Positions 1 to 62,155 of a DNA stretch of 62,155 bases are shown in pieces. A program made the translations under genes and the position numbers. The notes under the pieces were generated by a model. It was not told the DNA's origin, did not search any database, and was given only the letters and a program-made list of their open reading frames with translations. The DNA is from Alphaproteobacteria bacterium. Its GTDB lineage: Bacteria > Pseudomonadota > Alphaproteobacteria > Rhizobiales > Xanthobacteraceae. Each line of letters begins with the position of its first letter. Position 1 is the first letter of the stretch. The stretch spans positions 1-62,155 of the forward strand of contig JAPLPD010000174.1 in assembly GCA_026400395.1 (NCBI GenBank), written 5' to 3'.

Positions 1-134
1 CAACAAGATCCGCGTCATCCAGCGGCGCGCCTACGGTCTACGCGACCAGGAATATCTGCGGCTCAAGGTGCTCACATGCATGCTCCCAGCGCTCTGAAGT
101 TGCTGAAAACACCCACTCGTTTTCCTGAAGACCC
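1..134 (+). mobile_element. End of ISL3-like insertion sequence (3' part of transposase plus terminal inverted repeat), cut by contig edge
   Basis: An open frame from base 2 to the TGA at 95-97 encodes 31 residues, ending in the pattern RRAYGLRDQEYLRLKVL, which resembles the C-terminus of ISL3-family transposases. The 37 bases after the stop end in CTCGTTTTCCTGAAGACCC, read outward as the IS terminus GGGTCTTCAGGAAAACGAG. The same 134 bases occur inverted at the other end of the contig (62020-62153), and identity stops exactly after base 134. The rest of the element lies outside the window. Family assignment rests on the short C-terminal motif and the GG-starting end. Confidence 0.8.
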
Positions 135-184
135 AAAAAAGAATAGGCCGTGCCTCCATGCCGCGCGGGTGGCGATATCGACGC

Positions 185-1237
185 CTACTCCGCCGCGGTG
201 CGCGCCGCGTTCACCAACGCCTGTTCGTCGGCATAGAGCCGCTCGACGATGCGGCGCGCTTGAATGCCGCCGGAATCCGCATTGATGTCGATCGTCGCAG
301 CTCCCGGATCGAGCCCGATGTTGTTCTGCTGGGCAGTGAACACGGAGACGTCTTCCAGGAATGCGGTCTTGATCTGCTGGAACACGCGCTCGGTCACCGC
401 CGCATCGTGCGGCTGGAAATCGTGCGCCTGGCCCCAGAAATAGTGCGTCGTGGTCTCGGTCTCCGGCGTCATGGCGTTGAGGTTGCGCATTTCGATCCCG
501 CCGACGCGGCGGCCCTCCGGCGCACCTGTGCCGGTCGGCGTCGCGCCAACATCGAGACGGATGAACGACGGCGGCGTGTAGTCGATGATCTGCCAGCGAT
601 CGACATTGCCGGTGAAGCCGCCGATCTTGACGAACGCCGGCGGCGCCGGTTGATCGATGATCCAGCGCGTCACCTGCACACCGGTTGGCGTGCGCTGCAC
701 GCGTACCGCGGCGTGCTCAACCAACGCCATGTTGCCGATGGTGGTTTCATGCACGAATGCGAGATGCGTCAGGTCCAGCAGGTTGTCATTGACGAGTTGC
801 CAGTTGCACTGGGCATAAAGATAGTCCGACCTTGCTCCCCAGTCCGGATGGTCGAGCCAGTGGTAGTCGGTGATCTTCGTGGGATCGGCGAGCGCCGGGT
901 CACCCATCCAAATCCACAGCCACTTGTAACGCTCGACAACCGGATAAGCCTTCACCCGCGCTCCCGGTGGAATTAAGTCCTGGCCCGGCACGCGAACGCA
1001 CGCGCCGGTCCGATCAAAGCGCAGCCCGTGATAGTGGCATTGTAGAATGCCATCATCGACGAGCTTGCCCATCGACAGCGGCACCCGGCGGTGCGGACAG
1101 CGATCCTCCAGCGCGACTGGCGTGCCGTCCTCGGTGCGGTAGAACACCACCGGCTCGTTCATGACGATGCGGCGGAGCGGCGTGTGTCCGACCTCCGAGA
1201 GAGAAGCCGCAACGTACCAGTGGTTTTTGAGGAACAT
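185..1237 (-). CDS. Rieske-type aromatic ring-hydroxylating oxygenase, alpha subunit (vanillate O-demethylase-like)
   Basis: About 350 aa when started at the ATG at 1237, which has a GAGG ribosome site 8 nt upstream and begins MFLKNHWYVA as is usual for VanA-like enzymes. The frame stays open 19 codons further upstream. The Rieske [2Fe-2S] motif C-x-H-x17-C-x2-H lies at residues 47-70. The mononuclear iron site is the D155-x2-H158-x4-H163 motif. The family oxidises or demethylates aromatic acids and needs a reductase partner, and none is encoded nearby. It is the last gene of a minus-strand catabolic cluster with an extradiol dioxygenase and a Liv-type importer, so it probably acts at the ring-activation step. 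The substrate cannot be read from sequence. Confidence 0.9.
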   Translation of the reverse strand: MFLKNHWYVAASLSEVGHTPLRRIVMNEPVVFYRTEDGTPVALEDRCPHRRVPLSMGKLVDDGILQCHYHGLRFDRTGACVRVPGQDLIPPGARVKAYPVVERYKWLWIWMGDPALADPTKITDYHWLDHPDWGARSDYLYAQCNWQLVNDNLLDLTHLAFVHETTIGNMALVEHAAVRVQRTPTGVQVTRWIIDQPAPPAFVKIGGFTGNVDRWQIIDYTPPSFIRLDVGATPTGTGAPEGRRVGGIEMRNLNAMTPETETTTHYFWGQAHDFQPHDAAVTERVFQQIKTAFLEDVSVFTAQQNNIGLDPGAATIDINADSGGIQARRIVERLYADEQALVNAARTAAE

Positions 1238-1298
1238 AGGCGCGCCTCGTGGTTGCTTCGCACCAAAAGTAAGCGCGGCGCCGTTTGAGGTCAAACCG

Positions 1299-1502
1299 CT
1301 AAAGCATTTCCTTGATCGCTCGGATCAGGTTCCGGTCGACGCTGATCATTTCGCCGCCTTCGGGCAGCGCCAAGGCATCACGCTCGGCCGGGGAGATGGC
1401 CCGGCCTTGCAGGACCACCCGGCCATCGGAGGTCAAGTACATCGATGAGGCGTTGTCCGTCTCATCCTCCCACACCAGCTCGACACGGAATTTCAGGCCC
1501 AT
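1299..1502 (-). CDS. Conserved-looking small protein of unknown function (67 aa)
   Basis: The frame is open from 1568, but the natural start is the ATG at 1502, giving MGLKFRVELVWEDE. The product is acidic in its N-terminal half with alternating hydrophobic residues, and ends in a basic amphipathic helix (VDRNLIRAIKEML). There are no cysteines, signal peptide or membrane segment. It lies 61 bp upstream of the Rieske gene and abuts the cupin gene (stop near 1504), so it is very likely co-transcribed with both. I do not recognise a family. The position suggests an accessory or regulatory subunit of the oxygenase step, but that is inference. Confidence 0.6.
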   Translation of the reverse strand: MGLKFRVELVWEDETDNASSMYLTSDGRVVLQGRAISPAERDALALPEGGEMISVDRNLIRAIKEML

Positions 1503-1503
1503 C

Positions 1504-1966
1504 TCACACCTTCTCGATGATACAGTCGCGCTCGGGCTTGAAGCGGAAGCGCGGAAGTGCGTCGACATCCGTGCCGGTCACGCGGATCACCCACGCCTTG
1601 GCGGGGTGCGCGGTCGAATGCAACACGCCAGGGCCGTACGGCTGGGTTTGGCCAGGGCCGAGGCTGTAGTGCGGTAACGCCCTGCGCGGTACCGTACGCC
1701 GCCCACGACGCACCATGATTGTGCGGCGAGCCCTTCTTCGGACCGTCGTAGACGTGCGCCAGGACATAGACATCCGTGGTGGCGTCGTGGTGCAGGGTGC
1801 GCCGGCCGACCGGCGTGGCGTCATTGAAGGTTTCGGTCACAAACTCCGGTTTGCGGAGCAGGGCCGAGAGCTTGTCCGCGATGAGCGGCAGCGCCTCCGC
1901 GAGCGGCCGGCCCGAGGTGAGCAGCGCGTGGTGATCGTCGCAAAACTGGCTCAGCGTGTAGGCCAT
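1504..1966 (-). pseudogene. Cupin / cysteine-dioxygenase-like protein, frameshifted and internally deleted
   Basis: The frame starting at 1966 (MAYTLSQFCDDHHALL) runs through a cupin motif, HVYDGPKKGSPHNHGASWA, then changes after roughly residue 98 into unrelated, Arg/Pro-rich sequence. A second frame takes over at about 1675 and carries the expected second cupin half (YSLGPGQTQPYGPGVLHST, then AWVIRVTGTDVDALPRF), ending at 1504. Compared with the usual spacing between the two cupin motifs, the linker looks some 20 residues short. A frameshift plus a small deletion near 1660-1680 (plus-strand coordinates) fits best. Thiol or 3-mercaptopropionate-type dioxygenases have this architecture. Either a true pseudogene or an assembly fault. 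Confidence 0.7.
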
Positions 1967-2035
1967 GACGCCCTTCCGGTTTCAGCGGTCGAAGCCAACG
2001 CGAGCCCTGAACGGCGCGACCTCGCCGAATGCAGG

Positions 2036-2998
2036 CTACTTCACCACTTCAAAGTTATGCGCGAAGTCCTCGGGCGGGTTCGGTACCCACATGTAGAATG
2101 AATCCTCCGGCGGGTGGTCGCCGTCCTTCCAGTCCTGGGTGACCGGAATGTAGTCGATGTCGCAGGAATACTCGGCGAAGCTGCCCCACGGATCGCGGAC
2201 GTAGTGGAAGTAGTTGGAGCCGAGGACATGGCGGCCAAGGCCCCAGCCATAGCTGAAGCCCTTCTCCGCCATGTGACTTGCGCCGACGCCGATGTCGTTG
2301 ATCGATCCGACATCCCAGCTCAGATGATGCAGGCCAGGTCCATCCGATTTCACGAAGGCGATCATGTGATGATCGCTGCCGTGGATGCCATGCATGAAGG
2401 CGACGAGATCGCCGGAGCGATCGGACAGCCGCAGGCCCAGCACATCGCGATAAAAATTGATGGCGCGGGTAATGTCGGTGACGAAGATGAGGATGTGCGC
2501 AAGCCGGCGCGGCTGCACCGTGTGCGCCTTGCTTCGGTTCGGAGCGTTCTGCCGGCCGACGTCGCCTCCCTTCATTTCGAAGATCGCTTTGTCATTCGGC
2601 GAGCTTTTTTCGGCGACGCGGATTTCGACCAGAGTGCCGTCCGGATCGCGGAACCAAAGCCCGTTCGACTCGAAACCCTTCGGCGGATCGAGCCGGTCGA
2701 TACGCAGCCGCTCCAGCCGCTCGCGGAAGCCCTGCATGTCGTCCTCGAAGGCGCCGAACGAGACGTAGGTGAATTTCTTGCGCGGCCCCTCCGACACCAC
2801 ACCCCAGCGGTGCGGATGACCGTGGGTGTAGAGCGAAAGCCTGCCGTCCTCTTCCTTGGTGTTAAGTCCGAACGCGCTATAAAACGTCTCGGCCTTGGCC
2901 ACGTCTGGAACGACGAAATTGAAATGGTCGAGCGAATGCACGCCGAGTTCGCCAGGGCGGCGGTGCGTCGGCTGGATCATCGAGCGAATCTGGGTCAT
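2036..2998 (-). CDS. Extradiol (VOC-type) ring-cleavage dioxygenase, catechol 2,3-dioxygenase-like
   Basis: 320 aa with two vicinal-oxygen-chelate domains. The N-terminal domain starts at about residue 20 (SLDHFNFVVPDVAKAETFY) and the catalytic C-terminal domain at about residue 165 (RRLAHILIFVTDITRAINFY). The metal ligands are visible as the His of LAHIL, the first His of LHHLSWDV and the Glu of FAEYSCD, the 2-His-1-Glu iron site of type I extradiol enzymes. The family cleaves catechols next to the diol. In this cluster it would act after the Rieske oxygenase. The gene lies between the broken cupin and the livM-like permease gene and reads the same way. Confidence 0.9.
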   Translation of the reverse strand: MTQIRSMIQPTHRRPGELGVHSLDHFNFVVPDVAKAETFYSAFGLNTKEEDGRLSLYTHGHPHRWGVVSEGPRKKFTYVSFGAFEDDMQGFRERLERLRIDRLDPPKGFESNGLWFRDPDGTLVEIRVAEKSSPNDKAIFEMKGGDVGRQNAPNRSKAHTVQPRRLAHILIFVTDITRAINFYRDVLGLRLSDRSGDLVAFMHGIHGSDHHMIAFVKSDGPGLHHLSWDVGSINDIGVGASHMAEKGFSYGWGLGRHVLGSNYFHYVRDPWGSFAEYSCDIDYIPVTQDWKDGDHPPEDSFYMWVPNPPEDFAHNFEVVK

Positions 2999-3056
2999 CG
3001 GGGCGGTCCTTTGATTTCCACCAAAATATGCATTCAGGCCAACGAGCGCAAATCCG

Positions 3057-4067
3057 TCATCGCTTGTTTATGACCAGGCGCCGCTCGAGCGGGAATACCT
3101 GCCAGCCGTATCGGTCCGCGATCAGGCCCCATAAACCCTTGGGTGCCTTGAGCATAACGGCGATCGCCACCACACCCAGGATCAGCAGATAGATCGCGCC
3201 GAGGTCGGCCAGCGTCTGCCGCAACAGGAAGAAGATCACCGTGCCGATGATCGGACCCTCGATGCGGCCGATGCCGCCGATCACCGTGATGAATATGACG
3301 AACGCCGTCCAGTCGTTGACCGAGAACGCGGTGTCCGGGGAGATACGAATTTTCTGCAAAAATATCAGCGCGCCGACCATCGCCGTGCCGAAAGCCACGG
3401 CGACATAGACGCAGTACTTGATGCGCGCGACGTCGACGCCATTCGAACGCGCGCCAAGCTCGTTGTCGCGGATGGCCGTGAGCGCGAGCCCGTAGCGGGA
3501 CCGCAGCAGCCAGACGATGGCGAAGAGAACAACGGCTACCTGGGCCAGGGCGATCCAGTAGATCGTAAATTCGCGCATCTGCCGGCTCGACGCAATCGAG
3601 ACGACAACCGCCGCCGGCAGACTCGTTCCCGAGCCGCCGTCGAGCGCGGTGGTCTGAGCGGCGAGCAGACGAAACACCTCCGCCACCACCCAGGTGCCGA
3701 TGGCGAAATAGTGCCCGCGCAACCGGAAGATCAACGCCGCGACCGGCAAGGCGACGATCGCAGCGGCGATCCCGGCGAGCGGAATGGCGGCCAGCGGATG
3801 CACACCCGCGAGCATGGCGAGGCCGAACAGCACATAAGCCCCAAGCCCGACATAAGCTTGCTGACCGACCGAGACGAGCCCCGCGTAACCGGCGAGAAGA
3901 TTCCACAGGCTCGCCAGCGCCACATAGGCGAAAATCTCAGACAGCAGCCGAAGGTTGGCGCGATCCGCCCACCAGGGCGCTGCGGCGAATGCAACGAATG
4001 CGAGCACGACAATGGTGGTGCCGATCCGGCTCGACCAACTGGCATGCTGGACGCGGAAGTCGCTCAT
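3057..4067 (-). CDS. livM: Branched-chain-amino-acid-type ABC transporter permease (LivM-like)
   Basis: 336 aa, start at the ATG at 4067, which overlaps the stop of the livH-like gene by 4 nt (ATGA). The protein is strongly hydrophobic with about nine predicted membrane segments. It carries the LivM signatures SVGQQAYVGLGAYVLFG and GLALTAIRDNELGARSNGVD (the EAA loop that contacts the ATPase). The frame stays open far upstream of 4067, but that part is antisense to livH and not coding. It is part of a complete five-gene importer (3057-7757). Liv-type importers inside catabolic islands often carry aromatic acids or amides rather than leucine, so the symbol reflects family only. Confidence 0.9.
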   Translation of the reverse strand: MSDFRVQHASWSSRIGTTIVVLAFVAFAAAPWWADRANLRLLSEIFAYVALASLWNLLAGYAGLVSVGQQAYVGLGAYVLFGLAMLAGVHPLAAIPLAGIAAAIVALPVAALIFRLRGHYFAIGTWVVAEVFRLLAAQTTALDGGSGTSLPAAVVVSIASSRQMREFTIYWIALAQVAVVLFAIVWLLRSRYGLALTAIRDNELGARSNGVDVARIKYCVYVAVAFGTAMVGALIFLQKIRISPDTAFSVNDWTAFVIFITVIGGIGRIEGPIIGTVIFFLLRQTLADLGAIYLLILGVVAIAVMLKAPKGLWGLIADRYGWQVFPLERRLVINKR

Positions 4068-4930
4068 CCGTGCACCTTCGGGAACAGACCCTGCGGCCTG
4101 ATCGCGAGTACAATCAGGAACGCGATGTGACCGGCCAGCAGATTCCAGCCGGGATCGATTTGCGCGCCGATGGCTTGCGCGACGCCGATGATGATACCGC
4201 CGGCCAGCGTGCCCCACATGCTGCCAAGCCCACCGATGATCACCGCCTCGAAGCCGAAAATCAGCCGCGCCGGTCCCATCGACGGATCGAAGTTCGCACG
4301 CACGGCAAGCAGCACGCCGGCGACCGCGACAATGGCGAGCGACAGCGCCATCGCCAGCCCGAACACATGGGCGTTGTTCAGCCCCATCAATTGCGCCACC
4401 GATTGGTCGTCCGAGGTGGCACGGAAGGCGCGGCCCAGCGCCGTACGATAGAACAGCCATTGCAGGCCGCCGATCACCGCGATCGCAAGAGCGAACTGGA
4501 TGAGCGGCAGCACGCCGAGCGCGAGCCCGCCGCCGACCGCGATGCTCTGGATTTCGACCGCGCCGGCGTTGAGCTTGACGCTGTCGGCGGTGAAGATTTC
4601 GAGCAGACCGTTCTGGATGATGACCGACAGCCCGAATGTCACCAGCAGCGGCGGTAGCAGGTCGTCGCCGAGCGTGCGGTTGAGCAGTCCGCGCTGCAGC
4701 ACATAACCGATGGCCGCCATCACCGGCACGACGACGATCAGCGAAACGATCGGATTGATGCCGAGCGTCTGTGTCGCCACCAGCGCGACGTAGGCCGCCA
4801 GCACGATCAGATCACCGTGCGCGATATTGACCAGCCGCATCACGCCGAAGATCAACGACAAACCAGCGGCGAACATGGCGTAGAGTCCGCCGAGCAGGAT
4901 GCCTTGCAGGATGGTGTTGAGCCATTCCAT
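4064..4930 (-). CDS. livH: Branched-chain-amino-acid-type ABC transporter permease (LivH-like)
   Basis: 288 aa, the usual length for LivH. It starts MEWLNTILQGILLGGLYAMFAAGLSL, the N-terminal membrane segment typical of the family, and has about eight hydrophobic segments. The loop FRATSDDQSVAQLMGLN is the ATPase-contact region. The stop overlaps the livM start, and 1 bp separates this gene from the livF stop, so translation is probably coupled. It forms the membrane channel with LivM. Confidence 0.9.
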   Translation of the reverse strand: MEWLNTILQGILLGGLYAMFAAGLSLIFGVMRLVNIAHGDLIVLAAYVALVATQTLGINPIVSLIVVVPVMAAIGYVLQRGLLNRTLGDDLLPPLLVTFGLSVIIQNGLLEIFTADSVKLNAGAVEIQSIAVGGGLALGVLPLIQFALAIAVIGGLQWLFYRTALGRAFRATSDDQSVAQLMGLNNAHVFGLAMALSLAIVAVAGVLLAVRANFDPSMGPARLIFGFEAVIIGGLGSMWGTLAGGIIIGVAQAIGAQIDPGWNLLAGHIAFLIVLAIRPQGLFPKVHG

Positions 4931-4931
4931 A

Positions 4932-5636
4932 TCAGACCCCGAAATACGCCGCGGAGATTTTCTCGCGGGTCAGCGCCTTCGCTTCGCCTTGCAGCGCGAC
5001 GCGGCCCTCCTGCAGGCAATACACATAACGCGCGGTTTTCAGCGCCTGCACGACATCCTGCTCGACGATGATGAGCGACAGACCCTCGGCGACGATCGCC
5101 GGAATGCGCGCGTAAATGTCGCGAATCACGATCGGCGCAAGCCCGAGGCTAATCTCGTCGCATAGAAGCAGCCGCGGGTTCGCCATCAGCGCGCGGCCGA
5201 TGGCGACCATCTGCTGCTGGCCGCCAGACAACGAAGGTGCAGGTTGATGACGGCGCTCCTCCAGCACCGGAAACAGCTCATAAACGCGCTTGAGATTCCA
5301 CGGCCCCTTGCGGCCGAGCTGGCCGCCGATCAGGAGATTTTCCTCGACGCTGAGCGAGGGAAACAACCGCCGCCCTTCCGGCACCAAGGCGATGCCGCGC
5401 GACACCACATCGTGGGCGGGATCACCGCCAATCGAAACGCCGTAGAGCTGGATGGCGTTGTGGCGCACCGGCATGGCGCCGGCGATGCATTTGAGCAGCG
5501 TCGATTTGCCCGCGCCGTTGGCACCGATCACCGCGACCACTTCGCCCTCGGCGACCCGCATCGAAACACCGAACAGCGCCTGGAAGTCGCCGTAGTGAGC
5601 GTCGAGATCACGCAGCTCCAGAATCGGGTCAGGCAT
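4932..5636 (-). CDS. livF: ABC transporter ATPase (LivF-like)
   Basis: About 234 aa from the ATG at 5636 (MPDPILELRDLDAHYGDFQ). An upstream frame reaching 5678 is only antisense to livG. Walker A is GANGAGKST, the signature is LSGGQQQ, Walker B is LLLCDE, and the switch His lies in a degenerate site (LIIVEQD). The start lies inside the last codons of livG (8-nt overlap). Together with LivG it powers the importer. Confidence 0.9.
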   Translation of the reverse strand: MPDPILELRDLDAHYGDFQALFGVSMRVAEGEVVAVIGANGAGKSTLLKCIAGAMPVRHNAIQLYGVSIGGDPAHDVVSRGIALVPEGRRLFPSLSVEENLLIGGQLGRKGPWNLKRVYELFPVLEERRHQPAPSLSGGQQQMVAIGRALMANPRLLLCDEISLGLAPIVIRDIYARIPAIVAEGLSLIIVEQDVVQALKTARYVYCLQEGRVALQGEAKALTREKISAAYFGV

Positions 5637-6372
5637 CGGCGCCCATCCTCCGCTCCTCGATGCCCATGTAGATTTCATTGACCTGCGGGCGGCGCAGCAC
5701 CTCGGCCGGCTCGCCCTCGGCGATCAATGCGCCGCCGTGCAGCACCACCAGGCGATCGACCACGGCGATCAGCGCATGAACGACGTGCTCGATCCATACG
5801 ATCGTCACCCCGGTCGCGCGCACATCATTGATGAGATCGACCAGCGCCGCCGTCTCGTGCTCGACCAGACCGCCCGCGACTTCGTCGAGGAGCAGCACAC
5901 GCGGACCGGTGGCCAGCGCCCGAGCCAGCTCCAGGCGCTTGCGGTCGAGCAGCGTGAGACTGCCGGCGCGGCGGTTGGCCTTGTCGGCAAGCCCGCAGCG
6001 CTCCAGCAAGCCGGCGCAGCCCGCATATACGTCGCGCTCGCTTCGCCCGCCGCCGAAGGCCGCCGCCACCACGAGATTCTCAAACACGGTCATGCCGTCG
6101 AACGGCTGCGGAATCTGGAACGAGCGCGCCAAGCCCATGCGGCAGCGGTGCTCGGGCTTCATGCGGGTGATGTCATGGCCTTTGAACACGACGCGGCCGC
6201 CGTCGGGTGGAACCGTGCCGGTGACGATGCCGAACAGCGTTGTCTTGCCGGCGCCGTTCGGCCCGATGATGCCGAGCGCCTCTCCGCGCAACAGCGTCAG
6301 GTCGATGTCATCGGCGACCACAATCGCGCCGAAGCGCTTGGAGATTTTCTCGAGGGTGAGGATGGCGGACAT
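5629..6372 (-). CDS. livG: ABC transporter ATPase (LivG-like)
   Basis: 247 aa from the ATG at 6372 (MSAILTLEKISKRFG). The open frame continues upstream only because it runs through a dispersed palindrome (6388-6474), so that extension is rejected. Walker A is GPNGAGKTT. The signature region reads LTLLDRKRLELARAL, degenerate relative to the usual LSxGQ, and Walker B is followed by LLLDEVAGG instead of LLLDEP. Both variants are otherwise surrounded by good LivG sequence (SFQIPQPFDGMTVFENL), so the protein is probably functional in a LivF/LivG heterodimer. Confidence 0.88.
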   Translation of the reverse strand: MSAILTLEKISKRFGAIVVADDIDLTLLRGEALGIIGPNGAGKTTLFGIVTGTVPPDGGRVVFKGHDITRMKPEHRCRMGLARSFQIPQPFDGMTVFENLVVAAAFGGGRSERDVYAGCAGLLERCGLADKANRRAGSLTLLDRKRLELARALATGPRVLLLDEVAGGLVEHETAALVDLINDVRATGVTIVWIEHVVHALIAVVDRLVVLHGGALIAEGEPAEVLRRPQVNEIYMGIEERRMGADA

Positions 6373-6387
6373 CGGTTCCAAAACCCT

Positions 6388-6474
6388 GTCATGCCCGGCC
6401 TTGTGCCGGCACCCACGCCTTACGCCTTGCATACGAAGCAAGACGTGGATGGCCGGGTCAAGCCCGGCCATGAC
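6388..6474. repeat. Dispersed palindromic repeat, copy A
   Basis: It begins GTCATGCCCGGCCTTGTGCC and ends GGCCGGGTCAAGCCCGGCCATGAC, with the middle pairing as ACGCCTT.../AAGCAAGACGT. The outer arms are inverted and would fold into a long hairpin. It lies between the livG start and the binding-protein gene in the importer operon, where it could stabilise or end the upstream mRNA. Related copies are at 9563-9645, 19369-19395, 31181-31372 and 47574-47674. Confidence 0.85.
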
Positions 6475-6488
6475 GCCCTGCGCAGATG

Positions 6489-7757
6489 CTAGCTCAACAA
6501 CTCCAGCTTACCGCCGGTCGGAATGTTCGGCGCGGGCCGGTTAGCGGTGATGACCAGCTCGAACTTGTCGCCCTTTCGCTGCCATTGCCCGGCGACCAGC
6601 GGCGTCTTGGTGACGTTCTTCACCGGCTTGCCGGTCCATTGCACGGGGCCGACGATCGACTGGTAGTTGGTCGACACCATCGCATCCAGGATCGGCTTCG
6701 CTTCGATCGACTTGGCCCGCTTGAGGATATCGATCGCCACCTCGAACAGCGCGTGCTGGAAGCCGATCGGCTGCGACCACGGCCGCTTGGTGGCTTCGGT
6801 GTAGGCATCGGCGAGTTGCTTGCAGCTTTGCCCCGTGAGGCCCGACTTGAACGGATGGTCCGGCGTCCACCACACTTCGGAGCTCAAGCCGTTGCCGCGC
6901 GCACCGAGCGAATTGATCACCGACGGGAACAGCAGCGCCTTGCCGATGGTGACGATCTTCGGCTTGAAGCCCTGTTGCGCGGCCTGGGACCAGAACGTGG
7001 CGAAGTCCGGCGGGATCATGTTGCCGGTGACGATCTCCGCACCCGCCGCCTTGAAGGCCGCGATCTGCGAGGAGAAGTCGTTGTTCATCACCTGATAGCG
7101 GCCGGGATCGAGCAGCTTGTATCCGGCGGCGGCGAGCGCCGGCGGCAGGCCGCGCTCCTTGTCGCCCCAGGCGTTGCCGTCGGCGTCGTTCGGGAACAGG
7201 CCGCCGACGACCTTGTTGGTCGGCGCGCCGTCCCACAGCGCGAGAAACGCCGCGATAACATCCTCCAGGCCCCAGAAGAACAGATAGGTCCAGTTGAAGC
7301 CCTTGGCCGGATCGCCCTTGCGGCCAAAGAAGTACGGCTGCCACGGACAATTGGTGGCGAGGCATGGCGTCTCGTTAACCTCGGCCTGGTCGGACACGGG
7401 ATTGGTGGTGTCGGGCGTGCCGGAGGTCACCAGCAAATCGACCTTGTCGGACAGGATCAGTTCGGACGCGACCTCGGCGGCGCGGCTGCCGCTCGACTGG
7501 CTATCCTTGGAAACGATCTCGACCTTGTAGGTCTTGCCGCCGCTCTCCAGGCCCTTGCCAAGAATGGCGCGCACCTGTTCGAGGATGAATGTGTCGGCCT
7601 CGCCGAAGCCGGCGAGCGGCCCGGTGCGCGGGCTGACATGGCCGATCTTGATGACTTTCGCTTGCGCGCTTGCCGAGTTGGCATTGAGCAGCGCCGGCAT
7701 GGCGATGGCCGCTGCGCCGGTCTTGATCAGTGCACGGCGGTTCAATTGCTGTTTCAT
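6489..7757 (-). CDS. Periplasmic substrate-binding protein of the Liv-type importer
   Basis: 422 aa from the ATG at 7757, which has a strong GGGAGG site 6 nt upstream. The N-terminus NRRALIKTGAAAIAMPALL with AxA near residue 31 is a signal peptide, possibly Tat-type (RRALIK). The mature part starts KVIKIGHVSPRTGPLAGFGEAD, the periplasmic binding protein type I fold of LivJ/AmiC relatives. It is the first gene of the importer set (order: binding protein, livG, livF, livH, livM). Substrate unknown. The surrounding ring-cleavage genes favour an aromatic acid or amide. Confidence 0.9.
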   Translation of the reverse strand: MKQQLNRRALIKTGAAAIAMPALLNANSASAQAKVIKIGHVSPRTGPLAGFGEADTFILEQVRAILGKGLESGGKTYKVEIVSKDSQSSGSRAAEVASELILSDKVDLLVTSGTPDTTNPVSDQAEVNETPCLATNCPWQPYFFGRKGDPAKGFNWTYLFFWGLEDVIAAFLALWDGAPTNKVVGGLFPNDADGNAWGDKERGLPPALAAAGYKLLDPGRYQVMNNDFSSQIAAFKAAGAEIVTGNMIPPDFATFWSQAAQQGFKPKIVTIGKALLFPSVINSLGARGNGLSSEVWWTPDHPFKSGLTGQSCKQLADAYTEATKRPWSQPIGFQHALFEVAIDILKRAKSIEAKPILDAMVSTNYQSIVGPVQWTGKPVKNVTKTPLVAGQWQRKGDKFELVITANRPAPNIPTGGKLELLS

Positions 7758-7807
7758 TTGAGCCTCCCTTATTTTCCGCCCTCGTTCTGAGGGACAGCCG
7801 AGCATTC

Positions 7808-8719
7808 CTACTTATCGTTCTCTCGCGCTTTTTTCAGGTGTTGCAGAACCTTGGCCCGCAACGCCGCCTGTTCGCCCGGGCTCCACTTGCGGAAACCCTC
7901 GCCACTCTTGAAGCCAAGTTTGCCCTCGGCAACGAGCCGCTCCAGATAGGGCGACGGCCCCGGCCTGTGATCGATGGCAGGCAACACCGTCTTGTGAATC
8001 GCCAGAGTCAGGTCGGTGCCGACTAGATCGGCATTCTCAAGCGGCCCGAGCACGGCTATCCGCCGGCCGAACGCAGCCTTGATCACCTTGTCCACGGTCT
8101 CCGCGTCGCAAATGCCGTTCTCGACGAGCGAAACAGCCTCCCGCCAGAGCGCATGCTGCAACCGGTTGCCGATGAAGCCCGGCACGTCCTTCTTGACATG
8201 GGCGGGCATTTTCCCCGCGTCGGCGTGCAGCTTCATGGTGAAGTCGATGGCCGCCTGCGAGGTCCATTCGGTGCCGATCACTTCGACCAGCGGCACCAGG
8301 AACGGCGGATTCCACCAATGGGTGCCGAGCGCGCGCGAACGGTCGCGCAGCCCTTTCATGATTTCGGTGATCGGCATCACCGATGTGTTGCTGGCGAGGA
8401 TCGTGTCGGATCGAACGTGCTTTTCGATCTCGCCGAATATCTTCTGCTTGAGCGGCATATCCTCCAGCACAGCTTCGACGACGAAGTCGGCGTCTCGCAC
8501 GCACGCCGCCATATCGGCGACCGGACGCACGCGCTCCACGGCCTTCTCGTCGTCACCCAGATCGCGCAGGTTGGTGGCGATCCGCTGCTTGACGGTATCG
8601 AGGTTGGGTGTGTGCGAATCCGTGATGGTGACGTCGTGGCCGGCCAGCGCGAACACCTGCGCAATGCCGTGACCCATCAGACCCGAGCCGATGATGGCGA
8701 TGCGCGCCTTGCCGGTCAT
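7808..8719 (-). CDS. 3-hydroxyacyl-CoA dehydrogenase family protein
   Basis: 303 aa. The N-terminal Rossmann motif is GSGLMGHGIAQVFALAGHDV (residues about 10-29). The catalytic region has SNTSVMPITEI and GTHWWNPPFLVPLVEVI, and a C-terminal helical domain follows from about residue 190. The family oxidises the hydroxyl group of hydroxyacyl-CoA or related hydroxy acids with NAD. It lacks a crotonase domain, so it is the short form (HbdA/carnitine dehydrogenase-like). The gap to the SDR gene is 3 nt, indicating one operon. A place late in the ring-degradation route is plausible. Confidence 0.88.
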   Translation of the reverse strand: MTGKARIAIIGSGLMGHGIAQVFALAGHDVTITDSHTPNLDTVKQRIATNLRDLGDDEKAVERVRPVADMAACVRDADFVVEAVLEDMPLKQKIFGEIEKHVRSDTILASNTSVMPITEIMKGLRDRSRALGTHWWNPPFLVPLVEVIGTEWTSQAAIDFTMKLHADAGKMPAHVKKDVPGFIGNRLQHALWREAVSLVENGICDAETVDKVIKAAFGRRIAVLGPLENADLVGTDLTLAIHKTVLPAIDHRPGPSPYLERLVAEGKLGFKSGEGFRKWSPGEQAALRAKVLQHLKKARENDK

Positions 8720-8722
8720 GGA

Positions 8723-9538
8723 TCAACCCGCCGTGTAGCCGCCGTCGGCATAAAGGATGTGCCCCGTGTAGAAGTCCGACGCCTTCGACGACAGGAACAA
8801 GAGCGGACCCGCGAGGTCTTCCGGCTCGCCGAGGCGGCCCTTCGGCACGCGCGTCAGGAACCCGGCACGCACGGTCTTTCCGCGCTCGTCGTCGGCAAAC
8901 ATCCATTCGGTCAGCGGCGAGCGGAAGACGGTGGGCCCAAGCGCGTTGACGGTGATACCGGTCGCGCCGAGTTCGCAGCCCAGCGCCTTGGTGATGCCGT
9001 CGATCGCCGACTTGGAGGCGCAATACGCCGTATATCCCGCCGGATGGCCGAGCAACCCACGCGCCGACGACATCAGCACGATCTTGCCGCCCTTGCCCTG
9101 CTTGATCATCTGCCGCGAGGCCGCGCGCGCCATCAGCCACGATTGGGTGACGTTAGCGTCCATCACATCGAGGAAATCCTCGGCCTTCTGGTCGACGATT
9201 TTGGCGACCTTGTTCTGGCCGGATGCGACCACAAGAATGTCGAGGCTCTTGAACCGGTCCGTCGCCGCGTTGACGATGGTGGCACAGTTCTCTTCCGAGT
9301 TCGGCCGCTTGGCTACGATATGCACCTTGCCGCCGAGCGCCTCGCACTCGGCCGCGATCTTCTTCAGGCCGGTGGCATTGTTGGCGCAGATCACGACGTT
9401 GGCGCCGGCGCCGGAAAGCACCTTCGCGGCCAGCGCACCGAATGCGCCGGTCGCGCCGGTGACAACGGCGGTCTTGCCTTTGACGCTGAACAGCGAGAGC
9501 GGGTCTTTCAGGAAATCTTCGGACATGTTCTGACTCAC
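8723..9538 (-). CDS. Short-chain dehydrogenase/reductase (SDR)
   Basis: 271 aa if started at the GTG at 9538. An ATG at 9526 (MSEDFLKDPLSLF) is an equally likely start. The cofactor motif is TGATGAFG, and the catalytic triad is Ser of MSSARG and Tyr/Lys of YTAYCASK. The C-terminus has GPTVFRSPLTE and the tail FLSSKASDFYTGHILYADGGYTAG, all typical of classical SDRs. NAD(P) preference is not obvious. It is co-directional and nearly contiguous with the hydroxyacyl-CoA dehydrogenase gene. Confidence 0.9.
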   Translation of the reverse strand: MSQNMSEDFLKDPLSLFSVKGKTAVVTGATGAFGALAAKVLSGAGANVVICANNATGLKKIAAECEALGGKVHIVAKRPNSEENCATIVNAATDRFKSLDILVVASGQNKVAKIVDQKAEDFLDVMDANVTQSWLMARAASRQMIKQGKGGKIVLMSSARGLLGHPAGYTAYCASKSAIDGITKALGCELGATGITVNALGPTVFRSPLTEWMFADDERGKTVRAGFLTRVPKGRLGEPEDLAGPLLFLSSKASDFYTGHILYADGGYTAG

Positions 9539-9562
9539 AATCTGGACGTTGACCTCACCACC

Positions 9563-9645
9563 TCATGCCCGGCCTTGTGCCGGGCATCCACGACTTATTC
9601 TGACGCCAAGCAAGACGTGAATGGCCGGGACAAGCCCGACCATGA
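9563..9645. repeat. Dispersed palindromic repeat, copy B
   Basis: Outer arms TCATGCCCGGCCTTGTGCCG and GGGACAAGCCCGACCATGA are inverted, with an inner GACGCCAAGCAAGACGTGAATGG segment. It occupies the gap between the SDR gene and the downstream-facing cupin gene, so the operon reads through it. Confidence 0.85.
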
Positions 9646-9671
9646 CGGCCGCTATCGTCGTACTTTCACCA

Positions 9672-10013
9672 TCACGCCGGCGGCGCGGCGACCGCAACGA
9701 AGATGGTGCAGACCTCGTTGCCGCGGTTGACGATCTCGCGGCTCTCGTTCGGGCCGATGTAGCAGCTGTCGTTCTTGCGCAGCACGGTCTCCTTGCCGCC
9801 GACGATCACCGTCAGTTCGCCGGCCAGCACGTAATAGACCTTCTCGGGCGGCGATGCGTCCGGGCCCGCGCCGCCGCCGGGGAGAAAGTGCGACACCCCG
9901 GCGACCAGCGCCTTGGAACCGCCCGCCTCCGCGCCGAACAGGCGCAGGGTCGAGCAGGCGCGATGGTTCGGCGCGACGTACTCCCGCGCCTCGGATAATT
10001 TCTTTACGATCAT
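9672..10013 (-). CDS. Cupin-domain protein (113 aa)
   Basis: A single small cupin barrel. Motif 1 is around GVSHFLPGGGAGPDASPPEKVYYVL and motif 2 around GPNESREIVNRGNEVCTIFV. The first motif lacks the usual His pair, so metal binding may be altered. The start overlaps the cyclase-family stop (ATGA at 10010-10013), which shows tight coupling with that gene. Small cupins beside ring-cleavage enzymes are often isomerases or accessory lactonase-like proteins. The activity here is unknown. Confidence 0.8.
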   Translation of the reverse strand: MIVKKLSEAREYVAPNHRACSTLRLFGAEAGGSKALVAGVSHFLPGGGAGPDASPPEKVYYVLAGELTVIVGGKETVLRKNDSCYIGPNESREIVNRGNEVCTIFVAVAAPPA

Positions 10014-10861
10014 TTGAATTTTGCTCCCTTTTCGATCCGGTAGCTGCCCTTCGGGTCAATGATGGCGACAAGGCGGATGATGCAGCCGTCGCCGCGATCC
10101 CAATTCCACGGAAAGAACGCGAACGTGCAGCGCCGCCCGGTGACCTTGTCGAGATCGCCGCCGACGTTCTCGATGCCGAGGATGCCGTTGGTGAACAGCT
10201 TGCGATGAACTGGCTCCCACTCCGGATGATCGTCCTTCCAGTCGCGGCCGCCTGACCATTCCTTGTATTCCGCAGCGAGATGCGGATGCAGCGGGCCATT
10301 GCGGTGCGGACCGATCGCGGTGGCCAGCGGGTGATCGTTGGCCTGGGTGTCGTGACCGACCACCTTGACCTTCTTCTCGACGAACCAATCGCCGGCGGAC
10401 TTCACAAAGCCCGGGCACTTGCAGAAATAGTCTTCGCTGTCCTCGTACTGGTGGTGCCAGCCGGTGTTGACGATCACGACGTCGCGCGGGCGGACGACCT
10501 TGCCGGCGGCCTTCTCGAGATCGTCATAGGTGATCGGCTCCCACATCTTCTTCGGGATCGACACCACGATGCCCGAGCCGAAGAAGTGCGGCAGCGGCAC
10601 CTCGTCGATGAACGGCGTGCCCTGGACGACATGGGCCGGCGCGTCGATGTGGGTGGTGTTGTGCATCGATGTCGTGATGCGCTGCGACAGCACGCCCGAC
10701 TTCGCCATGTAATGGATGCGTTCGATCTTGACGTCTTCGAAATAGGGCCAGTTCGGGGACTGATAACCGAACCGATGGGACAGGTTGTAGAACTCCAGAC
10801 CCATCTGGTTCTTCAGGTTTTCCTCGAACATCACGCCGCGGATTTTTTTCGTCAAGCTCAT
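10010..10861 (-). CDS. Cyclase-family metal-dependent hydrolase (kynurenine formamidase-like fold)
   Basis: 283 aa. The metal motif HNTTHIDAPAH (residues about 66-76) corresponds to the H-x-G-T-H-x-D-x-P-x-H motif of the cyclase family (PF04199), with an Asn in place of the first variable position. A second metal region is GHDTQANDHPL. A GGGAGG ribosome site touches the ATG at 10861, so a TTG nine bases in (codon 4) may be the true start. Members hydrolyse N-formyl, amide or cyclic bonds. The tight overlap with the cupin gene suggests a joint step, for instance hydrolysis of a ring-opened intermediate. Confidence 0.85.
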   Translation of the reverse strand: MSLTKKIRGVMFEENLKNQMGLEFYNLSHRFGYQSPNWPYFEDVKIERIHYMAKSGVLSQRITTSMHNTTHIDAPAHVVQGTPFIDEVPLPHFFGSGIVVSIPKKMWEPITYDDLEKAAGKVVRPRDVVIVNTGWHHQYEDSEDYFCKCPGFVKSAGDWFVEKKVKVVGHDTQANDHPLATAIGPHRNGPLHPHLAAEYKEWSGGRDWKDDHPEWEPVHRKLFTNGILGIENVGGDLDKVTGRRCTFAFFPWNWDRGDGCIIRLVAIIDPKGSYRIEKGAKFK

Positions 10862-10932
10862 CCTCCCTTGCGACGCCTAAGCGCCATTGATTGCCGCACC
10901 ATTCCGCCGCTATCACGGCGGGCCGAAATTCG

Positions 10933-11697
10933 TCACGCCGCCATGGCGCGCCAGTTGGCCTGCATGGCTTGTTTGCAGGCGATCAGCCGCTGCGCGATCA
11001 GCGATTGCTGCGCGCGAAAACGCTGGCTCGGCACCGGAACCGACAACGCCACCGCGTTGCCGAGCGGATCCTGCAGCGCAACGCCGACCGCGCAGACGCC
11101 GAGCGTGTGCTCCTCGCGGTCATAGGCGACGCCGGCGCGGCGCACCGCCCGCAATTCCGCCATCAGTTCGCTGAGCTTGGTCAGGGTGCGCGGCGTGCGC
11201 GCCTCGTAAGCCTTGCCGATCAGCTGTTCGATCTGAGTTTCGTTAAGCTGGCTGAGATAGGCTTTGCCGTTCGCCGTGCAGTGAAGCGGGAAGGTCTCGC
11301 CGACCGCCGACACGGTGCGAAGCCGGTGCGAGCCGATCACCTGATCGATGAACACCAGATGATCCTTGCGGACCGAGGCGAGGTCGACGGTCTCCCGCAA
11401 CTCATCGGACAACTGCGCGATAAACGGCCGCGCCATCGTGGCAAAATCGCTTTGCACCGACGCCGCGAGCCGCAACAGCGTCGGCCCGAGCCGGACCCGC
11501 CCGGTGGGTGATGCCGCGACCACGAGCTTTTCGGCGGCGAGCGAAGCAACGATCCGTTGCACCGTGGAACGCGCCAGATTCACCCGCAGCGCGATCTGGC
11601 CGAGACTCAACCCATCGCCCTCGCCCTCCAGCGCGCGCAAAATCTGCGCCGCGCGGGCGATCACTTGAACCTGGCTTTTGTCGGTGGGAGAACTCAT
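10933..11697 (-). CDS. IclR-family transcriptional regulator
   Basis: 254 aa from the ATG at 11697 (MSSPTDKSQVQVIARAAQIL). The frame is open to 12024, but that part lies under the divergent amidohydrolase gene. The winged helix-turn-helix is LSLGQIALRVNLARSTVQRI at residues about 28-47, and the IclR effector domain follows (LHCTANGKAYLSQL, then GVAYDREEHTLGVCAVGVAL). The gene lies between the minus-strand catabolic operon and the plus-strand amidohydrolase gene. A 14-bp perfect palindrome sits 16 bp upstream of its start. It very likely controls one or both flanking units in response to a pathway aromatic. Confidence 0.92.
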   Translation of the reverse strand: MSSPTDKSQVQVIARAAQILRALEGEGDGLSLGQIALRVNLARSTVQRIVASLAAEKLVVAASPTGRVRLGPTLLRLAASVQSDFATMARPFIAQLSDELRETVDLASVRKDHLVFIDQVIGSHRLRTVSAVGETFPLHCTANGKAYLSQLNETQIEQLIGKAYEARTPRTLTKLSELMAELRAVRRAGVAYDREEHTLGVCAVGVALQDPLGNAVALSVPVPSQRFRAQQSLIAQRLIACKQAMQANWRAMAA

Positions 11698-11712
11698 CGG
11701 CACAACCAAATC

Positions 11713-11726
11713 GCGACCGCGGTCGC
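11713..11726. promoter_or_regulatory. Candidate IclR operator: 14-bp perfect palindrome
   Basis: GCGACCGCGGTCGC is a perfect palindrome in the 123-bp gap between the divergent iclR-like gene and the amidohydrolase gene, 16 bp from the regulator's start codon. IclR proteins bind short palindromes in such divergent promoters. Its GC-rich composition means chance occurrence is possible in this genome. Confidence 0.4.
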
Positions 11727-11820
11727 CTTGCATGACGGTACACGGTAGCCCAATATCCGGTACAGCACGAAGCAGAAAAGATGCTGCAGCGCACTGGCGC
11801 CGCCGCGACGGGAGGGACAC

Positions 11821-12777
11821 TTGGTCAAAAAAATTGCGCTCGAAGAACACTTTCTCTGCCCGGGGTTCATCGAATACTGGAATCCGACGGTGGCCGAAAT
11901 GCCGGCCGCCAAACGCGACAAGCTTTTGAATCTCTGCACCGATTTCGGCGAGGCGCGGCTGGCCAGCATGGATGCCGCCGGCATCGAACGCGCCGTCCTC
12001 GGACTCGCCGGCCCCGGCGTGCAAGCCGAAAAGGATGTCGCCACCGCGATCCGCAACGCCAAATCCGGCAACGATTTCCTGGCCAAAGAAATCCAGAAGC
12101 GGCCCGACCGCTATTCAGGCTTCGCCCATCTGCCGATGCAGAACGCCAAGGCCGCCGCCGATGAGCTGGAGCGCTGCGTCAAGGACTTGAAGTTCTGCGG
12201 CGCGATGATCAACGGCCATACCAATGGCCAGTATCTCGACCACCCGTCCCTTTCGCCGTTCTGGGAGCGCGCCGAGGCGCTCGGCACCCTGATCTATATC
12301 CATCCGACCGACCCGGTGTCGGTCGCGCCGGTGCTGCAGGGGCATCCGGGTTTGCGCCGGGCCACCTGGGAATGGACGTTCGAAACCGGCTCGCACGCGC
12401 TTCGGCTGGTGTTCGGCGGCGTGTTCGACCGCTTCCCGAAGGCGCGGCTGGGCCTCGGCCACATGGGCGAAACGCTGCCCTTCCTGCTATGGCGCTTCGA
12501 CAGCCGCACCGGCCCGGACTTCTACAACGTCGGCCTGAAGAACCCGGTGTCGCACTACATCAAGACCAACATCGAGATCACCACCTCGGGCATGTGCTCG
12601 GCGGAGCCTCTCAATTGCGCCATCGCGGCGCTTGGCCACGAGCGCATCATGTTCTCGGCCGACTATCCGTTCGAGCGCACGGAAGAGGCCGGACATTGGC
12701 TGGACGGCGAAAAGCTCGATCCAAAGATCAAGGCCGATATCGCCTACAACAACGCCGTGAGATTGCTTAAACTGTAG
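11821..12777 (+). CDS. Amidohydrolase-2 family protein (ACMSD / resorcylate decarboxylase-like)
   Basis: 318 aa with a TTG start at 11821, supported by GGGAGGG five bases upstream and by MVKKIALEEHF being the normal N-terminus of this family. The metal-site features are EEHF near the N-terminus, the His of IHPTDPVS, the His of LGLGHMGETLPFLLWR and the Asp of FSADYPFE. The family includes non-oxidative decarboxylases of aromatic or muconate-type acids (ACMSD, gamma-resorcylate decarboxylase) and some hydrolases. Divergent from the IclR gene and followed 2 bp later by the small CPCC protein gene. Confidence 0.88.
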   Translation: MVKKIALEEHFLCPGFIEYWNPTVAEMPAAKRDKLLNLCTDFGEARLASMDAAGIERAVLGLAGPGVQAEKDVATAIRNAKSGNDFLAKEIQKRPDRYSGFAHLPMQNAKAAADELERCVKDLKFCGAMINGHTNGQYLDHPSLSPFWERAEALGTLIYIHPTDPVSVAPVLQGHPGLRRATWEWTFETGSHALRLVFGGVFDRFPKARLGLGHMGETLPFLLWRFDSRTGPDFYNVGLKNPVSHYIKTNIEITTSGMCSAEPLNCAIAALGHERIMFSADYPFERTEEAGHWLDGEKLDPKIKADIAYNNAVRLLKL

Positions 12778-12779
12778 GG

Positions 12780-12998
12780 ATGGCCAAAGAACCCGAGCAG
12801 CAGATTTTCTTCGGCAACGACCTGCCGCTGCACAACCTGTTCCAGCGGCAAATCGAAGAGGTGCTGGACAAGTCCGACCTCGACGAAGAGGGCAAGCAGG
12901 CGATCCTAGTGGCGATGAACTGCCCCTGCTGCGGAGCCGGCGCGATGAATTACACCGCGCCGCTGAACCGCAAAAAGAAGTCCGGCCCGGCTATTTGA
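12780..12998 (+). CDS. Small CPCC-motif protein of unknown function (72 aa)
   Basis: ATG at 12780, two bases after the amidohydrolase stop, so clearly the second gene of that operon. The first 45 residues are acidic and helical (FQRQIEEVLDKSDLDEEGKQ). They are followed by MNCPCCGAGAMNY, a compact Cys cluster that could hold a metal or a disulfide, and a basic tail (NRKKKSGPAI). The C-terminal 8 nt overlap the convergent RidA gene. I do not recognise a named family. A role as a small partner of the amidohydrolase is inference from position. Confidence 0.7.
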   Translation: MAKEPEQQIFFGNDLPLHNLFQRQIEEVLDKSDLDEEGKQAILVAMNCPCCGAGAMNYTAPLNRKKKSGPAI

Positions 12999-13374
12999 CG
13001 GCGACGGCCTCGACCTCGATCTTGAAGCCGTAGTGCAATTGCGGCACCGGCACGACACAGCGGGCCGGCCGCGCGCCCCCGGTCCATCTCGCATATAGCG
13101 CGTTGAAGGCCGGCCAGTCGCCGATGTCGGTGACGTAGACGCGCACCTGAACGAGCTTTTCAACCGAACTGCCCGCCCCTTGCAGCGCGAACGCGACGTT
13201 GTCGAGCACCTGCTGCGCCTGCTTCTCGAATGGCGCATCGGCGAGCTTGGTGCCGTCCGGCGCGATCGGCAACTCGCCGGACACGAAGACAAATCCATTC
13301 GCCGAAACGGCATGGCTGTAGTGGCCGCCCGGAGGCGCCATTGTTGAAGGGTTGGTTTGCACCACATCCGCCAT
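12991..13374 (-). CDS. RidA/YjgF family protein
   Basis: 127 aa from the ATG at 13374, with GGGAG six bases upstream. The family features are HYSHAVSANGFVFVSGELPIAPDG at the N-terminus, KQAQQVLDNVAFALQGAGSS in the middle and VRVYVTDIGDWPAFNALY near the end. The usual active-site Arg (in C-R-x2-V) is seen as ARCVVPVPQL. RidA proteins deaminate reactive enamine/imine intermediates or act as related isomerases. It lies 13 bp downstream of the hydantoinase B gene and reads the same way, so it probably serves that nitrogen-compound route. Confidence 0.88.
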   Translation of the reverse strand: MADVVQTNPSTMAPPGGHYSHAVSANGFVFVSGELPIAPDGTKLADAPFEKQAQQVLDNVAFALQGAGSSVEKLVQVRVYVTDIGDWPAFNALYARWTGGARPARCVVPVPQLHYGFKIEVEAVAVK

Positions 13375-13387
13375 CGTCGTCTCCCGT

Positions 13388-15169
13388 CTATTTGACCGCT
13401 CGCAGAGCATCCGTCGCCGCCTGATCGACGACGAAGGTTTCCGGATCGACCACCACGCCGTATTTTGCCGCGGCTGAATCCACCGTCACGTAGCCCTGCC
13501 GCACGTCCTCGCGAACGTCCTCGGCCGGGCGCTCGAACGCCACACCGTAACCACCGCCGCCACCGGAACTGATGCGCCAGGCGTCGTCGGTCTTGAGTTG
13601 CGCCACCAGCACCTTGGCGTTGGGAAAATCGGTCTTCCACGCGCCGTTCAGCCGGAACGCGATGTTGTTTCCGGTCGCGTCGCTGCCCCCGTCGAGACCC
13701 CACGGCGGGCACTTCGAACGGTCGCTCTGGCTGTTGACGGTCATCGGATTGAGTGCGCGCACAGTTCGAGCGATGCCCAGCCCGCCGCGATACCGGCCGG
13801 CGCCGCCGGAATCCGGGATCAGTTCGAAGCGCTCGATCATGATCGGATACTTCGCCTCGGCCTGCTCGTTCGGACCGTTGTGGGTGTCACCGTCGTTCAG
13901 ACAAACGGTCGCCGACACGCCGTCCTCGGTCTTCTTTGCGCCCCAGCCGCCACCGAGCGGGCCGAACGTGCCGATGAAGAATTCCGAATTCTTGGGGTTC
14001 AAGCCGTGGAAACTCGGCGCGACCAGATCGGCGTGATGGCCGGCGATGGTGCGTTCCGGCACCGCTTGCTGAAGCGCCTTGAAGATCGTGTCGATGATGG
14101 TCATCGGGAAGCACATCCACAGCCGCATCGGCGCCGGCCGCGTCGCACTGACGATGCGGCCCGGCGGGATGATCACCTTGAGACCGCGGAACGCGCCGTC
14201 GTTGATCGGGTAGTCGGTCGGCGACGTGATGCACTTGTAGGCGACCTGGGCGCAGCCGTACCCGGTCGACATGCCGGAGTTGTAGAAGCCGCGCACCTGC
14301 TTGGCCACGTCGGTCAGATCGACGGTCATCTCCTCGCCCTTGACCGTGACCTTGACGCGAACCGGGATGCGCTTGCCGATGTCGACGCCGTCGTCGTCGA
14401 GCCACGACTCCGCCTCGTACACGCCATCGGGAATGGTCAGCGTGCGCGCGCGCGCAGCAGCCTCCGCCCGATCCATGATCTCCGCGATGGAGTTCATCAC
14501 ATCGTCGTGGCCGTAGCGCTCGAGCAATTCGAGGAAGCGCCGCTCGCCGGTCTTCACCGCCGTCACCTGCGCGCGCAGATCGCCCATGCCGCGCTCCGGC
14601 AGGCGAACGTTCATGCGGATGATGTCTAGCAAATCCTGATTGATCTTGCCGCGGTCCTGATACTTCAGGATCGGCACCTGGATGCCCTCTGAATAGATGT
14701 CCGTGGTCATCGCACCGAGCACGCCGCCGACGTCGAGCCAGTGCGCCATGCAGCACGAGAAGCCCGCGAGCTTGCCCTTGTGGAAGATCGGCAGCGTGAA
14801 GGTGAAGTGATTGAGGTGGCTACCGGTCGTGTACGAGTCATTGGTGACATAGATGTCACCGGGGTGCATGTTCTTGATGCCGCCGAAATGCTTGATCTTC
14901 GCCTTAACGGTTTCCGCCATGCCGCGGATGAAGGTCGGCAGGCCGATGCCGATCGAGACGGTCTCGCCCGCCGGGGTGAACAGGCCGGTGGTGAAGTCCA
15001 GCGCTTCGTAGATGATCATGTTGTAGGCGGTGCGCATGAGGTTGGTCTTCATTTCCTCAGTCACCGCGAGGACGCCGTTGCGCACGATCTCGACAACGAC
15101 GGGGTCGAGCTTGCGGCGGGCGGCCGGCTTCGTCTTGATTTGTGTCTTCGCTTTGATCTTTTTGGCCAT
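13388..15169 (-). CDS. hyuB: Hydantoinase B / oxoprolinase family subunit
   Basis: 593 aa, the usual size for HyuB. It begins with a Lys-rich stretch (MAKKIKAKTQIKTK) and then DPVVVEIVRNGVLAVTEEMKTNLMRTAYN, the family N-terminal helix. Other signatures are GDIYVTNDSYTTGSHLNHF and, near the end, SSGGGGGYGVAFERPAEDVREDV. The start is 2 bp after the hyuA stop. HyuA and HyuB form the ATP-dependent N-methylhydantoinase/oxoprolinase/acetone carboxylase superfamily, which opens cyclic imides or carboxylates ketones. The exact reaction is open. Confidence 0.92.
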   Translation of the reverse strand: MAKKIKAKTQIKTKPAARRKLDPVVVEIVRNGVLAVTEEMKTNLMRTAYNMIIYEALDFTTGLFTPAGETVSIGIGLPTFIRGMAETVKAKIKHFGGIKNMHPGDIYVTNDSYTTGSHLNHFTFTLPIFHKGKLAGFSCCMAHWLDVGGVLGAMTTDIYSEGIQVPILKYQDRGKINQDLLDIIRMNVRLPERGMGDLRAQVTAVKTGERRFLELLERYGHDDVMNSIAEIMDRAEAAARARTLTIPDGVYEAESWLDDDGVDIGKRIPVRVKVTVKGEEMTVDLTDVAKQVRGFYNSGMSTGYGCAQVAYKCITSPTDYPINDGAFRGLKVIIPPGRIVSATRPAPMRLWMCFPMTIIDTIFKALQQAVPERTIAGHHADLVAPSFHGLNPKNSEFFIGTFGPLGGGWGAKKTEDGVSATVCLNDGDTHNGPNEQAEAKYPIMIERFELIPDSGGAGRYRGGLGIARTVRALNPMTVNSQSDRSKCPPWGLDGGSDATGNNIAFRLNGAWKTDFPNAKVLVAQLKTDDAWRISSGGGGGYGVAFERPAEDVREDVRQGYVTVDSAAAKYGVVVDPETFVVDQAATDALRAVK

Positions 15170-15171
15170 GA

Positions 15172-17262
15172 TTATTTCGCCCCTGCGACTTTGATCACCA
15201 GATTGCCCCAGGCATCGACCGTCATGCGGTCACCCGGCAGCAGAACCGTGGTCGAAGCATGCTCCTCGATCAGCGCAGGTCCGTTGATCTTGTTGCCGGC
15301 AAGGAGTTCCGCCCGCTTGTAGGTCGAAGAATCGCGGAATTTTCCGCCGAAGGAAACCGGCCGCTTGCCGCTGAACGCCGACTTCGGCGGCGTGGCGCTG
15401 CCCTTCTTGATCTTCTCCTGCGGCGGCTTTTTCATCAATCCCGTAACGGTGACACGGAGACTGACGATCTCCGAGCGCTCGTTCGGCGCCGAGGTGCCGT
15501 ACCGTTGCAAGTGATCATCGTCGAAATGCCGCTTGATCGCCTTGCGGTCCTGCTTCTGGAACACGCTCATCGGCAGTTCGACCGTGACCGGATGCTCCTG
15601 GCCGACATAGCGCATGTCGAGCGCGCGCTTCACGGTGATCTTGTGCGGAGTGACCGAAGTCGATGCGATGGCTTCGCGGCCCTGCTTTTCCAGATCCTGG
15701 AACACCGCCTCGATGTCGTCGAAAGGCGCGTCCGCCAGCGACATCAGATGCGTGCGCACGTAATCGTAGCGCAGATCCGAGAACAGCATGCCGAACGCCG
15801 AGAACACGCCCGGCGCGAATGGGATGATGACGTTGCGGATGCCGATTTCGCGGGCCACCGACACCGCATGCAACGGACCCGCCCCGCCGTAGGCCACCAT
15901 GGCGAAATCGCCGGCGTCGAGGCCGCGCTCGGTGGTCACGCCCTTCACGGCGTAGGACATCGCTGTGGCGGCGATGCGCAGGATACCGTCGGCGGCCTGT
16001 GTCGCGCTCATGCCGAGCGGCTTGCCCACCTTGGCCAGCGCGCGTTCGGCGGCCTTGACGTCAAGTTTCATCTCGCCGCCGAGAAAGCGGTCGGCGCCGA
16101 GCCGGCCGAGCGCCAGGTTGGCGTCGGTCACGGTCGGCTCCTCACCGCCGAGGCCGTAGCAGGCCGGTCCCGGCTGCGCGCCGGCGCTTTGCGGACCCAC
16201 GCGCAGAATGCCGTCGTCGTTCCGCGCAATCGAGCCGCCGCCGGTGCCGACCTCGAAGATGTCCATCATGGCGATCTGCACCGGCAGCGCCTTGTCGTAG
16301 CCGCCGATCAGCGCCGCGCCTGTGGTGAGCGCTTCGCCCTTGTAGATGACGCCCGCCTTGGCCGTGGTGCCGCCCATGTCGAAGGCGATGGCGTTCTTGA
16401 TGCCAAGCGTATGGCAGAGCGCCTGGGTGCCGATCACACCCGCCGCCGGGCCCGACTCCAGCATGCGAACGCACTGCGTCTGCGCCTGCTCGTTCTCGTA
16501 GAGGCCGCCGGTCGATTGCACGATCAGGAACGAGCCCTGGAATCCTGCCTTGCGGATGTGGGCGTCGATCTCGCCGATGTAGCGGCGCACCTTCGGCCCG
16601 ATATAGGCGTTGGCGGCGACGGTTGAGACGCGCTCGAACTCGCGGTACTCCTGCGACAACTCGTGCGACGCCGAGACGAACATTCCCGGATGACGCTTGC
16701 TCAACAGCTCCTTCGCCCGCGCTTCATGAGCGCCGTTGGCGTAGCAATTGATGAACATGATCGCGGTCGCTTCGATGCCGAGCGCATCCAGCTTGTCGCT
16801 CAGCGCGGCGAGCCCCTCTTCGTCGAGCGGGATGAAGACTTCGCCATCGGCACGCATGCGCTCCTTGACCTCGAAGCACAGCGCACGCTCGATCAGCGGC
16901 TTGTGCTTCTGGAAATAGAGATTGTAGGCGTCGGGCCGGTTGATGCGGCCGATCTCGTAGACGTCGCGAAAGCCTTCAGTCGTCACAAGCGCGGTCTTCG
17001 CCCCGGTGCGCTCCAGCATGGTGTTGATGGCCACTGTCGAGCCATGCAGAAACAGGTTTGCCGAGCCATAGTCGCTGCCGGCCTTCTCGACGCCGCTGCT
17101 GATGCCGTCGACCAGCCGATTCGGCGTGGATAGAGCCTTGCCGAAGGTCAACCGCCCGGTCTTGTCGTTGAACACCGCGATATCGGTGAAGGTCCCGCCG
17201 ATATCGGCGGCGAGCCGGACATTGGCGCCGTTGCCGGCACCGGAGCTTTTGCGTGCTGCCAT
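15172..17262 (-). CDS. hyuA: Hydantoinase A / oxoprolinase family subunit
   Basis: 696 aa. The ATP-binding (actin-fold) motifs are [14 protein letters not shown] at the N-terminus and [20 protein letters not shown] near residue 290, followed by [11 protein letters not shown]. The C-terminal part has [14 protein letters not shown] and the closing [20 protein letters not shown], all typical of HyuA. It is the ATPase half that works with HyuB. A Bug-type binding protein gene lies just upstream (15 bp), an arrangement suggesting capture of the substrate or a related carboxylate. Confidence 0.92.
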
Positions 17263-17277
17263 TGGGAAACTGCCTTG

Positions 17278-18237
17278 CTATTGCTTCTTCATTGCGGCTT
17301 GCGCGACCGGAGTCCAGCGCGCGATCTCGGCTTCAAAGAACGCTCCGACCTGCTCCGGGGACAACGGCTTGGGGTCGAAGGCATCCTGAATGACTCGTTT
17401 CTTGACCTCAGGCAATTCCAGAATGCGGATCGTTTCCTGATTGAGCCGCTGCACGATCTCTTTCGGGAGCCCTTTCGGGCCGGAGAACGAGAACCATGTG
17501 CTGGCGGCAAGATCGTAGCCCAGTTCCTTGAGGGTCGGCACGGTCGGCGCCTCGGGCCGCCGCGCCTCGGTGGTCACCGCGAGCGCGCGCAAGGTGCCGC
17601 CCTGAACCTGCCCCAGCGCCGCGCCCCAGGTGAACGAGCCCATCGGCACGCGCCCCGCTATAATGTCGGCGAAGGCCGCCGTGTTGTAGGGTATGTGCGT
17701 GAGCTTCAGGTCGTGACGCCTGGCAATAGACTCGACCACCATATGGCCGACGGTACCGACGCCGGACGAGGCGTATCCGGATAGCTTGTCGGCCTTGGCG
17801 GCGGCGATCAGATCGCCGAACGAGCGCAACTCACTCGCCGGCGGAACCACCAGAACGATCGGCGGCCCGCCGACATAGGCGATGTGGCTGAAGTCGCGCA
17901 ACGCGTCGAAGCCGGCATTGCCGGCGATGACCGGGGCCAGGATTTGCGAGGCGAGACCGCCCATCAGGATCGTGTAGCCGTCGGGCTCGGCGCGCGCGAC
18001 CTGGGTGGCTGCGACAACGCCGCCGCCACCGCCGCGATTTTCAACGACCACGCTTTGTTTGAGCGCTGACGACAGATGGTCAGCGATGATCCGCGCCCAG
18101 ATGTCAGCCGCGCCGCCGGCCGCGAAGCTGACGATGATGCGAATCGGCTTGTCCGGCCACTCGGCGCGGGCCGGGGTGGCCAACGCGAACAGCGTTGCCA
18201 GGAATAGAACACCGCAACGCCATATTCCGCGCTTCAT
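17278..18237 (-). CDS. Bug-type (TctC family) periplasmic solute-binding protein
   Basis: 319 aa from the ATG at 18237, giving a clear signal peptide (KRGIWRCGVLFLATLFALA with ARA cleavage site). The mature protein starts EWPDKPIRIIVSFAAGGAAD, the diagnostic Bug motif. Further marks are ENRGGGGGVVAATQVARAEPDGYTI (Asn-Arg-x-Gly ligand loop) and GYDLAASTWF. The tctA/tctB permease genes are absent nearby, as is common for Bug proteins, so it is an orphan receptor or uses a permease elsewhere. Ligands are usually carboxylates. Confidence 0.9.
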   Translation of the reverse strand: MKRGIWRCGVLFLATLFALATPARAEWPDKPIRIIVSFAAGGAADIWARIIADHLSSALKQSVVVENRGGGGGVVAATQVARAEPDGYTILMGGLASQILAPVIAGNAGFDALRDFSHIAYVGGPPIVLVVPPASELRSFGDLIAAAKADKLSGYASSGVGTVGHMVVESIARRHDLKLTHIPYNTAAFADIIAGRVPMGSFTWGAALGQVQGGTLRALAVTTEARRPEAPTVPTLKELGYDLAASTWFSFSGPKGLPKEIVQRLNQETIRILELPEVKKRVIQDAFDPKPLSPEQVGAFFEAEIARWTPVAQAAMKKQ

Positions 18238-18260
18238 TCGCCCCGCCCCCCCGGCGCCGC

Positions 18261-19307
18261 CTACGCGGGCGGCGTCACGCCAACCGCCTGCGCGGCCTTG
18301 GCGATACGTTGCCATGTACCTTTGGCGATGGGAATGCCGTTGGCCTCGCGCTCAGCGCGGATCGTGTCGCCTCGCTCGCCGGGCAGCATGATCTTTTTCA
18401 CACCTTCGGCGCGGGCGAGGCCCGCGATGGCCGTGCCCAGCCGTTCGGCCTCGGCGGCGAAACGGTCGGGGTCGCCGAAGCCGGCGATGTCAATGGCGAT
18501 CACGGTGCCGTTCAGAAACGGGTCATCGCCGATCGCCCAGTTTTCCAAATCCGGCGCCAGACGCGGCTGGCCGAGCAGCAGGCTGCTCATGCACTCGATC
18601 ATGAACGAAAGCCCCGCGCCCTTGGCACCGCCGAGCGGCAGCAGCGTCTTGACCGCCTTCGGATCGGTGGTGTCCTTGCCGTCCTTGTCGAGGCCCCACC
18701 CGACCGGAATTTTCTCGCCGCGATCCGCCGCGCCCATGACCTTGCCGTTGGCGACAACGCCGGTCGAGAAATCGAGCAGGTAAGGCCGGCCGTTTCGGCG
18801 GGGAACCGCGAAGGCAATCGGGTTCGACGACACCGCCGGCACGCTGGTGCCAGGATAGGCCATCATCGGCCCCGACGCGCTCATGGCAATGCCGACGAAT
18901 CCCGCCTCCGCAGCCTGCACGGCGAAGTAGCCGATCGCCCCGGTGTGCGTGACATGACGCGCGGCGCACATGCCTACATGCACGGTGCGTGCGCAATCCA
19001 TCGCCTCGGCCATCGCCATCGTCATCGCCACGGCCGAAGGGGCGCGGTCGGCCTCCAGCACCACCGCCGCGCCGCTCTTGCGTTCGATGCGGATGTTGGG
19101 CGCGGGGTTGATCGACCTCGCCTTGATCAAATCGATGTAGCGCGGAATGCGGATGATGCCGTGCGAGTCCGTGCCGCGCAGGTTCGCCCAGACAAGCATC
19201 TTGGCCCATTCGTCGGCGTGTTCTTTCTTGAGACCGACGGCGGCGAAAATCGCGCTGACGAACGCCGACAGCTCGGCTTTGCCGAGGCGAATGGATTCTT
19301 GGGCCAT
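18261..19307 (-). CDS. Ldh-family (malate/L-lactate/ureidoglycolate-type) NAD(P)-dependent oxidoreductase, copy 1
   Basis: 348 aa. Family motifs: LRGTDSHGIIRIPRYIDLI at residues about 47-65, the catalytic His in AARHVTHTGAIGYFA, then SNPIAFAVPRRNG and LPLGGAKGAGLSFMIE. This is the AllD/YlbC/malate-dehydrogenase-2 family, which oxidises 2-hydroxy acids and is not related to classical lactate dehydrogenases. It is co-directional with the Bug and HyuAB genes. Ureidoglycolate or 2-hydroxy-acid oxidation would fit a hydantoin or purine-related route, but this is inference. Confidence 0.88.
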   Translation of the reverse strand: MAQESIRLGKAELSAFVSAIFAAVGLKKEHADEWAKMLVWANLRGTDSHGIIRIPRYIDLIKARSINPAPNIRIERKSGAAVVLEADRAPSAVAMTMAMAEAMDCARTVHVGMCAARHVTHTGAIGYFAVQAAEAGFVGIAMSASGPMMAYPGTSVPAVSSNPIAFAVPRRNGRPYLLDFSTGVVANGKVMGAADRGEKIPVGWGLDKDGKDTTDPKAVKTLLPLGGAKGAGLSFMIECMSSLLLGQPRLAPDLENWAIGDDPFLNGTVIAIDIAGFGDPDRFAAEAERLGTAIAGLARAEGVKKIMLPGERGDTIRAEREANGIPIAKGTWQRIAKAAQAVGVTPPA

Positions 19308-19368
19308 GATTTCCAGTTGCTCTGCTTCTCTCTCGCTAATCTCTCATTTGTTTCTTGCGAAGAAGATA

Positions 19369-19395
19369 GGTGGCCGGGTCAAGCCCGGCCATGAC
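19369..19395. repeat. Half copy of the dispersed palindrome (copy C), providing a gene's C-terminus
   Basis: GGTGGCCGGGTCAAGCCCGG followed by CCATGACG matches the right arm of copies A and B. The minus-strand polysaccharide-deacetylase frame reads into it and stops there, so its last residues (RHGRA) come from the repeat. Confidence 0.75.
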
Positions 19396-20290
19396 GCGGA
19401 GAGAAGTTCACGTTGGCGACCGACTTGTACCAGTCGAGGATTTGCGCGCCGTTCCAGTGCAGCACGCCGTCGAACTTGCGGACGTGGTCGTAGATCGCCT
19501 CGAGGTACTTGATCCGGTGCGGCTGTCCGCTGATGTAGGGATGGATCGCAAGCGACATGATCTTGCAGCGGTCCTTGCCCTCGGCATAGAGCCGGTCGAA
19601 CTGATCGATCGCGCGCTTGAGCAGATAGTCGCTCTCGTGATGCTGCACGATCATCATCGTGATGTCGTTCAATTCCACCGTATAAGGCAACGTGACCAAC
19701 GGCCCTTCGGTGGTCTTGATCACCGTCGGCTCGTCGTCATAGACCCAGTCGCCGATGTACTGCACACCGGCCTTGGCGAGCAACTCGGGCGTGTCGAGTG
19801 TCTGCGTGAGGCCCGGCCCGAGCCAGCCGACCGGCCGCTTGCCGGTGAACTTTTCGAGCACCTCCATCGAGCGGTTGATCATCGCCTCTTGATTGTCGCT
19901 CTTGTGGATCGGCAACTGGTCATAGGCGTGGCCCATGAATTCCCAGCCGTCATTCTTGGCCTGCTCGGCAACGCGCGGGTAGTCCTCGCAGATGCGGGCG
20001 TTGGCGGCGAGCGTCGGCTTGATGCCGAGCCGCTTGAACAGCTCGTAGAAGCGCCAAGCGCCGACGCGCATTCCGTATTCGTGCCAGCTCCAGTGCGGCA
20101 CGTCCGGCAGCAGCACCTGCCCGGTCGGCGCCGGAAGGACTTGCCGCGCCATCGGCCGCGAAATGTCCCACACCTCGTAGTTGACGATAGTCCAGAACAC
20201 GATACGCGCATCGTTCGGCAGCTTCAGCGGCGGCCGATCGACGACAGCCGAGAAGTCGACTCGCTCGCTGGGAATCATGGGACGGGACAT
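19379..20290 (-). CDS. Polysaccharide-deacetylase-family protein (PuuE/allantoinase-like)
   Basis: 303 aa, NodB-homology fold of the PuuE type. Marks are ARIVFWTIVNYEVWDISRPM, HEYGMRVGAWRFYELFKRLG and NDGWEFMGHAYDQLPIHKS. HAYDQ and the later MSLAIHPYISGQPHRIKYLE hold the likely metal and catalytic His residues. Cofactor-free allantoinases (PuuE) and some N-acyl hydrolases share this fold. Next to hydantoinase, RidA and an AllD-like dehydrogenase, a ureide or cyclic-amide hydrolase is more likely than a polysaccharide enzyme. The last codons derive from a dispersed repeat (19369-19395). Confidence 0.85.
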   Translation of the reverse strand: MSRPMIPSERVDFSAVVDRPPLKLPNDARIVFWTIVNYEVWDISRPMARQVLPAPTGQVLLPDVPHWSWHEYGMRVGAWRFYELFKRLGIKPTLAANARICEDYPRVAEQAKNDGWEFMGHAYDQLPIHKSDNQEAMINRSMEVLEKFTGKRPVGWLGPGLTQTLDTPELLAKAGVQYIGDWVYDDEPTVIKTTEGPLVTLPYTVELNDITMMIVQHHESDYLLKRAIDQFDRLYAEGKDRCKIMSLAIHPYISGQPHRIKYLEAIYDHVRKFDGVLHWNGAQILDWYKSVANVNFSPRHGRA

Positions 20291-20383
20291 GGCAACACTC
20301 CACGTACGGCGCCGGCGGCAGCGGCGGCTTTATTCATCGCAGGACGGGCGTTTCCTGTCCACCCAAGCAGCGGTCCGCAATCG

Positions 20384-21118
20384 CTAGAAGATCAGCATCA
20401 AACCGGAAGCGATCAGCAGCAGCGACAGCATCTGCTGAAAGCGGCGCTCGTTGAGGCGGCCGTAGATCTGCCAGCCGGTCCAGGAGCCCAGCAGGATCGC
20501 CGGTATGGCGACGAGGAATAGCACCGCGCTTTCACGGTCGAGTGCGACCGCACCGATCAGGAGAATCGTCAGCATATGCGCAAGAACGATGAACGGCTGA
20601 TAGACGCCGCGGGACGCCTCCTTGCTCCAACCACGGAGTTGCGTCCACAACGCCGGAAATATTCCCGACAGTCCCGCAACGCCGCCGAGCAATCCGCCCA
20701 GGAATCCAACCGCCGCGTCGGCGGGCCGCCCGCCCCAGGTGACCTGCGGCAGGCGCGGACCAATCAGCGCATAGACGCCATAAGACACCATGAAAATAGC
20801 GAGGCCGATCTGGATACCGCGCGGATTGGTCTCGACGACCAGCAACACGCCAAGCGGGATGCCGACAGCACCGCCGATGAGGAACGGCCAGAGCCGTCCG
20901 AACTCAAGCGTCCGGCGCATGGTCCAGACCAGACCGATCTGGATGACCAGCCCGCCGGACACGACCAGCAACGCCGCCTGAACCGGCGAAATGGCGTGCA
21001 GCCAGATTGAGGTCGCGACCACGCCGTAGGCGAAGCCGGCCGCACCGGACGCGATGCCGCCGAGAAAGCCACCGAGCACGACCAAGCCGATCGTTTGTAC
21101 CGTCAGGTCAGACAGCAT
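20384..21118 (-). CDS. Sulfite exporter TauE/SafE family membrane protein
   Basis: 244 aa from the ATG at 21118 (MLSDLTVQTIGLVVLGGFLG). A TTG at 21133 would add five residues. Seven or eight hydrophobic segments are visible, with the paired family motifs GGFLGGIASGAAGFAYG and FLGGLLGGVAGLSGIFPALW. TauE/SafE proteins move sulfite, sulfoacetate or other small organic anions. It reads with the upstream cluster (13388-20290) and could export or import a pathway acid. Confidence 0.88.
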   Translation of the reverse strand: MLSDLTVQTIGLVVLGGFLGGIASGAAGFAYGVVATSIWLHAISPVQAALLVVSGGLVIQIGLVWTMRRTLEFGRLWPFLIGGAVGIPLGVLLVVETNPRGIQIGLAIFMVSYGVYALIGPRLPQVTWGGRPADAAVGFLGGLLGGVAGLSGIFPALWTQLRGWSKEASRGVYQPFIVLAHMLTILLIGAVALDRESAVLFLVAIPAILLGSWTGWQIYGRLNERRFQQMLSLLLIASGLMLIF

Positions 21119-21251
21119 CGCGCGCAATCTCAATGAGCCGTATCATGGCGACGTGTCGAGCCAGTTATGAGGAGGGCGGTGGTGTCTTGCCGAGTTCAAG
21201 ACAATAACATCAACTCCAAGCAGCCCGCATTCCAAGCAACGGACCCGCCGC

Positions 21252-22091
21252 ATGTCAAATCCGCAATCAGGAAAAGCCGCAGCCGACGCACTCGAAGCAC
21301 GATTCGGCGAAACCTTCGGGGTCGATGACACGCTGACCGGTCTCGACCAACTGGCGCGGCTCGCCGGTCGGCGCGTACACCGGCGCTACACCGACAAGCC
21401 GGTCGATACCGCGTTGCTTCGCCTGCTCTGCGCCTGCGCCCTGTCGGCGCCGAGCAAAAGCGATCTGCAGCAGGCCGACATTGTGATCGTGAACAAAGCG
21501 GACCAAGCCGCCATCGGCGGCCTCATTCCGGACCAGCCGTTCATCCGCACCGCGCCGGCATTTCTGGTATTTCTGGCGAGCGGCCGCCGGCTACCGGAAA
21601 TATCCAAGATGCGCGGCAAGCCGTTCCCGAACGATCATCTCGATCAGTTCTTCAACGCCGCGGTCGACGCCGGAATCGTCCTGGCCACGTTCACCGCCGC
21701 GGCAGACACCGTGGGACTTGGCACCTGCCCGATCAGTGTCATCCGCGATCACTCGGCCAAGGTGAGCGAGATGCTGAAGCTGCCGCAACGAGTGATACCG
21801 GTCGCAGGCATGTGCGTCGGCTGGCCATCGGAGGCGGGCCACATCAGCCCTCGGCTTTCCCTCTCAAGCACTGTGCATGAGGGACGCTACGACGAAGGCA
21901 ACCTCGCGGAGCGCATCGACGCCTACGACCGCCGCCGCGCCGCGGTCCACCCGTACAAGCCGCGCGATCCGGCTCGCTGGGGCGAGGTGCCGTTCTACGG
22001 CTGGTCGGAAGACAAGGCCCGGCAATACGGCGTGCCGCAGCGGCCGGATTTCGGCGCGTTCGTACGCAAGAAGGGTTTCTGCCTCGACTAG
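21252..22091 (+). CDS. Nitroreductase-family flavoprotein
   Basis: 279 aa. The FMN-binding marks are a basic N-terminal region (RLAGRRVHRRYTDKPVDTALL), CALSAPSKSDLQQADIVIV and GIVLATFTAAADTVGLGTCP. The C-terminal extension (RWGEVPFYGWSEDKARQYGV) is long compared with short NfsB-type enzymes. The family performs NAD(P)H-dependent reduction of nitro, quinone or enone groups. Its end overlaps the stop of the convergent NHL-repeat gene by 4 nt. Confidence 0.87.
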   Translation: MSNPQSGKAAADALEARFGETFGVDDTLTGLDQLARLAGRRVHRRYTDKPVDTALLRLLCACALSAPSKSDLQQADIVIVNKADQAAIGGLIPDQPFIRTAPAFLVFLASGRRLPEISKMRGKPFPNDHLDQFFNAAVDAGIVLATFTAAADTVGLGTCPISVIRDHSAKVSEMLKLPQRVIPVAGMCVGWPSEAGHISPRLSLSSTVHEGRYDEGNLAERIDAYDRRRAAVHPYKPRDPARWGEVPFYGWSEDKARQYGVPQRPDFGAFVRKKGFCLD

Positions 22092-22957
22092 CGTTGCACG
22101 TACTTCTGAATCCGCCAGTTCAGCGTATCCGCGACAAACACCTCGCCGCGCGGGCTGATCGCGATGTAATGCGCCTCGCCGTACTTGCCGAGGGTCTTGC
22201 CTTGACCCGCGCCAGTCATCGTCCCCAGCACATTGCCGTTGAGATCGAGCGTCATCACCTGCCCGGTGTGTCCGTGCGCCAGCCAGATCGTCTGATCGGG
22301 CGCCATGAACAGCCCGCATGGCGTGCCGGGATGTTTCGACTCGCGGATGTAATTGCCGTCGGCGCCAAAAACCTGGATGCGCGCATTGTTGCGGTCGGCG
22401 ATGTAGAGCAATCCCTTGGCGTCGAACACCAGCGAGTGCGGCAGATCGAACTGGCCAGGGCCAGTGCCCTTCCCGCCCCACGTCTTGATGAAGTTGCCGC
22501 CGCCATCGAACTTCAGCACCAGCGACTCGCCTTTGCCGTGCCCCTGCAGCACAAACAGATCGCCGCTCGGTCCTATCACCGCTTCGTTCGGCTCGTTGAA
22601 CAGCCGCAGGTGCCCGTAGTCATGCCACTCCCCGGGCCGGCCCTTCACGCCCAGCACCATCTCGATACGGCCGGACGGGTTGAACTTGTAGATGACGTGA
22701 GCGGCAACGTCGGTCGCCCAGATGTTGTCGTTTGAATCGATGCGCAGTCCGTGCGGGCGGTCGAACAAACCGTCGCCAAAACCGCGGATGAAGTTGCCAT
22801 CCGGATCGAACTCCATCAGCGGCATCGGACCGCGGTGGATGACGAAGATGTGCCCCTTGGAATTGAAAGCCACGCCTGACGTGCCGCCGAAGTTGGCGTG
22901 GGCCGGCAACCTGAAGGCTTCAGGCACGGCCATGTAGTCGAGCGGTGGAGGAGCCAT
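22088..22957 (-). CDS. NHL-repeat beta-propeller protein (peptidyl-alpha-hydroxyglycine amidating lyase-like)
   Basis: 289 aa from the ATG at 22957, with a TTG at 22984 as a weaker alternative. At least five NHL-type blades are visible, for example FDRPHGLRIDSNDNIWATD, FDLPHSLVFDAKGLLYIADR and GEAHYIAISPRGEVFVADTL. Bacterial relatives are annotated after the lyase domain of animal PAM, but the animal enzyme's substrates are not expected here. There is no signal peptide, so the propeller is cytoplasmic. A lactonase or hydrolase role in the island is possible. Confidence 0.8.
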   Translation of the reverse strand: MAPPPLDYMAVPEAFRLPAHANFGGTSGVAFNSKGHIFVIHRGPMPLMEFDPDGNFIRGFGDGLFDRPHGLRIDSNDNIWATDVAAHVIYKFNPSGRIEMVLGVKGRPGEWHDYGHLRLFNEPNEAVIGPSGDLFVLQGHGKGESLVLKFDGGGNFIKTWGGKGTGPGQFDLPHSLVFDAKGLLYIADRNNARIQVFGADGNYIRESKHPGTPCGLFMAPDQTIWLAHGHTGQVMTLDLNGNVLGTMTGAGQGKTLGKYGEAHYIAISPRGEVFVADTLNWRIQKYVQR

Positions 22958-23251
22958 ATGCGCCTGCCCGAATGGAGAGACCAAAACACAAGGGCGACAG
23001 GCGGTGCTTCACGAACGCCTTCGCGATACTCCAGCCGAGCCGCCCGACGCGAAATCATACAGGGGCGCTCGACTCGTCCGCCAGCCCAGTCCTATAGATA
23101 AAGTAGGAATTTCCCTGCTGTTCCACACATCGTGGTGATCGCCAGCGAAGGTGCGGGCGACAGTAATGCCCGTAGACGTGACAAGCGATTTTTTGAGTTT
23201 ACCGGATGCCCCGCCCTTCGGAAGCGGCATGCCTCTGAGGTTGTTGATGCC

Positions 23252-24241
23252 ATGCCAACGCTGACCGTGGTGCAGGCGGAAGGACTGGTGGTGCGGACGC
23301 TAACGCGCTGCCGCACCAACATCGATGTGGCCCGCAGCGTCGCCCGCGCGCTGGTCGCCGCCGAATGTGACGGCCTGAAGGGCCACGGCCTGTCGCGCGT
23401 GCCGATGTACGCGGCACAGGCCAAAGCTCACAAAATCGACGGCACGTTCAAGCCGCTCGCCGAGCGTCCGCGTCCCGGCCTGATCGCAATTGACGCAGGC
23501 TACGGTTTTGCCTTTCCGGCGATCGAGCTCGCCGAAGCGGAACTGCGTGTGGCCACGCCGCGCCAGGGCGTCGCCGCGGCAGCGATCCGAAAGTCGAGTC
23601 ACTGCGGCGCCGCCGGACATCCGGTCGAACGGCTGGCCAACGCGGGCCTCGTCGCGCTGATATTCGCGAACACGCCAGCCGCGATGGCGCCGTGGGGCGG
23701 ATACAAGGCGCTGTTCGGCACCAACCCGGTCGCGCTCGCATGTCCACTACCCGGCCGGAGTCCGCTGGTGATCGACCTGTCGCTGTCGAAGGTCGCGCGC
23801 GGCAATGTCATGACGGCAAAGCAGCGCCGTGAGCCGATTCCCGAAGGCTGGGCACTGGACGAAAACGGTAACCCGACCACGGATCCGGACGCGGCCTTGC
23901 GCGGTACGATGCTGCCGATGGTCGACGCCAAGGGCACGATGCTCGCGCTGATGGTGGAACTCCTGGCCGCGGGCCTGACCGGCGCGAACTTCGCGGCGGA
24001 GGCGTCGTCCTATCTCAATGCCGACGGCCCGCCATCCGGCACCGGCCAACTGATCCTGGCGTTCGATCCGGCGGCGTTCGGCGGCGGCGCGCCCGGGCGG
24101 TTTGGGCTGATCGCCCAGGAGATCGAGGCGCAGACCGGCGCACGGCTGCCGGGCGCACGGCGATTGAAGGCCCGCGAGAAGGCGAAGGCCGACGGCTTGC
24201 TGATTTCCGATGTGCTGGTGAAAGAGATCGAGGCGGCCTAG
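23252..24241 (+). CDS. Ldh-family NAD(P)-dependent oxidoreductase, copy 2
   Basis: 329 aa from the ATG at 23252 (MPTLTVVQAEGLVVRTLTRC). The family features are ECDGLKGHGLSRVPMYAAQ, the catalytic His in KSSHCGAAGHPVERL, GTNPVALACPLPGRSPLVID and MLPMVDAKGTMLALMVELL. It is shorter and clearly divergent from the copy at 18261-19307, so the two probably use different 2-hydroxy acids. The C-terminal 4 nt overlap the convergent CCG protein gene. Confidence 0.87.
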   Translation: MPTLTVVQAEGLVVRTLTRCRTNIDVARSVARALVAAECDGLKGHGLSRVPMYAAQAKAHKIDGTFKPLAERPRPGLIAIDAGYGFAFPAIELAEAELRVATPRQGVAAAAIRKSSHCGAAGHPVERLANAGLVALIFANTPAAMAPWGGYKALFGTNPVALACPLPGRSPLVIDLSLSKVARGNVMTAKQRREPIPEGWALDENGNPTTDPDAALRGTMLPMVDAKGTMLALMVELLAAGLTGANFAAEASSYLNADGPPSGTGQLILAFDPAAFGGGAPGRFGLIAQEIEAQTGARLPGARRLKAREKAKADGLLISDVLVKEIEAA

Positions 24242-25581
24242 CGCGGCAACGCCGCTTCCTGCTTACCCTGCAACGGGAGCGGCTGGTCGCCCAGCATTCC
24301 GTTGACGATCACCTTGCGTGCGGTATCGAGATCGACGCCGTGACTCTTCATTAGGTCGGAGGCATCGGCGACAATCGCGTCGACGTCCTGCTTGATCTTC
24401 AAATTCTTGTAGTGGTCCTCCTGGCGGAAGCCCATGCTCTCGCCGATGATCTCCAGCACGTTCATGATCTTGAACGGCCAGTCGCGCTCATGGGCGCAGA
24501 GCTCCCGGTGATCGGAGTGATAGACCGCAACCAGCGCATCGACCTTGGCCGCCCGCGCCGCCTCCAGTTCTTTCAATTGAAGCTCGGCCTTGAACTTCGG
24601 CAAGGTCGCCAGATTGACGCTCTGCAGGCCGACGCCCGGAACGTCGAGTTTGACGACATTGATGCCCGGCACCGCGTTCAGAAGTTCTTCCGCCGCCTCC
24701 ATTACGCCGGCAATGCCCGGATGCCGGTGTAGCGCGACCGTCATCTCGACCCGGCTTTTCAGAAACGGCCGCAGCGTGTCGAGCCTGGAATGCAGGAACG
24801 GCATGAACGGCGTCAAGTCGAACGGCATCTCGCCGTTCACGCGCTCGTAGGTCGGCAGCACGGTCTCGCCGAACTGCATGACGCAACTGGGGCACCAAGC
24901 CAGCACTTTGCCGCTTTTGGACTGCGACAGCTTGTTGATGGTGTTGTTGGCGAAACGCCCAAGCGTATCGATATCGCCGGAGCGAAGCTGCGCGGTGCCG
25001 CAGCAATGGGTCGGACCGCCCATCACCTTATAGTCGGTACCGATCATGTCCATGATGTCGAGACAAAGCAGCGCGATGTGAGGCGTCTTCAGCACATTGC
25101 AGCCGGTGTAGAAAACAACGTCCGGCAATTCGGCGATTGGTGGCTCCTTCGCCGGCTTTTGCCCGAGCCGGATCAGAGACTCTTCGGTCAATTGCAGCCG
25201 CGACAGCACGCTGGTGTCCTCGCCGACCTTGCGGAACTGCATGACGCCCGCCTTGCGGCGCTCGGTCGGATCCTTGTCGTTCCGCATCATCGCCAGCCGC
25301 GCCATGGTCAGCAGGAAGCGCGGATTAACGCCGTAATCGCACGCCTTGATGCATTCGCCGCTCGCCATGCACGCCTTGGCCCACTTCTCGGATTCCGCCG
25401 CGCCTTGGCCGAAGCGCAGAATGTCGAGCACGCCGGAGACGACGTCCCTGGGTCCGGCGGAGCCGAGCCCCGCCGGTTCCACGATCGGACAGGCGGTGAA
25501 GCATGCGCCGCACTTGGTGCAGGCGTCGATCATGTCATCGACGCGGCTCGCAAGGGCTTGCTCAAATCCCGGAGTTTGCAT
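24238..25581 (-). CDS. Iron-sulfur (Fe-S)-binding CCG-domain protein, GlpC/HdrD-like
   Basis: About 447 aa from the ATG at 25581 (a TTG at 25599 is possible). The N-terminal ferredoxin-type region has CTKCGACFTACPIVEP and CMASGECIKACDYG, two [4Fe-4S] clusters. A CCG domain follows (FYTGCNVLKTPHIALLCLD to GPTHCCGTAQL). A second CCG repeat appears degenerate. Such proteins are electron-transfer subunits of membrane dehydrogenases or of 2-hydroxy-acid oxidases. The convergent Ldh and downstream Rieske genes make a role in redox supply for the island plausible. Confidence 0.87.
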   Translation of the reverse strand: MQTPGFEQALASRVDDMIDACTKCGACFTACPIVEPAGLGSAGPRDVVSGVLDILRFGQGAAESEKWAKACMASGECIKACDYGVNPRFLLTMARLAMMRNDKDPTERRKAGVMQFRKVGEDTSVLSRLQLTEESLIRLGQKPAKEPPIAELPDVVFYTGCNVLKTPHIALLCLDIMDMIGTDYKVMGGPTHCCGTAQLRSGDIDTLGRFANNTINKLSQSKSGKVLAWCPSCVMQFGETVLPTYERVNGEMPFDLTPFMPFLHSRLDTLRPFLKSRVEMTVALHRHPGIAGVMEAAEELLNAVPGINVVKLDVPGVGLQSVNLATLPKFKAELQLKELEAARAAKVDALVAVYHSDHRELCAHERDWPFKIMNVLEIIGESMGFRQEDHYKNLKIKQDVDAIVADASDLMKSHGVDLDTARKVIVNGMLGDQPLPLQGKQEAALPR

Positions 25582-25629
25582 GAAATGAGAATAGCTCAAA
25601 TGAAGCCGCTTCGCGAGCGCGCATCCGAA

Positions 25630-25986
25630 TTAAGTCCCTTCCGGAATCTTCACCATTTCAAACTCGAAGCTCGTCGTCAGGTCTTCCACCTGCGCACGCG
25701 AAAGCCACATCGCCATCCATCCGAGGCCGGGATGCTGGGCGGCGAACCGAATCGTGGATTTTTCCGGCGCGGCCTTCACGCTCCAGAGCAGGTTGTCGCT
25801 GTGGTGCATTTTGGCCGGATTGTCTGGCGGCTCGGCTGGATGGATCGGCGTCATCTTCGAACGCAGTGCAGCAAGATCGCGAATCAGTTGATCGATGTCG
25901 GGAGCGGAAAGGTCCGTGCTCGCGCCCGCGACGGACAAGGCCGCGTGCGCGCCATCGGATGACAGATTGAGCTTGATCGTCTTCAT
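25630..25986 (-). CDS. Uncharacterised protein (118 aa)
   Basis: ATG at 25986, three bases from the Gfo/Idh stop, reading the same way as the CCG protein gene. The N-terminus is a short beta-rich stretch (MKTIKLNLSSDGAHAALSV), followed by a helix (DIDQLIRDLAALRSKM) and a Trp-containing end (GLGWMAMWLSRAQVEDL). No signal, membrane segment or Cys. I do not recognise a family. Its steady place between two redox genes makes it a likely operon member. Confidence 0.65.
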   Translation of the reverse strand: MKTIKLNLSSDGAHAALSVAGASTDLSAPDIDQLIRDLAALRSKMTPIHPAEPPDNPAKMHHSDNLLWSVKAAPEKSTIRFAAQHPGLGWMAMWLSRAQVEDLTTSFEFEMVKIPEGT

Positions 25987-27153
25987 TCACCGCTCCGCCT
26001 GATTCGCCGCCGGCACCTGATACTTCAATTCAACTTCCTTGCCGGTGCGTGAGGATTCAATCGCCGCCGTGCAGACTTCAAGATTGGCCACACCCCACCG
26101 GCCGGTGTGCGTCGTTGCTTTGCCGGCGATGGCGTCGGCGAATTCCGCTATCACCCGGTCGCGCGGACTTTGGTCTTTCGGCAGCGCGATCTCTTCGCGG
26201 CCCTCACGGGAATAGACCAGGAGGCCATCCGGTGACTGACGAATATCGCCGCGCTCGCAACTCACCAGCGTCAGACCGAAATGCGGCTGGTGTGGCGCGC
26301 TGGCCGGAATGGCGCTGCGGGCGCGCTTGCGCTTGGCCGCCAGTTCCTGCTCCGGCGTAAGCGCCGCGGCCGGCTGAACCGGCGCGCGAGGACGCATCGC
26401 CTCGCCCCACTCGCCAACGCCGCCGGTCAGTTCGGCGCCCAAAAGATGTCCGTAGCCGTTGTAGATGGCGGTCGCCACCGCGCCGTCGGCGAAATTCAAG
26501 AAGATCGTGTGAGCGCCGATCGAGGAGCGGGAGGCGTCCCAGTCGAACGTGGTGGCGCGCACGCTCTTCACCAGCCCGCCGCCGATCAGCCGCAGAATAT
26601 CGATCTGGTGCGCACCCTGGCGGTAGGTGACGCCACCCCCTTGCTCAATGTCCAGTTCGGCCGACCGGCGCGGACGCGCCATCCAGTCGGTGAAATTCCA
26701 GGTGTGGATCATACGGACACGGCCCAGCTTACCCGACCTGACGATCTCGCCCATGCGGGCGATCGGCAGATCGTAGCTGTGCGAGTGGCCTACCTGCAGA
26801 ACCATGCCGGCTCGCTCCGCCGCGGCAACCATCCCATGCGCCTGTTCGACGCGGATCGCCATCGGCTTCTCGGTCAGGACGTGCTTGCCGGCCGCACTCG
26901 CCAGCGCGACATGCTCCGGATGCAGTTCCGTCGGCGTCGCGATATAAACCGCGTCGAGCCCGCTGCGTACCAGCATCGAAGGCAGGTCGGGGTGCGGCGC
27001 GGCGCCGGTTTCGGCCGCGGCGGCGTCTCGCATCCCCGCGTCGGCTTCCGCGATGGCGGCCAGTTCGAAAGCCGGATTGCCGCGAATCGCCGGTACAAAC
27101 GCCCAGCCGGCGGCACCCATGCCTACGATCCCGATGCGGATTTTACCGGACAT
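25987..27153 (-). CDS. Gfo/Idh/MocA-family oxidoreductase
   Basis: 388 aa from the ATG at 27153 (MSGKIRIGIVGMGAAGWAF). The NAD(P) Rossmann motif is GIVGMGAAG, the family EKP motif appears as VLTEKPMAIRVEQA, and the C-terminal half is the mixed beta-sheet domain (VTYRQGAHQIDILRLIG). Members oxidise or epimerise sugars and cyclic polyols, and some act on aromatic-derived compounds. An Ala/Pro-rich insertion near residue 270 is unusual. Divergent from the second Rieske gene (83-bp gap). Confidence 0.87.
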   Translation of the reverse strand: MSGKIRIGIVGMGAAGWAFVPAIRGNPAFELAAIAEADAGMRDAAAAETGAAPHPDLPSMLVRSGLDAVYIATPTELHPEHVALASAAGKHVLTEKPMAIRVEQAHGMVAAAERAGMVLQVGHSHSYDLPIARMGEIVRSGKLGRVRMIHTWNFTDWMARPRRSAELDIEQGGGVTYRQGAHQIDILRLIGGGLVKSVRATTFDWDASRSSIGAHTIFLNFADGAVATAIYNGYGHLLGAELTGGVGEWGEAMRPRAPVQPAAALTPEQELAAKRKRARSAIPASAPHQPHFGLTLVSCERGDIRQSPDGLLVYSREGREEIALPKDQSPRDRVIAEFADAIAGKATTHTGRWGVANLEVCTAAIESSRTGKEVELKYQVPAANQAER

Positions 27154-27236
27154 ACCTGCTCTTGCGGTTGCTCGTCTGGTCACGCTTGCCGCGCGAGAGT
27201 AAACTGCGGCCGAGCCTAAGAACAGGAGACCGAGCC

Positions 27237-28520
27237 ATGCTGACCGCAGAGCAGAACGAATTGCTCACCCGCGTCGGACCCGGAACACCGTGCGGCGAGA
27301 TGATGCGCCGCTACTGGCAGCCGATCGCGGCGGTCTCCGAACTGACCGGCCCGAAGTGGAACAAGCGCGTCCGCCTGCTGGGCGAGGACCTGGTGCTTTA
27401 CCGCGACAAGCAAGGCCGCATGGGACTGATCACCGAGCAGTGCCCGCACCGGCGCGCCTCGTTCGCCTACGGCATCCCGACCGACGACGGCATCCGTTGC
27501 CCTTACCACGGCTGGGAGTTCGGACATCAAGGCCAGTGTCTCAGCCAGCCGAACGAACCGGAAAAGAGCTCGTTTAAAACCAAGGTCAAGACGCCGGCCT
27601 ATTCGGTCGAGGAAATGGGCGGGATGTTCTGGGCGTACATGGGCCCCGCCGAGAGCAAGCCGTTGCTGCCACGCATCGACGGCTTCGTCACCGATGGCAC
27701 CATCCGCATGCTTGGCCGCACACTCATTCCGGTGAACTGGCTGCAGATCATGGAGAACTCGCTCGACCCGATCCACACCGAGTGGCTGCACGGTCACACC
27801 TACGAGTTTATCAAGGAGCAGCGCGGCCAGAGTCAGAAGGTGGCGATCAGCACGCGGCACGAGAAGATCGCGTTTCGCGAGTTCGAGCACGGCATCACCA
27901 AGCACCGGCTACTCGCGGGACATTCGGAGGATGGCGACGACTGGAAGATCGGCCACCCCGTGGTGTTTCCGAACACCCTGTCGGTCGGAAACGGCGACGA
28001 GACCTCGCGCTACTACGCGTTCCAGATCCGCGTTCCCGCCGACGACACCCACACGCTGCACCTCTGGTACACCGCTTACGTGCCGCCGAAGGGCGTGAAG
28101 GTCGCGCCGGAATTGCTCGACAAGGTCCACGTCTATGACGTGTGCTCTTCCGATCTTCAGAGATGGAACTGACGTTACGACGGCCAGGACATGGCGGTTT
28201 GGTGCACCCAAGGCGCCATCGCCGACCGGACCAAGGAACAGCTCGGTGCTTCCGACAACGGCATTGCGCTCTACCGCCGCGTGCTCCGGCGCGAGATCAA
28301 GAAGGTCGAAGAGGGCGTCGATCCGATGTTCACCTTCCGCGATTCAGCCCGCAACGCGCGCATCGATCTGCCGAACGAGCGTAAAAAACATCACAACAGC
28401 GAGGGCGCGCGGAGCTGGATCATGCGCACTCATGCGGCTTATTCGCCGATCGCTGAGGATGTGATCGCGATGTACGAGGCGGTCAAGCCCGCGCCCACGC
28501 CGCTGCGGGTTGTCGGCTAA
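27237..28520 (+). CDS. Rieske-type oxygenase alpha subunit (phthalate 4,5-dioxygenase-like), interrupted by an adapter artefact
   Basis: Start ATG 27237 with AGGAG upstream. The Rieske motif is C-x-H-x16-C-x2-H (CPHRRASF, then CPYHGWEF). The mononuclear iron site is ENSLDPIHTEWLHGH. The frame is good to VHVYD (28136) and resumes in the same frame at YDGQDMAVWCTQGAIADR (from about 28176) to the stop at 28520. Between them lies an exact Illumina adapter tail followed by a stretch with an in-frame TGA (28170-28172). The expected residues between VYD and DGQD are missing. The real gene is almost certainly intact, about 430-445 aa. Confidence 0.88.
28137..28172 (+). other. Sequencing-adapter contamination (Illumina TruSeq read-2 adapter 3' end) and adjoining misassembled bases
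   Basis: Bases 28137-28156 read GACGTGTGCTCTTCCGATCT, identical to the last 20 nt of the TruSeq read-2 adapter. The next 16 bases complete the in-frame stop TGA and do not resemble Rieske coding sequence. A chance 20-nt match in a 62-kb window is negligible. The segment should be masked. Confidence 0.93.
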
Positions 28521-28530
28521 CCGTCGCTCC

Positions 28531-28737
28531 ATGAACGACACGCCGACTGCTTCCGACACCGTCCGCCTTCTGGCCGAGCAGCAAGGGCTCGGCAAGGCGC
28601 TGAAGCTTTTTCCCGATGGTGTGAAGGCCGCCGCCGAGCGCGGTCTCAGGCCGCTCGGCGAATTTCCGAAAGGCACGACGTCGCTCAACTCGCCCGCGCC
28701 AATTTTCGACCCCGCGCAGTTTGAGCGCGCGAAATGA
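28531..28737 (+). CDS. Small protein of unknown function (68 aa)
   Basis: ATG at 28531, ten bases after the Rieske stop, giving MNDTPTASDTVRLLAEQQGL. The product is a short helical N-terminus followed by a Pro-rich tail (PLGEFPKGTTSLNSPAPIF). Its stop overlaps the amidase start as ATGA, which supports real translation. No family recognised. Position suggests an amidase or Rieske accessory protein. Confidence 0.65.
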   Translation: MNDTPTASDTVRLLAEQQGLGKALKLFPDGVKAAAERGLRPLGEFPKGTTSLNSPAPIFDPAQFERAK

Positions 28738-30155
28738 CCGACCTCGCGTATCTCGGTGTCGCTGAAGGCGCGGCCCTTATCCGCGCGAAGAGGCTCTCGC
28801 CCGTTGAATGGACGCGGGCGCTACTCGACCGTATCGCCGCGATCGACGCCGACTACAACGCATTCCTGGTCGTCACCGCCGAGCGGGCGCTCGCCCAGGC
28901 GAAAACCGCCGAAGCCGAGATCGCCAAGGGCCGATGGCGCGGACCGATGCACGGCGTGCCCTACGCCGCGAAGGACATTTTCGACATCGAAGGCATGGCG
29001 ACCACCTGCCATTCGAAAATCCGGATGAACCATCGCGCGGCGGCCGACGCCTTCGTCGTCAAGAAGCTGCGTGACGCCGGCGCGGTGCTGCTGGGCAAGG
29101 TCGCTCTGCACGAGTTCGCGACCGGCGGACCGGCGTTCGATCTGCCCTGGCCGCCGGCACGCAATCCGTGGAACCGCGACCTGCATCCCGGCGGCTCGTC
29201 GAGCGGCTCTGGCTCGGCCCTCGCCGCCGGCATGACACCGGCAGCGCTCGGCACCGACACCGGCGGCTCGGTGCGCAATCCGGCCACCTGCTGCGGCATC
29301 GTCGGGATGAAGCCGACGTACGGCGCTATATCGCTGGCCGGCGTATTTCCGCTTACCTATTCGCTCGACCACGTCGGGCCGATGACGCGCACCGTTGAGT
29401 ACAACGCGATCTTGTTTCATGCCATTGCCGGCCATGACCCGCACGATCCAACCAGCACCCGACGCGACACGCCCGACTGCCTGACCGAATTGAAATCGGG
29501 ACTGAAGGGCCCTCGCATCGGCGTCGTCGAGCACTTCTATACTGAGGATGCGGCGGCCGACCTCGATCAGGTGCGAGCCATCGGGGAGGCCGCGGGCGTG
29601 CTGCAGAGGCTCGGCGCCCATGTGAAAGCCATCCGGCTGTCGCCTTTGTCGCTGTGGACCGACTGCAACCGCACCATCCACCAGGCCGAGTCGTATGCGA
29701 TCCACGAAAAGGACGTGCAGGAGCGGCCGGAGGACTTCGCCGCGCTGACCCGCAACCGGCTGTTGCCGGGAGCGTTTGTTTCATCGGCGAAATACATCAA
29801 GGCGCAGCAACTGCGCGCCGCGCTGTGCCGCGAGTTTGCCGAGGCGATGCGCGACCTCGACGCGGTGATCACGCTGTCGAGCCTGCTGCTACCGTGCAGG
29901 ATCGACGACCCGGCGGCGATCGCGAAAACGTATGACCAGCAATGCCGCCTTGTTTTCAACGTCACCGGCACGCCGGCCATCTCGGTGCCGACCGGCTTTA
30001 CGGCCAGTGGCATACCACTCGCCATGCAGATCGCCGGCCGCGCCTTCGGCGAGCCGATGGTCTACCGGATCGCACAAGGCTATTGCGAGGCAACCGGTTT
30101 TGCCGGCAAGCGCCCGCCGATCAGGCTGCCCGAAAGGGCCGCGGCGCGCGTCTAG
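28734..30155 (+). CDS. Amidase (amidase-signature family)
   Basis: 473 aa. The Ser-cisSer-Lys triad is visible: Lys in PYAAKDIFDIEG (residue about 83), the cis-Ser in HPGGSSSGSGSALAAG, and the nucleophile Ser in TDTGGSVRNPA. The C-terminal part has FNVTGTPAISVPTGFT, GIPLAMQIAGRAFGEPM. The family hydrolyses amides, with broad substrates from indoleacetamide to aryl acylamides. As the last gene of the Rieske operon it could release an aromatic acid or amine for the oxygenase. Confidence 0.92.
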   Translation: MTDLAYLGVAEGAALIRAKRLSPVEWTRALLDRIAAIDADYNAFLVVTAERALAQAKTAEAEIAKGRWRGPMHGVPYAAKDIFDIEGMATTCHSKIRMNHRAAADAFVVKKLRDAGAVLLGKVALHEFATGGPAFDLPWPPARNPWNRDLHPGGSSSGSGSALAAGMTPAALGTDTGGSVRNPATCCGIVGMKPTYGAISLAGVFPLTYSLDHVGPMTRTVEYNAILFHAIAGHDPHDPTSTRRDTPDCLTELKSGLKGPRIGVVEHFYTEDAAADLDQVRAIGEAAGVLQRLGAHVKAIRLSPLSLWTDCNRTIHQAESYAIHEKDVQERPEDFAALTRNRLLPGAFVSSAKYIKAQQLRAALCREFAEAMRDLDAVITLSSLLLPCRIDDPAAIAKTYDQQCRLVFNVTGTPAISVPTGFTASGIPLAMQIAGRAFGEPMVYRIAQGYCEATGFAGKRPPIRLPERAAARV

Positions 30156-30439
30156 TCACCGACCGTAATGCCGTTCAGGCTACCCGAACGGTGGCCAGGA
30201 ATTTGCCGGCCTCCTGACGGAGCCTGCCGCTTTCCACAGCCAGAAGCCGGGCGGACAACAGGACATGGCTCGATGCCGCGCGATATGGTTGTGCATACGC
30301 ATCTATCAATCACTCGATGAACTCGTTTGATAAATGAATGGTAAAGTATCGGCTGGTCGCGGCACGAAACCCCGATTTTCGGGTGTTAGCGCCATATCCG
30401 GTAAGCGCCCACCCGCGCTCATGATCAGGGAGTTTGAAG
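30156..30439. other. Intergenic stretch, no gene seen
   Basis: 284 bp between the amidase and the DUF1194 gene. A small hairpin lies just after the amidase stop (CCGTTC and GAACGG arms at about 30172-30191) without a T run. A second one, CCCGATTTTCGGG, lies at about 30371-30383. No coding potential or RNA gene recognised. Confidence 0.6.
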
Positions 30440-31183
30440 ATGCTTTTGGCATCGAAACATCGCTCCCCGCTCGGCGCAGGTCTTCTCGCGTTTCTCTTCT
30501 CGAATGCCCTAATCCTCATGCTCGCACTGTCGCCAGGCACGACGGCTCGGGCGCAGGGCCAGGCATTGCCAACCACCGATCTGCTGCTGGTGTTGGCGGT
30601 CGATGCATCCGGCAGCGTCAACCAGACACGCTTCGAATTACAGCGGAAGGGCTACGCGGACGCGTTCCGCAATCCGCGCGTGCTGGATGCGATCCGGAAC
30701 GGCGCGACCGGGTCGATTGCAGTCACCATGGTGCAATGGACCGGCCCGGCCATGCAGGTGATTGCGGTGCCCTGGGTGTTGATCAAAGACACCGGCTCGG
30801 CCAACACCTTCGCAGACGCCATCGAGGCCGCGCCCCGGCGGTTGTTCGGCGGCGGCACTTCGATCAGCGGCGCCATCGACCACGCCATGCTGATCCTGCC
30901 GACGGCGCCCTATCGGGGGCTCAAGCGGGTGATCGACATTTCCGGCGACGGATCGAACAACCGCGGCCGCGATGTCCGCGAGGCGCGCGACGAGGCGGTG
31001 CGCGCGGGCGTAATCATCAACGGATTGCCGATCGTCTCGCTGGAATATGACCTGGACAAATACTATTTCGACCACGTCATCGGCGGGCCGGGTGCGTTTA
31101 TCGTACCAGCGGACTCCTACGACAATTTCGGGCAGGCGGTGCTGCGGAAGCTGATCCTGGAAATCGCGATGAACGACCGCTAG
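30440..31183 (+). CDS. DUF1194 family exported protein with von Willebrand A-like fold
   Basis: 247 aa from the ATG at 30440, which has AGGGAG seven bases upstream. A signal peptide (LLAFLFSNALILMLALSP with ARA cleavage) is followed by LLLVLAVDASGSVNQTRF, the D-x-S-x-S metal (MIDAS) motif of VWA domains. A second piece, KRVIDISGDGSNNRG, carries the conserved Asp. DUF1194 proteins are widespread in Hyphomicrobiales, with unknown function. The TAG stop is the left end of the repeat at 31181-31372. Confidence 0.88.
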   Translation: MLLASKHRSPLGAGLLAFLFSNALILMLALSPGTTARAQGQALPTTDLLLVLAVDASGSVNQTRFELQRKGYADAFRNPRVLDAIRNGATGSIAVTMVQWTGPAMQVIAVPWVLIKDTGSANTFADAIEAAPRRLFGGGTSISGAIDHAMLILPTAPYRGLKRVIDISGDGSNNRGRDVREARDEAVRAGVIINGLPIVSLEYDLDKYYFDHVIGGPGAFIVPADSYDNFGQAVLRKLILEIAMNDR

Positions 31184-31372
31184 GGCGTTTCATAGTTAGC
31201 TTGCAGCAGCCTCTCCACGTCATGCCCGGCCTTGTGCCGGGCATCCACGCCTTTCTTGGTGCAAAGCGAGGCGTGGATGGCCGGGGCATAGGCGAGCACA
31301 GCGACGCCGTCCTTCGGGCGGCTATGCCCGGCCATGACGAACTCTGATTCTATACCAACGTGAAAATCTCTA
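31181..31372. repeat. MITE-like palindromic repeat, long copy (copy D)
   Basis: Terminal bases TAGGGCGTTTCATAG and TGAAAATCTCTA are imperfect inverted repeats bounded by TA. The interior holds CTCTCCACGTCATGCCCGGCC and GGCCATGACGAACTCTGATTCTATA, matching the shorter copy at 47574-47674 on both sides of a variable centre. The TA boundaries resemble those of IS630/mariner-type MITEs. The first three bases are the stop codon of the DUF1194 gene. Confidence 0.8.
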
Positions 31373-31379
31373 GCTGCCC

Positions 31380-31865
31380 TCAGCGCCCGTCTTCGGCCTT
31401 GGTCCGCCGGATGGCAAACTTGCGGCCCTTGCCCTCGAAATCGGTGTCGATCTTTAACCCGGCGGCACGAATGCCATGCAGGGCCAGTTCGTGATCCATC
31501 ACTTCGGTGTCGCCGGTGACGCCAACCGCGCCGATCACTTCGCCGTTGTCATCTCGGATCTGCATACCGCCGCCCTCGGGGAACAGCTTGTCGCCGCTCG
31601 ATTTGATCAGGAAACCCGTGAAGGACGGGCTCTCCTCATGGCGCACCTTCACCAGACTGGAGTCACGGCCGAGCGCAAGCGCCGCCCAGCATTTTCCGTA
31701 GGCCATCTCGAAGCGGACCATGGAAGCGCCGTCCTCCTTCTGAAACGCCTTCGGAATGCAGCCGGGCTCGACGACGATGACGCTGATCGCTCGTGTCTTC
31801 TTTTCCTCGGCGCGCCTCATGATGGCGCCGATGATCGTGTTGGCCTGATCGAGTGTGATGTTCAT
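31380..31865 (-). CDS. GlcG/HbpS-family heme-binding-like protein
   Basis: 161 aa from the ATG at 31865 (MNITLDQANTIIGAIMRRAEE), with GAGG about 14 bases upstream. An ATG at 31877 is an alternative but sits too close to that site. The family region is MVRFEMAYGKCWAALALGRD, SPSFTGFLIKSS, LFPEGGGMQIRDDNGEVIGAVGVTGDT, the long GlcG motif. Proteins of this family are found with glycolate or hydroxy-acid operons and can bind heme. No operon partner is evident here. Confidence 0.85.
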   Translation of the reverse strand: MNITLDQANTIIGAIMRRAEEKKTRAISVIVVEPGCIPKAFQKEDGASMVRFEMAYGKCWAALALGRDSSLVKVRHEESPSFTGFLIKSSGDKLFPEGGGMQIRDDNGEVIGAVGVTGDTEVMDHELALHGIRAAGLKIDTDFEGKGRKFAIRRTKAEDGR

Positions 31866-32018
31866 GTCCGGCTTCATTTCCTCATGATTCGTTTCGGTCC
31901 GATTTGGGCGTCGCAAGAGCCCCGACTTTGCGGCGACGATAGCCTGCTTCAACAGCGCTCGGAAGCCGTCCCGCGTTGACAGCCGTCCCGCGATGCGACT
32001 CAGGCGTGACCGTGTTAA

Positions 32019-33062
32019 ATGTCGCAGACGATTCGCATGCCTGATCGAATCACCATTCGCCTTATTCTGGCGCTCGTCGCATTCTGCGGACTGGCGCGGC
32101 CGGCGCACGCCGACCTGCAGATTTGCAGCCGCATGAGCTACGTCGTCGAGGCGGCGATCGCCATCGAGGACAAGGGGGCGGCGGCGACGCGCGGCTGGTT
32201 CCGCATCAATCCCGGCCAGTGCCGCACCGTGATCCAGGGCACCCCACCGGGCGAAACGCTCTATCTCCATGCCCGCGCGTTGCCCGCCTATGGCGGCTCG
32301 CCGCTGCCGCAGGCCGGCCATGCCGACTTCTGCGTGGGCGCCGATACCTTCACCTTGCCGGCGACTCAGGGCTGCAACCGCACTGGACAGCGCACCGCAC
32401 GCTTCACCGCAGTGAAACCGACCGAGACCGACAAAGGGCTGGTCGCCTATCTCGCGGAAGACGCCGAGTACACCGACGAGCAGGCGCGCGACGCCGGCAT
32501 CCAGCGGCTGCTGGTGATCGCCGGCTACGACGCCAATCCGATCGACGGCGTCCGTGGCGAGAAGACCGACGCGGCGCTCGCGCAATTCATCGCCGACAAC
32601 AAGCTGGAAAACACCGCCGCCGGGCGTGCCGACTTCTTCGATCTGCTGATCGCCGCGGCGCAGAAGCCGAACGGCGCGGGGTTTGCCTGGTGCAACGAGA
32701 CCCGCAACACCGTGATGGCGGCGCTCGGCCTCGAGGAACAGGGCGCGGTGGTCACTCGCGGCTGGTATCGCGTCGCGCCCGGAAAGTGTCTGCGCCCGGA
32801 CCTCACCGGCAAGCCTCGCCGCCTCTACAGTTTCGGGGAGGCGGTCGGCGCTGACGGCCAGCCCCTCAAGGACACCGGCAAGCCGGCGGCTTCGTCCGTG
32901 TCCCAATCCGTTTCTTGGGGCGGCTCGACGATCCTCTGCACGCGCAACGTCAAGTTCGAACTCTCCGACCACAAGGACTGCGGAAACAACGGCCTGACCG
33001 CCACCGGCTTCGCCACCGTGGAAATGGCCGGCAGCAGCGGAACCACCGTGCAGTTCAAGTAA
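32019..33062 (+). CDS. Exported DUF1036-domain protein with internal duplication
   Basis: 347 aa, signal peptide at the N-terminus (LILALVAFCGLARPAHA). Two DUF1036 units are seen: residues about 31-130 and 222-345, each with the block GWFRINPGQC or GWYRVAPGKC and clustered Cys. Between them (residues about 140-210) is a helical stretch like a peptidoglycan-binding-1 repeat (RDAGIQRLLVIAGYDANPID). The start may be the ATG at 32037 (MPDRITIR). It probably acts in the periplasm. No partner genes are evident. Confidence 0.82.
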   Translation: MSQTIRMPDRITIRLILALVAFCGLARPAHADLQICSRMSYVVEAAIAIEDKGAAATRGWFRINPGQCRTVIQGTPPGETLYLHARALPAYGGSPLPQAGHADFCVGADTFTLPATQGCNRTGQRTARFTAVKPTETDKGLVAYLAEDAEYTDEQARDAGIQRLLVIAGYDANPIDGVRGEKTDAALAQFIADNKLENTAAGRADFFDLLIAAAQKPNGAGFAWCNETRNTVMAALGLEEQGAVVTRGWYRVAPGKCLRPDLTGKPRRLYSFGEAVGADGQPLKDTGKPAASSVSQSVSWGGSTILCTRNVKFELSDHKDCGNNGLTATGFATVEMAGSSGTTVQFK

Positions 33063-33123
33063 GGTCCGGGCTTCAGTAGGTCCGGCCTTGCGGACCGTGC
33101 GCGGACGGTGCATTCGTCAGCAG

Positions 33124-33837
33124 ATGAGCATGCAGTCCTCCGCAAAGCCCGTGCCGCGCGCCTTCGTCGAAGTCGAAACCTGGGTGTTCGACCTCGACAA
33201 CACGCTTTATCCGCACGATCTCAACCTCTGGCAGCAGATCGATGAACGTATCCGGGCGTTCGTGTCGGATTACCTGAAGGTCACCAAGGACGAGGCGTTC
33301 CGCGTCCAGAAGGACTATTACAAGCGCTACGGCACCACCATGCGCGGACTGATGGCCGAGCACGGCATGAAGCCGGACGACTTCCTCGAATCCGTTCACC
33401 AGATCGACCACTCGCCGCTGCTGCCCAATCCGCAGCTCGGCGACGCCATCGAGAAGCTGCCCGGCCGCAAGCTGATCCTGACCAACGGCACCCGCAAGCA
33501 CGCCGAAGCGGTGATGAAGCGGCTGGAGATCGACCACCATTTCGAGGACGTGTTCGACATTGCCGCCGCCGACCTCGATCCGAAGCCCATGCCGCAGGTC
33601 TATGACCGTTTCCTCAAGAAGCACGGCGTCGATCCGCGCAAGGCAGCCATGTTCGAGGACCTGGCGCGAAACCTGAGCGTGCCGCACGCGCTCGGCATGA
33701 CCACGGTGCTGGTGGTGCCGCCAGCCACCCGCGAGGTGTTTCGCGAGGGCTGGGAGATGGAGGGCCGCGAGGCGGCCCACGTCGATCACGTCACCGACGA
33801 TCTCGTCGAGTTCCTGCGGGCCAACTGCTGTCCGTGA
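33124..33837 (+). CDS. HAD-superfamily pyrimidine 5'-nucleotidase-like protein
   Basis: 237 aa from the ATG at 33124 (MSMQSSAKPVPRAFVEVE); a frame start at 33088 is not supported. HAD motif I is WVFDLDNTLYPHDLNLW (nucleophile Asp), motif II is LILTNGTRKHAE, motif III has LDPKPMPQVYDRFLKK, and motif IV is AAMFEDLARNL. This is the SDT1/YjjG-like group that removes phosphate from nucleotides. Upstream of it is a hairpin (GGTCCG / CGGACC, 33079-33096). The dapD gene follows after a divergent hydrolase gene. Confidence 0.87.
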   Translation: MSMQSSAKPVPRAFVEVETWVFDLDNTLYPHDLNLWQQIDERIRAFVSDYLKVTKDEAFRVQKDYYKRYGTTMRGLMAEHGMKPDDFLESVHQIDHSPLLPNPQLGDAIEKLPGRKLILTNGTRKHAEAVMKRLEIDHHFEDVFDIAAADLDPKPMPQVYDRFLKKHGVDPRKAAMFEDLARNLSVPHALGMTTVLVVPPATREVFREGWEMEGREAAHVDHVTDDLVEFLRANCCP

Positions 33838-33846
33838 GGTTGCTGC

Positions 33847-34671
33847 CTACGACTTGATGAAGGCCAGCAGATCGGCGTTGATCGCTTCCGCGTGCGTGGT
33901 CGGCATGCCGTGCGGGAAACCCTTGTAGGTCTTGAGCGTCCCGTTCTTCAAAAGCTTGGCCGACAGCGGCGCGGAATCGGCATAGGGCACGATCTGATCG
34001 TCGTCGCCATGCATCACCAGAACCGGCACGGTGATTTTCTTGAGGTCTTCCGTGAAATCGGTCTGCGAGAACGCGACGATCCCGTCGTAGTGCGCCTTCG
34101 CGCCGCCCATCATGCCTTGCCGCCACCAGTTCTGGATGACCGCCTCCGAAACGGTCGCACCCGGCCGGTTGAAGCCATAGAAGGGTCCGGCCGCGATGCC
34201 GCGATAGAATTCCGAACGGCCGGCCGCAAGCTGCGTCTGGAAGCCGTCGAATACATCCTTCGGAAGCCCGCCCGGATTGGCGGCGGTTTTCACCATCAGC
34301 GGGGGCACCGCGGAAAGGATCGCCGCCTTCGCCACCCGGCTCTCGCCATGCCGCGCGATGTAATGCACCACCTCGCCGCCGCCGGTGGAATGGCCGACGT
34401 GGACGGCGCACTTCAGATCGAGATGCGCGGTCACCGCCGCGAGATCATCGGCGTAGTGATCCATGTCGTGTCCATCAGCGACCTGGGCAGACCGGCCGTG
34501 ACCGCGGCGATCGTGAGCGACGACGCGATAGCCGTTGTTCAGGAAGAACAACATCTGCGCGTCCCAATCGTCGGCCGACAGCGGCCAGCCGTGGCTGAAC
34601 ACGATCGGCTGCCCCTTGCCCCAGTCCTTGTAGAAAATCTCGACGCCATCCTTGGTGGTGATGAAAGGCAT
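33847..34671 (-). CDS. Alpha/beta hydrolase (non-heme haloperoxidase/arylesterase-like)
   Basis: 274 aa from the ATG at 34671 ([20 protein letters not shown]), GGAG upstream. Catalytic triad: nucleophile Ser in [13 protein letters not shown], Asp in [13 protein letters not shown], His in [13 protein letters not shown]. The oxyanion region is [12 protein letters not shown]. This matches bacterial cofactor-free chloroperoxidases and arylesterases of about 275 aa. It lies opposite to, and convergent with, the nucleotidase gene. Confidence 0.9.
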
Positions 34672-34844
34672 GATGCTCTCCTGAATCCCGGCCCGACCGC
34701 AAACTGGCACGATCGAAGCCTGATGGTCGACTGGACATTGGACTTGTGACTTTGGTTTGACCGGCACAATCGGAAAGGGGGGCCCGCCCGCTTGACATCG
34801 CCATGTGATACAACGACAAAACCGCACGCCCCGGGGACAGAATC

Positions 34845-35687
34845 ATGCACGCCGACCTTGCCAAGACCATCGACGACGCCTTCGAGAAGCGAAACGACTA
34901 CACTCCCGCGACCAAAGGGCCGGTGCGCGAAGCCGTGGACACGGCGCTCGACCTGCTCGATAGCGGCAAGGCGCGCGTCGCGGAGCGCGGCGGCAACGGC
35001 ACCTGGACGGTCAACCAGTGGCTCAAGAAGGCCGTGCTGCTGTCGTTCCGGCTTCGCGACAACGGCCCGATCATCGGCGCGGCCGGCGACTCGGCCTGGT
35101 GGGACAAAGTGCCGACCAAGTTCGAAGGCTGGTCCGACGAACGTTTCAAGGAAGCCGGGTTCCGCACCGTGCCCGGCAGCATCGTCCGGCGCTCGGCGTA
35201 TATCGCGCCGAACGTGGTGCTGATGCCGTCGTTCGTGAATCTCGGCGCCTACGTCGATTCCGGCACCATGGTGGACACTTGGGCCACCGTCGGCTCATGC
35301 GCGCAGATCGGTAAGAACTGCCATCTCTCCGGCGGCACCGGCATCGGCGGCGTGCTCGAGCCTCTGCAGGCCGGCCCTGTCATCATCGAGGACAATTGCT
35401 TCATCGGCGCGCGCGCCGAGGTGGCGGAGGGCGTGATCGTTCGCGAAGGCTCGGTGCTGGCGATGGGCGTCTATCTCGGCGCCTCGACCAAGATCATCGA
35501 CCGCGCCACCGGCGAAGTGTTCCAGGGCGAGGTGCCGCCCTACTCGGTCGTGGTCTCCGGCACCATGCCGAGCAAGCCGCTGCCGAACGGGCAACCGAGC
35601 CCGAGTCTCTACTGCGCCGTGATCGTCAAGCGCGTCGATGAAAAGACCCGCTCCAAGACCAGCATCAACGAACTGCTGCGGGATTGA
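34845..35687 (+). CDS. dapD: 2,3,4,5-tetrahydropyridine-2,6-dicarboxylate N-succinyltransferase
   Basis: 280 aa, the length of DapD. It has an N-terminal helical part ([15 protein letters not shown]), then left-handed beta-helix hexapeptides ([39 protein letters not shown]), ending [19 protein letters not shown]. It catalyses the succinylation step of the diaminopimelate/lysine route. With dapE, two genes downstream, it marks the succinylase branch. The RBS (GGGGA) is well placed before 34845. Confidence 0.97.
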
Positions 35688-35759
35688 TCGCGAGGCCCTT
35701 TCACCGCCATGCGCGGCGGGATAGATTCAATCCGTCGCGGCGCATGACAGGGGCAGACG

Positions 35760-36221
35760 ATGGATTGGGGATCTCTTTTCTTCAAGTTCAACGGACGCAT
35801 CAACCGCGCCAAATACTGGCTGGCGGCGCTGGTCTATTGCGTCATCAATCTGGTTCTCTACGTTCTCGGCGCGGTCACCGACAGCGCGGCGGTGCAGGCA
35901 CTCAACAGCATGGTCGGGATCGTGATTCTGATCACCAGTGTCGCCATAGGCATCAAACGCCTGCATGACCGCGACAAGTCCGGCTGGTATCTGCTGCTGT
36001 TCTATGTGGTGCCCGGCATTCTGATGACGGCCGCCGTCGGCATGTACGTGACGATGGAGGACGCGACGCTCGTTTCTACTGTCCTTGGCCTCGCGACAGT
36101 GGCCATCGGCGTTTGGGCTTTCGTCGAGTTGGGCTGTCTGCGCGGCACCGTCGGCCCTAATCACTACGGACCCGATCCGATCGCGCCGCCCGCCGTACTG
36201 CCCACGCGCCCGCCGGTTTGA
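35760..36221 (+). CDS. DUF805-family membrane protein
   Basis: 153 aa, ATG with AGGGGC upstream. It begins WGSLFFKFNGRINRAKYWL, the conserved DUF805 start, then four hydrophobic segments and the motif IKRLHDRDKSGWYLLLFYVVPG. The cytoplasmic tail is Pro-rich (PIAPPAVLPTRPPV). Function unknown. It sits between dapD and dapE, as in many Bradyrhizobium relatives, so it probably follows their transcription. Confidence 0.9.
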   Translation: MDWGSLFFKFNGRINRAKYWLAALVYCVINLVLYVLGAVTDSAAVQALNSMVGIVILITSVAIGIKRLHDRDKSGWYLLLFYVVPGILMTAAVGMYVTMEDATLVSTVLGLATVAIGVWAFVELGCLRGTVGPNHYGPDPIAPPAVLPTRPPV

Positions 36222-36269
36222 GCGCTCACGCATTGACGCAGGCAGCGTCCCGCCGGATAAAGTCTGTGC

Positions 36270-37433
36270 ATGACAAGCCCCGCCGATCCAATCGCCATCG
36301 CCCGTGACCTGCTGCGCTGCCCGTCGGTGACTCCGGCGGAGGGCGGCGCGCTGACCTACCTCGAAGCCACGCTGAAGGGCGCTGGCTTCACCGTACACCG
36401 GATGACGTTCTCCGAGCCGGGCACCGCCGACGTCGAAAACCTCTACGCCCGTATCGGCACCAGCGGTCCGCATTTGATGTTCGCAGGCCACACCGACGTG
36501 GTGCCTCCGGGCGATCCCAACGCATGGTCGCACGCGCCGTTCTCGGGCGACATCGCCGACGGCGTGCTATTTGGCCGAGGCGCCGTGGACATGAAGGGCG
36601 CAATTGCTTGCAAGGTCGCAGCCGCGCTCGACCACCTCGCGGCCAACGGCGGCATTCCAAAGGGATCGATCTCGTTCCTGATCACCGGCGACGAGGAAAG
36701 CATCGCGGTCAACGGCAGTCCGAAGCTGTTGAGGTGGGCGGCGGCGCACGGCGAAAAGTTCGATCATTGCGTGCTGGGCGAACCGGGCAACGTCGATACG
36801 CTGGGCGACACCATCAAGCTTGGCCGCCGCGGTTCGCTGAACGGCGTGCTGGTCGTCACCGGCAAGATGGGCCACGTCGCCTATCCGCACCGCGCCGACA
36901 ATCCGGTGCGTGGTCTGGTGAAGCTGATGACCGCGTTGATGGATGAACCGCTCGACGCCGGCAGTCACAAATTCGATCCATCGAACCTGGAGTTCACCTC
37001 GATCGACATCGGCAACCCGACGGTGAATCTCATCCCCGGCACGGCACGCGCGCGCTTCAACATCCGCTTCAACGACTGCCACAGCTACGCGTCGCTGCAG
37101 GCGCTGGTCGAGCAGCGCGCGGCCAAGGCGGCCGGCAACAGCGTGAGGTGGAACATCGAGTGGGAGCCGTCGAACGCCGACGTGTTCTACACCGAGCCGA
37201 GCCCGTTCACCGACGTGGTGATCAAGGCGGTGGCCGAGGTGACGGGCCGGACGCCGAAGCTGTCCACCTCGGGCGGCACGTCGGACGCGCGCTTCATCAA
37301 AGACTATTGCCCGGTGGTTGAGTTCGGTCTGGTCGGTCAGACCATGCACGCCACCGACGAGCGCGTGCCGGTGGCGGACCTGCAAACCCTGACCGCGGTG
37401 TACCGGCGCATTCTCGACAATTATTTCCGCTGA
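36270..37433 (+). CDS. dapE: Succinyl-diaminopimelate desuccinylase
   Basis: 387 aa M20-family peptidase. The zinc ligands are visible: His in [12 protein letters not shown], Asp in [10 protein letters not shown], Glu pair in ITGDEES, Glu in VLGEPGN, His in [14 protein letters not shown]. The dimerisation domain is in the middle ([21 protein letters not shown]). It removes succinate in the lysine pathway, completing the dapD branch. Confidence 0.96.
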
Positions 37434-37601
37434 TTTGAGCCGCGCGGCGCATCGTCCGCCGGTCGGCGAGCTCCGCGCCGTATCCGGCTCGACAGGCCCA
37501 GACAGGCCGTGCTTTCGTCGCCACAATTGATCGGTAGCCTTGGCGTATCATTGGCCGGTGGGCGCTGTGCTTCGATCAATGACAGTTTTATGGGATGTCC
37601 T

Positions 37602-38237
37602 ATGAAGCCGTGGGCTTCGTGGCTCATTACGTTGGCTGGAGGCGCGCTGGTCGTCGCGGCCTTCGTTGCGCTCCTCGCCGGCGACCATCGCGAGGCGATC
37701 GACGACGCTTTCGCAAGACTGCGGATGCCGTCATGGGGCACCGCTCCGGTTTCGGTGGGCCAAGGCTCCGGGTCACAAAGCAGCACGACCGGGCCGAAGG
37801 GCGATCCCGGAGAGCGCGGATTGCGCGGACCGCAAGGCGAAGCCGGCACGGCGGGCAGTCCGGGGCCAAGAGGAGAGCCGGGGCCGCCGGGGCCGAAAGG
37901 CGATGCAGGCGCTGCGGGACCAAAGGGAGAGCCTGGAGCGCAGGGACCAAAGGGTGAGCCGGACGCTGCCGGCGCAAAGGGCGACGCTGGACCACAAGGC
38001 CCCAAAGGCGACGCGGGGACTAAGGGAGAGCCGGGCGGCGGCAGCGCGGGCACGGCAATGCGCGTGCTGCGTGGCAGCGCCGTCAACACCTGCCAGCCGG
38101 ACGAGACGATGATCAGCGCCTATTGCGTCAGTTCGGCGACCGAGATCACCGCGCCGCCGACGATCGTTCCGCCGCGCGGGGCGAAGTGCTCCGCCCTCCT
38201 CAACATGACCGTCGTGATCGTCTGCGCAAAGCTTTAA
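37602..38237 (+). CDS. Collagen-like (Gly-X-Y repeat) membrane-anchored protein
   Basis: 211 aa from the ATG at 37602 ([14 protein letters not shown]); an ATG at 37590 adds four residues. One membrane segment at residues about 5-25, then a linker, then Gly-X-Y triplets from about residue 65 to 145 (pieces [19 protein letters not shown] and [19 protein letters not shown]), then a C-terminal Cys-containing head ([22 protein letters not shown]). Bacterial collagen-like proteins form trimeric stalks on the cell surface. It lies between dapE and truA, which are core genes. Confidence 0.88.
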
Positions 38238-38246
38238 CGCTCGCGC

Positions 38247-38984
38247 TCAGTAATCCACGCGGACCAGATAAAGCCCGTCGGGCGGCGCCACCGGCCCGCA
38301 GGCCGAGCGGTCGCAGGCAGCGAGCGCCGCGGCAAGATCGCCGGCGCTCCATTTGCCGTCGCCGACCAGCACCAGCGAGCCGACCAGCGAGCGCACCTGA
38401 TTGTGCAGGAAAGAACGCGCCACGGCGCTGACGTGCACCTCATCGGCCACCCGCGATACGTCGAGCCGGTCGAGCGTCTTCACCGGCGACTTGGCCTGGC
38501 ATTCGGTCGAGCGGAATGTCGTGAAATCGTGTTTGCCGACCAGGCGCTGCGCCGCGCCGTGCATGGCCGCGTCGTCGAGCCGGCGCGGCACCCGCCAGGC
38601 GCGCCCGCGCTCAAGGGCAAGATCGGGACGACGGTTGCCGATGCGATAGAGGTAATGCCGCCGCACCGCTGAACGGCGCGCGTCGAAATCCGGCGCCACC
38701 TGCTCCGCCGACAGCACCGCCACCGGATGCGGCCGCAGATGTGCGTTGAGCGCATCGCGGATGGTGTCGGGCGTGCGCTCGCTCGCCAGATCGAAATGCG
38801 CGACCTGACCGAGCGCATGAACGCCGGCGTCTGTGCGGCCCGCACCCTGCACCATCACCTTCTCGCCGGTGAATGCCTCGACCGCCTGCATCAGCGTGCG
38901 CTGCACTGACGGCGCATTGTCCTGGTACTGCCAGCCGGCGAACGGCGCACCGTCGTACTCGACGAGGATTTTGTAGCGGGGCAT
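38247..38984 (-). CDS. truA: tRNA pseudouridine(38-40) synthase
   Basis: 245 aa, the size of TruA. The catalytic Asp is in [19 protein letters not shown]. Further marks are [19 protein letters not shown] at the start and [17 protein letters not shown] at the end. Modifies U38-40 in the anticodon arm. The start (38984) is 4 bp downstream of the fmt stop, so both are in one operon with def. Confidence 0.97.
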
Positions 38985-38988
38985 GGCG

Positions 38989-39927
38989 TCAGCTTATCGC
39001 CGAGCCGGACCGGATCGGCGTGCCGCGCAGGAATTCGTCGGCCGGCATCGGACGGCCACCGGCCTTCTGCAATTCGACGATGCGCACCGCTCCGCCGTTG
39101 CAGGCGACGGTGAGGCCGTCATCGAGCGCGGTGCCGGGCGAACCGCTGCCCTCGCCCTTCATCGTGCGCAGCACCTTCACGCGGCTGCCGGCCAGTTCGC
39201 ACCACGCACCGGGAAACGGCGACAGCCCGCGGACGTGATCGTGCACCGCCTGCCACGGCTTGCTCCAGTCGATCCGCGTCTCTGCCTTGTCGATCTTTTG
39301 AGCATAGGTCACGCCCGCCGCCGGCTGCGGCTTGAACCGCAATTCGCGGCCCTCCAGCGCGGTGAGCGCGCGGCCCATCAAATCGGCGCCGAGACGGGCC
39401 AGCGTGTCGTGCAACTGTCCGGCGGTCATGTTGGGTCCGATCGGGACCCGTTCGATCATCGGCTTGTTGTCCATGACGATGTCGCCGGTGTCGAGCCCCA
39501 CGTCCATCCGCATCACGGTGACGCCGCTCTCGGGATCACCTGCCATGATCGCCCGATTGATCGGCGCGGCGCCGCGCCAACGCGGCAGCAGCGACGCATG
39601 CAGGTTGAAGCAGCCTAGCTCCGGCGTATCGAGGATCGCCTTCGGCAGGATCAGGCCATACGCCACCACGATCGCGGCGTCTGCCTCATGAGACGCGAAC
39701 GTCGCCTGGGTGTCGGCGCCCCGCAAAGACGCGGGGGTGTGCACGGCAAGACCGAGCCGCTTCGCCTCGCGCTCAACCGGCGACGGCTGCAACTCCAGCC
39801 CGCGGCGGCCGCCGGGCTTTGCCGCCCGCGTGTAGACCGCCGCGATGTCGTGGCCCTGACCGGCAAGCTCGAGCAGCGTCGGCACGGCGAAATCCGGCGT
39901 GCCCATGAAGATCAGGCGAAGTGACAT
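38989..39927 (-). CDS. fmt: Methionyl-tRNA formyltransferase
   Basis: 312 aa. The N-terminal hydrolase fold shows [18 protein letters not shown], the formyl-folate site [22 protein letters not shown] and the following [13 protein letters not shown]. The C-terminal domain starts at about residue 205. It formylates initiator Met-tRNA; Def (39995) removes the formyl group later. Order on this strand is def, fmt, truA. Confidence 0.97.
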
Positions 39928-39994
39928 TTCATCAACCTATGCTGTCTCGCTTCGCCTTCACCGTGCGTCGGGGCGCGCTTGCGCTCCCCGGCAT

Positions 39995-40531
39995 CTACTC
40001 CGCCGCGCGATCGCCGGGCAGCTTGCCGAGCTTTGCCGCCTTGGTGAACTTCTTGATGACGCGGTCGCGCTTAAGCTTGGAGATATGGTCGATGAACAGC
40101 ACGCCGTTGAGATGATCAATCTCGTGCTGGATGCAGGTCGCCAGCAGGCCGCCGGCATTGACCTCGTGCTGCCGGCCTTCCAGGTCGAGATAGCGGATCT
40201 TCACCTGGGCCGGCCGCGAGACATCCTCGTAATACTCCGGAATCGAAAGACAGCCCTCTTCGTGGATATTCTGGTCCTTGGATTCGTCGATCAACTCGGG
40301 ATTGATGAACACCTGCGGCTCTTTCGGATCGTCCTTCTTGGCCAGGTCCATCGTGACGATGCGCTTGGGCTCGCCGATCTGGATCGCGGCAAGGCCGATG
40401 CCCGGCGCCGCGTACATGGTCTCGAACATCTCCTCGACCAGTTGCCGCGTCGCCGCGTCGATCTTGACCACGGGCGTGGAAACCTGCCGCAGCCGCTTGT
40501 CCGGCAAAATCAATATGTCGCGCACCGCCAT
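39995..40531 (-). CDS. def: Peptide deformylase
   Basis: 178 aa from the ATG at 40531 ([18 protein letters not shown]); an in-frame extension to 40567 is not needed. The three motifs are [17 protein letters not shown] and QHEIDHLNG, which hold the iron ligands Cys, His, His and the catalytic Glu. It removes the N-formyl group from new proteins. Divergent from rmuC. Confidence 0.97.
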
Positions 40532-40640
40532 GGTGGGCGATGTAAGGGCTGGACTTCGCCCGGTCAATGTGTTCTGTGTTTGTTCTTATTCACAATTTGG
40601 GCTCGGCCTCCGGCCTGAGCGAATCGCGTAAGAGACTCCC

Positions 40641-41750
40641 ATGGAAACTGCCCTTCTCGTCGTGCTGGGACTGGTGGCCGGCCTCGCCATCGCAGGGCTG
40701 GCGGTGTTCGTCGGCCGTTCGCGCAAGCCGGAGGCCGATCCCGCCGCCCACCCCGCGGTCCTGCTCGCCGACCAGCGCATTGTCGAGTTAGGGGCCCGGG
40801 TCCAGCAGATGGGCGAGTTGCTGGCCAAGGCGCAGACCCAGCTTCAAAGCTCGGTCCACGAGCGGCTCGACGCCGTGACGCTTCATCTCGGCACCTCGAT
40901 GCAAACCGCGTCCAAGAACACCACCGACAACCTGCAGAAGCTGAACGAAAGACTCGCGGTCATCGATCACGCCCAGAAGGGCCTGACCGACCTCACCTCC
41001 CAAGTCACGTCACTGCGCAACGTGTTGTCGAACAAGCAGACACGCGGTGCGTTCGGCCAGGGCCGGATGGAGGCGATCATCCAGGACGGGCTGCCGAAGG
41101 GCTCGTACGAATTCCAGTTCACCCTGAAGAACGGCAAGCGGCCCGACTGCGTCGTCATGCTCCCCGATCAGCGCCCGCTGGTGATCGACGCAAAATTCCC
41201 GCTCGAAGCAGTGACTGCTTATCGCGACGGCAAGACCGAGGACGAACGCAAGTTCGCGGCCCAGCGCGTCCGCCAGGACGTGATGAAGCATATCAACGAC
41301 ATCGCCGAGAAATACCTCTGCCCCGGCGAAACGCAGGACACGGCGCTGATGTTCGTGCCATCCGAATCGGTCTACGCCGAATTGCATGACGGCTTCGACG
41401 ACATCGTGCAGAAGGCTTACCGCGCCCAGGTGATGATGGTGTCGCCAACGCTGCTCATGCTTGCGATCCAGGTGATCCAGCAGATCCAAAAGGATTCGCA
41501 GATGCGCGAGGCCACCGACCTGATCCGCACCGAGGTCGGTCACATGATGAAGGACGTGAAGCTCCTCAGCGACCGGGTGCGCAAGTTGCAGATGCATTTC
41601 GGCCAGGCCGGCGAAGACCTCAACACCATCATGACCTCCGCCAGTAAGATTGAGAAACGCGCATCGCGCATCGAAGAGCTCGAATTCGACGAAGCGCCGG
41701 CGCCAAGCGCCATCGCCGGGGCGGTTCGGAAAATTCAAGCGGCCGAGTAA
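40641..41750 (+). CDS. rmuC: DNA recombination protein RmuC
   Basis: 369 aa, with an N-terminal membrane anchor (ALLVVLGLVAGLAIAGLAVFVG), a coiled coil (about 35-115), then the nuclease-like domain: RNVLSNKQTRGAFGQGRMEAI, DCVVMLPDQRPLVIDAKFPLEA, MFVPSESVYAELHDGF. The Asp/Lys of VIDAKFP fit the restriction-endonuclease-like core. RmuC limits inversions at short repeats. Divergent from def. Confidence 0.93.
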   Translation: METALLVVLGLVAGLAIAGLAVFVGRSRKPEADPAAHPAVLLADQRIVELGARVQQMGELLAKAQTQLQSSVHERLDAVTLHLGTSMQTASKNTTDNLQKLNERLAVIDHAQKGLTDLTSQVTSLRNVLSNKQTRGAFGQGRMEAIIQDGLPKGSYEFQFTLKNGKRPDCVVMLPDQRPLVIDAKFPLEAVTAYRDGKTEDERKFAAQRVRQDVMKHINDIAEKYLCPGETQDTALMFVPSESVYAELHDGFDDIVQKAYRAQVMMVSPTLLMLAIQVIQQIQKDSQMREATDLIRTEVGHMMKDVKLLSDRVRKLQMHFGQAGEDLNTIMTSASKIEKRASRIEELEFDEAPAPSAIAGAVRKIQAAE

Positions 41751-41779
41751 TCCGGCATGACGGGGGTGTTTCCGACGAG

Positions 41780-43165
41780 ATGACAGCCGCCGCCGAGTCC
41801 AAATCCGCCAAGCCAGCGCCCGCCAAGCCTTCCTTCCGCGAAGCGTTCACCGTCTATCTCAAGCCCCGCGTGCTGATCGTTCTGTTCCTCGGCTTCGCGG
41901 CCGGGCTGCCGCTGGCGCTGTCGGGTTCGACCTTGCTGGTCTGGATGCGTGAGGCCGGCGTCGATCTCGGCACCATCGGATTGTTCGCGCTGGTCGGCAC
42001 GCCCTACACCATCAAGTTCCTTTGGGCTCCGGTGGTCGACGCGCTCGACGTGCCGCTGCTGTCGCGCCGGCTCGGCCGCCGCCGCGGCTGGCTCGTGCTT
42101 TCGCAACTACTGTTGATGGCGGCGATCGTTCTGCTCGCGTTCTGCAATCCCGCCGTCTCGCCCTGGTATCTGCTGTTCGGCGGCGCGCTGCTGGTGGCCG
42201 CGGCCTCGGCCACCCAGGACATCGTGATCGACGCCTTCCGCGTCGAGAGCCTGGATCCCAGCGAACAGGCTGCCGGCATGGCGTCCTACGTCGCCGCCTA
42301 CCGCATCGGCATGCTGATCTCCACCGCCGGCGCGTTGTTCGTGGTGACCGGATTCGAGGACTTGGGCTTCGGCAAGAACGCCGCCTGGACGATGGGCTAT
42401 ATCGTCATGGCAGGGTTCGTGCTGATCGGCATCGTGACCACCTTGATCGCGACCGAGCCGGGCCGCTCGGCAGAGGCGCGGGCCGATCGCGCCGAGCATG
42501 CCAACGAAAGCCCGATCAAGCGCGTGGCGCGCGCCGCCGTCGGCGCCTTCTCGGAATTCCTCTCGCGAGAGATGGCGCTGACCGCGCTGGCCTTCGTCAT
42601 CCTTTATAAATTCTGCGACGCCTTAGCCGGCGCCATGACGACACCGTTCGTGATCGATCTCGGCTTCAGCCGGAACGATTATGCCACCATCGTGAAGGGC
42701 GTTGGCCTCGCGGCCACCCTGATCGGCGGCTTTGCCGGCGGCTTTGTCGCCCGCGCCTACCCGCTGGCAACCAGCCTTTGGATCGGCGCGATCCTGCAGA
42801 TGATCTCGAACCTGGTGTTCACCGGGCTTGCGCTCGCCGGTCACAACTACTGGGCGCTGACCGCCGCGATCATCGCCGAGAACTTCACCGGGGCGATCGG
42901 CACGGTCATCTTCGTCGCCTACCTTTCGGCACTTTGCCAATCGCCGCTCCACACCGCGACGCAATACGCGCTACTCACAGCGCTGTCGGCGGTCGGCCGC
43001 ACGTATCTGTCATCGGGCGCGGGTTTTGTCGCCGAGGGCACCGGATGGGTGACGTTCTATGCCCTAAGCGCGCTGACCGCAGTGCCGAGTCTGTTGCTGC
43101 TGTTGTTGCTGCAATCGCGCGGGCATTTCGCCAGCCTCACGCCGTCCAAAACGGACGGCGAATAA
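41780..43165 (+). CDS. ampG: AmpG-family muropeptide MFS transporter
   Basis: 461 aa with about 12-14 membrane segments. Family marks: LFLGFAAGLPLALSGSTLLVWM, APVVDALDVPLLSRRLGRRRGW (MFS loop 2-3 motif) and ATQDIVIDAFRVESLDPSEQ, typical of AmpG. It imports anhydro-muropeptides for recycling of peptidoglycan and can affect beta-lactamase induction. Confidence 0.92.
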   Translation: MTAAAESKSAKPAPAKPSFREAFTVYLKPRVLIVLFLGFAAGLPLALSGSTLLVWMREAGVDLGTIGLFALVGTPYTIKFLWAPVVDALDVPLLSRRLGRRRGWLVLSQLLLMAAIVLLAFCNPAVSPWYLLFGGALLVAAASATQDIVIDAFRVESLDPSEQAAGMASYVAAYRIGMLISTAGALFVVTGFEDLGFGKNAAWTMGYIVMAGFVLIGIVTTLIATEPGRSAEARADRAEHANESPIKRVARAAVGAFSEFLSREMALTALAFVILYKFCDALAGAMTTPFVIDLGFSRNDYATIVKGVGLAATLIGGFAGGFVARAYPLATSLWIGAILQMISNLVFTGLALAGHNYWALTAAIIAENFTGAIGTVIFVAYLSALCQSPLHTATQYALLTALSAVGRTYLSSGAGFVAEGTGWVTFYALSALTAVPSLLLLLLLQSRGHFASLTPSKTDGE

Positions 43166-43176
43166 ACGTTCGCGCT

Positions 43177-43761
43177 TCAGCGCGCCGCGTACGTGGTCTC
43201 GTCAGGCGTTGCCGACCCTTCCGGGTCGGGCTCCAGGCCGCGCTGCGGAAACACCTGCCAGCGGTAGCGGCCATCCCATTCAAACAGCTCCCCGTCGCAA
43301 CGGTCCTTGCTCCAGACGTGGAGCAGGCGGAAATGCCAGCCGGTCCATTTCATTTCCTGGATGGTGCCGCAGTCGCCCGCATCGCTCACCTTGTGCGTCG
43401 AACTCAGCGTCCGGGTCTTGGCATCGAACCCAGGCGACGAAATGCTGAAGCCACCCTGAACCTTGCCGTCCTCCCAGCGGTCCACCGACACAAGCTGCGC
43501 GTCCTGCGGCCGTCCGACCGGCACCGCGAACAGGATGCTGCCGGCGTTGGCGTCGGATTGCCAGCACGCCACTTCGACGATCCGCAACCGGCTGCTCAGA
43601 AATTCGGAGCCGAGAACCCTGGCCTCGGACGCCGGCACCGTGCACTTCGCTTTGTTCAGGCCCGCTTCGATGACAGGACGCGGCAGCGCCGCATCCCAGC
43701 CGGCGCCGCCGGCGGCAGCCAGTGTCACGGTCAAAAGGGCTACGCCAACGGCTGTGGACAT
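43177..43761 (-). CDS. DUF1176-like exported protein
   Basis: 194 aa from the ATG at 43761 (GGAG upstream). Signal peptide STAVGVALLTVTLAAAGGAG. The body has paired Cys (KCTVPA, VACWQSD, DCGTIQEM, DRCDGELF) and the motif EMKWTGWHFRLLHVWSKDRC, which matches the DUF1176 family seen in Proteobacteria. The function is unknown; the protein probably acts in the periplasm. It is convergent with ampG and 12 bp away. Confidence 0.8.
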   Translation of the reverse strand: MSTAVGVALLTVTLAAAGGAGWDAALPRPVIEAGLNKAKCTVPASEARVLGSEFLSSRLRIVEVACWQSDANAGSILFAVPVGRPQDAQLVSVDRWEDGKVQGGFSISSPGFDAKTRTLSSTHKVSDAGDCGTIQEMKWTGWHFRLLHVWSKDRCDGELFEWDGRYRWQVFPQRGLEPDPEGSATPDETTYAAR

Positions 43762-43900
43762 GAAAATCTCCAGGCTTGGTGGCTCTCGTCCTGAAGCAAG
43801 AATCTGGCCGAAAACCGGTCCCGAACCGGCCAAACGATGATCCCGCCGGAATTGCAAGAAAGGGTTAAGGCCCAATCGGGCTCGCAGCCCTCCGAAGAGG

Positions 43901-44506
43901 CTAAAGCGGTGTCCGGCTACGGATCGCCGCCGAAAGAGTGCCCTCGTCGAGATAGTCCAACTCACCGCCGACCGGCACGCCGTGAGCCAGCCGCGTCACC
44001 GCCACCCCGGCGTCGTGCAAAAGATCGGTGATGTAGTGCGCGGTGGTCTGGCCATCCACCGTGGCGTTGAGCGCGACGATGATCTCCTTCACCGCGGGGT
44101 CGTGCGCCCGCGACACCAGCGCATCGATGGTCAAATCCTGCGGGCCGATGCCGTCGAGCGGCGACAGCGTTCCGCCGAGCACATGGTAGCGAGCGTTCAG
44201 CACCTCGGCGCGCTCCAGCGCCCAAAGATCGGCGACGTCGGCCACCACGACGATCACCGAGGGATCGCGCCGCGGGTCGGTGCACACCGTGCACGGATTC
44301 TGGCTATCGATGTTGCCGCAGGTCCGGCACACCTCGATCTTGTCGATCGCGGTCTGCAGCGCGGCGGCGAGCGGCGCCATCAGCGGCTCGCGCTTCTTGA
44401 TGAGATGCAGCGCCGCGCGCCGCGCCGAACGCGGCCCGAGCCCCGGCAGGCGCGCCAGCAACTGGATCAGGCGTTCGATCTCGGGTCCGGCGGTGGCTTT
44501 GGGCAT
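43901..44506 (-). CDS. recR: Recombination protein RecR
   Basis: 201 aa. The N-terminal helix-hairpin-helix is [16 protein letters not shown], the zinc finger is [16 protein letters not shown], and the Toprim domain has [17 protein letters not shown] with [16 protein letters not shown]. RecR works with RecF/RecO in gap repair. It forms the usual dnaX-ybaB-recR operon. Confidence 0.97.
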
Positions 44507-44567
44507 GGTCCGAAGTGCAATACAAAAAGGATGGCGCTGGCGGCGGCGTCAACGCCCGCATCGATTC

Positions 44568-44891
44568 TTAAAACGGCAGCTTCATCCCCGCTGGCAGCGA
44601 CAACCCGCCGGTCAGGCTTTTCATCTTGTCCTGCATCACGTCATCCGCCTTGCGGCGGGCGTCCGCGTGAGCGGTCACCAGCAGGTCTTCGAGGATTTCC
44701 TTTTCCTCCGGCTTGACCAGCGAGTCGTCAATCTTGACGCCCTTCATCTCGCCCTTGGCGGTCAGCTTGACGGTAACCAGCCCGCCACCGGCGGAGCCTT
44801 CAACCTCGATACGGTCGAGTTCGGCCTGCATCTCCTGCATCTTCGACTGCAGTTGCGCCGCCTGCTTCATCATCCCGAGAAAATCGGCCAT
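44568..44891 (-). CDS. YbaB/EbfC-family nucleoid-associated protein
   Basis: 107 aa. It starts MADFLGMMKQAAQLQSKMQE and has KLTAKGEMKGVKIDDSLVKP, the family signature. DNA-binding dimer. Its start overlaps the dnaX stop (TAATG). Confidence 0.95.
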   Translation of the reverse strand: MADFLGMMKQAAQLQSKMQEMQAELDRIEVEGSAGGGLVTVKLTAKGEMKGVKIDDSLVKPEEKEILEDLLVTAHADARRKADDVMQDKMKSLTGGLSLPAGMKLPF

Positions 44892-46786
44892 TACTCGTCG
44901 CGCTCCCAGTTGTCGCCAAAGCCAATGTCATCCGGCAAAGGAATCTCGGGCTCGTCCACGGTTTCGAGCAGTTCCGGCGGCGCATCCTTGCCGCCGCGCA
45001 CGCCGACAATCTCCGCGCCGGGGAACCGCTCCATCACCGCCTTGACCAGCGGATCGGCGCGCACGCCGATCTCAAGCTCAGCCTTGCGCACATCAGCAAC
45101 CGCCTTAAGCGTGGCCTGACCCGCCTCGCGCGAGATCACCACCATCCAGGACCGGCCGGTCCAGGCCTGGAGCTTGCGCGAAAGATCGTTGACCAGCGTC
45201 TTGGCGGCGTGGGGTTCGAGCGCGATTTCGAGCTGACCATCTTCCAGGCGAACGAGCCGCACGTCGCGCTCCAGCGCGATCTTCATCTGGATGTCGCGCT
45301 TGTCGCTCGCCAGCGCCACCAGATCGGCGAAGCTTTTGATCGCCAGCGTCTGCGCGCTTTGGGCCACCGGCGCCTTGTGCTGCGGCGCTGGCGCGGATTG
45401 CACGGCCATGGCGCGCGGCCCACCGCCGCCGCGCGGCGCATCGTAACGAGGCGCTTCTTGACGAGGCGCTGCAGCCGGCGCTGCCGAAACCGGGCCTGCG
45501 CTTGCTCCACCGCCGTTGCCTTGGGGCCGGGCCGGCGCGGCACCGCCATCGTCGAGCGAGCGGATCACTTCGTCGGGGGTCGGCAGGTCGGCCACGTAGG
45601 CAATGCGGACCAGCAGCATTTCGGCGGCGGCGAGCGGACGGCCCGCGCCCTGCACCTCGGCGATGCCCTTCAACAGCATCTGCCATGTGCGCGACAGGAT
45701 GCGCATCGACAGCGTTGCGGCGAGCGCGCGGCCCCGCGTGCGCTCCGACTCGCCAAGCGAAATATCGTCGGCCACCGCCGGTACGATCTTGATGCGGGTC
45801 ACGAAATGGGTGAACTCAGCAATGTCGGCCAGCACCACCAGCGGATCGGCGCCGATATCGTATTGCTCGCGCAACTCCTTCAGCGCCGCCGCGACGTCGC
45901 CCTTCATCAGCGATTCGAACAGGTCAATGACGCGGGTGCGGTCGGCAAGGCCCAGCATGCCGCGCACATCGGCGGCGCGCAGTTTGCCGGCGGCGTGCGC
46001 GATCGCCTGGTCGAGCAGCGACAGCGCGTCGCGCACCGAGCCCTCGGCGGCCCGCGCGATCAGCGCTAGCGCCTCGGTCTCCGCGCCGATGTTTTCCTTC
46101 TCGGCGATGCCGGCCAGATGCTTGACCAGCACGGCCGCATCGACGCGGCGCAGATCGAAACGCTGGCAGCGCGACAGCACCGTCACAGGCACGTCGCGGA
46201 TTTCCGTGGTGGCGAAGATGAACTTGGCGTGCGGCGGCGGCTCCTCCAGCGTCTTCAGTAGCGCATTGAACGCCGCCGTCGACAACATGTGCACTTCATC
46301 GAGGATGTAGACCTTGGTGCGCGCGCTGACCGGCGCGTAGCGGATCGCGTCGTTGATCTGGCGCACGTCGTCGACGCCGTTGTGCGAGGCGGCGTCCATC
46401 TCGATCACGTCGATGTGCCGGCTCTCCATGATCGCCTGGCAATGCAGACCAAGCGCCGGCATGGCGATGGTCGGCCCCTTCACCGAGCCATCGGCCAATT
46501 CGTAGTTCAGCGCGCGGGCGATGATGCGGGCGGTCGTGGTCTTGCCGACGCCGCGGACGCCGGTGAGGATCCAGGCCTGGGGAATGCGGCCGGTCTCGAA
46601 CGCATTCGAGACAGTGCGGACCATCGCCTCCTGGCCGATCAGATCGTCGAAATTCGATGGCCGGTATTTCCGCGCCAGCACGCGGTACGAGGCCGCCGGC
46701 GCGTTGACGCCCAGCCCGAGACCGGCTTGTTCCGGCTCGGTCGCGCCTGAATTGGCGGATGCGTCGCGTTTGGGGGCGTCGTTCAT
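44891..46786 (-). CDS. dnaX: DNA polymerase III subunit gamma/tau
   Basis: 631 aa from the ATG at 46786 (MNDAPKRDASANSGATEPEQ). The AAA+ core has Walker A GVRGVGKTTTARI, Walker B YILDEVHML and sensor region FIFATTEIRDVPVTVLSRCQ. The usual zinc-binding four-Cys insert is missing (ALGLHCQAIMES only), as in other Rhizobiales. The Pro/Ala-rich tau part follows from about residue 400. No slippery heptamer for a gamma frameshift was noticed. The clamp-loader ATPase of DNA replication. Confidence 0.95.
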   Translation of the reverse strand: MNDAPKRDASANSGATEPEQAGLGLGVNAPAASYRVLARKYRPSNFDDLIGQEAMVRTVSNAFETGRIPQAWILTGVRGVGKTTTARIIARALNYELADGSVKGPTIAMPALGLHCQAIMESRHIDVIEMDAASHNGVDDVRQINDAIRYAPVSARTKVYILDEVHMLSTAAFNALLKTLEEPPPHAKFIFATTEIRDVPVTVLSRCQRFDLRRVDAAVLVKHLAGIAEKENIGAETEALALIARAAEGSVRDALSLLDQAIAHAAGKLRAADVRGMLGLADRTRVIDLFESLMKGDVAAALKELREQYDIGADPLVVLADIAEFTHFVTRIKIVPAVADDISLGESERTRGRALAATLSMRILSRTWQMLLKGIAEVQGAGRPLAAAEMLLVRIAYVADLPTPDEVIRSLDDGGAAPARPQGNGGGASAGPVSAAPAAAPRQEAPRYDAPRGGGGPRAMAVQSAPAPQHKAPVAQSAQTLAIKSFADLVALASDKRDIQMKIALERDVRLVRLEDGQLEIALEPHAAKTLVNDLSRKLQAWTGRSWMVVISREAGQATLKAVADVRKAELEIGVRADPLVKAVMERFPGAEIVGVRGGKDAPPELLETVDEPEIPLPDDIGFGDNWERDE

Positions 46787-46880
46787 GCTGCCCTTTCGTA
46801 CCACACCACGTCATCACGGAAACCGCGCAAAGCGCGGTTATCCGGAATGCATAATCCCGGTCCGGAAATGATTGCTGGGA

Positions 46881-46923
46881 CTATGGATTCCGGGTTCGCG
46901 CATGCCGCGCGCCCCGGAATGAC
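46881..46923. repeat. Dispersed palindromic repeat, second family
   Basis: CTATGGATTCCGGGTTCGCG, then CATGC, then CGCGCGCCCCGGAATGAC. The arms GATTCCGGGTTCGCG and GCGCGCCCCGGAAT pair. Repeats of this sort are common in intergenic DNA of Bradyrhizobium-like genomes. Here it lies between ffs and dnaX. Confidence 0.65.
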
Positions 46924-46938
46924 AATCGTCAAAAAGGT

Positions 46939-47033
46939 GGGAGGCTGACGAGCGACCCGATCCGTGCTCGTTAGGGCTGCTTCCTTCCGGACCTGACCCG
47001 GTTGGCGAGTGGTTCGTCCACCGCCAACCTCCC
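46939..47033 (-). ncRNA. ffs: 4.5S signal recognition particle RNA (small bacterial SRP RNA)
   Basis: The minus strand reads GGGAGGTTGGCGG at the 5' end and CAGCCTCCC at the 3' end, pairing as one long hairpin. The apical part holds GGTCAGGTCCGGAAGGAAGC, the universally conserved domain IV core that binds Ffh and stimulates FtsY. A run of five T follows the 3' end (46931-46935 on the plus strand) and would act as a terminator. A promoter with TTGCTT and GATATA lies upstream. 95 nt, the normal size. It sits upstream of dnaX, a common arrangement in alphaproteobacteria. Confidence 0.95.
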
Positions 47034-47039
47034 GGCCCT

Positions 47040-47068
47040 TATATCGACTGTCCGGCCGGCCAAAGCAA
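47040..47068 (-). promoter_or_regulatory. Putative promoter of the SRP RNA gene
   Basis: On the minus strand, TTGCTT (47063-47068) and GATATA (47040-47045) are separated by 17 bp. The predicted first base at about 47033 is the first G of the paired 5' end of the RNA. Confidence 0.65.
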
Positions 47069-47138
47069 GATGGTGCAAGAGGGTAGAAGCCCCTGCGCCC
47101 GCTGGCTTTCGTCCCGGAACCGGGCGATAGAATGGCCC

Positions 47139-47576
47139 ATGTTTTTCCCACCCTCACTAGCCGACTGGGAACTCGACCCGCTGCTCGAGCGTGATACCGC
47201 CGTGGTCGGCGACATGCCGCTCTGCCGCGTGCTGCTGATCAAGGACGCCACCTACCCCTGGCTGCTGCTGGTGCCGCGCCGCCATCTGGCCATGGAACTC
47301 ACCGACCTCGACACCATCCAGCAGGCACAGCTCATGAGCGAGATCGCTCACGCCTCCCGCGTGCTGAAGGAACTCACCGATTGCGACAAGATCAACGTCG
47401 CGGCGCTGGGCAATGTGGTTGCGCAGCTTCATGTGCACGTCATCGCCCGCTCGCGCGGAGACGCGGCGTGGCCGCGGCCGGTGTGGAACGCAGTGCCGCC
47501 GCGTGACTACGACAAAGCCGCCCTGGACAAGCTGATGGTGAAACTCCGTGAGCGGCTGACGCTGACGCCGCTTTAG
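47139..47576 (+). CDS. HIT-family protein
   Basis: 145 aa from the ATG at 47139 (MFFPPSLADWELDPLLERDT). The histidine triad is LHVHVIARSRGD (H-x-H-x but with Ala-Arg after). The N-terminal part has FP pattern PLCRVLLIKDATYPWLLLVPRRH. HIT proteins hydrolyse nucleotide conjugates such as Ap4A or AMP-lysine. The TAG stop is the left end of a MITE-like repeat. Confidence 0.88.
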   Translation: MFFPPSLADWELDPLLERDTAVVGDMPLCRVLLIKDATYPWLLLVPRRHLAMELTDLDTIQQAQLMSEIAHASRVLKELTDCDKINVAALGNVVAQLHVHVIARSRGDAAWPRPVWNAVPPRDYDKAALDKLMVKLRERLTLTPL

Positions 47577-47674
47577 AGCATTTCATGGTTAGCTTCCAGA
47601 AGTCTCTCTACGTCATGCCCGGCCTCGTGCCGGCCATGACAAACTCTGACTTTATATAGAGAGGTAAAGCTCTA
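47574..47674. repeat. MITE-like palindromic repeat, short copy (copy E)
   Basis: 101 bp, bounded by TAGAGCATTTC and GGTAAAGCTCTA (inverted repeat with TA at each end). The centre is GTCATGCCCGGCCTCGTGCC then GGCCATGAC. Its left TAG is the stop of the HIT gene and its right CTA is the stop of the minus-strand DUF6165 gene, so the element ends both genes. Confidence 0.82.
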
Positions 47675-48094
47675 GCGGTTGTAGGACGTGTACTGCTTCT
47701 CCTCGACCAGCCCGGAGTTCAACAGTTCGTTGACCCGGCGCTTGATCGCTGCGCGCTTGTCGTTGTTGAGATAGACTGAGCGCGTCAGCTCGATGAACTC
47801 AGCATCGAAGGACTGAGCCGCCTCCTTGGCGCGGGTGCTGTTCTCGATGTCCCAGAGCTTTTCGTTGATCGCCCTTAAATCCTGCTTGAGGATATTGAGG
47901 GCCGCGGGCATGGGGTCGAGCGCCGCCACCGCCCGGTTCAGCACGGCCAGTTCGTTGCGCACGTTTGCCACCGCCGCGGGCGAACCGAGTCGTTGCTCCT
48001 TGATTTCCAGAATGGTGATCTTGTCGATCAGTTCGCCCCAGGACACCTCGACGGTCGGTGCGGTACGGGCGGGCGGCTTGGCGGTCGAAGTCAA
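47672..48094 (-). CDS. DUF6165-family protein
   Basis: 140 aa with a TTG start at 48094, chosen because GGAG lies 6 bases upstream and no ATG exists in the region. The conserved block is VEVSWGELIDKITILEIKEQR, followed by a coiled-coil-like helical stretch and YLNNDKRAAIKRRVNELL. Family members lie beside LPS glycosyltransferases, and here the gene is divergent from one (48152). The stop is inside the repeat at 47574-47674. Confidence 0.82.
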   Translation of the reverse strand: MTSTAKPPARTAPTVEVSWGELIDKITILEIKEQRLGSPAAVANVRNELAVLNRAVAALDPMPAALNILKQDLRAINEKLWDIENSTRAKEAAQSFDAEFIELTRSVYLNNDKRAAIKRRVNELLNSGLVEEKQYTSYNR

Positions 48095-48151
48095 ACGGCG
48101 CTCCAGGGCTGCGGCTTTGAAAGTGGCGGCACTATAGATTAAAACGGCGCG

Positions 48152-49231
48152 GTGAACCCAACGATCCCGCTCCCGCCGAGGCCGCGCATCCTGGTGGTGT
48201 CGCTGCGGCGCATCGGCGATGTGCTGCTGACCACGCCGCTGATCCGCAGCCTGCACCGGGCCTATCCCGGCGCCACGATCGATGCGCTGGTGTTTGCCGG
48301 AACCGCCGGCGTCCTCAAGGGCAATCCCGACATCGCCCGCGTCATCGCCATGCCGGCGCGCCCGAATCCGATCGAATCCGCGATGCTCGCCGCGCGGCTG
48401 TTCAAACGCTACGACCTCGCGGTCTCGACCCAGCCCGGCGACCGGCCGACCGCGTTCGCGCTGCTCGCCGGACGAAACCACGCCGGCCTGACCGACGACA
48501 CGCAAGGCATCGGCCGCACCCTAAAGCGATGGATGCTGCACGCCGGCACGCCGCTCGTGCCGGACATCCACCGGGTCGAGCAGATGCTGCGCCTTGCCGA
48601 TGCGCTCGGCATCGCGCGCGTGCCCGAGGTGGTCTGCCCCGCCGCGGGCCCCGCCGACGGCATTGCGCCGGGCGGCGACTACGCCGTGATCCACGCCGCG
48701 CCGATGTTCCGCTACAAGCAATGGACCGCCGAAGGCTGGCGCGCGCTGGCCGCGGGGCTTCAGCGGCGGGGCCTCGCGGTCGTCGCCATCAGCGGACCCG
48801 ATCCGGCCGAGCGCGCCTATCTCGATGAAGTCTGGCACGGCGTCACCACGGTAAATCCGGCGGCGTGGCCCGCCACCGTGACCTTGCTGTCGCGGGCAAG
48901 GCTTTATGTCGGGCCGGACACTTCGGTCACTCACCTTGCTGCCGCAGCCGGGTGCCCAACGGTGGCGCTGTTCGGGCCGATGGACCCGCGCGCCTGGGGG
49001 CCGTGGCCGGCCGGCGGCCTCGACGTGCCCTGGCAGATCAGTGGAACCATCCAGAATCGCGGCAACGTCTGGGTCGTGCAAAATCCGCTGCCGTGCATGC
49101 CGTGCCTGTTCGAAGGCTGCGAGCGCAACATCAGCAGCAACAGCATATGCCTCGATGAACTCAGCGCCGAACGGGTGCTGCTGGCGGCCGATCAGGCCCT
49201 GGCGAAAGCGACTGGCGCCGCCGCGTCTTGA
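48152..49231 (+). CDS. Glycosyltransferase family 9 (ADP-heptose:LPS heptosyltransferase-like)
   Basis: 359 aa with a GTG start at 48152. GT9 marks: VVSLRRIGDVLLTTPLIRSL at the N-terminus and the donor-binding YVGPDTSVTHLAAAAGCPTVALFG. A Cys-rich end piece (PCMPCLFEGCERNISSNSICL) is typical of RfaF relatives. It adds sugars to lipopolysaccharide or another glycolipid. The stop overlaps the start of nudC. Confidence 0.9.
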   Translation: MNPTIPLPPRPRILVVSLRRIGDVLLTTPLIRSLHRAYPGATIDALVFAGTAGVLKGNPDIARVIAMPARPNPIESAMLAARLFKRYDLAVSTQPGDRPTAFALLAGRNHAGLTDDTQGIGRTLKRWMLHAGTPLVPDIHRVEQMLRLADALGIARVPEVVCPAAGPADGIAPGGDYAVIHAAPMFRYKQWTAEGWRALAAGLQRRGLAVVAISGPDPAERAYLDEVWHGVTTVNPAAWPATVTLLSRARLYVGPDTSVTHLAAAAGCPTVALFGPMDPRAWGPWPAGGLDVPWQISGTIQNRGNVWVVQNPLPCMPCLFEGCERNISSNSICLDELSAERVLLAADQALAKATGAAAS

Positions 49232-50211
49232 CCGGCTCCCTCGGCCCCGCCAATGTCCAACAAATGTCCCGTCCCGATCTCGGCCCAAAGCCCCATCTCG
49301 GCTACACCGACAGCCTGATCGACCGCGCCGCCGAGCGGCGGCTCGACACGGCCTGGCTAGCCGCATGCGCGAACGATGCGCGCACGCAGACCTACGTGAT
49401 GGGCGGCGAGATGATCGTGCTGAAGAAGGGCACAGCCCTGCACAACCCGGCGTTCACGCCGGATGAGGCGCGGGCGCTGGCGCCCGCCGCGGAGCAGGTG
49501 TTTCTGGGCCTGCTTGATGGCGCCGCCCGCTTTGGCACCGGCATCAGCCCGGCCAGCGCCGAGGCGCTCAAGGAGCGCGCCGACTTGTTGGTGATCGATC
49601 TACGGTCGATCGCGGTCCAGGGCCTGGTGACCGCCGAACATCTGCCACCGCTCGCCGAAGCCAAGGCGATGTTGCATTGGCACGCCCGCCACCGGCACTG
49701 TGCCAACTGCGGCGCCGCGACCTCGCCGGTGGACGCCGGCTGGAAGCGCGCCTGCCCGAACTGCAAGGTCGAACATTTCCCGCGCACCGATCCGGTCGTC
49801 ATCATGCTGACGGTGCACGGCGATCGCGCCCTGCTCGGCCGCTCCGGCCGGTTCGCTGCGACCATGTGGTCGTGCCTCGCCGGCTTCGTGGAGCCTGGCG
49901 AGTCGATGGAGGACGCGGTGCGCCGCGAGACTCTGGAGGAGGCCGGCATCCGCTGCGGCCGGGTGAAATATCTCTATTCCCAGCCGTGGCCGTTCCCGAT
50001 GTCGCTGATGAACGGCTGCATGGCCGAAGCGCTCAACGACGACATCAAGATGGATCAGAACGAACTGGTGGACTGCCGCTGGTTCAGCAAAAGCGAATGC
50101 GCGTCGATGCTGATGCAAAAACACCCGGACGGTCTGACCTGCCCGCCGCCGGTCGCCATCGCGCACCACATCATCCGCACCTGGGTCGAGACCGATGGCG
50201 CCCTCTTATAG
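49228..50211 (+). CDS. nudC: NAD(+) diphosphatase / NADH pyrophosphatase
   Basis: 327 aa from a TTG at 49228 that overlaps the previous stop; an ATG at 49264 (MSRPDLGPKPHLG) is also possible. The zinc ribbon is CANCGAATS and CPNC. The Nudix box is GFVEPGESMEDAVRRETLEE plus AGI, and the NudC-specific SQPWPFPMSLM follows. It decaps or hydrolyses NAD(H). Confidence 0.94.
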   Translation: MTGSLGPANVQQMSRPDLGPKPHLGYTDSLIDRAAERRLDTAWLAACANDARTQTYVMGGEMIVLKKGTALHNPAFTPDEARALAPAAEQVFLGLLDGAARFGTGISPASAEALKERADLLVIDLRSIAVQGLVTAEHLPPLAEAKAMLHWHARHRHCANCGAATSPVDAGWKRACPNCKVEHFPRTDPVVIMLTVHGDRALLGRSGRFAATMWSCLAGFVEPGESMEDAVRRETLEEAGIRCGRVKYLYSQPWPFPMSLMNGCMAEALNDDIKMDQNELVDCRWFSKSECASMLMQKHPDGLTCPPPVAIAHHIIRTWVETDGALL

Positions 50212-50625
50212 GGCGCGGACTCATTAACCCGCAGCCATCGCCGGATTGCTGCAAGCCGGATGAAGGCGAGATTTGGCCACGGTCCGCCCGACCGCAAGGC
50301 CCAACCGTTTAGAACTCGCCGGTCATCGACACGCCGCACGCCGCGCGGCTTGTTCGGTAGCATTGGGCCGATGGCGGCCCATTCATAGTCGTTGAGTTCG
50401 TACCGCTTGATTCGAGGCACCAGTTCCGGAGCTTGAATCACGGCGGGTCAGCGTGGCTCGATAGCCTTGCGGGCCGACACGCGCCCCCCTTTTGCCGTCG
50501 CTTTGAGGGTCAAGCGGACCAGGTGTGCTCAGACTGAGGATTTCCGCTTGCGACCCGAACCTGACTCCGGCCCTGAAATCAGGGAGCGTGTTTCGTCCAG
50601 CCAAAAAGCGCCCGCGACAATGCCT
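50212..50625. other. Intergenic stretch with a transposase remnant
   Basis: 414 bp between nudC and the amino acid ABC ATPase. A degraded IS5-like transposase start covers 50264-50441. The part from 50442 to 50625 shows no gene that I can support. Confidence 0.6.
50264..50441 (-). pseudogene. N-terminal remnant of an IS5-family transposase
   Basis: The frame from 50441 reads IKRYELNDYEWAAIGPMLP, then NKPRGVRRVDDRRVLNG, close to the usual N-terminus of IS5/IS427-type transposases. After this the expected I-x-W-V-L-R-S-G-A-P-W segment is replaced by WALRSGGPWPNLA, a small deletion, and then the similarity ends. No catalytic DDE residues remain and no terminal repeats were found. It marks the edge between core genes and the amino acid transporter cluster. 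Confidence 0.75.
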
Positions 50626-51357
50626 TCAATGCTCCGTCACACCCAGGAATTGGTTTAGCTCTGGTGTTTTCGGATTGGCAAACACTTCCTCCGGCGGCCC
50701 GATCTCGTGCACGCGCCCTTGATGCATGAACACAACGCGAGAGCACACCTCGCGGGCGAAGCGCATCTCGTGCGTCACCATCAGCAGCGTCATGCCCTCT
50801 TTGGCGAGTTCCTTTACCACCGCCAAAACCTCGTTGACCAGTTCCGGGTCGAGCGCCGAGGTGATTTCGTCGCAGAGCAGTGCCATCGGCTGCATCGCGA
50901 GTGCGCGAGCAATCGCGACACGCTGCTGCTGACCGCCGGATAGCTCTTCCTGGTAGGCGTCGAACTTGTGCCCGAGCCCGACGCGGTCGAGCATATTGCG
51001 CGCCATTGCCTCGGCGTCCTTCTCTGTCACCTTCTTCACCACCATTTGGGACAGCATCACGTTGCGCCCGGCCGTGAGGTGAGGAAACAGATTGAATTGC
51101 TGGAAGATCATCCCAACCTTGAGCCGCAGCGCCTTGAGGTGGATTTCGTCGGGCAGAAGCTGTGCGCCCGCAACCGTGATCGAGCCTTCGTCGATCGTCT
51201 CAAGTCCGTTGATACACCGCAGCAGCGTCGACTTACCCGAGCCGCTCTTGCCGATGAATGCGATCACCTCGGCCGCAGCGACATCGATGTTGATGCCTTT
51301 GAGGACCTCATTGTCGCCGAAACGCTTCTTCACCTCAGTGATTTCGATGAGCGACAT
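50626..51357 (-). CDS. Polar amino acid ABC transporter ATPase
   Basis: 243 aa. Walker A GKSGSGKST, signature LSGGQQQR, Walker B ALLCDEITSALDPE and the switch His in MTLLMVTHEMRFAREV: the GlnQ/HisP group. The start overlaps the permease stop region by 23 nt. With the two permeases and the binding protein, it completes an importer for a polar amino acid or related compound. Confidence 0.93.
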   Translation of the reverse strand: MSLIEITEVKKRFGDNEVLKGINIDVAAAEVIAFIGKSGSGKSTLLRCINGLETIDEGSITVAGAQLLPDEIHLKALRLKVGMIFQQFNLFPHLTAGRNVMLSQMVVKKVTEKDAEAMARNMLDRVGLGHKFDAYQEELSGGQQQRVAIARALAMQPMALLCDEITSALDPELVNEVLAVVKELAKEGMTLLMVTHEMRFAREVCSRVVFMHQGRVHEIGPPEEVFANPKTPELNQFLGVTEH

Positions 51358-51994
51358 TGAGCTTCCTTTCGAGGAATTGGCTGCTCATGGAGAGCGGAAA
51401 ACACAGCGCGAAATAGATGAGTGCGACAAAGCCGTAGACGACGAATGGCTGGAACGTCGCGTTGGTAACGATGGTGCCGGCCTTCGACAATTCGACGAAG
51501 CCGATGATCGAGGTGACGGCTGTGCCCTTGACGATTTGAACCGAGAAGCCGACCGTCGGCGGGATTGCAATCTTGAATGCCTGCGGCAACACGACCCAGC
51601 GCATCTGCTGAAAGTAACCCATGCCGAGGCTGGACGATGCCTCCCACTGGCCCTTCGCAATCGCCTCGACGCAGCCGCGCCAGATCTCCGATAGGAACGC
51701 CGAGGTCCACAGGGTCAGCGCAAGGCCCGCGGCGAGCCACGGGGGCACGTTAAGGCCGACGAGCGAGAGCCCGAAGAACACGATGAAGAGCTGCATCAGC
51801 AGCGGCGTGCCTTGGAATAGCTCAACATAGTCCCATGCGAACCTGCGCAGCGCGCGGCGTTTGCCGGTGCGCATGAACAAGAGGATCAGCCCGACGATGC
51901 CACCGAACAGAAAGGTTGCGAGCGACAGCAGGATGGTCCAGCGCGTCGCAAGCAGGAGATTGCACAGGATGTCCCAGGTGGAGAATTCGGTCAT
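51335..51994 (-). CDS. Polar amino acid ABC transporter permease
   Basis: 219 aa from the ATG at 51994, which overlaps the stop of the other permease gene by 4 nt. HisM/GlnP-type: hydrophobic segments, YVELFQGTPLLMQLFIVFFG and the EAA loop EAIAKGQWEASSSLGMGYFQ. A longer open frame up to 52810 is antisense/out-of-frame to the second permease and not coding. Confidence 0.92.
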   Translation of the reverse strand: MTEFSTWDILCNLLLATRWTILLSLATFLFGGIVGLILLFMRTGKRRALRRFAWDYVELFQGTPLLMQLFIVFFGLSLVGLNVPPWLAAGLALTLWTSAFLSEIWRGCVEAIAKGQWEASSSLGMGYFQQMRWVVLPQAFKIAIPPTVGFSVQIVKGTAVTSIIGFVELSKAGTIVTNATFQPFVVYGFVALIYFALCFPLSMSSQFLERKLNVAHRNH

Positions 51995-52662
51995 CGTGTT
52001 GCCTTCCTGGGAAACAGCCACCAGCCTAAGCCGCGCAGCAACTGGCGCAGCGTGATGGCAAGCGCCAGATAGATCGCGGTCGCAAGGAAATAAATCTCGA
52101 AGGCGCGAAAATTGCGCGACTGGATGAAGTTGGCGGCGAAGGACAGATCTTCCGCCGCGATCTGCGAGACGACCGCGGATCCGAGCATCACGAGCACGAT
52201 CTGAGACGACAAGGCGGGCCAGATGCGCTGCAGCGAGGGGATCAATACCACGTAGCGGAACGTCTCGAAACGCGTCATGCCAAGGCTCCAGCCAGCCTCG
52301 AACTGCCCCTTCGTAGTGGCCTGAATGCCGGCGCGCACGATCTCGCAGCTGTATGCGCCGAGATTGATCACCATCGTTAGCATCGCACCCTGCATTTCTG
52401 TGAGTTGGATACCAATCGACGGCAGGCCGAAGAAGATGAAGAAGAGCTGGATCAGGAACGGCGTGTTGCGAATCAGCTCGACGTAACCCGCCACGATCGG
52501 CTTGAGCCATATCGGCCCAAGCGCGCGCGCCCACGCGCAGAAAATACCGAGCGCGACGCCGAACGTCGCACCGACTGCGATCAGTTCGATCGTCACCAGT
52601 ATGCCGTTGAACAACACCGGCAGGTAGCTTCCGATCGAGGAGAAGTCGAAGGTGTAATTCAT
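51991..52662 (-). CDS. Polar amino acid ABC transporter permease
   Basis: 223 aa from the ATG at 52662 (MNYTFDFSSIGSYLPVLFNG). Same HisM/GlnP family: YVELIRNTPFLIQLFFIFFG and the loop GIQATTKGQFEAGWSLGMTR. Paired with the permease at 51335-51994 as a heterodimer. Confidence 0.92.
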   Translation of the reverse strand: MNYTFDFSSIGSYLPVLFNGILVTIELIAVGATFGVALGIFCAWARALGPIWLKPIVAGYVELIRNTPFLIQLFFIFFGLPSIGIQLTEMQGAMLTMVINLGAYSCEIVRAGIQATTKGQFEAGWSLGMTRFETFRYVVLIPSLQRIWPALSSQIVLVMLGSAVVSQIAAEDLSFAANFIQSRNFRAFEIYFLATAIYLALAITLRQLLRGLGWWLFPRKATR

Positions 52663-52776
52663 CGTGTGGTGCCCCAGACCTGCCGCGCGCTCCACTCATG
52701 CCCGCGAAGACAGGCATCCAGTTCCTGGCTCTGAGTCCCCGCGGTCGCGGGGACGAGCAGAGCTTGGTGAATTGCC

Positions 52777-53559
52777 TCAAATATCCGCGGGAAGGTCTTG
52801 CGCGAGCCACTTCTGTGCAATGGCGTTGAGAGAGCCGTCCTTTCGCGCCGCCGCGATAATCTCATTCACCTTCGCCATCAGCTTTGGCTCGTCCTTGTTC
52901 ATTCCGACGTAGCAGGCCGAGTTGGCGATGAGGAATTTGATTTCAGGCTTCTTCGGCGGATTGCGCGCGAGAATCGCGGCTGCAACCACGTTGCCGGTCG
53001 CAACGAGTTGTACCTGCCCGGACAGGAAGGCCGAGATGGTGCCATTGTTGTCCTCGTAGCGCTTGATGGTGGTGTCTTTCGGTGCGATCTCGGTGAGCTT
53101 TAGATCCTCAACCGCGCCGCGCGTGACGCCGATGGTCTTACCGGCGAGGTCTTCTACCTTGGCTACGGCGAGGTCCTTGGGGCCAAACACACCGTTGAAG
53201 AACGGCGCATAGACGTTCGAGAAATCGATCACCTTCTCGCGGTCCGGATTCTTGCCGAGGCTGGAAATCAGCAGTTCGACCTTCTTGGTCTGGAGATACG
53301 GAATGCGGTTCGCGCTGGTGACCGGCACCAGTTCGACCTTCACGCCCATCGCCTTGCCTATCAGGTTCGCCATGTCGACATCGTATCCCTTCGGCGACAT
53401 GTCGGCGCTGACCGAGCCGAACGGCGGAAAGTCCTGCGGCACCGCTACTTTCAGCACCTTCGACTTCATCACGTCGTCGAGCGCGTCGGCGGAGGCGGTG
53501 AGCGGCGCGGCCGCGAAGGCGGCCAGTGCCAGGGCGGAAATCAGCATTCTGCGGTTCAT
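52777..53559 (-). CDS. Polar amino acid ABC transporter periplasmic binding protein
   Basis: 260 aa with a signal peptide (MNRRMLISALALAAFAAAPL, cut at AxA). The mature part has LKVAVPQDFPPFGSVSADMS, PKGYDVDMANLIGKAMGVKV and TSANRIPYLQTKKVELLIS, the SBP-bac-3 signature. Starts inside the end of the GntR gene (overlap of 4 nt), so the regulator and the importer are one transcript. Confidence 0.93.
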   Translation of the reverse strand: MNRRMLISALALAAFAAAPLTASADALDDVMKSKVLKVAVPQDFPPFGSVSADMSPKGYDVDMANLIGKAMGVKVELVPVTSANRIPYLQTKKVELLISSLGKNPDREKVIDFSNVYAPFFNGVFGPKDLAVAKVEDLAGKTIGVTRGAVEDLKLTEIAPKDTTIKRYEDNNGTISAFLSGQVQLVATGNVVAAAILARNPPKKPEIKFLIANSACYVGMNKDEPKLMAKVNEIIAAARKDGSLNAIAQKWLAQDLPADI

Positions 53560-54314
53560 CGGTTGGCTCCTTTTTTGATTGGGGACGGTTTAATCTTCTT
53601 CGGCGCGGCAGCGCCGCCCAAGTTCAAAGGACGCAGCGCATCGCGCAATTCGGTGAGCGGATCGACCTTGACCGGCGCGCGCAGACCCAATTCGACATGG
53701 CTGATATGGTCGATCATCAGCCGCGCGGCGCCAGGCATATCGCCAACCTCCAGCGCCTTCACGATGTCGATGTGCTCGTCGCAGGACTCGCTGGCCTTGT
53801 GGGTCGACTGGTACATCATCGAGATTAGCGCGGTGCGGACCGTGAGGTCGCGCAGGATGTCGGCGAGCAGGCGGCTGCAGAGCACCTCCGCCATGCAGAC
53901 ATGGAAATCGCCGAGCAGATAGGCGCGCGCCGCGACATCGCCGAGGCGAATCGCCTCCTTTTCGCGCGCGATGTGGAGCTTGAGTTCGTGGATCGCGCCC
54001 GCGCTGACCGAGCGCACACTATGCAACAAGCCTATTTCTATGGCACGTCGTGCCTGAAACGCTTCACGCGCCTCGTCGATTGAGGGCTCAATCACGAACC
54101 AGCCGCGTCGCGCGCTTGCCAGCACAATGCCGCGCGTTTCCAGCCGGATGAGCGCCTCACGCACGATCGTACGGGATACACCAAATAGCTGCGCCAATTG
54201 CTGTTCTTGCAACCGCGTCCCGGCCTTTATGCGCCCAGAAAGTACCGCGTCAACCACGACGCGGTCGATCTTCGAGGCGGGCTGATTTTTGTCCGGCAAG
54301 TTCATGAGGCGCAT
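53556..54314 (-). CDS. GntR-family (FadR/FCD) transcriptional regulator
   Basis: 252 aa (ATG at 54314; the ATG at 54305 is an alternative). HTH: LQEQQLAQLFGVSRTIVREA at residues about 36-55. The FCD ligand domain includes the metal ligands in GDFHVCMAEV and CDEHIDIVKA. It is the first gene of the amino acid importer operon. CTTGCATACAAG, 9-18 bases upstream of the start, is a likely operator, so the protein probably represses its own operon until an organic acid or amino acid binds. Confidence 0.92.
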   Translation of the reverse strand: MRLMNLPDKNQPASKIDRVVVDAVLSGRIKAGTRLQEQQLAQLFGVSRTIVREALIRLETRGIVLASARRGWFVIEPSIDEAREAFQARRAIEIGLLHSVRSVSAGAIHELKLHIAREKEAIRLGDVAARAYLLGDFHVCMAEVLCSRLLADILRDLTVRTALISMMYQSTHKASESCDEHIDIVKALEVGDMPGAARLMIDHISHVELGLRAPVKVDPLTELRDALRPLNLGGAAAPKKIKPSPIKKGANR

Positions 54315-54322
54315 CTATCACG

Positions 54323-54334
54323 CTTGCATACAAG
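54323..54334. promoter_or_regulatory. Candidate GntR/FCD operator
   Basis: CTTGCATACAAG, with arms CTTG and CAAG around CATA. It resembles the TTGTATACAA-type sites of FCD regulators and lies between the GntR gene start and the presumed promoter. Confidence 0.5.
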
Positions 54335-54563
54335 ACTGCTGTGCAACGACCATGCCAATCCGTTACCGGTCGAACCCCTACGAGAGCATGCAGGCTGACG
54401 GCGCTATTTCGGCCAACCGCACATTCGATCCGGCTCAAGTCACGGACGCTGCGTATCGGCGCGCGGCGCAGAGCGCGCCGACGGGATGATCGAACAAGGC
54501 GGCCATTGCTGCCGTGCCGTGGGAGCGCTATTTGGACGTTAGTAGCGCCAAGCGGACGTAAAA

Positions 54564-54608
54564 CGATGTCCGCGTTTCTGCCGCTATTGGCTTAAATTGC
54601 GGACATCG
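54564..54608. repeat. Inverted repeat, 10-bp arms with 25-bp loop
   Basis: CGATGTCCGC at 54564-54573 and GCGGACATCG at 54599-54608, identical in reverse complement. No T run follows, so it is not a typical terminator. Origin unknown. Confidence 0.6.
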
Positions 54609-54750
54609 CTCGACAATATCTTTCCGGGTCAGTTTATGAGTACACGGCGTAATGCGAGGCTGCCTGCGATTGAGTGGCTGCTTCAGGCAGCGCGTGCTCC
54701 CTCTGCCCAGCCGGGAGAGGTGAAGCGGCGCTCCCACCAGGAGCGACCCC

Positions 54751-55674
54751 ATGCAGAGCTCTAAACTTCCCATCGTCCTGTGCGCCGGCATCGCGGTGCA
54801 GGACATCGTATTTCGTGTCGAGAAATTTCCGCAGCCGGGCGGCAAGTGCATGACCAACGAATTCATGGTGGTCAGCGGCGGCTGCGCGGTCAATGCCGCC
54901 ATCGCCGTGGCGCGGCTCGGCGGACGCGCGCGTTACGCGGGCCCGCTCGGCGGCGAAGGTGACAGCGTCAGCAACCAGCTCATGGCGGGGATGGCGCGCG
55001 AGGGCATCGACACCACCGGCGTGGTGCGCGTTCACGAAGCCACAGCGCCGGTGTCGGGCATCATGGTCGATGCATCCGGCGAACGCATGATCGTCACCCA
55101 TCGCGACAAGCGGATCGAAACGGCGCGGCTCGCCGACCCCGGCCGCTTGGTCGCGGACATCGACCTGCTGCTCGCCGACAACCGGTTTCCCGCGCTGGTC
55201 CTTCCGGTGTGCGAGGCGGCGCGGCGACGCGGCATCCCGATCGTGCTCGATGCCGACCGGCCGACCGTCGAGGACGATCCGCTGCTCGCCGTTCCGACGC
55301 ATGTGATCTTTTCCGGCGAATGTCTGCGCGCCACCACCGGCCTCGACAATCTCTCTGACGGATTGCGGCGGATGGCGCACCGCACGTCCGCATTCCTGGC
55401 CGTCAGCGACGGCCCCGCCCCGGTGCGGTATCTCGATGGCGGCGTGGTGCGCACCATGCCGGTGTTCAAGATCGACGCGATCGACACGCTCGCGGCCGGC
55501 GACGTGTTTCATGCCGGGATTGCGCTGGCGCTGGCCGAAGGCCGTGACGCCGTCGCCGCGATGCGCTTCGGCGCCGCCGCGGCGGCCCTCAAGTGCACAC
55601 GCTTCGGCGGTAGCATGGGCGCTCCGACCCGCATCGAGGTCGAGGCGCTGATGTCGGAACATAAATCGGGCTGA
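54751..55674 (+). CDS. PfkB-family carbohydrate kinase
   Basis: 307 aa, ATG with AGGAG nine bases upstream. N-terminal family motif GGKCMTNEFMVVSGGCAVNA, glycine-rich RLGGRARYAGPLGGEGDSVS. The C-terminal PfkB signature reads DTLAAGDVFHAGIAL, with Ala in place of the usual Gly (DTxGAGD); the catalytic Asp is kept. The substrate may be a sugar or nucleoside. It is divergent from the amino acid importer operon. Confidence 0.9.
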   Translation: MQSSKLPIVLCAGIAVQDIVFRVEKFPQPGGKCMTNEFMVVSGGCAVNAAIAVARLGGRARYAGPLGGEGDSVSNQLMAGMAREGIDTTGVVRVHEATAPVSGIMVDASGERMIVTHRDKRIETARLADPGRLVADIDLLLADNRFPALVLPVCEAARRRGIPIVLDADRPTVEDDPLLAVPTHVIFSGECLRATTGLDNLSDGLRRMAHRTSAFLAVSDGPAPVRYLDGGVVRTMPVFKIDAIDTLAAGDVFHAGIALALAEGRDAVAAMRFGAAAAALKCTRFGGSMGAPTRIEVEALMSEHKSG

Positions 55675-55730
55675 AAAAACGGCGGCAGGTTTTTCTCAAC
55701 CGTGCAAGGCCAGCCCAAAGGCTCCGTTCG

Positions 55731-56853
55731 TCATGATGCCGCGGCGCTATCTGCCGTGGCGGCGCGCCGTACCTTCATAAACCGAACCACGCGCTGAGCC
55801 GCCGCGACTTCGATCTCTTGGTAGTTCAATTGCAATTCGGCGTCTTTGAGGGTCCAGGAAGGGATCGTATGGCGCCATACCTTTTGATCGCCTCAATTTC
55901 AGGAACGCATCGACCACCACCCAAGGCATGCTGGCTGATTTGAGCAGCAGCAGGACCGAGTCCGTTCTGCCGCGCGTCAGTTGGGAGAAGACGCAATCAC
56001 GATCGATGTCGATGCCGACGGCCAAAATTGTGACCGCATCGAGCAATCGCCTGGCCTGGATGAGCTCCATGGCGACGTCGACCAGCTTGAGGTCGCCTTG
56101 CCGTATCGCTGTGATGTAGGCGTCCGTCCTCTCGACGTTCTGCTGCCGATCGTCCATCCACTCGATGAGATGTTCGACCACCACCGATTTATCGAGCTCC
56201 AGCGTCTTGCCGCGTAGCCGATCGGCGAGTCCCTGCGAAATCATCGAAAGCAGATTGCAAATCGCTTCGAAGGACAGATCGGTTCGCTCCACGACCAGCG
56301 CCTGGAGTGCCTCGTCCTTGTTGGCCTTTTGCACGAGCACCCGCATGCCGGCGCTGGAGAACTTTGCACCTTGGTTGGCCGCGAGCGTCCGCACAGTGCT
56401 TTGGTCGCCTCGGTGGACCACGACATCGGTGACAGGCGGGGTAAGGACAGAACGGCCGGCGATGGCGCGCAGGTGATCCTGCGAACCCGTTTTAGCGACA
56501 CCGATCAGAACTTTTTCCGGCAGACCGGCATAGTTGCGGACGATAGGACCCGCCACGTTGATGTCGCGATCATTGGCCAGTTGTTGCGCCAACGCCGGCT
56601 GGATTTTCGGCAGCTTCGAGAGATGCGAGGACGCTTCCGCTCGGTCAGCCGGGCTGATCTTATCGATCAGCTTCGAGACCAGTTCGTCGAATAGGTATTG
56701 CTCGGTGGTGTTGCGCTCGTTGATTTGATCGGCATAAACGTTGGTGATGCGGCGTAGCAGCTCCACGCGCTTTTCAGACGAACGCTCCAACGCCAGATCG
56801 ACCAGATCCCGGGCCACACCCGAACTGTAGCCCTCGGCCCCCTCTTTATTCAC
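55731..56853 (-). pseudogene. DUF2336 family protein, 3' end frameshifted
   Basis: Start taken as the GTG at 56853 (MNKEGAEGYSSGVARDL); a TTG at 56880 is upstream. The family sequence is good through LTRGRTDSVLLLLKSASMPW and LKLRRSK, then the frame changes to Arg-rich sequence with a stop at 55747. The other frame continues TIPSWTLKDAELQLNYQEIE, VAAAQRVVRFMKVRRAA, which is the normal DUF2336 end, with a stop at 55731. The change lies at or near the TTTT at 55882-55885 (AAAA on the coding strand). A one-base indel, either real or a homopolymer error. Function of the family is unknown. Confidence 0.78.
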
Positions 56854-57009
56854 GCTGGATCGCCCCGTCGAAAATCCCAATATGACGATGAGTTGATAAG
56901 CAATAGGTGAATTGCAACCGCATCAAAGCGCGAAATGCCGTAACATAAGTTGTTGATTGGTCCTCTGCCGCGTTGCGCGGGTGAGACCCTGACCAACTGG
57001 GGCAACTCG

Positions 57010-57168
57010 CTACTTCTTCTGCACCGACGGGCACGGCGCACCGCAGGGCGCGCAAGCGCCGGCGAAATCCTCCGGCGACACCGGCCGCCCGCTCGACGGC
57101 GAGGTCAGGTGCTGGCCCACCAGCGCCGCGAACGCGGCCGCAAAGACGATGGCATAGACCGCGCGCAT
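57010..57168 (-). CDS. Small membrane protein with Cys cluster, third gene of the sulfur operon (52 aa)
   Basis: ATG at 57168, 4 bases after the YeeE stop, with GGGAG upstream (7 bases). One membrane helix (MRAVYAIVFAAAFAALVG) and a tail with PEDFAGACAPCGAPC, a C-x2-C-x3-C group. The membrane helix would put the Cys cluster outside or near the membrane. I know no family. Its position after a thiosulfate-permease-like gene suggests a part in sulfur transfer. Confidence 0.7.
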   Translation of the reverse strand: MRAVYAIVFAAAFAALVGQHLTSPSSGRPVSPEDFAGACAPCGAPCPSVQKK

Positions 57169-57172
57169 CGGC

Positions 57173-58321
57173 CTACTCCCGCGACAGGCCAAACAGCGGG
57201 CGAAGCTTGATGCCGATCACGCAGCCCGGCAATGCCGCCAGGAACCACACCCAGCCGTGCAGCGAGCCGGAGCCCACGCCGCCGATGAACGCGCCGATGT
57301 TGCAGCCGAAGCCGAGCCGAGCGCCCCACCCCATCAACAGACCGCCAGCCGCCGCCGCGAGCAGCGACTTCAGCGGCGGCCACGGATTGCGCGCGAACGG
57401 CGCGGACGTCGCGGCCGCCGCCATGGCGCCTAGGATCATTCCGAGGTCGGTCAGGCTCGATGTGTCGCTCAGGATCGAATCGCCGATTGCACGTTTCGGC
57501 CCGGCCCATTGCCAGAACTCGGCATTGGAAAAATCCGCGCCGAAGGCCGTCGCGATCTTGGCGCCCCACACGGTGAAGCCAAACGTCACGCTCCAGGGAT
57601 GACGGCCCGCCGCGAACACCGCGATGCAGAGCAGCCCGATCGCGACCGCGCCGACCACCATTTTGCGCGGTGGCGCGAATGCCGCGCCGCGCCGCCGGGC
57701 GATGACGACACCCGCGAACGCCGCGAGCGCGAGACTGACCCAGGTGACGGCGAGGCCGCCCCACGGGCCGAACACATTGGCGGCGAGGATCGGATCGATG
57801 CCACCGATAGAAAGCACCGCCGGCAGATGCAGGCTGCCAATCACGCTGCCGGCGATAAAACAAGCGAGCGTGATGATCATGCGCCCGGAGCCGCCGCCAG
57901 CGGTGTACAGCGTGCCCGATCCGCAGCCGTTGGCGAGTTGCATGCCGATGCCGAACACAAAATCGCCGATCACCAGCGACGGTCCGATTGGCGCGATTGC
58001 GCCGCCGAAGCCAGGCACCAGCGCCACCACCGGTACAATGACGGCGGCCGCGATGGCGATCAGCAACAGACCCGCGAGGAAACCATCAGCCTGGCCGGGC
58101 ACGATCAGCCGCCGCCACGACGCGGTGAAGCTGAATTCGGTCTTGAGGAAAACGCCGCCGAGCGCGAACCCGAGCATCAGCAGGGCCGCCGCCGCCGGCT
58201 GTCCATCGATCAGCACCAGCGTCACCAGCACGGCCAAGGCCAGCACCGACGCGATCAGGAACGGCCAGTCGCGGCGCAACGCAGGCGCCGAAACGTCGGA
58301 CGAGGTGGCCAGCGTGCTCAT
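57173..58321 (-). CDS. YeeE/YedE family permease (TsuA-like thiosulfate transporter)
   Basis: 382 aa with about ten membrane segments in two halves. Conserved Cys motifs are MQLANGCGSGTLYTAGGGSG and GFGCNIGAFIGGVGSGSLHG, as in TsuA, which passes thiosulfate by Cys-relays. The gene starts 24 bases downstream of the sulfurtransferase stop and the small Cys-rich gene follows, so the three form an operon. Confidence 0.9.
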   Translation of the reverse strand: MSTLATSSDVSAPALRRDWPFLIASVLALAVLVTLVLIDGQPAAAALLMLGFALGGVFLKTEFSFTASWRRLIVPGQADGFLAGLLLIAIAAAVIVPVVALVPGFGGAIAPIGPSLVIGDFVFGIGMQLANGCGSGTLYTAGGGSGRMIITLACFIAGSVIGSLHLPAVLSIGGIDPILAANVFGPWGGLAVTWVSLALAAFAGVVIARRRGAAFAPPRKMVVGAVAIGLLCIAVFAAGRHPWSVTFGFTVWGAKIATAFGADFSNAEFWQWAGPKRAIGDSILSDTSSLTDLGMILGAMAAAATSAPFARNPWPPLKSLLAAAAGGLLMGWGARLGFGCNIGAFIGGVGSGSLHGWVWFLAALPGCVIGIKLRPLFGLSRE

Positions 58322-58345
58322 CGTGATCCTTGAAATGGGGCCGCG

Positions 58346-59317
58346 TTACGAGCCGCGGCCGAGCTTTTTCTTGAGGTCGTCAAGGCGCGTGCGCGCGCTC
58401 GCGATCGGCCGGCGCGGATCGGCGGTCCATTCGACCATCGAGCCATCGTAGAGCCGCACATCGGACCGGCCCAACACCGCCGACAGAACGAACCAGTCGG
58501 TCGCCGCCCAATGGCCGGTGTTGCAATAGGCCACCACCGGCCCGGCGGGGAGCCGCGACGCGATTTTTGCGAGCTGATCCTTCGGCCGCAGCCTGTTGGT
58601 GACCGGATCGTAGAACGCGGCGCTGTCGAGATTAATCGCGCCCGGAATGTGCCCGTACGCCTGCGCAGCGGGCGCCTTTTCCTTGCCGTCGAAATAGCTC
58701 GCGGGGCGAGCATCGATGAGTACGCCGTGTTCATGACGCTCGACATCGCTCATCTGCGCAAACAAGCCGTCGTCAGACCTGAACGTGAAGATTTTCGGCG
58801 TCGGCACGGTCTTCCCGCTCTCGACCGGATAGCCCGCCGCCTGCCAGGCGGCGAAGCCACCGTCGAGGATGGAGACCGCCGGATGCCCGGCCGCCTTCAG
58901 CGTCCAATAGACCCGCGCGGCTGCGCCGAAGTCGGTGGAGCTGACGCCGGCTGGCACGACAACCACATGAGAATCCTCGTCGATTCCGGTTTCGCCGATG
59001 AGCTTCTCAAGCTCCGCCGGGGTCGGCAGCATGAACGGCACGCCGTTGCGGGTGACGCGCCAGCCGGCCTTGTCGTAATCGCTGTGCACCGCGCCGGGGA
59101 TATGGGCCTTCACAAACGCCTCGGCCCCGCCGCCGTCGAGCGCGGACCGCACATCGATCACCGCAACCGACGGATCGGATTAACGATCCTTCAGCCATTG
59201 CGCCGACACCAGCGGTTCGGCCGGAGCGCCCTGAGCCGGCACCGCGGCGGCGGCAACGGCGATCATCACGGCGGCGGCCAATGCGCGGCGCGACAGGAAG
59301 GCGGTGATCTGTGACAT
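58346..59317 (-). pseudogene. Exported two-domain sulfurtransferase (rhodanese), broken by an in-frame TAA
   Basis: The ATG at 59317 starts MSQITAFLSRRALAAAVMIA, a signal peptide, followed by EPLVSAQWLKDR and then a TAA at 59180-59182 (codon 46). After that the same frame continues SDPSVAVIDVRSALDGGGAE through two rhodanese domains to the stop at 58346. The active-site Cys is in VVAYCNTGHWAATDWF; the first domain has VVVPAGVSSTDFGAAARVYW, without a catalytic Cys. A CGT-TAA-TCC reading suggests that one base change removed a sense codon (such as TAC, GAA or CAA). Confidence 0.82.
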
Positions 59318-59378
59318 GACGAACTCTCTTGGAAGGACGACAATAAAGTCCACGGCGGCGCATCGGCCGCACTTGAAA

Positions 59379-59395
59379 TAGAATATCTTACTCTA
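59379..59395. promoter_or_regulatory. Candidate Lrp/AsnC operator
   Basis: TAGAATATCTTACTCTA: arms TAGAnTA and TAnTCTA around TCT. It sits in an AT-rich stretch of the 168-bp gap between the divergent sulfurtransferase and Lrp genes, where an Lrp-type regulator would be expected to bind. Confidence 0.5.
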
Positions 59396-59485
59396 TAAAG
59401 ACAGTATGATCTGTGCAAAAGAAAATACCTTCTACTATTCGGCCGATATCCAGTTATTTTCATCTAAACCGAGGGGATTTGCAGC

Positions 59486-59947
59486 ATGGACGCCATCGAC
59501 CGTAAGATTTTGGCCGTGGTGCAGGAGGACGCCTCGCTGTCGGTGGCCGAAATCGGCAGCCGCGTCGGCCTGTCCTCGACCCCGTGCTGGAAGCGCATCC
59601 AGCGGCTGGAGGCCGAAGGCGTCATCACCAAGCGAGTGGCACTGATCGACCCGGCGAAGATCGGGCTCGGCATCACCGTGTTCGTATCGGTCGAGACCGG
59701 CGACCATTCGCAGGAGTGGCTCGGCCGCTTCGCCGAAATGGTGGGCGCGATGCCCGAGGTGATGGAGTTCTACCGGATGGCGGGGGATGTTGATTACATG
59801 CTGCGCGTCGTGGTGCCCGACATTGCGGGCTACGACACCTTCTACAAAAAGCTGATCGGCACGGTGCCGTTGAAGAACGTCACGTCGCGTTTTGCGATGG
59901 AGAAAATCAAATCGACGACGTCGCTGCCGATCCCGGCACAGTCCTAG
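59486..59947 (+). CDS. Lrp/AsnC-family transcriptional regulator
   Basis: 153 aa, GGGG ribosome site upstream. HTH: LSVAEIGSRVGLSSTPCWKR (residues about 18-37); RAM domain from about residue 65 (ITVFVSVETGDHSQEWLGRF and DYMLRVVVPDIAGYD). Divergent from the sulfur operon, which it likely controls. Its stop (TAG) overlaps the convergent TadG stop as CTAG. Confidence 0.93.
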   Translation: MDAIDRKILAVVQEDASLSVAEIGSRVGLSSTPCWKRIQRLEAEGVITKRVALIDPAKIGLGITVFVSVETGDHSQEWLGRFAEMVGAMPEVMEFYRMAGDVDYMLRVVVPDIAGYDTFYKKLIGTVPLKNVTSRFAMEKIKSTTSLPIPAQS

Positions 59948-60519
59948 GAGTTCACACGCGCCACGGAGTCGGACAACCGCGGACGCATGTAGATCTGATC
60001 CTTCAGCGTCAGCGTCCCGCTTACGACATAGCCGACCACCGGCTTGTAGGTGTACTGCACCTCGCTCCAGATCAAATACGAGTTGGCCACCACAAGCGCC
60101 GCCGGCAGTGTCACCGTGGAATTAACGGCGCGGGCGGTGCCGTTCAGCGTATCGCTCCACGCGATCGTCGCCTTGCCGGTCGCGTCGATCTTGATGCTCG
60201 ACACCGTCACCTTGAGATTGCTCACCGGGTAAGGTGCGATCACCGACGACGCGGCGTTGAGAGAATTGGTCATATCCGCGTTGTTGATGCTGGCAACCTG
60301 AGAAACCAGATCGCAAATGGTGCGCGATGTCAGCGTCACCTTGCGGTCCGCGCCGATGCCCTGCGAGAGTTCGACCGCGCCCAGATAGAGCGTCATCATC
60401 AGCGGCAGCAAGAGCGCGAACTCGACCGCCGACACGCCGCGTTCATCGCCGGCCAGACGTCCGATGGGGCGGCCGAGCAATTCCCGCAGAGCGGAGAAGA
60501 AAACGCTGAGGTTGATCAT
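59944..60519 (-). CDS. TadG/TadE-like pilus assembly protein
   Basis: 191 aa from the ATG at 60519 (MINLSVFFSALRELLGRPIG). TadE-type N-terminal: DERGVSAVEFALLLPLMMTLYLGAVE (Gly-x-x-x-V-E-F prepilin-like motif). Five bases separate it from the other TadE gene. Pseudopilin needed for Flp pili. Confidence 0.88.
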   Translation of the reverse strand: MINLSVFFSALRELLGRPIGRLAGDERGVSAVEFALLLPLMMTLYLGAVELSQGIGADRKVTLTSRTICDLVSQVASINNADMTNSLNAASSVIAPYPVSNLKVTVSSIKIDATGKATIAWSDTLNGTARAVNSTVTLPAALVVANSYLIWSEVQYTYKPVVGYVVSGTLTLKDQIYMRPRLSDSVARVNS

Positions 60520-60524
60520 GGCGA

Positions 60525-61106
60525 TCACAAATACGGTTCGTTGCGGAATGCGACAGTGGACATGATGAGGCGCTTGCCACCCGCTGCGTCGGACAGATTC
60601 AGACCGAGCAGCGAGACATAGACCGGCCACTGATAGACCAAGCGAACGACCACGATATTACCGGGGCCGCCCGGCGCATAACCGAAGTTGCCGGTCTGCA
60701 GATTGCCGTTCGCGTCGACTGGCTTGGCGTTGTTGATCGAGGAGAACGACGTGTAGTTCTTCACATCGACGTAGAGACCGGCCGAACAATTGAACAAGCC
60801 GTAGATCTTGCCGCAAACAGCGGCTTTGAATTGAGCCTGGGTAAAGCCCTGGGTCTGAGCCTGGCCGGTCATGATCAACCGCGCGCTGTCGGCACCGGCG
60901 GTTTCCAGAACCTGGCCCGCGAAGAAGACGATCGCGGTCTCCATGATGGCAAACACCATCGCCAGAAACGGCGCGGCGACCATCGCGAATTCGACGGTGG
61001 TTGCGCCGTCCTGCGCTCGGATCAGCCGGCGCGCAGAAGCCCATTGGAGCGGCATCCGGATGATGCGCCGTAGTCTGGCCCGAATATCCCCGGTCATGAT
61101 CATCAC
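60525..61106 (-). CDS. TadE-like pilus assembly protein
   Basis: 193 aa. The TadE motif is QDGATTVEFAMVAAPFLAMV (residues about 32-51), after a basic start. It has two Cys (AAVCGKIYGLFNC). The first of two TadE-like genes on this strand. Confidence 0.87.
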   Translation of the reverse strand: MMIMTGDIRARLRRIIRMPLQWASARRLIRAQDGATTVEFAMVAAPFLAMVFAIMETAIVFFAGQVLETAGADSARLIMTGQAQTQGFTQAQFKAAVCGKIYGLFNCSAGLYVDVKNYTSFSSINNAKPVDANGNLQTGNFGYAPGGPGNIVVVRLVYQWPVYVSLLGLNLSDAAGGKRLIMSTVAFRNEPYL

Positions 61107-61233
61107 CTGAACCTGCGCAGTCAGCCGCGCGGTTTTGTTTTATCAAACAGCCGTTGTCGAATAGTTGCGGCGAGCGTGTACAACCGCCCAGCCTGCCTTT
61201 ACGCACCGCTAACCACGGTGGACGTTGCCGTCA

Positions 61234-61752
61234 TTATTTCTTTTCGCCGGGGGTGGCCTGCGCCTGGAAGGCGGTGAACGTGTTCAGGTTCTGAGCGAAA
61301 TAGTTGGCGGAATCGCCAAGCGTGATGCGCCGCTCGCAGTTTGGCGCGCAGCTATAGGACTCCCGATCGATGCCTCGATAAAGCACGACCACGCTGTCGG
61401 CCGGCCCGACCACCTGGATCGGAATTTCACTGAGGGAGGCGCCAGTGCGGTCGAGGATCACAAGATTGGTCATGCCGTAGCTCTTGGCGGTAATCACCAG
61501 CACACCGCCCTGCACGACTGCGTCGGCGATCAGAGGATTGCCGATCACCAGCGTCGAGGTGCGCTCCGGGATTTTCAGCAGTTGAGCCTGATCGAGATGA
61601 ACGGTGATGGGTTCGCGCAGCGTGCTGGCCAGGACCGGATCGGCGGCGAATGCCGCGTTCGGATGCGCGAGGACGGAAGCCGCGACGGCAAAACATCCGA
61701 GAACTGAAAACAACAGCGGCCGGCCGCCGCGGCAGATCACGAATGCCGTCAT
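61234..61752 (-). CDS. Pilus assembly protein N-terminal domain protein (CpaC/RcpA N-terminal-like)
   Basis: 172 aa from the ATG at 61752 (GGAGAG upstream). Signal peptide ends AHPNAAFA. The body has REPITVHLDQAQLLKIPERT, LVIGNPLIADAVVQGG and NLVILDRTGASLSEIPIQVV, the N-terminal domain of the CpaC secretin, but no secretin domain follows. A truncated or single-domain form, found in many alphaproteobacteria as a stand-alone protein. Probably one operon with the two TadE genes. Confidence 0.85.
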   Translation of the reverse strand: MTAFVICRGGRPLLFSVLGCFAVAASVLAHPNAAFAADPVLASTLREPITVHLDQAQLLKIPERTSTLVIGNPLIADAVVQGGVLVITAKSYGMTNLVILDRTGASLSEIPIQVVGPADSVVVLYRGIDRESYSCAPNCERRITLGDSANYFAQNLNTFTAFQAQATPGEKK

Positions 61753-62019
61753 CGAACTCTCCGCACGCTTTACAGCCGGCAGCCAATACACGGCCGCACA
61801 GCAACACAGTCAGATGAGTTGACCGGAAATTGGTGAATGAAGTCCAAAGTCGATGACGTTGCGCCGGCCGCCTCAATCCCCACCGCAAAGAAGCCCACGC
61901 CTTGCCGGCCCCGCGCGCTACGACGGCTTTCGCCGGATACACGCCGCCCAAAGAAAAAGCCCGGCGACTGATCATTTTTCGTAAGACAATCCGATGCAAG
62001 ATCGGCGCTTATACTTTTC
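61753..62019. other. Intergenic stretch next to the IS end, no gene seen
   Basis: 267 bp upstream of the pilus gene, with an open minus-strand frame of Arg-rich composition that I do not trust. The IS starts at 62020. Confidence 0.5.
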
Positions 62020-62155
62020 GGGTCTTCAGGAAAACGAGTGGGTGTTTTCAGCAACTTCAGAGCGCTGGGAGCATGCATGTGAGCACCTTGAGCCGCAGAT
62101 ATTCCTGGTCGCGTAGACCGTAGGCGCGCCGCTGGATGACGCGGATCTTGTTGTT
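62020..62155 (-). mobile_element. End of ISL3-like insertion sequence (3' part of transposase plus terminal repeat), cut by contig edge
   Basis: Reverse complement of 1-134 without mismatch over the compared length, plus two extra bases. The transposase C-terminus reads leftward from the edge, with its TGA at 62057-62059. The element's outer end is at 62020. Bases next to the two ends differ (AAAAAAGA after the left copy, GAAAAGTA outside the right one), so these are different insertions. Confidence 0.82.

Follow-up and report, generated by a model that had tools for sequence, protein, structure and literature searches.

How does the end of a sequencing adapter come to lie within an enzyme gene, 28 kb inside a contig? 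The window analysed here, which is the whole 62,155-nucleotide stretch of contig JAPLPD010000174.1 from an alphaproteobacterium of the Xanthobacteraceae, carries at positions 28137–28156 of the forward strand the string GACGTGTGCTCTTCCGATCT, which is identical to the 3′ end of the TruSeq read-2 adapter. The string interrupts a gene for a predicted Rieske oxygenase and is followed by 22 bases that resemble neither the adapter nor the gene. We conclude that the anomaly, which extends over 28137–28178, is almost certainly an adapter artefact of assembly, whatever the route by which it arose.

The match covers 20 of 20 bases with no mismatches, and the site is the only one in the window even when up to three mismatches are allowed (0.01 sites are expected from shuffled sequence). 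The genome of which the window is part (5,309,877 bases in 369 contigs) contains one exact copy of the 20-mer, and the exact TruSeq 13-mer GCTCTTCCGATCT also occurs once in these 5.31 Mb, at the site in the window. The 34-base read-2 adapter string ends in this 20-mer, and the longest exact stretch that it shares with the window is 20 bases. By chance, an exact 20-mer would be met in 62 kb, both strands included, with a probability of about 1e-7. A previous reading of the DNA from its letters (the sequence-only reading) had described the match as the exact 3′ end of the TruSeq read-2 adapter and its chance occurrence as negligible, and both descriptions hold. The Nextera mosaic end has no match in the genome, and the longest stretches that the window shares with P5 and P7 are at most 12 and at most 11 bases, respectively, as raw lengths without a chance control. 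CTCTTCCGATCT and the opposite strand of CACACGTCTGAACTCCAGTCA are named as adapter sequence in PMC11536531.

The interrupted gene is on the forward strand, and the list of open reading frames gives two frames for it, with both flanks of the site open. The 5′ part (27237–28142) ends at the last codon that fits the relatives (VHVYDV) and was assigned by Pfam and by orthologues to a Rieske [2Fe-2S] oxygenase of the phthalate 4,5-dioxygenase/LigXa-like type. The 3′ part (28179–28520), from DGQDMAVW to the stop codon, was assigned to the same gene by LigXa_C and by orthologues. A Rieske domain (PF00355, 8.7e-19) is found in 27237–28139, and the Rieske motif C-x-H...C-x2-H is visible in the translation. 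LigXa_C (PF19301) matches 28179–28517 over profile positions 209–257 (4.6e-10), above the cut-off; it scores 22 bits on the 5′ part, below the cut-off of 27, and 55–56 bits in the intact relatives L003 and L005. Among solved structures, 7fhr, which is named as a putative phthalate 4,5-dioxygenase subunit alpha, is closest in sequence (1.2e-50). The window gene thus shares with Rieske oxygenases of the phthalate 4,5-dioxygenase/LigXa type both the Rieske domain and a LigXa_C-type C-terminal part. We claim no biological difference from that type; the copy in the window is broken by the artefact.

Downstream, a small open reading frame on the forward strand (28534–28737; 67 amino acids counted from 28534) runs into the start codon of a gene for an amidase-signature enzyme (28734–30155; PF01425, 2.6e-104). 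The small frame has matches in eight of the nine congeners, at 58–72% identity, and no Pfam or NCBIfam model matched it. Its place recalls, by analogy, that of AtzG and GatC, which are small non-catalytic partners of amidases; AtzG partners AtzE, as described in PMC6219798. The forward strand also encodes, at 30434–31183, a DUF1194 protein (5.4e-68); its von Willebrand A-like match does not reach the Pfam cut-off.

Comparison with other members of the genus indicates what the locus should look like. Orthologues were found in nine of the ten other same-genus genomes searched, and their proteins are 79–91% identical to that of the window over the 301 residues that precede the site. In the remaining congener (G003) the match is distant, at 46%, and was left out of the comparison; second copies of the gene in G010 (85%) and G004 (79%) were left out of the alignment. 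All nine aligned orthologues run through the site at the DNA level, uninterrupted and without the adapter. The sequence-only reading, which had placed an Illumina adapter inside a Rieske oxygenase gene and proposed a comparison with a close relative's copy of the gene, is upheld in this respect by both the exact 20-mer and the nine uninterrupted congeners.

The wider surroundings are consistent with this. With blastn, one alignment to the window crosses the site in every one of the nine relatives, and in six of them (L004, L005, L007, L008, L010 and L011; loci of at most 3.9 kb) the alignment exceeds 3.5 kb. For the closest relative, L003, the alignment is limited to 27068–28604, and this relative therefore differs further out. 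Because one alignment spans the site in all nine relatives, we consider the neighbourhood to be right and the joint to be false. A chimera of two organisms was rejected on the same grounds, as the flanks are those of one gene in its usual surroundings.

The spacing of conserved codons shows what happened to the coding sequence. The GAC codon of VHVYD at 28137 and the GAC codon of DGQDMAVW at 28179 are 42 bases apart and in one frame, whereas the corresponding distance is 48 bases in the nine relatives. Each distance is divisible by three, which keeps the flanks in frame, as had been claimed for the two Rieske parts. The adapter had been placed between VHVYD and DGQDMAVW, but it does not separate two abutting halves, given the 48 bases of the relatives against the 42 of the window. 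The first six bases of the adapter, GACGTG (28137–28142, forward strand), fit adapter and gene alike and probably belong to the native gene too, because five of the nine relatives, including the closest, have exactly GACGTG at that point. Only the 14 adapter-only bases (28143–28156, forward strand) are surely foreign among those of the adapter.

After GACGTG, the 42 native bases of all nine relatives have as their counterpart in the window a stretch of 36 unrelated bases (28143–28178), of which 14 belong to the adapter only and 22 do not. Over this stretch, identity to the nine relatives is 28–39%, compared with 75–87% for the 60 bases on its left and 72–90% for the 60 on its right. What happened is therefore a replacement, and the plain adapter insertion first proposed is not what the alignment gives. 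There is no N anywhere in the window, the joint included.

The 22 bases at 28157–28178 (forward strand) have a G+C content of 45%, compared with 64% for the window, and contain the in-frame TGA (28170–28172). This stop codon had been attributed to the adapter; it lies beyond the 20-mer, and, because it is within a non-native block, it is silent about the native gene. We rejected the idea that the 22 bases are a garbled native stretch, as their score against the nine relatives is no better than random: 85% of random 22-mers from the window and 71% of shuffles of the stretch itself reach it. Searches for other copies returned only the stretch itself, both in the window and, at up to three mismatches, in the genome. 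An 18-base piece had no matches in viral_contigs; a 34-base stretch had one match among phages (E = 4) and two among plasmids (E = 3), none of which points to a source; and an 81-base stretch had two matches among E. coli genomes, both to the adapter 20-mer alone. The 22 bases share no 9-mer with the 22 bases that follow the adapter in 256 other places (the 251 listed matches described below, plus L273, L274, L275, L277 and L278).

Adapter remnants in public genomes have a characteristic position. Scans with the 20-mer found it in at least 120 stretches from GTDB genomes and at least 120 from IMG/VR, with 251 places among the matches listed. Of these listed places, 246 are no more than 227 bases from a contig end (median, 26 bases), and these 246 face outward with two exceptions (L203 and one copy in L057); the other five (L082, L104, L127, L138 and L168) are internal. 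Distances were taken to locus ends, and the nearest locus end is the true contig end for the 246 except L256, in which the match is 148 bases from the true contig end; the L127 locus comes from the interior of its scaffold. In the family to which the window belongs, 4 of 391 genomes carry the 20-mer, including the genome of the window, and the other three carry it at most 56 bases from a contig end. One of the end-near loci, L057 (JAGSHF010000132.1), has two adapter copies head to head at 783–835, and the sequence that flanks them is repeated inverted; this looks like a fold-back or adapter-dimer artefact.

The end-near pattern of the listed places agrees with published work, in which adapter was found to be concentrated at contig ends and 1,110 of 15,657 MGnify species genomes were adapter-enriched at p < 0.01 (Moeller et al. 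2024, BMC Genomics 25:1033, PMC11536531). The contamination described there involves the TruSeq adapter end with the insert on its 3′ side, as in the window. The trimming rule, as worded in the relevant passage of that paper, concerns adapter within 300 bases of a contig end and nothing else, whereas the adapter in the window is 28 kb inside its contig and would escape the rule. Adapters in mid-contig have been met at NCBI submission of a fly genome, the authors of which split the contigs (PMC10749331). As in the window, the adapter was inside a contig and was detected by screening; in contrast to the window, the case concerns an insect genome assembled with hifiasm, and the passage that describes it is silent on replaced coding sequence.

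We favour a route through the joining of two contigs, which, taken by itself, is probable. The assembly would have broken at the site, leaving untrimmed adapter at the start of the right-hand contig, where it usually lies in contigs that bear it. Scaffolding or gap-closing software may then have joined the left-hand contig to the right-hand one, probably through the GACGTG common to both. An overlap of about six bases is enough for SPAdes-type scaffolders, and the adapter has the orientation expected for a contig join, with the insert side to the right. The 22 bases beside the adapter would probably be the end of a library fragment that was chimeric or of low quality. Several observations count against this account. 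The window's adapter is 28 kb inside a 62-kb contig, whereas 246 of the 251 listed remnants are near contig ends; the reads appear to have been mostly trimmed, because the genome has only one exact TruSeq 13-mer; and the joint has no N and is followed by 22 bases that are not native-like and for which the searches gave no source. Because GACGTG is exact in just five of the nine relatives, the six-base overlap is something that we can only infer.

The main rival is a chimeric library molecule, formed by ligation or PCR with adapter inside it and incorporated directly into the assembly with no contig join, which would also make the site an artefact. Such a molecule would account for the adapter and the 22 foreign bases in one piece, as well as for the six-base match at the left edge, but at ordinary coverage a single molecule of this kind should be outvoted by normal reads. 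It also leaves unexplained the near-native length (36 bases for 42) and the flanks in the right order, and we regard it as possible but rather unlikely. A genuine pseudogene with an adapter artefact at its lesion is very improbable: the in-frame TGA does lie outside the adapter itself, but both flanks are open in frame and have 76–87% nucleotide identity to the nine relatives. A real mutation, in which a substitution or insertion in the cell happens to equal the adapter, is practically excluded. The sequence is contiguous and free of N, and we found nothing else in favour of such a mutation; set against it are the chance of about 1e-7 for the exact 20-mer, the end-near position of that 20-mer in 246 of the 251 places among the matches listed, and its absence from 387 of the 391 family genomes, with the other three carriers having it so close to a contig end.

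An event similar to the proposed contig join may be preserved in one of the five internal places. In L127, from scaffold0014 (141 kb) of Mesorhizobium sp. LSHC420B00, one N followed by 24 adapter bases occupies 1675–1699, within folE. The right side matches the GTP_cyclohydroI profile over positions 36–134 (1.1e-41). On the left side, a 49-residue piece has weak matches to positions 2–22 of that profile (E = 0.15) and to a solved GTP cyclohydrolase (E = 0.11), and a 98-residue piece gave nothing useful, one search with it yielding only spurious aquaporin matches. If the weak profile match holds, about 13 folE codons would be missing at the joint. As in the window, an internal adapter remnant would thus stand where codons of a conserved gene are missing. 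The two differ in that L127 keeps an N at the joint and the gene resumes right after the adapter, whereas in the window the N is lacking and 22 foreign bases separate the adapter from the rest of the gene.

At least 2 of 5,426 complete E. coli genomes also carry the adapter inside the chromosome (NZ_AP040990.1, L277; and NZ_AP046542.1, L278); the matches have an E value of 8, near the limit of 10, so this count may be a lower bound. Both have a run of poly-T, P7-like and TruSeq adapter sequence at about 1430–1521 of the locus, which is just before bglG (marked incomplete) in L277 and before cheY in L278. The best other E. coli records cover these stretches only in two pieces, amounting to 92% and 90% of the query.

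Both the artefact, which is of a kind described before, and the enzyme gene that it affects are ordinary. Adapters in mid-contig are already in print (PMC10749331, in the passage discussed above), and what we would add to them is the proposed replacement mechanism. The window, the 5 internal places among the 251 listed (one of them in folE) and the E. coli genomes (at least 2 of 5,426) leave evenly balanced, in our judgement, the proposition that internal adapter joints form a class of hidden misassembly that is small but systematic, in which a few bases in common with an adapter tail lead scaffolders to fuse contigs. If so, such joints would replace a dozen or so codons, create false pseudogenes and escape clean-ups based on end trimming; adapter screens that are confined to contig ends miss internal joints.

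At this locus, an annotation pipeline would probably report either a pseudogene or a truncated oxygenase accompanied by a fragment, and the broken gene could be misread as a lost catabolic function. The significance of the finding is for data quality only, not for biology: judging from the orthologues, the native gene in the organism is most likely an intact, predicted Rieske non-haem iron oxygenase.
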